Origin: an uncultured Eggerthellaceae bacterium
GTDB lineage: Bacteria > Actinomycetota > Coriobacteriia > Coriobacteriales > Eggerthellaceae
Direction of reading: 5' to 3'
DNA length: 35,303 nucleotides
NCBI GenBank assembly: GCA_903789415.1
Contig: CAIFEG010000005.1
Coordinates: 1-35,303, forward strand
Every line of letters begins with the position of its first letter. The first letter of the stretch is position 1. Made by a program: the position numbers and the translations under genes. Shown piece by piece: positions 1 through 35,303 of the stretch. A model generated the notes under the pieces. It searched no databases, was not told the origin of the DNA, and saw only the letters and a list, made by a program, of their open reading frames with translations.

Positions 1-95
1 AGGTGCAAGAATGCGAAAATCCTCTTAGCTGTCTATTTGGCTTTGGGAATCAACCGAACAGCGCAAAGGAACAGCGTCTTTTTGATTGCGCCTTT
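1..95. other. Unassigned window edge downstream of gpmI
   Basis: No gene can be supported here. A plus-strand frame is open from base 1 to a TAA at 97-99 and would encode a 32-residue hydrophobic tail that converges with and overlaps the gpmI stop. It could be the end of a plus-strand gene that starts outside the window, but 32 codons without a stop prove little. No clear terminator hairpin for gpmI is visible, so its transcript may continue beyond base 1. Confidence 0.3.
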
Positions 96-1691
96 CTAAT
101 GCTGGAGAAGCGAATCTGCGGTCATCTGCTCGGGTTTGTCGATGCCAATGATATCTAAAATAGTGGGAGCAATATTGCAAAGCGCTCCTTCACTTCTGTT
201 GAAATGCAAGTCGAGTCCCCCATTCGACGCCAGGATAAACGGAACCGGTTGGGTTGTGTGGCTTGTCATCGGTTCTCCATCGGGGAGCACCATGCAGTCG
301 GCGTTTCCGTGATCAGCGGTAATAAGCGTCACACCACCTGCGCGTTTCATTGCATCAACGACGCGTCCTACACAAGTATCCACCGTTTCCACCGCTTTTA
401 TGGTTGCGGGAATAGACCCAGTGTGGCCTACCATGTCACAGTTGGCGAAGTTCACTAAATAGAAATCTGCCTCGGCTCCATCGATTGCGTTTACGAGGTT
501 ATCGCACACCTCATTTGCGCTCATTTCAGGCTTTAGGTCATACGTAGCAACTTTTGGCGATGGTACGAGTTTGCGCTTCTCTCCTTCTTTTGGTGTTTCA
601 CGACCGCCGTTAAAAAAGAAGGTTACATGGGCATATTTTTCTGTTTCAGCGATGTGATATTGCTCTAAGTGATGTTCAGCGAGTACATCTGCGAGCACTT
701 CATCGGGGAATTCTTTGGGAAATGCGATATCAGCTTTGATCTTAGGATCATATTCGGTAAAGCAAACGAAATAGGGATACACCGCGCCAGCGCGGTCAAA
801 ACCGTCGAAATTATGGTCGGTAAACGCATATGAAATCTGGCGTGCACGGTCAGGTCTGAAGTTAAAAAAGATAAGAGAATCTTGGGTTTCGACTCCGCGA
901 TTTACAAAACTTGTTGGAACTAAAAATTCATCGGTTACCTTATTGTCATAGGAATTTTGAACATATTCAGGCACTGCGGAATTTGCTTGAGGCGTGCAAT
1001 GAACCATCGCATTGTATGCTTTTTGTTCGCGATCCCAGCGGTTATCACGATCCATTGCATAGTAGCGCCCCGAAACACTAGCGATCTGGATGTGTGTCGT
1101 ATCACAATCGTGTTCGTCAATAAATTTTTGGAGATCAGCCAAATATTCTTTTGCACTTTCTGGTGGGACATCGCGCCCGTCCGTAAAGCAGTGGATGAAC
1201 ACCTGGGGAACGTGGCGCTTACACGCCATATCAATGAGCGCATACAAATGTGACTGAGATGCATGCACGCCACCGGGAGAAACCAGCCCCATGATATGGA
1301 GCACTGCGCCTGGTTGCTTTGCCTTATCCATCGCCTTACACAGAACTTCATTAGAGAGGAGAGATCCGTCTTCGCACGCATCGTTTATGCGCGTGAGCTC
1401 TTGGCGAAGGACGCGCCCTGCACCAATGTTGAGATGACCTACCTCAGAATTGCCGATTTGGCCTTCGGGCAGACCTACGGCTCTTCCACTTGCTTGGAGC
1501 TGCATGTGAGGGCATGTTTTCCAATACTCGTCGAGATGGGGAGTTTGTGCTAGTGAAACCGCATTTCGATCGCTTGGCTTATCCAACCCGCAGCCATCCA
1601 TAATGATCAAAGTGACGGGCAAATGAAGCCCTTTTGCTTGTGGTGTGTTTTTGCTCGCGAAGTTATGATTCAAAACTTTTTGAGATTCCAA
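96..1691 (-). CDS. gpmI: 2,3-bisphosphoglycerate-independent phosphoglycerate mutase
   Basis: Cytosolic enzyme that interconverts 3- and 2-phosphoglycerate in glycolysis, using two metal ions (usually Mn) and a phosphoserine intermediate. Seen: an N-terminal metal-binding DGCGL (Asp32), the catalytic-serine motif GNSEVGHLNIGAGR (Ser82), FFFNGGRE, NFANCDMVGHTG and the metal-ligand motif TADHGNAD. The reading frame is open from a GTG at 1784, but that start has no ribosome binding site. I chose TTG at 1691 because AAGGGA lies six bases upstream; this gives 531 residues. That is still about 20 more than the usual 510, and Asp32/Ser82 are offset by 20 from Asp12/Ser62 of the Geobacillus enzyme as I recall them. 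It is the last gene of the gap-pgk-tpiA-gpmI run and starts about 100 bases after tpiA. Function is certain, start is not. Confidence 0.96.
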   Translation of the reverse strand: MESQKVLNHNFASKNTPQAKGLHLPVTLIIMDGCGLDKPSDRNAVSLAQTPHLDEYWKTCPHMQLQASGRAVGLPEGQIGNSEVGHLNIGAGRVLRQELTRINDACEDGSLLSNEVLCKAMDKAKQPGAVLHIMGLVSPGGVHASQSHLYALIDMACKRHVPQVFIHCFTDGRDVPPESAKEYLADLQKFIDEHDCDTTHIQIASVSGRYYAMDRDNRWDREQKAYNAMVHCTPQANSAVPEYVQNSYDNKVTDEFLVPTSFVNRGVETQDSLIFFNFRPDRARQISYAFTDHNFDGFDRAGAVYPYFVCFTEYDPKIKADIAFPKEFPDEVLADVLAEHHLEQYHIAETEKYAHVTFFFNGGRETPKEGEKRKLVPSPKVATYDLKPEMSANEVCDNLVNAIDGAEADFYLVNFANCDMVGHTGSIPATIKAVETVDTCVGRVVDAMKRAGGVTLITADHGNADCMVLPDGEPMTSHTTQPVPFILASNGGLDLHFNRSEGALCNIAPTILDIIGIDKPEQMTADSLLQH

Positions 1692-1790
1692 CGTAGGTCC
1701 CTTCAATTTATTGGTTAAGTGCATGTATTTTGTAAAAAGTTGTAATTTGCATGATGCTGTTTGTGCTTCGTTGTTGAATAGCACGGAAAA

Positions 1791-2564
1791 TTATTTCAAT
1801 GTTGCATCGACAAGTTGCGTAAAACTATCCGCATCTAAGCTGGCACCGCCCACAAGTCCACCATCGATATCTGGCTGTGCCATGAGCCCATCGACATTTT
1901 CAGGCTTTACCGAACCGCCATAAAGGACACGAATGCTCTCGGCAGCATCTTTTCCATATTCGGTTGAAATTTCATTTCGAATGGCTGCGCAAACTTCCTG
2001 AGCTTCTTCAGGGGTTGCCGTACGTCCCGTTCCGATCGCCCATAGAGGTTCATACGCAACAACACATTTGGAGACTTCGTTGTCCTCAAGTCCTGCAAAT
2101 GCCGCAGATACTTGTTTGCACACATAATCGAGGTACGCGCCATCATTTCTGATGTGCTCAGACTCCCCTACGCACACAATAGGTGTGAGTTCACCTTTCA
2201 GGAGTGCTTTTACTTTCCGATTAACGTCTTCATTTGTTTCAGCTGCATACGCACGACGCTCAGAATGACCGACAATGCAGTAGGCGGCACCCACATCCTG
2301 AAGCATCGCCACACTGACTTCTCCGGTATATGCGCCTTCATCTGCCCAATGAACATTTTGCGCGCCAATTTTTATCTTCGATTTATCAAACTCGAGAACT
2401 TCCCAGGCAGCTTTCAAATTGCACATGGCAGGACAAATCACGACGTCGGTATCTTCCCAGGTATTTTTCTCGCGATTGCTTATAGCTTGTGCAAGAACAC
2501 TGGTTTCTGCCCACGTCTTGTGCATTTTCCAATTGCCAACCATCATCGGTTTGCGTTTACTCAT
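1791..2564 (-). CDS. tpiA: Triosephosphate isomerase
   Basis: Interconverts dihydroxyacetone phosphate and glyceraldehyde 3-phosphate. It is a 257-residue TIM barrel of normal length. Catalytic residues are all visible: Asn11 and Lys13 in GNWKMHK, His100 in IVGHSERR, Glu172 in AYEPLWAIGTG, plus the phosphate-binding VLYGGSV near the C-terminus. The ATG start is supported by GAGGT a few bases upstream. It follows pgk after a gap of about 165 bases that holds a hairpin (see 2589-2620), so expression may be adjusted separately from pgk by RNA processing or a second promoter (inference). Confidence 0.98.
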   Translation of the reverse strand: MSKRKPMMVGNWKMHKTWAETSVLAQAISNREKNTWEDTDVVICPAMCNLKAAWEVLEFDKSKIKIGAQNVHWADEGAYTGEVSVAMLQDVGAAYCIVGHSERRAYAAETNEDVNRKVKALLKGELTPIVCVGESEHIRNDGAYLDYVCKQVSAAFAGLEDNEVSKCVVAYEPLWAIGTGRTATPEEAQEVCAAIRNEISTEYGKDAAESIRVLYGGSVKPENVDGLMAQPDIDGGLVGGASLDADSFTQLVDATLK

Positions 2565-2588
2565 TCGAGTACCTCATTTCAAATTGAA

Positions 2589-2620
2589 AGTTGCCGATAA
2601 ACCTTTCGGCTTACCGGCAA
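2589..2620 (-). promoter_or_regulatory. Hairpin in the pgk-tpiA spacer
   Basis: An imperfect inverted repeat with arms starting TTGCCG and ending CGGCAA and a four-base TTTC loop lies 25 bases upstream of the tpiA start. On the minus strand it is not followed by a U-run, so it is more likely an mRNA processing or stability element than a terminator. The rest of the 165-base spacer (2565-2729) shows no gene. Confidence 0.4.
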
Positions 2621-2729
2621 CTATTATTCCATGGAGCAGTGAAGATATACAGAATATATGGGTGCAACAATGCACGTAAATTCTGAGTCATTATTTGTTT
2701 TCTTCACCGTGAACACCTTATTTATACAA

Positions 2730-3914
2730 TCACTTTAAAAGCGGAGTTACTGCGGGGAGCTCCTTACCCTCAACAAGTCTCATCGAAGCGCCTCCACCAG
2801 TGGAAATGAATGTCATCTTATCTTCGACGCCAAATTTATCCACTGCCGCGACACTATCACCACCTCCGATGATCGTTGTCGCGTTTGTCTTTGCCATAGC
2901 TTCGGCGATTGCTCGCGTTCCCGCTTCAAATGGTTTCATCTCAAAAACGCCCATGGGACCATTCCAAAAAACGGTTTGAGAATTTGCAATCTCTTTGGCG
3001 TAGATTTCTTGTGTTTGTGGCCCAATGTCGAGTCCCATTTGCTCATCAGGAATCTCTTGAACAGGGACCGTTTCGGTTTGAGCATCGGGTGCGATTTTGC
3101 TCGCAACAACAACATCGGTGGGTAAAAGAAGCTTTTTGTTGAGTTTTGTAGCTTTTTCAAGCATTTGTTTGCACTGATCAACCAGGTCAGGCTCCACCAA
3201 ACTTTTACCAATCGAAATGCCTTCTGCCGCCAAAAAGGTAAAGCACATCCCTCCGCCAATAAGGATGGTGTCGGCTTTGTCTAAAAGTGAATCTACCGCA
3301 CCAATTTTGTCAGAGGCTTTTGAACCGCCAAGAACCGCGGTAAAGGGGCGTTGAGAATCCTCGAGCATATGTGAGAGGGTATTGACTTCTTTTTCCAACA
3401 AAAATCCCGCATATGAAGGCAGATATTGTGTGACCCCTACGGTTGAAGCGTGGCTTCGGTGAGCCGTCCCAAACGCATCGTTGACGTATATATCTGCCAG
3501 GGATGCAAGAGCCGATGCGAAGGCGGGATCATTCTTCTTCTCGCGAGGATCGAAGCGTAGGTTTTCCAGAAGGACGACATCTCCATCATGTTCGGCAGCA
3601 ATTTTACTCTTCGCATCTTCGCCGACGGTGTCAGTGGCAAAAACTACAGGCTGATCTAAAAGATGGGCAAGCACGCTTGCGACAGGGCGAAGAGAGAATT
3701 TCTCTTCAAAACCTTTTCCTGAAGGACGCCCAAGGTGACTCATGAGAATTGTTTTTGCGCCACCATCTACTAAATATTTAATGGTGGGAAGAGCGGCACG
3801 TACACGAGCGTCATCGGTAACTTTTCCCTCTTGGATCGGCACATTAAAATCGACACGAACGAGCACACGCTTACCCTTAACGGGAGCATCTTTTATAGTT
3901 TTCATTTGAATCAA
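2730..3914 (-). CDS. pgk: Phosphoglycerate kinase
   Basis: Transfers the acyl phosphate of 1,3-bisphosphoglycerate to ADP, the first ATP-yielding step of glycolysis. Seen: the N-terminal substrate-binding signature RVLVRVDFNVP, SHLGRPSG, the conserved FWNGPMGVFE and the C-terminal nucleotide-binding GGGDSVAAV and STGGGASM. Length is about 394 residues, normal for bacterial monomeric PGK. Start is uncertain: GTG at 3923 has no ribosome binding site, TTG at 3914 has TAGGTG six bases upstream, and ATG at 3905 would also give an acceptable N-terminus (MKTIKDAPVKGKR). It begins within about 20 bases of the gap stop codon, so the two are surely co-transcribed and probably translationally coupled. 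Confidence 0.97.
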   Translation of the reverse strand: MIQMKTIKDAPVKGKRVLVRVDFNVPIQEGKVTDDARVRAALPTIKYLVDGGAKTILMSHLGRPSGKGFEEKFSLRPVASVLAHLLDQPVVFATDTVGEDAKSKIAAEHDGDVVLLENLRFDPREKKNDPAFASALASLADIYVNDAFGTAHRSHASTVGVTQYLPSYAGFLLEKEVNTLSHMLEDSQRPFTAVLGGSKASDKIGAVDSLLDKADTILIGGGMCFTFLAAEGISIGKSLVEPDLVDQCKQMLEKATKLNKKLLLPTDVVVASKIAPDAQTETVPVQEIPDEQMGLDIGPQTQEIYAKEIANSQTVFWNGPMGVFEMKPFEAGTRAIAEAMAKTNATTIIGGGDSVAAVDKFGVEDKMTFISTGGGASMRLVEGKELPAVTPLLK

Positions 3915-3929
3915 TGCTGACACCTACAC

Positions 3930-4937
3930 TTAACCGAGCAAAATTTTTGCGAGGTCCTTGACGCGGCAAGAATATCCCCATTCGTTGTCGTACCACGCAA
4001 CGCATTTTGCAAAGTCACTGTTATCGCCAAGCACCATCGTAAGACCGCTGTCATAGATAGAAGAATGAGAATCACCCACGATATCGCATGACACAATGGG
4101 GTCTTCGGTATAGCCGAGATATCCTGCAAGGGGGCCCTCTTCAGAAGCCTTTTTCATCGCTGCGTTGATTGCTTCTTTTGAGACTGGCTTTTCTGTTTGG
4201 ACGGTTAAGTCAACAAGAGAACCATCAGGAGTTGGAACGCGCGTTGCCATACCGTCTAATTTGCCTTTAAGTTCTGGCAGGACAAGGCTAATGGCGCGTG
4301 CCGCTCCCGTTGTTGTGGGGATAATTGATAAATTTGCTGCGCGCGCACGGCGAAGATCTTTATGAGGAAGATCTAAAATACGCTGGTCGTTGGTGTATGA
4401 GTGAATCGTATTGATAAAACCACGTTTGATGCCGAAGTTTTCGAGCATAACCTTGGCTACGGGAGCTAAGCAGTTTGTGGTGCACGACGCATTCGACACA
4501 ATGTTGTGTTTTTCGGGGTCGTACTTGTCGTCGTTTACGCCCATAACAATGGTGATATCTTCATGCTTTCCGGGAGCAGTAATCAAAACTTTTTTTGCGC
4601 CAGATTCAAGGTGCGCACGTGCATCATTTGCATCACGGAAATGACCCGTTGCTTCAATAATGACATCAGCACCAACTTTTCCCCACGGAATATTGTGTGG
4701 ATCTCGATCGCCAAACACGGCAACTTTATGTCCGTTATCGGTGAAACTCTCATCATCAAAGGAAAGATCGTGATCATAAATACCGTGGACTGAATCGTAT
4801 TTGAGAAGATGAACTAAGGCTTTTACGTTGCCTGGATCATTAACGGCGACCACTTCGCAATCCGGATCCGCATCCATCGCCCTGTATACCAGACGTCCAA
4901 TGCGTCCAAATCCGTTAATGCCAAAACGCGTGGTCAT
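3930..4937 (-). CDS. gap: Glyceraldehyde-3-phosphate dehydrogenase, type I
   Basis: NAD-dependent oxidative phosphorylation of glyceraldehyde 3-phosphate. Seen in 335 residues: Rossmann motif GINGFGRIGR at residues 6-15, Asp34 positioned to bind the NAD ribose (consistent with NAD rather than NADP preference), the catalytic SNASCTTNCLAPV with Cys152, and the C-terminal WYDNEWGYS. A strong AAAGGGG ribosome binding site precedes the ATG. It lies 70 bases after whiA. That spacer contains a weak TATAAA but no convincing -35 box, so whether gap has its own promoter is open. It heads the run gap-pgk-tpiA-gpmI. Confidence 0.98.
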   Translation of the reverse strand: MTTRFGINGFGRIGRLVYRAMDADPDCEVVAVNDPGNVKALVHLLKYDSVHGIYDHDLSFDDESFTDNGHKVAVFGDRDPHNIPWGKVGADVIIEATGHFRDANDARAHLESGAKKVLITAPGKHEDITIVMGVNDDKYDPEKHNIVSNASCTTNCLAPVAKVMLENFGIKRGFINTIHSYTNDQRILDLPHKDLRRARAANLSIIPTTTGAARAISLVLPELKGKLDGMATRVPTPDGSLVDLTVQTEKPVSKEAINAAMKKASEEGPLAGYLGYTEDPIVSCDIVGDSHSSIYDSGLTMVLGDNSDFAKCVAWYDNEWGYSCRVKDLAKILLG

Positions 4938-5006
4938 ATATATCCCCTTTCAAAGGAAACAAATTTTTATACGAGGCAGATCTGGCCCGCCTATGTTTCC
5001 ATTGTA

Positions 5007-5942
5007 TTAAAGCGAATCATCATACTTTCGAGCTATCTGCTCAATACGGCGGATCCGATGGTAAACGGCAGATTTAGAAAGTGGAGGATTTGATTTGTCT
5101 CCCAGCTCTTTCAGGGATACTTGAGGGTTTTCCAAGCGCAATTGGACGATTTGCCGGAGTGCGGGAGGAAGATCATGAAATCTGCCATGGTCAATGATTG
5201 AGCGCATGGCCTTAATTTGATCGGAATTTGCGTCAATGGTCCGTTGCGAATTGGCCATTTCGGCATTTGTCTGGCGATTTACCTGATTGCGAACGCTTTT
5301 AATCACCAGCACTTCTTCCATTTTCAACATGCTTGAATGAGCACCGACAAGTGCCAAAAAATCTGCAATCGCAGAGCCACTTTTCATGTAGACAATATAG
5401 TCGTTTCGGCGCTGCATGACGTGCGCATTGATGTTTGCTTTTTGCAACAGTGACGCCAGGTCCTGAGCCAGTTCAGGAGTTGATGCGGTCATTTCAAAAT
5501 GAAAATCTCCATGAGGATCAGCCACAAATCCGCGTCCCATAAACGCCCCACGCAAATATGCGGCTGCACAACACCTCTTGTTCACAAGATCGCTTTTAAT
5601 TCCCTGCTCAAGTCCCGTATCGGAAATTATTCCTAGGTCTTTTAAAGCAATGGTTAAATTATGCTGTCTAGGGACGCTGATCAAATAGTTTGGAGTTTTG
5701 TGTAACACATTGCGGCGCATAACGGTTTCGGTTCGCAGATGATAGAGCTTATGGAGAAGTTCCAGCATCAAACGTGCGGTGGAAGGAGAATCGGTATTCG
5801 TTTCTAAACGATATTGCCCTGCCCCGGAAAACATCAGCGTTCCGTCCATGCGAACCATTGCAGACAAGGTAGCTCGTTCACAGTGAGAACACACGGGAGG
5901 AACGTGTGAGAGTTCCTCTTTTACATCTGTGGTGAACGACAA
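5007..5942 (-). CDS. whiA: WhiA, DNA-binding regulator
   Basis: WhiA combines a homing-endonuclease-like (LAGLIDADG fold, non-cleaving) N-terminal domain with a C-terminal helix-turn-helix. In Streptomyces it controls sporulation genes; in Bacillus it affects division and chromosome segregation. The 311 residues match the family length. The C-terminal region from about residue 255 (LPPALRQIVQLRL, then VSLKELGDKSNPPLSKSAVYHRIRRI) is the HTH signature. The start is TTG at 5942, supported by GGGGGTG eight bases upstream; it overlaps the end of yvcK by 22 bases, which implies translational coupling. Its role in this organism cannot be read from the sequence. Confidence 0.95.
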   Translation of the reverse strand: MSFTTDVKEELSHVPPVCSHCERATLSAMVRMDGTLMFSGAGQYRLETNTDSPSTARLMLELLHKLYHLRTETVMRRNVLHKTPNYLISVPRQHNLTIALKDLGIISDTGLEQGIKSDLVNKRCCAAAYLRGAFMGRGFVADPHGDFHFEMTASTPELAQDLASLLQKANINAHVMQRRNDYIVYMKSGSAIADFLALVGAHSSMLKMEEVLVIKSVRNQVNRQTNAEMANSQRTIDANSDQIKAMRSIIDHGRFHDLPPALRQIVQLRLENPQVSLKELGDKSNPPLSKSAVYHRIRRIEQIARKYDDSL

Positions 5943-7048
5943 ATCCGAAGCACCCCCGTGAATGCTTCCCGCAGTGCTATGGGATCATGCCAGGTCGGAC
6001 GCTGTGGATCGACCAAATTGCGCGCAATTACCAACGGTCCTTTCCGCTCAATGCGCTGAGCTGCTTCATAGGTGATAGGAACGGGACGAATTTTTCGCCC
6101 ACGCAGATTCATATCCGTGGGTTCGCCCTGTGCACCATGGGCTTCACGAACCGCCTGGAAACTGCCTGTTTCCATTGATTTCGGTTGCAGAGGTCGGGGT
6201 GTGTGAACCAAAACATAGTCCAAAAGACCGCGCATGCCATGAGCCAAAAGCGCGTCGACATGCTCCTCGGCAGAAAGTCCCCACGTTTCACCTTGCATAT
6301 CGGCCAAGCTGCATACAAAAAGTGTCTTCCCTTTACTTGCACGAATGGCGTCAATGATACCGGGTACCAATAAGTTTGGAATGATTGAGGTGAAAAGCGA
6401 CCCCGGACCTAAAACGATCAGATCAGCTTCGCAAATTGCCTTAATTGCATCGGGATATGCCTCGGCGGGAACATCGGAGCGAAGCCAAACGGTATCGAGT
6501 GCCGTAGGTGAATGCGATAAGGCCGACTGACCAGTTATTGTTTGTCCGTCACGGGTGCGGCCACACAAAATCACTTTATCAAGGGTGCTCGGGTATACAT
6601 GTCCGCGAGTGTGCAGAAGCCCTTCGCAAATCTTAATGGCTTCAGGAAATGAACCGGTAGCATGTTCTAAGGCAGACAACATTAAATTTCCCAGGGTATG
6701 TTCATTTGCAAATTGGAAACGGTATTTAAATGCCTGGACAAGGGGATCCTGTGGATTTTCAGCAAAAGCGGTCAGGCATTTACGGACATCTCCAGGAGGG
6801 GTCACGTTCGCCTCTTCACGTAAAAGACCTGTTGATCCCCCATCATCTGCCATCGCGACAACAGCGGAGGTATGGACGCCCATAGAAAGAAGCGTCTTGA
6901 TAGAAACGGGCGCTCCCGTTCCTCCACCAATGACAACGGCATGAACCGTTCGTAATGAATCTACTACGGGAGCTGCGTCTTGAATGCGCTGAAAGGATTC
7001 CGTCGCGGAAGGATCCTGAACAAATGGTTGTTTAGAAATAATTGCCAT
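5921..7048 (-). CDS. yvcK: YvcK/CofD-like gluconeogenesis factor
   Basis: A member of the YvcK branch of the CofD-like family. In Bacillus it is needed for growth on gluconeogenic carbon and for normal cell-wall synthesis, and binds UDP-sugars; mycobacterial and Listeria relatives also act in the envelope. Seen: nucleotide-binding GGGTGAP at residues 41-47, DDGGSTG at 69-74, PPGDVRKCL, and GPGSLFTSIIPNLL. The length is 375 residues, with an N-terminal extension of about 35 residues before the first strand. It sits 13 bases after rapZ and overlaps whiA, the standard actinobacterial rapZ-yvcK-whiA order. Confidence 0.94.
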   Translation of the reverse strand: MAIISKQPFVQDPSATESFQRIQDAAPVVDSLRTVHAVVIGGGTGAPVSIKTLLSMGVHTSAVVAMADDGGSTGLLREEANVTPPGDVRKCLTAFAENPQDPLVQAFKYRFQFANEHTLGNLMLSALEHATGSFPEAIKICEGLLHTRGHVYPSTLDKVILCGRTRDGQTITGQSALSHSPTALDTVWLRSDVPAEAYPDAIKAICEADLIVLGPGSLFTSIIPNLLVPGIIDAIRASKGKTLFVCSLADMQGETWGLSAEEHVDALLAHGMRGLLDYVLVHTPRPLQPKSMETGSFQAVREAHGAQGEPTDMNLRGRKIRPVPITYEAAQRIERKGPLVIARNLVDPQRPTWHDPIALREAFTGVLRICRSPQM

Positions 7049-7061
7049 GATGCACCACGTA

Positions 7062-8141
7062 TCAATCTTCGTTCTTGTTTGCGGCTCTATTGGTTACGCT
7101 TGGGGAGCCACCATGAGTTTCTGCTAAATTCAAATCTCTATGTTCAATATGGACGCGATACCCCAAACTCTTGAGGTATTCACCAGTTTTTTGCGCAAGT
7201 ACCACGCTTCGATGCTGTCCGCCCGTACAGCCCACTGCAATGATGAGTTGTTGCTTCCCTTCAGCTACATAACCAGGCATAACAACCGAAAGAAGGCGTT
7301 TCCACGTTGCAAGGAATTCTTTGGTCTCTGGACGGTTAAGCACAAAATCGCGAACCGATTTGTCAAGCCCGGTCAGATGTCGCATTTGCGGATCATAATA
7401 CGGGTTTGGCAAAAACCGCACATCGATAACGATGTCGGCATCAAGAACAGGTCCATGCTTAAATCCAAAGGAATACACTATCACGCTCATGCCATCTTGC
7501 ATGGATTCATCGGAATAATGATCACGAATTTGGCGTCTGAGCTCGATGGGACGTAGCCCTGACGTATCAATAGTGAGATCCGATATACCCCGAAGGTCAG
7601 CGAGTACTTCACGCTCTTTATGAATTGCTTGAAGTGTTGAGGTATGCCCGTCCGTTGCAAGCGGATGTCTTCGCCGTGATGCTTTGTAGCGCGCCGTCAG
7701 CGTCTGGTCGTTCGCATCCAAAAACAGCACGCTGTACGGAAAGCCTGCTTTATGGAGCCTGCGTAGTTCACTTAAGAGTTCGGCAAAATTAGCCGCCTCG
7801 CACGCAACGCACACAACGGCAATTCGAGACGTTCCATCGCTTCTTCGCGGAACATCTTTGCTTTTAATCAAGCTCATTAAAAGTGATGGGGGAAGATTGT
7901 CGATACAGTAATACCCCATATCCTCAAAGGTATGCATCGCTTCGGTACGCCCTGCCCCACTCATTCCCGTAATAACAACGAGCTCACTATCTTCAAGATT
8001 GGTATGTGAAGCAGATGCTTCTGCCCTATCTTGGGTAGCCTGCGCATCATTGGCGGATGAAGAGTCGCCTGGCATGTGGCTTTGTGCTGGTTGCTCATCA
8101 AATCCTAAAGAATGTGTTGATACGTTGATCTGGTCAGACAT
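7062..8141 (-). CDS. rapZ: RapZ-family nucleotide-binding protein
   Basis: RapZ proteins are P-loop ATP/GTP-binding proteins. In E. coli RapZ controls GlmS through small RNAs; the role in actinobacteria is less clear. Seen: Walker A GMSGAGRT at residues 59-66 with Arg65 where E. coli has Lys, DNLPPSL, and the C-terminal signature GCTGGQHRSV, now linked to UDP-GlcNAc or GlcN6P sensing. The first 50 residues are a low-complexity Ser/Ala/Asp/Gln-rich extension absent from most homologues; the ATG is nevertheless supported by AAAGGA eight bases upstream. It follows uvrC by 55 bases. Confidence 0.94.
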   Translation of the reverse strand: MSDQINVSTHSLGFDEQPAQSHMPGDSSSANDAQATQDRAEASASHTNLEDSELVVITGMSGAGRTEAMHTFEDMGYYCIDNLPPSLLMSLIKSKDVPRRSDGTSRIAVVCVACEAANFAELLSELRRLHKAGFPYSVLFLDANDQTLTARYKASRRRHPLATDGHTSTLQAIHKEREVLADLRGISDLTIDTSGLRPIELRRQIRDHYSDESMQDGMSVIVYSFGFKHGPVLDADIVIDVRFLPNPYYDPQMRHLTGLDKSVRDFVLNRPETKEFLATWKRLLSVVMPGYVAEGKQQLIIAVGCTGGQHRSVVLAQKTGEYLKSLGYRVHIEHRDLNLAETHGGSPSVTNRAANKNED

Positions 8142-8196
8142 CGTCGAGATCCTTTAAATGGTTCGGGAAATACCTTATCAAGTGTTAAACGCAAAA

Positions 8197-10212
8197 TTAA
8201 ACGGTCGTTCTACTTTCGGCAATCTTTTCAGAGACGCCGTCGGTATGCGCAAGGGCGCTTGCCTTATTTCGTTGATCATTATACAGCTGCAGTACGTCAT
8301 AGAGTTCTTGCGCCACCTCGTCAGGAACGGTATGGGAGGCTTTGATGTCATCGAGAGAAGCTTGGCGAAGCTGTTTAAAGCTGTGGAAAGATTTCAACAA
8401 GGCTTTCTTGCGCTTCGGGCCAATACCCTCTACTTCATCAAGGATGCTGGTAGTCATTCCCTTGCCGCGCAATTCACGATGGAAGGTGATGGCAAATCTA
8501 TGCGCCTCATCGCGCACGCGTTTTACCAAGTACAGTGACGGTGAGCCTGAAGGAAGAACAACGGGGCCAGAATCTTGCCAGGGAACAAAAAGCTCCTCAT
8601 CGCGTTTTGCAAGACCCGCAATGGCAATGTCATGGATTCCCATTTCATCAAACATTTTTAAAGCGGCAGTAAGTTGAGGCTTACCACCATCTAAGATAAT
8701 GAGATCAGGCTTATGGCCAAATCGCGTATCAGCCATGCGTTCAGGTGAATAACGACGTTTCATAACCTCAGCCATCGAAACAAAGTCGTTTGCTTCATCG
8801 AGCTTGGCGTGGATTTTGAAACGGCGATATTGGCTTTTATCGGGTCGTCCATTCGTAAACACCACCATGGATGCGACGGTAAAATTGCCGTGAATCGTTG
8901 AAATATCAAAACACTCAATGCGCATAGGAGGACGATCCATCGCAAGGGCGCTTTCTAACTGCAAGAGCGCCTCATTGGTGCGTTTGTCTTCATAGTTATT
9001 GCGCACCTTGTAGCGTACAAGCGTATGCTGCGCATTGACCTCCGCCATGCGCAGAAGCGCAGCCTTGTCTCCCCGTTCGGGAACGACAAAATGTACGTGA
9101 GCACCGTGTACGCTCGCTAATTTTTCCGTCAGCCATGATTCCATGGCTTCTTCATCTTCAGGAAGCTCTTCACAAATGATTTCGTGAGGAATCGATGAGG
9201 TCGTATCATAGTAGCGCAACAGGAAATTGTGGAATAAATCCTGATCGGGAACGTCTTTGCCCTTGTTTAAGACGAACTCATTTCCGTTGATGATCCTGCC
9301 CTCGCGCACATTGAGCACGTGTACACCCGCAATGGTTTCTTCGCGGTAAAACCCAATGACATCGGCATTGACGTCACGAGAAGAAACCGCATGTTGTTTT
9401 TCATTGAGATGGTTGATTGTCTGGATGCGTTCTTTTATGCGTTCTGCCCGCTCAAAGTCGAGCTTAGACGCAGCCTGGTTCATTTCCTGAGTAAGCTCAT
9501 CGACAAATTCTTGATGTTGTCCCTTCAAGAAGCGCTCAATACGTTTGACATTGTGTGCATAATCCTCAGGTGAAATTTTCCCACAGCACGCACCGGGACC
9601 GAGGCCTACATGGCAGTCAAAACATATGCGACGTCCTTTAAGAAGCGTGGTGATTTCCGCACGTTTTTGAGGGTCTTTCCGAATTTCTTCGGAAGTTATG
9701 CCCTTCTTAGTAAACAGGCGATTAATCTGTCGCCAATCGGCACACGTAGAGGCACATAATGGCACGATTCGCCGCGCAATATCGATCATGTCGCGAGCGG
9801 CATGGCTATCGGTAAAAGGTCCGATATATTCCGTATCTTTTTTGTGATGCTCACGCGTGTATTTGATCGCGGGAAATACATCACCTTTGGTAAGGGCGAT
9901 AAAAGGATAGCTTTTGTCGTCCTTGAAGTCGGCATTAAAATACGGCGAATATTGATTGATGAGGTTCTTTTCGAGAACTAAACTTTCGTGTTCGTTATTT
10001 ACCACGACGTAGGCAAATGAATCAATTTGACTCACGAGCATGGGAATTTTTGCTCGATCATCTTCGAAATTCACATACTGACGCATGCGTGCACGCAGAC
10101 GCTTTGCCTTACCCACGTAGATAACGGTGCCTTCTTTGTTTTTCCAAAGATAGACACCAGGTTTCATGGGTACATCATTCAGTTGTTTTTTTATTTCATC
10201 TAATTTGGTCAT
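8197..10212 (-). CDS. uvrC: Excinuclease ABC subunit C
   Basis: Makes both incisions during nucleotide excision repair, working with UvrA and UvrB. Domains in 671 residues: N-terminal GIY-YIG nuclease (KPGVYLWKN to VIYVGKAKRLRAR, about 16-95), a cysteine cluster (CFDCHVGLGPGACC, about 197-210), UVR helix pair that contacts UvrB (about 230-265), RNase H-like 5' nuclease (IECFDISTIHG, LIILDGGKPQL, DEAHRFAITFHR) and C-terminal helix-hairpin-helix (VEGIGPKRKKALL). It starts eight bases after the ribokinase stop with no ribosome binding site; a TATAAT overlaps that stop codon, which suggests a leaderless transcript (see 10219-10224). Confidence 0.97.
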   Translation of the reverse strand: MTKLDEIKKQLNDVPMKPGVYLWKNKEGTVIYVGKAKRLRARMRQYVNFEDDRAKIPMLVSQIDSFAYVVVNNEHESLVLEKNLINQYSPYFNADFKDDKSYPFIALTKGDVFPAIKYTREHHKKDTEYIGPFTDSHAARDMIDIARRIVPLCASTCADWRQINRLFTKKGITSEEIRKDPQKRAEITTLLKGRRICFDCHVGLGPGACCGKISPEDYAHNVKRIERFLKGQHQEFVDELTQEMNQAASKLDFERAERIKERIQTINHLNEKQHAVSSRDVNADVIGFYREETIAGVHVLNVREGRIINGNEFVLNKGKDVPDQDLFHNFLLRYYDTTSSIPHEIICEELPEDEEAMESWLTEKLASVHGAHVHFVVPERGDKAALLRMAEVNAQHTLVRYKVRNNYEDKRTNEALLQLESALAMDRPPMRIECFDISTIHGNFTVASMVVFTNGRPDKSQYRRFKIHAKLDEANDFVSMAEVMKRRYSPERMADTRFGHKPDLIILDGGKPQLTAALKMFDEMGIHDIAIAGLAKRDEELFVPWQDSGPVVLPSGSPSLYLVKRVRDEAHRFAITFHRELRGKGMTTSILDEVEGIGPKRKKALLKSFHSFKQLRQASLDDIKASHTVPDEVAQELYDVLQLYNDQRNKASALAHTDGVSEKIAESRTTV

Positions 10213-10218
10213 ACAGCG

Positions 10219-10224
10219 ATTATA
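10219..10224 (-). promoter_or_regulatory. Candidate -10 box for leaderless uvrC mRNA
   Basis: A perfect TATAAT on the minus strand ends six bases before the uvrC ATG, so transcription would start at or next to the A of ATG. It overlaps the TAA stop of the upstream ribokinase. No good -35 box is seen. Leaderless transcripts are common in actinobacteria, which makes this plausible, and uvrC lacks a Shine-Dalgarno sequence. Confidence 0.45.
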
Positions 10225-11194
10225 GCTGCGAAAAAGCTTCTTCGATCTGTGTTACTGTGCCGTAAGATGCCTGCGCACCAGATCCACATGCTGAATAGGC
10301 GCCTACATACGAGGCAAGTTCAGCACAGCGAACGAGAGGATATCCCGACGCAAGTCCCCCAAGCAGACATCCCATGAATGCATCCCCACATCCGGTGGTA
10401 TCAACCGCGGTTACCTTGATGGGACATACGCGCGTAATCGAAAGAGAGTCTTTCGCTTCAAGAACCACAGACCCATGTGCTCCCAAGGTAATGACCACGC
10501 GTGTAAAACCAAGACGACGAAGCATGTTTTGGATGGCACCTAGATCATTGTCATCCCATGGAAGTTCAGGGCACGAGGAACCCAACAATTGCTGGACCTC
10601 AATTTCATTTACGAGCAGCACATCGACACATTCGAGCAATTCAGCAGGCAGATCTTTAATAAAAGGAGAATCGTTGAGCACGACGCTCATCCCCTTTTCA
10701 TGGCAGATCTTTGCGGCTTCGGTTGTTGCATCGAGCGGTGTTTCTAAGCAAAGTCCAAGAACATCTCCTGAGCAAAGTTGTTTTTCACACGCATGTACGT
10801 ATGCAGGAGATAGTGTGGCGTTAGATCCCGGAGAATACACAATGGTATTCTCCCCTTTTGCATCAACAGTGATAAGTGTTGCGCCCGATGAACCTTCGCT
10901 ATGAAGAACATTCGAGGTATCGACACCTGCCGAATTGAGCTGTGTGAGAAGAAATTCTGCGTTACTATCTGATCCCACGGCACCAAACATATGGGTCGAG
11001 ACGCCGAGTTTCCCTGCTGCGGCAGCCTGGTTGCTCGACTTTCCGCCGGGACGAAGATGCAATGCGCCGCCACGTACAGTTTCTCCTGGTTGAGGGAGTG
11101 TTTGGGTATTTACGGTGTAATCGGCATTCATTGATCCGAACACGCATACATGTCCCGATAAATTTTCGAGATCATGTTTGATTGATTCATTCAT
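10220..11194 (-). CDS. rbsK: PfkB-family sugar kinase, probable ribokinase
   Basis: Probably phosphorylates D-ribose to ribose 5-phosphate in the cytosol. Seen in 324 residues: the first PfkB signature (PGGKSSNQAAAAGKLG, about 49-64), VFGSMNADY typical of ribokinases near the N-terminus, NEIE in the lid-to-core region, and the second signature DTTGCGDAFMG with the catalytic base Asp271. The middle Gly of the usual GAGD is GCGD here. Context favours ribose: the two upstream genes are a nucleoside hydrolase, which releases ribose, and a permease. A strong terminator separates it from the permease, so it is transcribed by read-through or from its own promoter. The ribosome binding site is weak. 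Another PfkB substrate (for example a nucleoside or deoxyribose) is possible. Confidence 0.82.
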   Translation of the reverse strand: MNESIKHDLENLSGHVCVFGSMNADYTVNTQTLPQPGETVRGGALHLRPGGKSSNQAAAAGKLGVSTHMFGAVGSDSNAEFLLTQLNSAGVDTSNVLHSEGSSGATLITVDAKGENTIVYSPGSNATLSPAYVHACEKQLCSGDVLGLCLETPLDATTEAAKICHEKGMSVVLNDSPFIKDLPAELLECVDVLLVNEIEVQQLLGSSCPELPWDDNDLGAIQNMLRRLGFTRVVITLGAHGSVVLEAKDSLSITRVCPIKVTAVDTTGCGDAFMGCLLGGLASGYPLVRCAELASYVGAYSACGSGAQASYGTVTQIEEAFSQL

Positions 11195-11215
11195 AAAGCA
11201 AAACTTTCAGTACAT

Positions 11216-11257
11216 AAAAATGGCCTTACGTACACCATAATGCACGCAAGGCCATTT
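11216..11257 (-). terminator. Intrinsic terminator after the MFS permease
   Basis: Inverted repeat with arms AAATGGCCTT and AAGGCCATTT extended by partly paired inner bases, followed on the minus strand by TTTTT. It lies 12 bases after the permease stop and 22 bases before the ribokinase start. Confidence 0.85.
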
Positions 11258-11268
11258 GCGAAGGCAAC

Positions 11269-12672
11269 TTATTGATCCGCGTTGTCTGGATCTGGGATTA
11301 AGAATGAAAGGATGAACGCAACGCAGAGAAGAATTGCGCCCCCCACGAATGCTCCCACATAGCCAGAAGTCGTTGCAGGACCGCCAAATGCGTTTTGAAT
11401 TGCATACAAAACTGCATATGAAATGCCAGCGCCAAGGTTAAATGCACCAGCATTTAAGCCAGGGAGGTAACCCGTGTTGTCCTTTGGCGAAAGAACAATA
11501 CCCAGGCCATTAAGCATGATGTTGCTCGTGCCTGCATACGTGATACCAACAAAGATGGAAATCGTAAGTAATGCCCAGATGCTTGGGGTGTTTGCCAAGT
11601 AAATTCCGAAAAGTACACCCACGATGGTAAGAACTAAGCCACAACGAAGAACGCCACGATAGCCAAACTTACTTGCCAAGATGCCTGCGACTGGTCCAAA
11701 AATCAGGCCGGCCAGAGCATAAGGGGTAAGCGTATAGAACGAGGCCACGGTTGTTGCAATGCCGGTGCCTGCAACACCGTCCTGCGCGAGTGCAGGAACA
11801 ATACCGTTCATGATGGCGAAGACACCCGTCATGGTGCACAGCGTGGTAGAAAGTAAGGCCCATGTACGACGCTGTTTCAGGTATTTCGTTGCAACCATAG
11901 GATGCTGTGAGTGCGATTCGGTGCGCCAGAATAAGATAAACGCAACAACGGCAACGACAAGCATAATTCCTACAAATGCCCAATTTGCTGCCGCGAGTTT
12001 TTCAATTTCATCAATTGCGAGCAGTGCACATCCAACGGCGACGACCAAGAAGAAAACGCCCAGCCAATCCATCTTATCGGTATCGGAATCTTTGGATTCA
12101 TCGGTGAATGCAAAGATCATGAAGACTGCGAGGACACAAACGAGACCCATGACCCAGAAAACGGAACGATATCCCCAGTTGCCAGCAAGCCATCCACCGA
12201 GCAGTGCATCGACGCCGCCGATACCACCATTGACGCTGGTAAGGATTGCCATCAAGCGTGCATATCGTGCCTTATCCTGGACACGTTCATGCAACATGAT
12301 CAAGCAAAGAGGAACGACTGGTCCTGAAACGCCCTCTAAGATTCGACCAAGGTTTAAAATTGTCATGTTTGGGGCAATTGCAGAAATAACGCAGCCAGCC
12401 ATGGTTGCGATGAGCATGCCGCCTAAGACCTTCTTGCGACCCTTAAGGTCTGCAAGACGAGGGAGAAACAGAGAGAACAATGCTGCCGCCGTAAAGAAGA
12501 TGGTTTGCGACATTGCGACATCGCTCTGCGGAACTCCCAGTTCATCTGCCATTTCCACCAATGCTGGCGAAAGCATTGATGCATTGAGCTGAAAAGCAAA
12601 AATTGCTACTAAGAGAGAAGCCATCAATACGCCGATTGATACATGCTTCCCTCCTGTTTTGGCATCTGCCAT
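11269..12672 (-). CDS. MFS permease, DHA2-like, probable nucleoside transporter by context
   Basis: A 467-residue integral membrane protein of the major facilitator superfamily with an estimated 14 hydrophobic segments. Loop 2-3 carries motif A (RLADLKGRKKVLGG) and TM5 has a glycine-rich motif (GGIGGVDALLGGWLAG) as in DHA-type antiporters. Sequence alone resembles drug:proton antiporters, but it sits between a nucleoside hydrolase (41 to 48 bases upstream) and a ribokinase, so uptake of nucleosides is the best functional guess (inference). I chose the ATG at 12672 over the GTG at 12678 because AAGGAG is correctly spaced for the ATG and overlaps the GTG. Confidence 0.8.
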   Translation of the reverse strand: MADAKTGGKHVSIGVLMASLLVAIFAFQLNASMLSPALVEMADELGVPQSDVAMSQTIFFTAAALFSLFLPRLADLKGRKKVLGGMLIATMAGCVISAIAPNMTILNLGRILEGVSGPVVPLCLIMLHERVQDKARYARLMAILTSVNGGIGGVDALLGGWLAGNWGYRSVFWVMGLVCVLAVFMIFAFTDESKDSDTDKMDWLGVFFLVVAVGCALLAIDEIEKLAAANWAFVGIMLVVAVVAFILFWRTESHSQHPMVATKYLKQRRTWALLSTTLCTMTGVFAIMNGIVPALAQDGVAGTGIATTVASFYTLTPYALAGLIFGPVAGILASKFGYRGVLRCGLVLTIVGVLFGIYLANTPSIWALLTISIFVGITYAGTSNIMLNGLGIVLSPKDNTGYLPGLNAGAFNLGAGISYAVLYAIQNAFGGPATTSGYVGAFVGGAILLCVAFILSFLIPDPDNADQ

Positions 12673-12719
12673 ATTCACTCCTTGTTTGTTTCGAATATTA
12701 CCGGGGAATTGAGACCCAA

Positions 12720-13673
12720 TTAATGCTGACCTTTGCCATCAGCAATATTTTGAATCGCATCTGCAATCAAATCCCAGAAACGATCGAAATCAAGCCCCAA
12801 CCCCACTTGCGTATGACACGTTGGATCTTCGGGACCACGAAGATCGGCCACGGTCATACCCAAAGCAGGCCCTTCTCCACACTGAACATCCACGGTGCAA
12901 CGGCGTGTCGTAAGTACCTGCGGATCGATAATATACGCCACTGTGCAGGGGTCGTGAACAGGAGGATCAACAAAATCTTGATTGTCTTGGTATGATTTAC
13001 GGAAGAAATCCATAAGATGGCTGACAAATACGCCCAGTTCCCCACCCGTATTTTCAATACGCTTTTGAACTTCGGGGGTGCATAGTGCCTTATGGGTTAC
13101 GTCAAGCCCCACCATCGTTACATCCCATGGTTCGTTGAAAACGATCTTTGCCGCTTCTGGATCAATCTTGACATTGAATTCTGCACATGGGCTCCAGTTG
13201 CCATCATGGACAGCGCCACCCATCAGCACCACACGTTTCACGCGATCAACAATGCGTGGCTCCATACGAACTGCCATAGCAATATTGGTAAGGGGGCCGG
13301 TAGGAACCAGTGTGATGGTCTTTGGGTCGTTCGACATAATAGTGTCAATCAGCCAGTTTACGGCATGGCCTTCATCGAGTGGACGCGTGGGCTTTGGAAG
13401 GTCGACGCCATCGAGACCCGTTTGACCATGGATTGACGCGGCATTTTCCATAGGACGCAAAATAGGACGATCGCATCCTGCGTGGACTGGAATGCTTGTT
13501 GCGCCAGCTTCTTCGAGAACAGCACGGGCGTTGTAGGTTACCTTGTCAAGGCTTTGATTGCCTCCGACCGTAGTTACTCCCAACAAGTCTATTTCTGGTG
13601 ACCCGACGGCAAGTAAAATTGCCACCGCATCATCATGACCGGGATCACTATCTAAAATGATCTTTTCAGCCAT
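12720..13673 (-). CDS. Inosine-uridine-type nucleoside hydrolase
   Basis: Hydrolyses the N-glycosidic bond of ribonucleosides to ribose and free base. Seen in 317 residues: the calcium-binding N-terminal DSDPGHDDA (Asp10, Asp14, Asp15), VPTGPLTN, MGGA, AEFNVKIDPEA and the C-terminal His240-Asp241 in PPVHDP. His82 and His240 sit where E. coli pyrimidine-type enzymes such as RihA/RihB have His82 and His239, so pyrimidine nucleosides are a likely substrate, but this is by memory of the alignment. The ATG has a full AAGGAGG ribosome binding site. It is first in the nucleoside cluster; an inverted repeat surrounds a TTGACA upstream. Confidence 0.93.
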   Translation of the reverse strand: MAEKIILDSDPGHDDAVAILLAVGSPEIDLLGVTTVGGNQSLDKVTYNARAVLEEAGATSIPVHAGCDRPILRPMENAASIHGQTGLDGVDLPKPTRPLDEGHAVNWLIDTIMSNDPKTITLVPTGPLTNIAMAVRMEPRIVDRVKRVVLMGGAVHDGNWSPCAEFNVKIDPEAAKIVFNEPWDVTMVGLDVTHKALCTPEVQKRIENTGGELGVFVSHLMDFFRKSYQDNQDFVDPPVHDPCTVAYIIDPQVLTTRRCTVDVQCGEGPALGMTVADLRGPEDPTCHTQVGLGLDFDRFWDLIADAIQNIADGKGQH

Positions 13674-13696
13674 TATTTCCTCCTTGTTTAGAATTT

Positions 13697-13731
13697 GTTT
13701 TCACTTTCAACCATGTCAAAAAGTGAAAAAC
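13697..13731 (-). promoter_or_regulatory. Operator-like inverted repeat around a -35 box
   Basis: Perfect 10-base arms TTTTCACTTT (13698-13707) and AAAGTGAAAA (13720-13729) are separated by 12 bases. On the minus strand the spacer contains TTGACA (13714-13719), with weak -10 candidates (CAAATT, AATTCT) 16 to 18 bases downstream. A repressor bound here would block a promoter driving the nucleoside hydrolase. It could alternatively form an AT-rich hairpin after the TauE gene. The rest of 13674-13821 shows no gene. Confidence 0.5.
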
Positions 13732-13821
13732 ACCAATACTCAAAAGAGTAGGGCTCTGGGCATTAAAAGAGGCTCAAAACAAGTGAAGATAGAAATAAAT
13801 CGGCGGATGGTAGCGAAAATC

Positions 13822-14580
13822 TTATCTGACAAGCAGCATTATGCCGGAAGTTAAACAGACAACAGTAACAAATGGATTGAATATCCTATCCAATTTATTC
13901 GGATCAAAACGACCTAGCAGTTTCGGGGAGAACCATGCGCCAATAACGGTCCCAGAAGTAAGAAGTACCACCAAAAGCCAATCGACGCTTCCCTGGCCTA
14001 TATGCATAATAAAACTCACGCAAGCAAGCGCGAGCAAAACAACAACCGATGTCCCAACCGTTTCAAGGGCTGTACATCCCATGGCAATAAGCCCTGCGGT
14101 AATAGGACCGCCTCCTGAAAGACCTACGATTCCCGACATCAGGCCGGCGAGTATTCCATAAGAAGCCGCTTCGATAGTACCTTTTCTTGTCCCCTTCACA
14201 GAGTGAAATGTACCGCGATGTTTTTTCACCATTACCACTATATTGTTTGCTGAAAGGTAGAGGAGCGTTGCTGCAGTAATGATGGAATACAATTTTTCTT
14301 CAAGAAAACCTGATATCAGAGAACCCACGATCGCACCAATGATGCCCCAAACAAGCATCTGCTTGACCATCTGCTTGTTTACATTACCCGCATGCCAGTG
14401 ACTTATTGCGCCAACGGCTGAAGTAGGAATTCCTGTTGCCACCGATGTTGTTGCGGCAATTGCAGGGGGAACATTTAAAAAGGCAGTAAGAATAGCGACA
14501 TACAGGCTGCCGCCTCCGCCACCTACAGAGACCATTATCAAGCCAATAAAAAATCCTAAAATAGGCAGAATATATAACAT
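13822..14580 (-). CDS. TauE/SafE-family membrane permease
   Basis: A 252-residue membrane protein with about eight hydrophobic segments. The family exports or imports sulfite, sulfoacetate and related organic anions; the substrate here is unknown. Seen: the glycine-rich N-terminal signature SVGGGGGSLYVAIL and its internal repeat GIVGLSGGGPITAGLIAMG, the two halves typical of TauE/SafE. The start is ATG at 14580, only nine bases after the stop of the upstream surface protein and with no Shine-Dalgarno sequence, so translation is probably coupled to that gene. No terminator of standard form follows it. Confidence 0.88.
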   Translation of the reverse strand: MLYILPILGFFIGLIMVSVGGGGGSLYVAILTAFLNVPPAIAATTSVATGIPTSAVGAISHWHAGNVNKQMVKQMLVWGIIGAIVGSLISGFLEEKLYSIITAATLLYLSANNIVVMVKKHRGTFHSVKGTRKGTIEAASYGILAGLMSGIVGLSGGGPITAGLIAMGCTALETVGTSVVVLLALACVSFIMHIGQGSVDWLLVVLLTSGTVIGAWFSPKLLGRFDPNKLDRIFNPFVTVVCLTSGIMLLVR

Positions 14581-14589
14581 CAAAAAGGA

Positions 14590-15531
14590 TCAGACCGTAT
14601 CTATTACATCAGAACTTACGACATTGTAGGGGCTAATAACGACTATTCCGCATTTGCCTATCGTAGGTGCACTTACAAAAAATGTATTATCAACAGTTCT
14701 GCCATTGGCAAGATCTTGCTCATTATCCATGGTAATCACCACGTCGATGCCCGTTTCACCTGAAGGGCCGTTTGTCTGGTTATCTGTCTGTGCTGACGTT
14801 GTGGATTGCGAAGATGAATTGCTCGAACTACTCGAATTCTGTGGTTCTGCACCGTTTGAAGTCGAAGAGATATTTTCAGATGGATCATTAGACGAATTTG
14901 TGGATGATGCCTGGTCCTGAGAAGACTGAGATTGATTCTGACCAGGATTCTGCTCGCTTTGAGCTGAGCTACTGCTTGTCGAATTCGTCCCATTGGAACT
15001 GGCTGGATTGCTGGTATTGGAATTCCTTGCGGTATTTCTGTGCGTTCTGGGTGCAGCATTTGTATCGATGTAAGAACTTTCAGGAGTGATACATACGGTG
15101 TAATCAACGTGCTGTGATTTAAGATATGAAACGTGATCTTCAATTTGCTGTTGGGTAAGGACCGTTGGAGCATAAAACACTCCTACGCGTTTGTCGCCAA
15201 CCCACACAACCATACCTTGGGTATATTTTTCTGGATGAACCAGATCAAGTTGCATGACATTGGAACTTTTTTCTATATAAGAATTTTTCACCTGTGCCAG
15301 CGATACGGGATCCTGTGCAGAAGATGCTTCATCGGTGGTAGGGATCGCAACACCATCAAAGGCAATTGTCGTATAACCTGTCATCTTACCTGCTGCATCG
15401 TCGATTCTTGTGGCGGCAACATTCCATTGGTGGCCGGCATTCATGTTGTACCAAAGGCTGCCAGCAAGTCCCCCAATAAGGACGATGATGAATGCAATGA
15501 GGGCTATTTTTTCACGTAATTTCTGGTTCAT
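14590..15531 (-). CDS. Membrane-anchored extracellular protein of unknown function
   Basis: I do not recognise this protein. From ATG at 15531 it has 313 residues: a short basic N-terminus, one membrane segment (about residues 8-28), an extracellular part to about 165 (containing GYTTIAFDGVAIP and VVWVGDKRVGVFYAP), a linker of about 85 residues built almost wholly of Ser, Asn, Gln and Thr, and a compact C-terminal region (258-313). The frame is open to 15600, but the membrane segment and a TATAAT at 15541-15546 argue for the internal ATG. It lacks an LPXTG motif or lipobox, so it is held by the N-terminal helix. It is coupled to the TauE/SafE gene, suggesting a joint role. Confidence 0.75.
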   Translation of the reverse strand: MNQKLREKIALIAFIIVLIGGLAGSLWYNMNAGHQWNVAATRIDDAAGKMTGYTTIAFDGVAIPTTDEASSAQDPVSLAQVKNSYIEKSSNVMQLDLVHPEKYTQGMVVWVGDKRVGVFYAPTVLTQQQIEDHVSYLKSQHVDYTVCITPESSYIDTNAAPRTHRNTARNSNTSNPASSNGTNSTSSSSAQSEQNPGQNQSQSSQDQASSTNSSNDPSENISSTSNGAEPQNSSSSSNSSSQSTTSAQTDNQTNGPSGETGIDVVITMDNEQDLANGRTVDNTFFVSAPTIGKCGIVVISPYNVVSSDVIDTV

Positions 15532-15540
15532 AGCTCGATT

Positions 15541-15546
15541 ATTATA
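15541..15546 (-). promoter_or_regulatory. Candidate -10 box for the surface-protein gene
   Basis: Perfect TATAAT on the minus strand ending nine bases before the ATG at 15531. The expected start of transcription is 2-3 bases before the ATG, giving a nearly leaderless mRNA; no Shine-Dalgarno sequence is present. The -35 region is poor. A short CCCTT/AAGGG hairpin overlaps the region just upstream. The remaining bases up to the uvrA stop (15547-15697) show no gene. Confidence 0.4.
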
Positions 15547-15697
15547 CCCTTGCAAAAAAGGGCAATGACGAGCGAAAACTACTGAAAAGCATAAATTCAC
15601 GTTGGGTACAAAAATTCTGCACCAATATGTAAGAAACGACGCCTCTATAAATATGGCATTGAAATAAAGAGCGTTTGATCTAATTTTGCTTGACCTG

Positions 15698-18526
15698 CTA
15701 CTTCAGCATCGGGGCAAGGAATTTTCCCGTATAGCTTGCGCTACACTGTGCTACCTCTTCTGGAGTCCCGCAGCACACGACGTTGCCTCCTTTGTCTCCT
15801 CCTTCGGGGCCAAGGTCAACAATATAATCGGCGCATTTAATCACATCTAAATTGTGCTCAATAACCAAAACCGTATTTCCGGCATCTACCAGGCGTTGCA
15901 GAACGGCAAGAAGCTGACGTATATCCTCAAAATGAAGTCCTGTGGTGGGTTCATCTAGAATATAAAATGTTTTCCCTGTTTGACGACGTTGAAGTTCACT
16001 TGAAAGTTTTACACGCTGTGCTTCCCCACCAGAAAGTGTGGTTGCTGGTTGTCCCAAGCGAATATATCCGAGCCCTACATCGTGCAATGTCTGAAGTTTG
16101 CGTTTAATGGACGGAATATGTTTAAAGAAATCAAGAGCTTCGTTGACAGTCATCTGCAAGATGTCGTACATATTCTTGCCACGATACGTAATCTGCAGGG
16201 TTTCACGGTTATAGCGCTTTCCTCCGCACACTTCGCAGGGAACATATACATCCGGTAAAAAGTTCATCTCGATCTTTTTTTGACCGTCACCCTTGCATGC
16301 TTCGCATCGACCCCCAGGGACATTAAAACTAAAGCGCCCAGGCGAATAACCTCGAGCCTTGGATTCTGGCGTGGAGGCCATGAGCTTGCGAATATCATCC
16401 CAAAGACCCACATAGGTTGCCGGATTTGAACGTGGAGTTCGGCCAATGGGGCTTTGGTCGATGTTAACTACCTTGTCGAGCTTTTGGGTTCCGAAGATGC
16501 GATCAAATTTTCCCGTTACGCGGTGTGCATGGTTGACTCGGTTTGCCAGTGCTGGCGCAAGTGAATCGGTGATCAAAGAACTTTTGCCGGATCCCGAAAC
16601 ACCGGTAATCAGAGTTAAGGTGCCAATCGGGATTTTGACCGTTATATTCTTAAGATTATTTTCTTGAGCTCCTGAAATGGTGATATAGCCTCGGTTTGGC
16701 TTTCTTCGGACTTTTGGAACTTCTATTCTTCTCTTGTGCAACAGGTATTGACCGGTAAGTGAATCTGGACACTTCATGACATCTTCCGGGGTTCCTGCAG
16801 CAACAACATAGCCTCCGTGCTCTCCTGCACCTGGCCCCATATCAATCAGATAGTCAGCATGGCGCATCGTATCTTCATCATGTTCAACGACGATGACGGT
16901 GTTTCCGAGGTCGCGTAGATGTTTAAGGGTATGGAGCAAGCGGACATTGTCACGCTGATGCAAACCAATAGAAGGTTCATCCAAAATGTAGAGAACTCCC
17001 ATCAGACCTGCACCAATCTGCGTGGTCAGACGAATTCGTTGTGCTTCACCACCAGACAGCGTCGCTGTCGCTCGGTTGAGGGTGAGATAATCAAGTCCTA
17101 CGTCCACCAGAAATTGAAGACGTGTGCGAACTTCTTTAACAATGGGTGCAGCAATGACGGCTTTTTCTCCCGTAAAATGTAGCGATTTGAAAAATTCAAG
17201 CGATTCCGCAGAACTCATTTCGCACACATCCCAAATGCTTTTGCCGTTAACGGTTACGGCAAGAATTTCGGGACGCAGGCGCTTTCCATGGCATGTTGGG
17301 CAAGGAACGATGGCAAAATATTGTTCATATTTAAGCCGGGCCTTATCAGTTTTCGCATCAGAGAGTTTGTCGCGCACCGCGGCAACGATACCATCCCATC
17401 GAATAAACCAATAGGTATCGCGACCATCCATCGTGTGATAATCCACGCGCACCTTTTCGCCACGCAAACCATACATAAGCGCCTTCTGGGCTTTTTTGCT
17501 CATCTTATTCCATGGTGTATGTTCGTCGTAGCCCAAATGCCTCGCAACGGCGCGAAGCACCTGTGGATAATAATTTCCCGTAGTAAAAGGCGCTACTGCA
17601 CCTTCCGCAAGAGAAAGATTCTTGTCAGGGACAACGAGGTCAGGATCTACCTCTTCCCTGCTTCCGATTCCTCCGCAATCAGGACACGCTCCGTAGGGAG
17701 CGTTGAAACTAAAATCACGAGGCTGGAGTTCATCGATTGAATGGCCGTGAATCGGGCATGCAAGCGCCGTGCTGTACTGATAATCTTTCGGATCGCTATC
17801 TTTAGGGAGCGTCTCTACGACAACCGACGAACCAGTCAATTTCACGGCATTTTCGACTGCCTCGGCAATTCGGTTTTGGGCTGACGGTTTTATCACGATT
17901 CGGTCAACTACAACTTCAATGGTGTGTTTGAACTTTTTGTCGAGCTTGAGGTCTTCGTCTTCAAGGCGCAGCACTTCCCCATCAACTCGCGCGCGCGTAA
18001 AACCTTCTTTGCGCAAGTCTTCGAAAAGCTTGGTGAACTCACCTTTACGTCCACGAACTACCGGTGCCAAAATGAGCGCCCGAAGATTGTCTCCGAGTTG
18101 CATGATCTTATCGGTTACCTGGTCAGTGGTTTGTTTTTCGATGACCCGACCACACTCAGGACAATGCGGAACCCCGACGCGTGCAAACAGGAGACGAAGA
18201 TAGTCGTATATTTCGGTGGAAGTACCCACTGTTGAACGAGGGTTTTTGCTTGTTGTCTTTTGGTCAATAGAAACTGCCGGAGAAAGCCCATCAATGCTAT
18301 CGACATCAGGCTTATTTGATTTGCCTAAAAACATACGTGCATAGCTTGAGAGGCTTTGAACATATCGACGTTGACCTTCGGCATAGATGGTATCGAATGC
18401 TAAGGAGCTCTTCCCAGATCCAGAAAGACCTGTAATTACCACAAGTTTGTCACGCGGTATCGTGACATCAATGTTTTTTAAATTGTGTTCGCGTGCACCT
18501 TTTATGACAATCGAATTTTGTGCCAT
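15698..18526 (-). CDS. uvrA: Excinuclease ABC subunit A
   Basis: Damage-recognition ATPase of nucleotide excision repair; loads UvrB on DNA. The 942 residues contain two ABC ATPase halves: Walker [15 protein letters not shown] (about 33-46) and [14 protein letters not shown] (second half), ABC signatures [11 protein letters not shown] and [11 protein letters not shown], and Walker B regions [15 protein letters not shown] and [15 protein letters not shown]. Zinc-binding cysteine pairs are seen at CPIHG with CPDCGG and at CEACKGDG with CEVCGGKRY. Length and domain order are normal. It lies 93 bases downstream of dapB with no terminator between, so the LexA-box-like promoter upstream of dapB may serve both (inference). 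Confidence 0.98.
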
Positions 18527-18619
18527 CTAAATTTCGAGTCCTTCGTTGCTTACGTCGTTCATCTTTTTGTTAAAGGGCCTCATTATCTGCTTTTTGGTCC
18601 CGGATCTAAATGCTTGTGC

Positions 18620-19387
18620 TTATAAATTCATGAAGTTTTCTAAGCCCACAATCAAACCGCTGCGCTCACCCACACTGCGAATACCCAGCAGTACACCAGG
18701 CATATAGCTTTCGCGATCCCACGATTCATGCTTAATGGTTAAGGTTTGCCCCATAGAGCCAAAAATGACTTCTTGGTTTGCTACAAAGCCCATTGAGCGT
18801 ACGGAATGAATCGGTACGCCATGAACAAGCGCTCCACGAGCCCCTTCGCAGCCTTCATTCTCGCTTTCCTTACCGGGCGCTTTACTATCAAAGCCACGGG
18901 ATTTCTGGATCATCGCTGCCGTTTGAACCGCGGTACCGCTTGGAGCATCCAGCTTGTCTGCATGATGGTATTCGATAATTTCGGCCTCAGGGAAATATGG
19001 AGCAGCAATTTTTGCAAATTGCATCATGAGAACCGCTCCGGTGGTAAAGTTTGGCGCCACAAAAAGGCAGGCATCATTTGTTGCGAGTTTTGCAAGACTT
19101 TCAAGTTTTTCCTGAGAAAGTCCCGTTGTGCCGATAACGCAGTTAATTCCTTGTGGAAGTGCCTTTTCAATATTTGAGGCCACAACATCAGGGCGCGTAA
19201 AATCAACAAGCACATCGAATTTCTCGTTTTTCAACGCTTCATCGAGCGATGCATATACAGGAAAATCTTGTTGTTCACTTTTTGGATCTACACCACATAC
19301 GAGATTCATATCGTCTGCTTTTTGAACTGCCCCAACCGTAGCCGTACCCATTTTGCCTGCACAGCCGCATACACAAACCTGAATCAT
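18620..19387 (-). CDS. dapB: 4-hydroxy-tetrahydrodipicolinate reductase
   Basis: NAD(P)H-dependent reductase of the diaminopimelate/lysine pathway. Seen in 255 residues: Rossmann motif GCAGKMG at 8-14, DFTRPDV, GTTGLS, APNFTTGAVLM, and the active-site EYHHADKLDAPSGTA with His141, His142 and Lys145. The ATG has AGGAGA upstream. Position downstream of an M16 peptidase and upstream of uvrA; the M16-dapB pairing is common in Gram-positive bacteria. dapA is not in the window. Confidence 0.97.
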   Translation of the reverse strand: MIQVCVCGCAGKMGTATVGAVQKADDMNLVCGVDPKSEQQDFPVYASLDEALKNEKFDVLVDFTRPDVVASNIEKALPQGINCVIGTTGLSQEKLESLAKLATNDACLFVAPNFTTGAVLMMQFAKIAAPYFPEAEIIEYHHADKLDAPSGTAVQTAAMIQKSRGFDSKAPGKESENEGCEGARGALVHGVPIHSVRSMGFVANQEVIFGSMGQTLTIKHESWDRESYMPGVLLGIRSVGERSGLIVGLENFMNL

Positions 19388-19478
19388 AATTTCTCCTGTC
19401 CAAACGTTATTGCAAACCGTTTACATACTAATTTATGCCACTCGGTACATCATGTTCTTGAGGCTCTATCCTTTTCGG

Positions 19479-19513
19479 ATCGTATCCTATGCCCGATAAT
19501 AGAACAAGTGTTC
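19479..19513 (-). promoter_or_regulatory. Putative promoter with overlapping LexA-box-like palindrome upstream of dapB-uvrA
   Basis: GAACAAGTGTTC at 19502-19513 is a perfect GAAC-N4-GTTC palindrome and fits the Gram-positive LexA core GAAC-RNRY-GTTC. On the minus strand its half TTGTTC (19507-19502) can serve as -35 box, and TACGAT (19484-19479) as -10 box, with a 17-base spacer. That would start a transcript about 85 bases before dapB. The box sequences are far from consensus, so the promoter call is tentative. No lexA gene is in the window. Confidence 0.45.
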
Positions 19514-19565
19514 GTATATTTCTACTTGATATTGTTAATGTTTACTTTGGAATTAACTCGAATAT

Positions 19566-20870
19566 TTAGTTCGACTCCAAGGCCTCATTGACGATTGACT
19601 GAGCTTTATCTTTTTCTATGGAAGAGACCAAGGCAACCGTTGGCGGTTCAAGCAAATATTCTTTCGCAATTTTTTGTACGTCATCCTGCGTTACACTGCG
19701 ATATCTTTCTACCATATCATCTGCGCAAATAAGATCATTTCCTAACGTTTGCAGACGTCCCAGGCGCAGCATGCGTGTAATCGTTGATTCTTCGCCCAAC
19801 AAGATTTGCCCACACACGCTCTCAGTAGCGCGTGAAAGTTCTTCTTCACTTACGCCATCGCGGGCGATTTTTTTGAGCTCTTCACAAACAAGACGAATCA
19901 CCTCGCCCACGTTTTCAGGACGGGTACCCGCATACACCGTGAAAATGCCCGTGTCGGAAAAGGTGACAGGGCTTGCATAAATTGAATACACCAGCCCGCG
20001 CTTCTCACGAACTTCTGTAAAAAGCCGTGAAGACATAGAGCCGCCCAATATTTGCGAAAGTGTGTAGCCCGCATAACGCCGAGGGTCGTGGACCGATAGC
20101 CATGGCATTCCTACCACTACATGTGCTTGCTGCGTATCACGGGTATCACTAACAAAAGTATGAGATGGACGAGCGTCTTGTGCGTGGCGCACCTGTTTTG
20201 TTCCTTTATTCATTTTGACAAAAAGGCGAGAACACATTTCCACCAGCTCATCGTGATCAACATGCCCTGATGCGGCAACGCATAAATTCCCCGTGTAATA
20301 ATGCTCATTTTTGTAGCGCATACAATCATTGTGATTGAAGTTTGCCACCAGGTCTTTGTCGCCAAGAACGGGCTTTCCGAGAGGATGATGGGCTAAAAGT
20401 GTTTTCGTAAATAGATCAAAAACATAATCGTCGGGCGCATCGTAGGATCGCGCAATTTCTTCGAGTACAACCTTACGTTCCGGTTCGATTGTTTCGTTTG
20501 TATAGGTGGAATTGACCAACATATCAGCCAGAATTTCAAACACGTCGGAGAGCTTTTCATCCACAAAGCGCGCATAAAAACATGTTGCTTCCTTGCCGGT
20601 AAAGGCATTTGACTCGGCACCAAGCCCATCGAATGCGCGGTTGATATCAAATGCATTCCGTGTGTTCGTGCCTTTGAATGTCATATGCTCCATAAAATGT
20701 GAAAGACCCGCTTGATCGGGTTTTTCGTCTCGGCTTCCCGTATTCATCCACAGACCAAGAGAAATACTCCGAACGTCATCCATGTGCTCGCTTACCACGG
20801 TGATACCATTATCGAGAACGGTTCGTTTGCAAAAACCGAGATCTTCTGTTGTACCTTGTTGACCAGCCAC
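19566..20870 (-). CDS. M16-family zinc metallopeptidase
   Basis: Pitrilysin/processing-peptidase family protein. From GTG at 20870 it has 434 residues, the usual length for single-gene bacterial M16B proteins. Zinc site: HFMEH (His58, Glu61 as base, His62) and a third ligand Glu about 76 residues later in ERKVVLEEIA. The second-half motif with the conserved Arg/Tyr (REKRGLVYSIYA) is also present. The frame stays open to 20996, but AAGGAG is ideally spaced for the GTG, and the longer version would run through a perfect palindrome. Family members lie next to dapB in many Gram-positive bacteria, so this is probably a housekeeping protease; a link to the divergent radical SAM gene is speculative. 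Confidence 0.9.
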   Translation of the reverse strand: MAGQQGTTEDLGFCKRTVLDNGITVVSEHMDDVRSISLGLWMNTGSRDEKPDQAGLSHFMEHMTFKGTNTRNAFDINRAFDGLGAESNAFTGKEATCFYARFVDEKLSDVFEILADMLVNSTYTNETIEPERKVVLEEIARSYDAPDDYVFDLFTKTLLAHHPLGKPVLGDKDLVANFNHNDCMRYKNEHYYTGNLCVAASGHVDHDELVEMCSRLFVKMNKGTKQVRHAQDARPSHTFVSDTRDTQQAHVVVGMPWLSVHDPRRYAGYTLSQILGGSMSSRLFTEVREKRGLVYSIYASPVTFSDTGIFTVYAGTRPENVGEVIRLVCEELKKIARDGVSEEELSRATESVCGQILLGEESTITRMLRLGRLQTLGNDLICADDMVERYRSVTQDDVQKIAKEYLLEPPTVALVSSIEKDKAQSIVNEALESN

Positions 20871-20947
20871 ATTTGCTCCTTTCAGCACGCATTCTGGGTC
20901 AAATACTTCAATCGATTCATAGAGGTATTTCAGTATTAGTTTGCACA

Positions 20948-20975
20948 TATTCTTTTCGTGAAATGGAAAAGAATA
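20948..20975. promoter_or_regulatory. Perfect 28-base palindromic site in the divergent spacer
   Basis: Arms TATTCTTTTC (20948-20957) and GAAAAGAATA (20966-20975) are exact reverse complements, separated by eight bases. The site lies 78 bases before the M16 GTG and 102 to 138 bases before the radical SAM start codons, and is not followed by a U-run on either strand. This is the form of a dimeric repressor or activator site serving one or both divergent genes. No confident -35/-10 pair could be assigned for either gene. Confidence 0.5.
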
Positions 20976-21112
20976 CAGATTGTCATCATCGATCATACAC
21001 GCAAAAATACAAAACTTTTGAATACCTTACAGATTTATTTGTTTGATTATTTCTTAAAACCGCAGGTAAAAGTAATATGAGTACAGTTACTACGAGAGAA
21101 AGAAAGGGAATA

Positions 21113-22474
21113 ATGGGACTGACCGATACAGCCAAACGTTATGGCCTTACCAAGGTTTATAAATATTTGGAAAAAAATCCTCGTGAGAACTTGCCGAAGA
21201 TCATGGACTTCGTCGACAAGGTTACTCCGGGTGACTTAATGAAATCACAGCGTGATACATTCCGCCGTGTTATTAACGATCCAGACAACAACTGGAATCA
21301 GATGCTCTGCAACTTATGGGATACGGTTGATTCCCACATCATTGAGAAGGCTTTCCAGAACTTCATTCTCAACGGAAGTTTGACCGGATGGGCTCGCCAG
21401 GAGGAAATGCGCAAAAAGTATCAGTGCAACATTCCTTGGGCTATTCTTCTGGACCCGACGAGCGCATGTAATAAGCATTGCATCGGCTGCTGGGCAGGTG
21501 AATATGGCAACAAATTAAACCTCTCATTTGATGAAATCGACAGCATCATTCAACAGGGCAAAGAGTTGGGCTGCTATGTGTACATCTACACAGGCGGTGA
21601 GCCAACGGTTCGTAAAAAGGATCTGATTGCTCTCGCAAATAAGCATAACGATTGCGAATTCTTATGCTTTACCAACGGCAGCTTGTTTGATCAGAAGTTT
21701 GTCGATGAGATTTTGCGTGTTGGCAACTTCATCCCAATCATTTCCGTTGAGGGAACGAAGGAATCCACCGATGCACGTCGTGGCGAAGGTTGCTTCGACG
21801 AGATCACCAGCACCATGGATTTGATGACCAAGAATAAGCTTGCTTGGGGCGTCAGCATTTGCTCTACTTCTCAGAATGCAGAGATTGTAACTAGTGAAGA
21901 GTACTACGATTGGATGATCGAAAAAGGCGCGAAGTTCTGCTGGTACTTCGACTATATGCCGATCGGAATGGATGCAGATCCAAGCTTGCTGGTTACTCCA
22001 AAGCAGCGTGAGCTCATGTATCACCGTGTACGTAAGTTCCGCAACGAAAAACAGCTGTTCACTTTGGACTTCTTTAACGATGGTGAATATGTAGGCGGAT
22101 GCATTGCAGGTGGTCGTCGTTATCTGCACATCAATGCAAATGGTGACGTTGATCCATGCGTATTTATTCACTACAGTGATTCAAACATTCGTGAGAAGAG
22201 CCTCTTGGATTGCCTGCGTGCGCCAATGTTTATGGCTTATCACAACAATCAGCCATTCAATGAGAACATGCTTCGTCCATGCCCTGTACTCGACAATCCT
22301 GGACGTTTGACGGCAATGGTTGAGGAGACTGGTGCTCATTCAAGTGAGATTTTGAAGCCAGAAACCGCAAAGCATTATTCAGACAAATGCGTTGATGTTT
22401 CTAAAGCGTGGAAACCTCGTGCAGATCGTCTGTGGGCTTCGAAGTACCACAACCCTGCCCTGCTGGTTAAATAA
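21113..22474 (+). CDS. Radical SAM protein with SPASM-like C-terminal cysteines, function unknown
   Basis: The radical SAM cluster motif is CNKHCIGC (CX3CX2C; Cys119, Cys123, Cys126 with this start), followed by the SAM-binding GGEP in YIYTGGEPTVRK. The C-terminal part has further cysteines in a SPASM-like layout: GGCIAGGRRYLHINANGDVDPC, then LLDC and RPCP, so auxiliary Fe-S clusters are likely. Length is 453 residues. ATG at 21113 has AAAGGGA upstream; ATG at 21077 (465 residues) is the alternative, with a weaker CAGGT. Related proteins occur in many anaerobic gut and oral bacteria without a known reaction. Codon choice is that of a well-expressed gene. It is the only plus-strand gene in a long minus-strand stretch, and no small precursor peptide gene is seen beside it. 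Confidence 0.85.
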   Translation: MGLTDTAKRYGLTKVYKYLEKNPRENLPKIMDFVDKVTPGDLMKSQRDTFRRVINDPDNNWNQMLCNLWDTVDSHIIEKAFQNFILNGSLTGWARQEEMRKKYQCNIPWAILLDPTSACNKHCIGCWAGEYGNKLNLSFDEIDSIIQQGKELGCYVYIYTGGEPTVRKKDLIALANKHNDCEFLCFTNGSLFDQKFVDEILRVGNFIPIISVEGTKESTDARRGEGCFDEITSTMDLMTKNKLAWGVSICSTSQNAEIVTSEEYYDWMIEKGAKFCWYFDYMPIGMDADPSLLVTPKQRELMYHRVRKFRNEKQLFTLDFFNDGEYVGGCIAGGRRYLHINANGDVDPCVFIHYSDSNIREKSLLDCLRAPMFMAYHNNQPFNENMLRPCPVLDNPGRLTAMVEETGAHSSEILKPETAKHYSDKCVDVSKAWKPRADRLWASKYHNPALLVK

Positions 22475-22476
22475 TT

Positions 22477-22495
22477 CGAATTTAGTATTCGAAAT
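22477..22495 (+). other. AT-rich hairpin after the radical SAM gene
   Basis: Arms TTCGAAT and ATTCGAA with a five-base loop begin just after the TAA stop, before the main terminator. It may protect the 3' end of the mRNA. Confidence 0.35.
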
Positions 22496-22505
22496 TAAGG
22501 CTTTT

Positions 22506-22541
22506 AAAAAACTCCGCATGGTTTTCCGTGCGGAGTTTTTT
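22506..22541. terminator. Bidirectional intrinsic terminator
   Basis: Stem CTCCGCA/TGCGGAG plus outer A6/T6, extended by an inner GG/CC around TTTT. The U-run works on both strands, so it ends the radical SAM transcript and the convergent CPBP protease transcript. Confidence 0.92.
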
Positions 22542-22601
22542 GCGCCTCAGATCCCATATGAGATGTTTGCAACACTAAGAAAGAAACGCAAGAAATAAGA
22601 A

Positions 22602-23609
22602 TTAATTTTCTTTTGCCGTATGTAATGTCCAGATATTGGTAGGCTGGATTTTCTTCTTTTTACCAAGATACCAAACAAGAGCGCATGCAAGAATCAATAG
22701 GATCGTTGCCATGCCGGATCCTTCGAGGCCAAACGTGGGATCATACGCAAACCCTGCAACAAGATTAGTGCCAGGAGTAATTCCAAATAGAGCAAATGGT
22801 GTGGTATAGCCACTGTTAGGAAGCCCAATCACAATCGCTTGCATGAAATTCCATCCGGTATGTGCACCGAATGCCGCCCAGGGACTGTCGAACTTCCAGA
22901 CCAGAAGGCCAAAAAGAATTCCCACAAGAAAGGTATTGGCAACAGTAATAAAGGTGACACCGGGGTTGAACAGATGAGCCAGGCTAAAAAGACCAGCGGT
23001 GAGAAGTATCGCAATCCAGGGACTTTTTAAGGTGCGCAAGGTACATTGGTAAAGATAGCAACGGAAAATAAGTTCTTCGGCTGAAGATTGAATAAAGACA
23101 CAAACGAGAAGAAAAATAAGTCCTGCAATATTGAGACCGACAAGTGAAACGTTGATGCTGCCCGTTTGTATTGCAACAAGCGCACAAATACCATTTAAAA
23201 CGAGGCCAAATAGAAGCCCCAAACCAAGGCAGGCAGGTGTATTGCCCTTCATTTTTGTTGTGACTGTTTGTATGATCGGGCGCTCATGACGGTTGATGCA
23301 TAGATATATCATGATCACAATCCAAATGCCTAAGTGGCCAAGATACATTCGGCTCGTATAAACCACACTGGCAAGTGAAGCCGAATATTCACCAGCAGAA
23401 AGCCCGACGGCTTCGAGCTCTCCAAACAAAAAGGCAGAAAGCATATCATTGACGCCACTCCCCTGTGTGGCGAATCCATAAATAAAGAGGCAAAGGAAAA
23501 TAGCTATAAATTGGCCAAGGATGCTGCCTAGGATAGCCATGACAATAGCAAAAAGATAATCAAAAATAAGACGCCCTATGCTTTTGCCGCTTATGTGTTG
23601 GCTTGCCAC
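22602..23609 (-). CDS. CPBP-family intramembrane metalloprotease
   Basis: Integral membrane protein of the CPBP (Abi/CaaX-like) family with about eight hydrophobic segments. All three motifs are present in the 335-residue version: EELIFR (Glu178, Glu179, Arg183), FSLAH (His212) and GAHTGWNFMQ (His250, Asn254), so it should be catalytically competent. The start is GTG at 23609, supported by AAGGAG six bases upstream; the frame is open to 23627. Family roles include processing of secreted peptides, bacteriocin self-immunity and membrane stress; none can be assigned here. It is convergent with the radical SAM gene and follows the ribosomal operon terminator. Confidence 0.9.
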   Translation of the reverse strand: MASQHISGKSIGRLIFDYLFAIVMAILGSILGQFIAIFLCLFIYGFATQGSGVNDMLSAFLFGELEAVGLSAGEYSASLASVVYTSRMYLGHLGIWIVIMIYLCINRHERPIIQTVTTKMKGNTPACLGLGLLFGLVLNGICALVAIQTGSINVSLVGLNIAGLIFLLVCVFIQSSAEELIFRCYLYQCTLRTLKSPWIAILLTAGLFSLAHLFNPGVTFITVANTFLVGILFGLLVWKFDSPWAAFGAHTGWNFMQAIVIGLPNSGYTTPFALFGITPGTNLVAGFAYDPTFGLEGSGMATILLILACALVWYLGKKKKIQPTNIWTLHTAKEN

Positions 23610-23707
23610 GTGAATCTCCTTTTGCACCCAATTTGAGCAGGCAATCGTTCTCTAATATTGAGCATCAATATATAATGTTCAATTCTTTATATAATTAACA
23701 GTACATT

Positions 23708-23746
23708 AAAAAAACCTGATCCCGGCTTATGGTCGAGATCAGGTTT
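23708..23746 (-). terminator. Intrinsic terminator after rplW
   Basis: Arms AAACCTGATC and GATCAGGTTT around a 14-base loop, followed on the minus strand by a run of seven T. It lies 27 bases after the rplW stop and ends the ribosomal protein operon there. Confidence 0.92.
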
Positions 23747-23772
23747 TCATTTATGCATATATGCAAAGGTGT

Positions 23773-24075
23773 TTACTTAGAATTATCTGCCTTTGTTGCA
23801 AAGAGCTCAATCGAGTCGCCTTGCTTTAAGGTAACCATGGCCTTTTTCCAGGTCTTGGTTTGGCCCATTTGATAACGAACACGCTTGTTCTTTGGCTTAA
23901 CATTAATGACGTTAACCTTAGTGACGGTAACATCAAAAATGTCTTGTACAGCCTGAGCAATTTCTACCTTGTTTGCAGTCTTCGCTACTTCAAAGGTGTA
24001 CACATTGTCAGCCATCTGATCATAACTATGCTCAGTGACAATAGGACGAATAATAACCTGACGAGGATCCTCCAT
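23773..24075 (-). CDS. rplW: Ribosomal protein uL23
   Basis: 100-residue L23, part of the 50S subunit at the peptide exit, docking site for trigger factor and SRP. Seen: IIRPIVTEHSYDQM near the N-terminus, VEIAQAVQDIFDVTVTKVNV and NVKPKNKRVRY. The ATG overlaps the rplD stop by one base (TAATG). Unusually, rplB does not follow: a terminator and an unrelated gene come next. Confidence 0.97.
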   Translation of the reverse strand: MEDPRQVIIRPIVTEHSYDQMADNVYTFEVAKTANKVEIAQAVQDIFDVTVTKVNVINVKPKNKRVRYQMGQTKTWKKAMVTLKQGDSIELFATKADNSK

Positions 24076-24698
24076 TATGCAAGCACCCCCTCAATATGTT
24101 TAACAGCACCAGAAGTAAGCACCAGCGTCTTGTTATTTACAAAATCGTAGGTGTTCATTGCAGAAGCTGGAATGCAAAGTACTTTTGGCAAATTGCGGAA
24201 GCTGAGCAGAGCTTTGTAATTGTCGTTATCAACAACTACGGTGCAACGGCCCTCTACTCCTAACGCATCAAGTGCCGCCTTTGCCTGCTTGGTCGAAGGT
24301 TTGTCGAAATCAAATGCATCGACAACAACGAGCGCATTCGATGCTGCCTTGTCGGAAAGCGCTGAGCGCATTGCTAATTTAACAACTTTGCTTGGAACTT
24401 TAAATGCGTATGAGCGATTATGAGGACCCCATACGGTTCCGCCGCCTACCCATTGTGGTGAGCGAATGGATCCTTGACGTGCACGGCCTGTACCCTTCTG
24501 ACGCCATGGTTTACGACCGCCACCACTCACCTTACCGCGTGTGCGGGTCTCTGATGAGCCCTGTCTCCAGCTCGCACGTTGGGCGCGAACCACTTCGTGC
24601 ATAGCGGAGACATTCGGCGTGATGCCGAATACGTCGGAGTTAAGGTCATATGTGCTGACCTTTTTTCCCTCGACGTTCTTCACTTCAATGTTGGACAT
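24075..24698 (-). CDS. rplD: Ribosomal protein uL4
   Basis: 207-residue L4 of the 50S subunit. The extended loop that lines the exit tunnel is visible as RGKVSGGGRKPWRQKGTGRARQG-type sequence (about residues 53-75). In E. coli L4 represses the S10 operon; whether that holds here is unknown. A GAGGAG ribosome binding site precedes the ATG, 28 bases after rplC. Confidence 0.98.
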   Translation of the reverse strand: MSNIEVKNVEGKKVSTYDLNSDVFGITPNVSAMHEVVRAQRASWRQGSSETRTRGKVSGGGRKPWRQKGTGRARQGSIRSPQWVGGGTVWGPHNRSYAFKVPSKVVKLAMRSALSDKAASNALVVVDAFDFDKPSTKQAKAALDALGVEGRCTVVVDNDNYKALLSFRNLPKVLCIPASAMNTYDFVNNKTLVLTSGAVKHIEGVLA

Positions 24699-24726
24699 GT
24701 TGTGTTAACTCCTCGTGTTACTTCGG

Positions 24727-25347
24727 TTAGGCCAAACGAATACGAACCGTGGCATTCTTGCCACCAGGAACGCTCCCCTGAATCAGAATAAGGTTCTGAT
24801 CTGGGTCAACTTCAACCACCGAAAGATTCTTTGTGGTTACCGTGTTGCAACCCATATGTCCTGGCAGACGATGTCCGCGGAAAATACGCGATGGTGTTGC
24901 ACACATACCAATTGAACCTGGAGCACGATGGAAATGAGCACCGTGTCCGCCAGGGCCACCTTGGAAGTTGTAACGACGCATAACACCAGCGAAACCTTTG
25001 CCCTCTGATGTACCCGTTACATCAACCAGTTTGGCATCCTTAAATGCATCAATGGTCACTTTGTCTCCGGCTTTGTAGCTTGAAGGATCATCAACACGAA
25101 CTTCGCGAAGATGACGAACAGGCTCAACGCCGCATTTTTTAAAGTGTCCAGCCATAGGCTTGTTAACCTTGTTGGCTTTGATAGCACCAAAGCCAAGCTG
25201 AACTGCGTCGTATCCGTCAGTTTCCTTTGTTTTGATCTGACAGACAACGTTTGGTTCTGCCTGGATGACCGTTACAGGAACCAAACGATCACCCTCGGTG
25301 AAAACCTGGGTCATACCCAGTTTCTTTCCATAAATTTCGTTGATCAT
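24727..25347 (-). CDS. rplC: Ribosomal protein uL3
   Basis: 206-residue L3. Seen: GKKLGMTQVF at the N-terminus, the loop reaching the peptidyl transferase centre (GGPGGHGAHFHRAPGSIG) and PGHMGCNTVTTKNL. ATG at 25347 was chosen over the upstream in-frame start at 25377 because AGGAGG lies nine bases before it and because L3 proteins begin close to the GKKLGMTQ motif. The ribosome binding site overlaps the end of rpsJ. Confidence 0.98.
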   Translation of the reverse strand: MINEIYGKKLGMTQVFTEGDRLVPVTVIQAEPNVVCQIKTKETDGYDAVQLGFGAIKANKVNKPMAGHFKKCGVEPVRHLREVRVDDPSSYKAGDKVTIDAFKDAKLVDVTGTSEGKGFAGVMRRYNFQGGPGGHGAHFHRAPGSIGMCATPSRIFRGHRLPGHMGCNTVTTKNLSVVEVDPDQNLILIQGSVPGGKNATVRIRLA

Positions 25348-25360
25348 GAAATGTGTCCTC

Positions 25361-25669
25361 CTACAGCTTGATCTCAATATCCACGCCTGCAGGGAGATCG
25401 AGACGCATCAGAGAATCAACCGTGTTTGCGGTTGGCTCTAAGATATCGATCAAGCGCTTATGAGTGCGCATCTCGAACTGCTCACGAGAGTCTTTATTTA
25501 CATGTGGACCCTTGACTACGGTAAACACATTGCGTTCCGTAGGCAGAGGAATTGGTCCGGAAACTTTTGCACCAGTCTTCTGGGCGGTGTCGACGATGAG
25601 TTTCGTAGATTGATCTACGATCTCATGATCATAGCCCTTCAGGCGAATGCGAATCTTTTGATTAGCCAC
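25361..25669 (-). CDS. rpsJ: Ribosomal protein uS10
   Basis: 102-residue S10 (NusE), a 30S protein and antitermination partner of NusB. Seen: [23 protein letters not shown] and [18 protein letters not shown]. The start is GTG with GGAGGT eight bases upstream. It follows fusA directly; tuf, which sits here in many bacteria, is missing. Confidence 0.98.
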
Positions 25670-25701
25670 TTAAAACTACCTCCGTATAAAGCGTGCTCGC
25701 A

Positions 25702-25717
25702 AAAGCCTTCAGGCTTT
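25702..25717 (-). promoter_or_regulatory. Short hairpin overlapping the fusA stop codon
   Basis: Arms AAAGCC and GGCTTT with a TGAA tetraloop, followed by one extra T on the minus strand. It is too weak for a full terminator but could attenuate transcription between the str-type and S10-type parts of the operon, or mark a processing site. Confidence 0.35.
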
Positions 25718-27824
25718 AAGCTTCGCCGCCAGCCTTCTTAATAATTTCTGCTGATACACTCTTTGGCACAGGCTCATATGCATCGAACTGCATGGTGTAT
25801 GTTGCACGTCCCTGAGTCGTAGAACGCAGGTCGGTTGCATAACCGAACATGTTGCTTAGAGGAACCTTTGCCTGGATGACCTTTGCATTTGCGCGGTCTT
25901 CCATGCCAGTGATCTTACCGCGGCGGCCATTGAGGTTGCCCATAACATCGCCCATGTACTCTTCAGGTGTTTCAACTTCGACAGACATAACAGGCTCAAG
26001 CAAGATAGGATCAGATTTTTCCATAGCCTTCTTAAACGCCATAGAACCTGCAACCTCGAATGCTGCTTCAGAAGAGTCGACCTCGTGGTACGATCCGTCG
26101 ATAAGCTCGACTTTTACGTCTACGATTGGGTATCCTGCAAGAACACCATTTGGAAGTGCACCCTGAATGCCCTTATCAACATAAGGAATGAATTCTTTTG
26201 GAATTGCACCGCCAACAACTTTGTTCTCAAAGGTGTAGCCAGCGCCACGCTCCTGCGGAATAAGGTTGATGATGGCATCGCCGTACTGACCATGACCACC
26301 AGTCTGACGTACGAACTTGCCTTGTACGTCGTCGACTTCTTTGGTCGCGGTTTCACGATATGCAACCTGTGGTTTACCAACATTTGCATCAACTTTGAAT
26401 TCACGAGTCAAGCGGTCAACGATGATCTCCAAGTGAAGCTCGCCCATACCCGCAATAATGGTCTGACCGGTTTCCTGGTTGGTGTGAACCTGGAATGTAG
26501 GATCCTCTTCAGCTAAACGCTGAAGTGCGGTATCTAATTTCTCCTGCTCAGCCTTTGAAGTAGGCTCAATAGCAACATCGATAACAGGATCGGGGAAGTC
26601 CATAGACTCCAGAACAATAGGATGATCTTCATCGCAAAGCGTATCACCTGTGGTGGTGTGCTTTAGACCTACACATGCAACAATGTCGCCTGCAGAGCAT
26701 TTTGGAATATCGGTACGTTGGTTTGCATTCATCTCGAGCAAACGACCGATACGCTCTTTATTCCCCTTGGTTGCATTGAGCACATAGCTGCCTGCTTCAA
26801 GAGAGCCCGAATACACACGAAGATACGTTAATTTACCAACGAATGGGTCGGTCATGATCTTGAAGGCAAGTGCTGAGAACGGAGCCTTAGGATCATTTTC
26901 GCGCGTGATGGTATCGCCAGTTTCAGGATCAGTGCCCTCAACTGGAGGAATATCAACAGGGCTAGGCAGATAATCAACAACAGCGTCAAGAAGCTCTTGA
27001 ACACCCTTGTTTTTATATGCAGAACCCACAAATACCGGGTTGAGCTTATTTGCAATAACACCCTTACGGATGGCTGCCCGAAGCTCTTCGGATGAAACGG
27101 GCTCATCTTCGAGAACCTTCATCATGAGGTCGTCGTCGCAGTCAGCGGCTGCTTCTAAGAGTTCTTCATGATATTTCTTTGCATCAGCCTTGAACTCATC
27201 AGGAATCTCATCCAGAGGCTCTGGGTAAGTCATTCCCTTATCGTCCGCTTTGAAGTCCCATGCAGTCATGGTGACCAAGTCGATGACACCCCAGAACTGA
27301 TCTTCAGCACCCATAGGAAGCTGAGCAGCATATGCTGGTGCACCTAAGCGATCACGCATGGTGTCAATTGCATGGAAGAAGTCCGCTCCTACGCGGTCAT
27401 ATTTGTTAATGAACGCAATACGAGGAACGTTGTAACGATGAGCCTGACGCCATACGGTCTCAGACTGTGGCTGGACACCTGCAACAGCGTCGAAGACAGC
27501 AACGGCGCCGTCTAAAACGCGGAGTGAACGCTCGACTTCAGCAGTGAAGTCTACGTGACCCGGGGTGTCAATAATTTGAATACGGTATTCTTTGTTGTTG
27601 CGTTTCCAATAGCAAGTCGTAGCAGCAGAAGTGATTGTTACGCCACGTTCCTGCTCTTCTGACATCCAGTCCATTGTGGCTGCACCATCATGGACCTCGC
27701 CAATTTTATGCGTCTTGCCTGTGTAATAAAGAATACGCTCGGTTGTGGTGGTTTTGCCCGCATCGATGTGGGCCATAATGCCAATATTACGCGTATTTTT
27801 CAGCGGTACTTTAATTTGTGCCAT
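25716..27824 (-). CDS. fusA: Elongation factor G
   Basis: Translational GTPase that drives translocation and, with RRF, ribosome recycling. 702 residues with the normal five-domain layout. GTPase motifs: AHIDAGKT (18-25), RGVTIT, DTPGH (87-90 region) and NKYD (140-143), where most EF-Gs have NKMD. Domain IV ([15 protein letters not shown]) and V ([29 protein letters not shown] region) are intact. AGAGGG precedes the ATG, 16 bases after rpsG. Confidence 0.98.
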
Positions 27825-27840
27825 TACTACAGTCCCTCTT

Positions 27841-28311
27841 CTACCAACGGTAATGCGAGAATGCGCGGTTTGCTTCAGCCATGCGATAGAGATCCTCGCG
27901 ACGTTTTACCGAAGCTCCTTGGTTATCGGAAGCATCCATAATTTCCGCAGCGAGGCGCTCAGTCATGGTGTGCTCTTTGCGAGAGCGGCTGAAGTCAACG
28001 ATCCAACGAATTGCCAAGGTGGTTGCACGACGAGAGTTAACCTCCATAGGAACCTGGTAGGTTGCTCCGCCAACACGCTTTGGCTTGACCTCTAAGGTAG
28101 GACGAACGTTGTCCATTGCCTTCTTGAAAACGGTCATAGGATCATCGCCGGTCTTTTCACTGATGATGTTGAATGCACCATAGACGATGCCCTCAGCTAC
28201 AGACCTTTTACCATCCTGTAAAACTTTATTAATAAGCTGTGTTACCAGCCGGTTGTTATAAACTGCATCCGCCTGAATTTCACGGCGGCTCGCTGTTGTA
28301 CGACGCGACAT
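27841..28311 (-). CDS. rpsG: Ribosomal protein uS7
   Basis: 156-residue S7, primary 16S rRNA binder of the 30S head. Seen: [21 protein letters not shown], the [19 protein letters not shown]-type core and [13 protein letters not shown] at the C-terminus. AAGGA precedes the ATG. It is second in the operon, 41 bases after rpsL. Confidence 0.98.
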
Positions 28312-28352
28312 GTAACTTCCTTTCTAAAACTAGATTCGGTAGAACCAAATAC

Positions 28353-28727
28353 TTATTTCTTTGGCTTTTTCGCGCCATAACGGCTACGTGCCTGAGCACG
28401 ATCAGCTACGGCAGCACAATCGAGGGCTGCGCGAATAACCTTGTAACGAACACCTGGGAGGTCTTTCACACGGCCACCACGTACGAGCACCATGCTGTGC
28501 TCCTGCAAATTATGGCCGATACCTGGGATGTACGCTGTGACTTCCATGCCATTGACAAGGCGAACACGGCAAACCTTACGAAGTGCAGAATTAGGCTTTT
28601 TCGGGGTTGCGGTGTACACACGCGTGCATACGCCACGTTTCTGTGGGTTACCTCTGAGTGCAGGTGTCTTTTTCTTTGCGACAGACTGCTGGCGGCCCTT
28701 GCGGACCAACTGATTTATAGTAGGCAA
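28353..28727 (-). CDS. rpsL: Ribosomal protein uS12
   Basis: 124-residue S12, decoding-centre protein. Seen: [19 protein letters not shown] and [13 protein letters not shown]. Lys43 and Lys88, the sites of common streptomycin-resistance changes, are wild type. The start codon is TTG, with AAGGAG eight bases upstream; no ATG is available near. It heads the operon behind a strong promoter and a structured leader. Confidence 0.98.
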
Positions 28728-28794
28728 AGTTCAATCTCCTTTTGTTACCTATCGTCTCCTCGCCCGCTTAACCAACAGGCGAAGCGAACGTTAA

Positions 28795-28841
28795 AACCTT
28801 GATCTTAAGGTGCGCGTTCAGCTGTTACGCGCACAAAGGTT
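28795..28841 (-). promoter_or_regulatory. Nested hairpin in the rpsL leader
   Basis: A perfect eight-base stem GTGCGCGT/ACGCGCAC (28810-28834, nine-base loop) is enclosed by AACCTT/AAGGTT (28795-28841). It lies 68 bases before the rpsL start in a leader of about 134 bases. A second, weaker pairing (TCGCC/GGCGA) follows before the ribosome binding site. This could be an autoregulatory site for a ribosomal protein of the operon. Confidence 0.5.
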
Positions 28842-28867
28842 GAAACCTCTTTAAGACGCAATTGGTT

Positions 28868-28896
28868 AATTTATCAGCCTAATCCCAGTATGTCAA
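28868..28896 (-). promoter_or_regulatory. Promoter of the rpsL operon
   Basis: On the minus strand TTGACA (28896-28891), a 17-base spacer and TAAATT (28873-28868). Predicted transcription start near 28861. The remaining spacer up to the serine dehydratase (28897-29143) has no gene; it contains a TTTGCAT/ATGCAAA inverted repeat with 20-base spacing at 28930-28963 and two CCTGCAGA copies at 29043 and 29088, but no convincing promoter for the plus-strand gene. Confidence 0.8.
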
Positions 28897-29143
28897 ACGC
28901 CACGTATCCGGGCGTGTCTATTCTTTAATTTTGCATTTATCCTGATCACAGCATGTATGCAAATGAAGACGTTATTCCTGTTCATGGTTTCATCACATTT
29001 CTTCATATTTATCGAAAAAAATTTCGTTTCTTTAGGTTTTACCCCTGCAGATAGCCTGCTACAGACGTATGCTTTTTATAAATTAAACCTGCAGAAACAC
29101 TTTTGCTTTCGGCAGAATTCACCATCATGCGTGAAGGAAATCT

Positions 29144-30790
29144 ATGAATAAGACGCTTCAACTTGCAGATATCATCGGTCCGATTATGGTGGGGCCTTCA
29201 TCCAGTCATACCGCCGGCGCGCTGAAGATTGCGCTAATGACTAGACGGCTGTGCAAACATGACCCGGTCCATGTGGAATTCAAACTGTATGGGTCGTTTT
29301 CGCGTACCTATAAAGGACACGGTACGGATCGTGCTTTGTGTGCCGGAATCTTGGGCTGGGAACCTGATGATTTGCGCATTCGCACTTCTTTAGACTATGC
29401 AAAAGAACATGGGTTAGAAGTTGTGTTTACTCCCCTTCCCAACGAACCGTATGACCATCCGAATACCGTTGATGTATATATAACCGATACTGAAGGCGAG
29501 ACCCTTTCAACTCGTGGCGTCAGCATTGGTGGTGGCATGGCGATGTTGCGCCGCATCGATGGCATAGATGTTTCAATTACTGGAGAGCATACGTCCCTTG
29601 TTGTTTGCCAGCATGATGTAGAAGGCGTGCTGGCCTCAATTGCGGGAATTCTTTCACGCAACCATATCAACATTGCAACTACGCGGATGTTTCGCGAACG
29701 TCGTGGCGAAAAGGCATTCACGGTTATGGAGATCGATTCGGATGTGCCCGACCGTGTGGTTGAAGAAATCCATGAACAACCGAACATTATCCAAGTTCGG
29801 GTGATTCCATCGGAATCTTGCTATCAGAAAAAGCATCACGTTCCACAAAACGCGGCTGAAGATGAAACACCGGTAAATGTACCTGATGTTTCTGAAGTCG
29901 ATGCAATTGATTTTATGAATGCCAAGCAGATGCTTTCCTATTGCGAGGCACATTCATGCACAATCGCGCAAGCATTTCGGCGCCGTGAAGAGATTCTGTG
30001 CGCTCAGTTGGGAAGGCATGCTCATATTGATACCTATCTCGATCGCGTGTTAAGCGTTATGCGGAGTTCGGTTGATGCATCGCTGAATAAGGATGTCTCA
30101 ACGATGGGTGGGCTTATCGGAAGCGAATCAAAAGATGTGATGGAGTATCACCGCACGCACGCTCAAGATGATCCCTGTGATGATCAACTTACACGCCTGA
30201 CCTCCTATGCCCTTGCGGTGCTTGAAACAAACGCTTCGATGGGACGCATTGTCGCTTGTCCTACGGCAGGTTCTGCCGGTGTCCTGCCCGCGGTGCTCTT
30301 AAGTCTGCAAGACGAAAAAGGATATTCGCCCGCGCAGATGAGAGAGGCGCTACTCTGCGCCGCTGCCATAGGATATCTCGTTTCGCGTAATGCAACGGTT
30401 GCAGGTGCCGAAGGTGGATGTCAGGCTGAGATTGGCACCGCGAGCGCTATGGCGGCCGCAGCAGTTGTGCAGCTTGCAGGGGGAAGCCCCAAGCAATGTT
30501 TCAACGCCGCATCGAATGCACTGACTAATTTGATGGGGCTTGTATGTGATCCCGTGGCGGGTCTTGTAGAAGTTCCCTGCCAGAAGCGTAATGCGACGGC
30601 AGCAGTTTCCGCCATGTCGAGTGCACAAATTGCTCTTTCAGGTGTGGAAAACTTGGTGGATTTCGATGAAACGGTCCAAGCTATGTATAAGGTAGGTCAA
30701 AGCTTGCCCTTTGCCTTACGCGAGAGTGCGTTAGGAGGACTTGCAGCAACACCTGCTGCATGTAAATGGTGCGCAAGCCATATGTCATAG
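29144..30790 (+). CDS. sdaA: Fused iron-sulfur L-serine ammonia-lyase (beta-ACT-alpha)
   Basis: Deaminates L-serine to pyruvate and ammonia with a [4Fe-4S] cluster. One 548-residue chain holds: a beta domain from the N-terminus (GPSSSHTAGALKIA, STRGVSIGGG), an ACT-like domain (about residues 155-225, SLVVCQHDVEGVLASIAGIL), a poorly conserved linker, then the alpha domain with MGGLIGSES, CPTAGSAGVLPA (Cys372), AEGGCQAEIG (Cys426), LVCDPVAGLVEVPC (Cys468, Cys479). The spacings 426-468 and 468-479 equal those of the three cluster ligands I recall for the Legionella enzyme (343, 385, 396). Cysteines in the last ten residues (CKWC) may supply the fourth ligand or tail plug. ATG has AAGGA five bases upstream. 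It is monocistronic, divergent from rpsL. Confidence 0.95.
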   Translation: MNKTLQLADIIGPIMVGPSSSHTAGALKIALMTRRLCKHDPVHVEFKLYGSFSRTYKGHGTDRALCAGILGWEPDDLRIRTSLDYAKEHGLEVVFTPLPNEPYDHPNTVDVYITDTEGETLSTRGVSIGGGMAMLRRIDGIDVSITGEHTSLVVCQHDVEGVLASIAGILSRNHINIATTRMFRERRGEKAFTVMEIDSDVPDRVVEEIHEQPNIIQVRVIPSESCYQKKHHVPQNAAEDETPVNVPDVSEVDAIDFMNAKQMLSYCEAHSCTIAQAFRRREEILCAQLGRHAHIDTYLDRVLSVMRSSVDASLNKDVSTMGGLIGSESKDVMEYHRTHAQDDPCDDQLTRLTSYALAVLETNASMGRIVACPTAGSAGVLPAVLLSLQDEKGYSPAQMREALLCAAAIGYLVSRNATVAGAEGGCQAEIGTASAMAAAAVVQLAGGSPKQCFNAASNALTNLMGLVCDPVAGLVEVPCQKRNATAAVSAMSSAQIALSGVENLVDFDETVQAMYKVGQSLPFALRESALGGLAATPAACKWCASHMS

Positions 30791-30846
30791 TTATCTGGAA
30801 ACGGGCTTTATCGGTACTTCATAGATAATCACCACGAACGGTTTAA

Positions 30847-30892
30847 AAAGGTATGCCGAGTTCCAAATAAAAGGTATGCCGACTTCCAAACA
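30847..30892. repeat. Two tandem 23-base repeats upstream of the UspA gene
   Basis: Two adjacent 23-base copies (30847-30869 and 30870-30892) share 21 of 23 positions, with core GGTATGCCGA followed by TTCCAAA. They lie 70 bases upstream of the putative uspA -10 box. They could be paired regulator sites or the leftover end of a transposon. Confidence 0.8.
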
Positions 30893-30961
30893 CGAAAAAG
30901 AACAGTACCTGTACCGAAATTTACAATTATTAATAATGAACAAAGCAACAATCTGTTTGGA

Positions 30962-30967
30962 TATAAT
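30962..30967 (+). promoter_or_regulatory. Candidate -10 box for the UspA gene
   Basis: Perfect TATAAT, giving a start near 30974 and a leader of about 48 bases. No good -35 match lies upstream, so an activator may be needed. A perfect 12-base palindrome ATTATTAATAAT is centred at 30931. Confidence 0.4.
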
Positions 30968-31021
30968 CATTTTATCAGGTAATTGATCTAAAATAGAAAT
31001 ACCCGAGGAATGGAGGTTGGG

Positions 31022-31501
31022 ATGGAGCAGACAAAGTACACAAAGGTTTTTGCTGCCCTTGATGGTCAGAAAACTCAGAGAGCGGTTGCAGAAAAGGCGT
31101 ACCTTATCGCTGCACAAAATAATGCAGAACTGCGCTTTGGACATGTTATTGATACCGTTCCGGCAGAAGCGAGCGCTATCGATTACAGCCAAGTCTGCAA
31201 AGAAATGAAAGAAAAAATCGAAAATGATTTGGCTGACGTTTTTGAGGCAGCAAGAAATGATAATAATATTCCCGATGTGAGTCTAATTGTTGTTGCGGGT
31301 GTCGTCACTGAGACAATGGACCATGCGCTTATTGAACCATACGATCCTGATTTGGTTATTTGCGGCGCTCGTGGACTTTCTAACTTGAAGTATGCATTTG
31401 TGGGAAGTGTCAGCACCCATCTTATCCGCACGCAGAAATGTGATGTCTTGGTCGTAAAGGACCAAAGCATTGAAGGCAAGGTTCGTAAGCCAGAAGCATA
31501 A
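31022..31501 (+). CDS. Universal stress protein, UspA family
   Basis: 159-residue single Usp domain, cytosolic. The ATP-binding motif G-X2-G-X9-G-S is complete (Gly115, Gly118, Gly128, Ser129 in GARGLSNLKYAFVGSVS), so an ATP-binding rather than a UspA-subtype protein is expected. N-terminal strand KVFAALDG carries the Asp that contacts adenine. ATG at 31022 was chosen over the one at 31010 because GGAGG lies five bases upstream. It is a single-gene unit that ends at its own terminator. Its stimulus is unknown. Confidence 0.93.
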   Translation: MEQTKYTKVFAALDGQKTQRAVAEKAYLIAAQNNAELRFGHVIDTVPAEASAIDYSQVCKEMKEKIENDLADVFEAARNDNNIPDVSLIVVAGVVTETMDHALIEPYDPDLVICGARGLSNLKYAFVGSVSTHLIRTQKCDVLVVKDQSIEGKVRKPEA

Positions 31502-31570
31502 AGTCAAAACGTTGGATGAAACCTCGGCGTAAGGCTAAAGAACAAAATTTTGTTTCTAAATAAACATACG

Positions 31571-31615
31571 AAAATGGAGCTCGTACATTTTGTTTTGTGC
31601 GGGCTCCATTTGTTT
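31571..31615. terminator. Terminator after the UspA gene
   Basis: Arms AAATGGAGC and GCTCCATTT, extended inside by partly paired CG and ACA/TGT. A T-rich tail follows on the plus strand and a TTTT on the minus strand, so it may also end the convergent pyrophosphatase transcript. Confidence 0.8.
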
Positions 31616-31637
31616 AAGCGTATTTGGGTTGGCAAAT

Positions 31638-31679
31638 CTGCCTCTAAAATGCCATGTCTGCTGTCTTTAAAACGCCATG
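31638..31679. repeat. Two imperfect 19-base repeats with 23-base period
   Basis: Copies at 31638-31656 and 31661-31679 share 16 of 19 bases around TAAAA(T/C)GCCATG. They lie between the shared terminator and the end of the pyrophosphatase gene. The 23-base period equals that of the pair at 30847-30892 although the sequence differs. No gene is seen in 31616-31725. Confidence 0.6.
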
Positions 31680-31725
31680 ACTGACGTGCGTCTTTTACAG
31701 ACGGTACCGACGATTGCGCAGAAAA

Positions 31726-33075
31726 CTATGCAGATAAAATAGGTGCTGCAACCTGCTTTTTACGAGACATAATTCCTGGCATCCAGACTGCTTTTGAACT
31801 ATCGATGTCAAAAACCTTATCTACCAGAGAATGATCGCCTTCGACGAGGAAGTAGCTTCCCTCTTTTAAGATATCGGTGACGAGCAAGAGTACAAAACCA
31901 TATCCCTTTTCGCCTTGTAGCTTTTTCATATATTCACGTGCTTCGTCTTCACGCTTCATCGAAGTTTCAGAATCAACGGTCTCATGCTGAGAAATCAAAA
32001 CGGTGGTGCCGCCCAAGTCGAATTCTTTTGAATCTGCACCTACGAACTCGTCGATCGGCATATCGGAATCGCCGCCTCGAGTTTTAAAGAGTTTCATACC
32101 AAATTCCGTTGGGTCAACCCCCACGATATCGCTTAAGTAGGCAACCTGCTCTTCATCAACAGATGTTGCGGTTGGTGACTTCAAAATGACGGTATCGGTA
32201 AGGATTGCAGACAGAAGAACCGCTGCAATAGATTTCGGAATATCAATGCCATACTCACGGAAACGTGTAGTAACAATCGTTGCGGTTGACCCCCACGGAA
32301 GGGCAAGATACTCAATCGGTGAAGTCGTGGTGAAATCGCCGATACGGTGGTGATCGATAACCTCCATAACGTTAGCATCTTTGATGCCATCCGCCGCTTG
32401 GGTACTTTCATTGTGATCAACCAAAATGAAATTGAGTGGAGCCGCATGATTAATATCATGGCGATGGACGGTACCCAGAACGGTATCGTATTGGTCGATA
32501 ACGACGCCCCAGCATGTGTGCGCTGCGTTCATGGCTTCTTTAGCCTCGTCAAGCCCCATGTCAGGAGTTAACTTTGCAACATTTTTCATGGTTGCATAGC
32601 TAATATTCTGGCGGAGTCCTGATGAGATTGAACCCATGATTTGGTCACCTTCACCAGAAGCCGCTTTGATTAAGCATTTTCCAATTGCAGAAGTGGTAAC
32701 AAGGCTTTCAAAGGAGCCCGTTTCATCTAATACCACTGCTACAGACGTTTTAGCCTTCTTCATTGCCGACATACCATCGATCAGGGTAACTTCGTCATAA
32801 ATTTGTGGTGCATTGGCATTCATGACCTGACCAACATGGGGGCGCGCATCGCTGATCAACTGTGGAGCATCAACGCCATACGTGTCTAAAACCCACTGGG
32901 TTTCTGCAGGAAGAGGACCTAAACGGCAAGGAATAAAGGTCGGCACTTCTGCCTCCGGATTATTCTGCTGATCACGCTCGGCGAGCTTTGTTTTTAGATA
33001 TGCTAGACCAACTGCTGCAGCGATTGCATCATTATCAGGATTTTTGTGGCCAACGATGTAAATTGGCTGTGCCAT
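31726..33075 (-). CDS. ppaC: CBS-regulated family II inorganic pyrophosphatase
   Basis: Hydrolyses pyrophosphate in the cytosol with Mn or Co. 449 residues: N-terminal DHH part with VGHKNPDNDA (His10, Asp14, Asp16), an inserted pair of CBS domains (about 78-212), then VDHNE (Asp220), the DHH motif IDHHRIGD (241-243) and the C-terminal DHHA2 domain ending in SRKKQVAAPIL. CBS-PPases are regulated by AMP, ADP, ATP and diadenosine polyphosphates. There is no room for the DRTGG domain seen in clostridial enzymes, so it matches the E. lenta type as I recall it. AAGGAG precedes the ATG; it starts 33 bases after the helicase gene, likely an operon. Confidence 0.95.
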   Translation of the reverse strand: MAQPIYIVGHKNPDNDAIAAAVGLAYLKTKLAERDQQNNPEAEVPTFIPCRLGPLPAETQWVLDTYGVDAPQLISDARPHVGQVMNANAPQIYDEVTLIDGMSAMKKAKTSVAVVLDETGSFESLVTTSAIGKCLIKAASGEGDQIMGSISSGLRQNISYATMKNVAKLTPDMGLDEAKEAMNAAHTCWGVVIDQYDTVLGTVHRHDINHAAPLNFILVDHNESTQAADGIKDANVMEVIDHHRIGDFTTTSPIEYLALPWGSTATIVTTRFREYGIDIPKSIAAVLLSAILTDTVILKSPTATSVDEEQVAYLSDIVGVDPTEFGMKLFKTRGGDSDMPIDEFVGADSKEFDLGGTTVLISQHETVDSETSMKREDEAREYMKKLQGEKGYGFVLLLVTDILKEGSYFLVEGDHSLVDKVFDIDSSKAVWMPGIMSRKKQVAAPILSA

Positions 33076-33108
33076 ACAATCAAACTCCTTTTCGATCCGA
33101 AGACATTT

Positions 33109-35303
33109 TTATTGTTTAATTTTGACGATCGGTGCAAACCCTTTCAACAATTTTTTCGTTGACCCGCTCTTTTTAAAGCGAATTGTTAACACGTCACCGT
33201 CTACTTTCATAATTTTACCGCGACCAAACACTTTATGATCAACGAGATCACCTGTAACAAAGGTTTCTTTTGCCGCAGGTTTTTTGAAGGATTCAGCCGA
33301 GGTGAATGTAGGTTCTGCAGGTCCTGCCGAAGAGTGATTGAACACACTGCCGTGTCCTGCCTCGGTGCCAGATCCTGAAATACCTTTGCGCGATCCACGC
33401 TTTTCCCAGCCAACACCGGAATATCCAGATGAGCCGATGCCGCTGGTACGCTTTAGATCGGTCGGAATTTCGGTCAAAAAGCGCGAAACCGGATTGGCCT
33501 GCGTTTGCCCAAAAAGTTTACGTGAGCTGGCATACGTTAAATACAAACGTTTGCGGGCACGTGTGATGGCAACATAAGCCAGACGGCGCTCTTCTTCCAG
33601 CTGTTGAGGATCGGTTGCAGAACGAATATGGGGAAAAATCCCCTCTTCCATGCCTGCCACAAATACCACGTCGAATTCCAGACCTTTGGATGCGTGAATC
33701 GTCATGAGTGTGACCGCATGATTGTCTTCATTCATCGTATCTTGTGCGGTTCGAAGCGTGGCCCATTCAACAAAGTCAGGAAGCGAGTCACGCTGTAGAA
33801 CCCTTGTTGGGGGCTGATCTGCAGGTGCTTCTGACGCCTCGTCCACAGTTTGCAAAGAGGCGGGTTCTGCGGAAACAGAAGATGGCTGAACCGGCGTTTG
33901 TTCGGTAGCTGATTCAGCGGTTGAGAATGACGCGGTATCGGTATCAGAAATGGCCTTCTCCCCCGCCGCACCATTCGTGGCATTTGCAGCATTAGTGGTG
34001 ATATCAGGAACGGCAAACTGAGCATCATCTTCCTCGTGCGTACTCGTGTACTCGTCGACGACGCCTAAGAATTCCTTGATATTCTCTACGCGATCGAGAG
34101 CTTCTTCTGTCCCCTCTTTTTCGTAGGCTGAAACAATACCTGATTTATCGAGGATCATCTCGATGACCTTGCGCAGATCGCCTTCCCAGGTAGAAGCCTC
34201 GCCAAAGAAGCTCACGAATTCCGCAAGCTTCTTCTGAGTATTCTTACGAATATCGGGATCGCCGACAGCTTGCTGCGCGGCTTCCATAAAGGTCAGGCCA
34301 TACTGACGCTGGATCTCTTCAATGCGCGAAATGGTTGTTTTGCCAATGCCACGGCGGGGAACGTTGATAATACGCTTAGCTGCCACATCATCAGCAGGAT
34401 TGACGACCACGGTGAGGTACGCCATGACATTGCGGATTTCGGCGCGATCGAAGAATCGCGTACCACCCACGATACGATACGGAATGCCTGCACGCAAAAG
34501 CATGTCTTCAAGCATACGTGACTGGGCGTTGGTGCGGTAGAACACTGCAATTTGATCGTAGGAATATCCGTTTCCATGCTGATGCTCGATTTCACCAGCG
34601 ATCCAACGGCCTTCATCTCGCTCGTCGCTTGCCTGATATACCTGGATCTTGTCGCCAGCACCTTGAGTTGCAACAAGCTTTTTCTTTTTACGCTGCACGT
34701 TGTTCGCGATAACCGCATTTGCCGCAGATAAAATATTGCCTGTTGAACGATAGTTTTTTTCGAGCTTGACCGTGTATGCGTCGGGATAATCTTCTTCGAA
34801 GTTCAAGATGGTACGCACATCTGCGCCACGCCAACTATAGATTGACTGGTCATCATCGCCTACCACCATGATGTTTCTATTGCGACTTGCGAGAAGTTGC
34901 ACAATTTCATATTGCGCGCGGTTCGTGTCTTGATACTCATCAACCAAGAAATATTCAAATCTATCCTGCTGAGCTGCCAAAATGTCCTTATGATTTTTAA
35001 AAAGCAGCCAGCAATAGACAAGTAGATCATCGAAATCGAATGCATTTGCTTGGCGCAGGCGCTTCTGCAATTCGGTATACACCTTTGCCGCTGCGCGCCC
35101 TACCGGATCATTTACGGTCCGATCGAAGTCTCCCGGCATGACAAGGTCATTTTTTGCCTTTGAAATGCGCGCACGAATTGCATTGATGGGATAGCGATTG
35201 GTATCGTAGTTGAAATACGCCATGATTTCTTTGACCAGGCGTTTTGAGTCATCATCGTCATAGATGGTGAAGTTTTTGCTAAATCCCATAACCTCGGCAT
35301 AGG
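33109..35303 (-). CDS. pcrA: PcrA/UvrD-type DNA helicase, N-terminus outside the window
   Basis: Superfamily 1A 3'-5' helicase of repair and replication. The frame continues to the window edge beyond the ATG at 35289 (residues YAEV precede it), so motifs Q, I and Ia are missing only because of the edge. Seen: motif II VDEYQDTN, motif III VGDDDQSIYSWRGAD, motif IV KLEKNYRST, motif V HASKGLEFDVVFVAGMEEG, motif VI LAYVAITRARKRL. The C-terminus ends in a Tudor-like module (GDLVDHKVFGRGKIMKVDGD), which in PcrA/UvrD binds RNA polymerase. A low-complexity acidic Ser/Thr/Ala/Glu stretch of about 80 residues (encoded near 33805-34040) interrupts domain 2B. Confidence 0.96.
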   Translation of the reverse strand, partial: YAEVMGFSKNFTIYDDDDSKRLVKEIMAYFNYDTNRYPINAIRARISKAKNDLVMPGDFDRTVNDPVGRAAAKVYTELQKRLRQANAFDFDDLLVYCWLLFKNHKDILAAQQDRFEYFLVDEYQDTNRAQYEIVQLLASRNRNIMVVGDDDQSIYSWRGADVRTILNFEEDYPDAYTVKLEKNYRSTGNILSAANAVIANNVQRKKKKLVATQGAGDKIQVYQASDERDEGRWIAGEIEHQHGNGYSYDQIAVFYRTNAQSRMLEDMLLRAGIPYRIVGGTRFFDRAEIRNVMAYLTVVVNPADDVAAKRIINVPRRGIGKTTISRIEEIQRQYGLTFMEAAQQAVGDPDIRKNTQKKLAEFVSFFGEASTWEGDLRKVIEMILDKSGIVSAYEKEGTEEALDRVENIKEFLGVVDEYTSTHEEDDAQFAVPDITTNAANATNGAAGEKAISDTDTASFSTAESATEQTPVQPSSVSAEPASLQTVDEASEAPADQPPTRVLQRDSLPDFVEWATLRTAQDTMNEDNHAVTLMTIHASKGLEFDVVFVAGMEEGIFPHIRSATDPQQLEEERRLAYVAITRARKRLYLTYASSRKLFGQTQANPVSRFLTEIPTDLKRTSGIGSSGYSGVGWEKRGSRKGISGSGTEAGHGSVFNHSSAGPAEPTFTSAESFKKPAAKETFVTGDLVDHKVFGRGKIMKVDGDVLTIRFKKSGSTKKLLKGFAPIVKIKQ

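Follow-up and report, generated by a model that had tools for sequence, protein, structure and literature searches.

The LexA box of Bacillus subtilis is given as GAACN4GTTC, and LexA binding at uvrBA is described for C. difficile, in the same source (PMC4234289). A box search across the human gut microbiome, which kept sites for Firmicutes and Actinobacteria alone, placed uvrA among the core genes of an SOS meta-regulon, and that text names neither dapB nor Eggerthella nor Collinsella (PMC3998124). The B. subtilis-type LexA/SOS regulon resembles ours in its half-sites and their spacing, and both lexA and recA carry boxes in the genome studied here; in contrast to that regulon, our uvrA comes second after dapB, and no box was seen at uvrB, its usual partner. 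Among SOS targets uvrA is a standard one, and other genomes of the Eggerthellaceae have the same operator type directly before this gene, mostly at -55 to -160, whereas in our genome the box precedes dapB and uvrA follows about 0.98 kb downstream of it. In the open-access literature, judged by titles and the opening lines of abstracts, we found neither a paper on dapB being controlled by LexA nor a study of LexA in Eggerthellaceae or Coriobacteriia.

The locus lies in a stretch of 35,303 nt from an uncultured Eggerthellaceae bacterium, which we call the window. We consider it likely that the site upstream of dapB is a LexA operator within the promoter spacer of a dapB-uvrA operon, that LexA would repress this promoter and the SOS response would cotranscribe both genes, and that the arrangement originated from one inversion plus the gain of a box. 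The features are as follows.

14590..15600, minus strand: gene without assigned function, downstream of uvrA (no NCBIfam or Pfam match)
15698..18526, minus strand: uvrA, excinuclease ABC subunit A (NF001503, 1517 bits)
18527..18619, minus strand: dapB-uvrA gap of 93 bp, presumed inversion breakpoint (LexA-like sites all at most 5.2 bits; no terminator listed)
18620..19387, minus strand: dapB, 4-hydroxy-tetrahydrodipicolinate reductase (TIGR00036, 220.5 bits against a cut-off of 122)
19479..19484, minus strand: TACGAT, an earlier -10 candidate judged not to be a promoter element (7/12 together with TTGTTC; absent from the promoter-scan list)
19496..19501, minus strand: likely -10 hexamer TATTAT (5/6, promoter scan), abutting the box
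19502..19513, minus strand: putative LexA operator (SOS box) GAACACTTGTTC, an exact GAACN4GTTC (18.5 bits with a matrix of relatives' lexA boxes), like the boxes at the organism's own lexA
19519..19524, minus strand: likely -35 hexamer TAGAAA (4/6, promoter scan), with the box wholly within the 17-base spacer
19566..20996, minus strand: M16-type peptidase upstream of dapB, YfmF/YfmH-like by family models but below those cut-offs

Read on the plus strand, the palindrome is GAACAAGTGTTC, the sole exact GAACN4GTTC in the window, which confirms the GAAC-N4-GTTC symmetry pointed out in the first-pass annotation. The bare pattern is not above chance (0.55 expected per window, at least one in 43 of 100 shuffles, and 25 sites in the whole genome versus 43 for a reversed control pattern) and was dropped as evidence by itself; therefore, a 16-base matrix was trained on 30 exact boxes from relatives' lexA promoters, with our own genome left out. 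With this matrix, the site upstream of dapB scored highest in the window, followed by a site of 10.8 bits. Taking the score of the dapB site itself, 18.5 bits, as the threshold, chance would yield 1.1e-4 sites per 178-bp spacer and 1.2 per genome under a first-order Markov model of window composition, 0.9e-4 for the 178-bp spacer in an independent-base calculation with intergenic composition, and 2.7e-4 per spacer and 2.8 per genome in a rougher simulation. This score was reached by six of the 25 exact sites in the genome, located at lexA (two sites), a DprA-like gene, a 103-aa ORF, a Y-family polymerase gene and dapB; many of the other 19 are intragenic and low-scoring. We also considered the palindrome as a terminator and rejected this, as no T run follows it and no terminator was listed there.

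A LexA context for the box is present in the same genome. The lexA gene on contig C16 (TIGR00498, E 9.2e-66, over the cut-off) encodes a protein that matches solved LexA chains across both the DNA-binding and the peptidase parts, and directly upstream it has two exact boxes of 22.0 and 18.8 bits as well as a third (15.6 bits) that departs from the pattern at one position. Exact boxes, one or two per locus, also stood upstream of lexA in 18 of the 20 full lexA loci retrieved from our genome and 19 relatives, a lexA match being missing in one of the 21 genomes searched. At recA, a box with one mismatch (16.1 bits) lies within the 16-base spacer of TTGACA-TACAAACATTTGTTCG-TATAAT. Repair-type genes provided further boxes: one of 20.2 bits at the Y-family polymerase, one of 21.5 bits between the DprA-like gene and its divergently oriented neighbour, whose MqsA/zinc-ribbon match is weak (L076:2471-2486, contig C12), and one of 17.3 bits, with weaker sites of 10.6 and 7.6 bits around the promoter, at a TIGR03916 repair radical-SAM gene (L072:2507-3952, plus strand, contig C6). 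The scan suggested in the first-pass annotation, for the same box at lexA, recA and dnaE2-type genes, came out in favour of its SOS reading: lexA is present, boxes lie at lexA, at recA and at the genes just named, and the dapB-upstream palindrome matches the predicted LexA operator type of its own organism. No LexA-like site was detected within 1.5 kb upstream of uvrB (L276, contig C18; best 1.9 bits), and the idea that uvrB is another excision gene under SOS control was rejected.

The 103-aa ORF (L079:2142-2453, minus strand, contig C13) has no Pfam or NCBIfam match and lies about 5 kb from the SOS-boxed Y-family polymerase. Its 21.3-bit box abuts a TATTAT, its promoter is among the best predicted SOS promoters of the genome, and its product is a candidate small SOS protein.

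The position of the box relative to the predicted promoter of dapB resembles that at recA. On the minus strand, 5' to 3', the match TAGAAA-TATACGAACACTTGTTC-TATTAT extends from 19524 to 19496 and agrees with the sigma-70 consensus at nine of 12 positions, and GAACACTTGTTC occupies the 3' part of its 17-base spacer, touching the -10, so that the box overlaps the core promoter as defined by this match. The string GTTC-TATTAT is common to the dapB, Y-polymerase and 103-aa-ORF promoters. Alone, TAGAAA-17-TATTAT would carry little weight, because five sigma-70-like matches were found in the scanned 1.3 kb where 2.1 (sd 1.7) were expected. An overlapping TTGTTC had earlier been proposed as the -35, with TACGAT 17 bases downstream; this pair is literally present (19507-19479, minus strand), but as a promoter it agrees with the consensus at seven of 12 positions versus nine for TAGAAA-17-TATTAT, and we rejected it as the weaker of the two. 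Of the two, TAGAAA-17-TATTAT, whose spacer holds the box, is thus the likelier promoter. The dapB ATG is at 19387, 114 bases past the box, and between 18500 and 19700, which includes the dapB leader and the gap, no riboswitch or other known RNA was matched in Rfam up to E = 1.

These observations bear on the possibility that the palindrome is a chance match unused by LexA, which we regard as very unlikely. Such an origin would agree with the 0.55 bare patterns expected per window and with the lack of conservation of the box at dapB in relatives (see below); against it, the extended score of 18.5 bits corresponds to about 1e-4 per spacer, the box sits between -35 and -10 with the -10 abutting it, as at the Y-polymerase, and a standard SOS gene belongs to the same gene pair.

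Downstream of a LexA operator at this position, dapB and uvrA could be read as one unit. Family models confirm both genes, and the earlier statement that they follow on the same strand with no terminator between them holds: the gap is 93 bp, and the minus-strand listing for 18400-19700 contains no terminator-like site. With the same strand, a short gap and no listed terminator, the pair is what would be expected of an operon. No LexA-like site above 5.2 bits was found between the two genes, and a one-mismatch GAACN4GTTC inside dapB, 311 bases before uvrA, scored below 5.2 bits. The single dapB match in the genome is the sole copy found. The nearest named uvrA found is that of Slackia (72% identity); this Slackia gene falls among the same-family rows of the uvrA tree, which points to the Eggerthellaceae as the family of our genome.

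Alternatively, the box may control dapB only, with uvrA transcribed from a separate promoter located within the gap or directly behind it and its LexA control incidental or absent. Compatible with this are two sigma-70-like matches close to where uvrA begins, TTTAGA-17-GATAAT in the gap (18610-18582, 9/12) and another at 18510-18482, as well as the presence of a box upstream of uvrA itself in many family members. However, promoter matches of this kind were near chance in the scanned region (five against 2.1), the boxes seen at relatives' uvrA were not found in the dapB-uvrA gap, and the scan listed nothing resembling a terminator on the minus strand between the genes, which are just 93 bp apart; we therefore consider separate control of dapB unlikely, and dapB riding along with uvrA in an SOS transcript as the best reading of the locus.

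The dapB-uvrA pair is new here, occurring in no other genome checked. Adjacency on one contig was seen in none of the 100 other family genomes matching both genes, with the limit that 69 of these have dapB and uvrA on different contigs, where closeness is not strictly excluded, and dapB was absent from the available flanks of 80 named uvrA loci. The usual order at relatives' dapB is a PNPase-sized gene, in some genomes the M16 peptidase, dapB, a dapA-sized gene and an RNase-J-sized gene; dapB and M16 were checked by homology in these loci, and dapA by family model in relative G025 and our own genome. The two flanking genes are presumably those for PNPase and RNase J. The PNPase-sized protein of L051 is matched over its full length on contig C19 of our genome; this match (C19:17231-19447, L201) contains one in-frame TGA, which may be a sequencing error, a frameshift or something else. 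The M16 gene was found in six of 119 family genomes, including ours, with dapB immediately downstream of it in all six, and it precedes dapB at five loci in other families of the order; it is an old neighbour of dapB. Compared with the matches in relatives, of which the full-length ones begin at residue 50-57, the M16 ORF has some 50-56 additional N-terminal residues, and its true start is probably internal. Beside it, in divergent orientation, is a radical SAM/SPASM protein of unclear family (window 21077-22474), which occupies the same place in G025 with 75% identity.

In G025, which retains the old gene order, the arrangement is M16-dapB-dapA and xer-uvrA, in agreement with the layouts of other relatives, in which dapB leads into dapA and xer into uvrA; in our genome it is M16-dapB-uvrA and xer-dapA. 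The uvrA gene of G025 stands after a XerC/D-type tyrosine recombinase gene, itself preceded by what we take to be trmFO, and look-alike ORFs were recognized by eye ahead of uvrA in several other near relatives. Our recombinase gene is 58% identical to that of G025 and is followed by dapA, on contig C41. Because the dapB/uvrA and xer/dapA junctions are reciprocal, they fit a single inversion, which we infer to be the event that produced both. Among 31 relatives with dapB and uvrA on one contig, compared by eye, the two genes face each other in 20, are on the same strand in ten and diverge in one (G082, a single contig, where on a circular molecule dapB and uvrA would point at each other across the contig ends). 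In G001, G026, G036 and G050, near relatives by uvrA identity, they face each other at 54-83 kb, and inverting the segment between them would give the arrangement seen here. On gene order across the genomes checked, the dapB-uvrA pair is thus a product of rearrangement rather than an old operon, found in our genome alone. The gene at 14590..15600 probably moved together with uvrA, since in 13 of 109 other uvrA loci tblastn placed a homologue immediately after uvrA.

An assembly artefact would also yield novel junctions, and the genome is in 49 contigs, with dapA close to the end of a contig of 8,824 bases (C41). Misassembly at the dapB-uvrA and xer-dapA joins would, however, have required two errors at corresponding points; the two reciprocal joins both lie within contigs, and a single inversion between loci oriented towards each other in near relatives would account for them. 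We regard misassembly as very unlikely, and a single inversion remains our preferred account of both junctions.

Relatives indicate where the operator is and is not found. For uvrA, we took 60 of 66 additional loci in which the start of uvrA was complete (six listed loci being omitted) together with 29 earlier ones, giving 89, and 88 after L097 was dropped for having less than 150 bp upstream; partial uvrA matches were excluded and G025 was examined apart. Many of these rows come from the same genus and are not independent. Within 250 bp upstream, a site of at least 8 bits was present in 66 of 88 and one of at least 12 bits in 39 of 88, compared with none of 86 distal controls and none of 88 reversed ones, and because of this difference we consider a LexA-like box of uvrA's own to be common in the family. 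Near our genome in the tree, the box scored 12.0 bits in G036, 10.7 in G042 and 6.6 in both G101 and G071, and G001, G055, G050, G084, G026, G113 and G025 were without a box (at most 4.1 bits). With seven near relatives lacking it, the view that SOS control of uvrA was "restored" in our lineage is not secure. The uvrA tree, which has strong support for 14 of its 30 inner branches, places G025 next to our genome (support 82/94); our genome is marked there as a long branch whose placement is unsure. A remnant of a uvrA box in our xer-dapA gap was sought and rejected (best score -5.0).

Conservation at the orthologous gene is usual, though not strictly needed, for a LexA-controlled promoter. Upstream of dapB, none of the 26 relatives examined reached 9 bits (best 8.9), and G025 has no box at either dapB or uvrA, so that the putative LexA site at dapB looks like a gain in our own lineage. 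As the genus is represented by one genome, our own draft assembly, selection on the box cannot be shown.

Taken together, the inversion would have had its ends between dapB and dapA and between the XerC/D-type recombinase gene and uvrA, placing uvrA behind the M16-dapB promoter region, which would have acquired its LexA box either earlier or later than the inversion, so that uvrA would have come, or come back, under SOS control. In an undamaged cell, LexA bound between -35 and -10 would hold the dapB-uvrA promoter down; upon DNA damage, RecA filaments would trigger LexA self-cleavage, the promoter would open, and dapB and uvrA would be transcribed together. The sole dapB found, a gene of lysine and diaminopimelate synthesis, would thereby come partly under SOS control. 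DapB is described as an essential protein in E. coli in a depletion study (PMC8822343), and given that only one dapB was found, a basal level would be required, so that the promoter would have to leak or be supplemented by read-through from M16.

It is possible, and we advance it tentatively, that one inversion rewired the SOS network in this organism, taking uvrA off its old promoter and onto that of a cell-wall gene, where a LexA operator was gained, and bringing the only dapB under damage control, with a possible link between the supply of diaminopimelate and the division arrest that damage induces. Extra diaminopimelate may be useful during SOS arrest, or dapB may be a mere passenger. If true, a global stress regulon would have been rewired through gene order, with the junctions recording the change of promoter at uvrA and the relatives recording where the operator was and was not present. 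The GAACN4GTTC SOS box would extend to the Eggerthellaceae, and LexA is predicted to repress, until DNA damage occurs, a single-copy cell-wall gene of this organism whose E. coli counterpart is essential.
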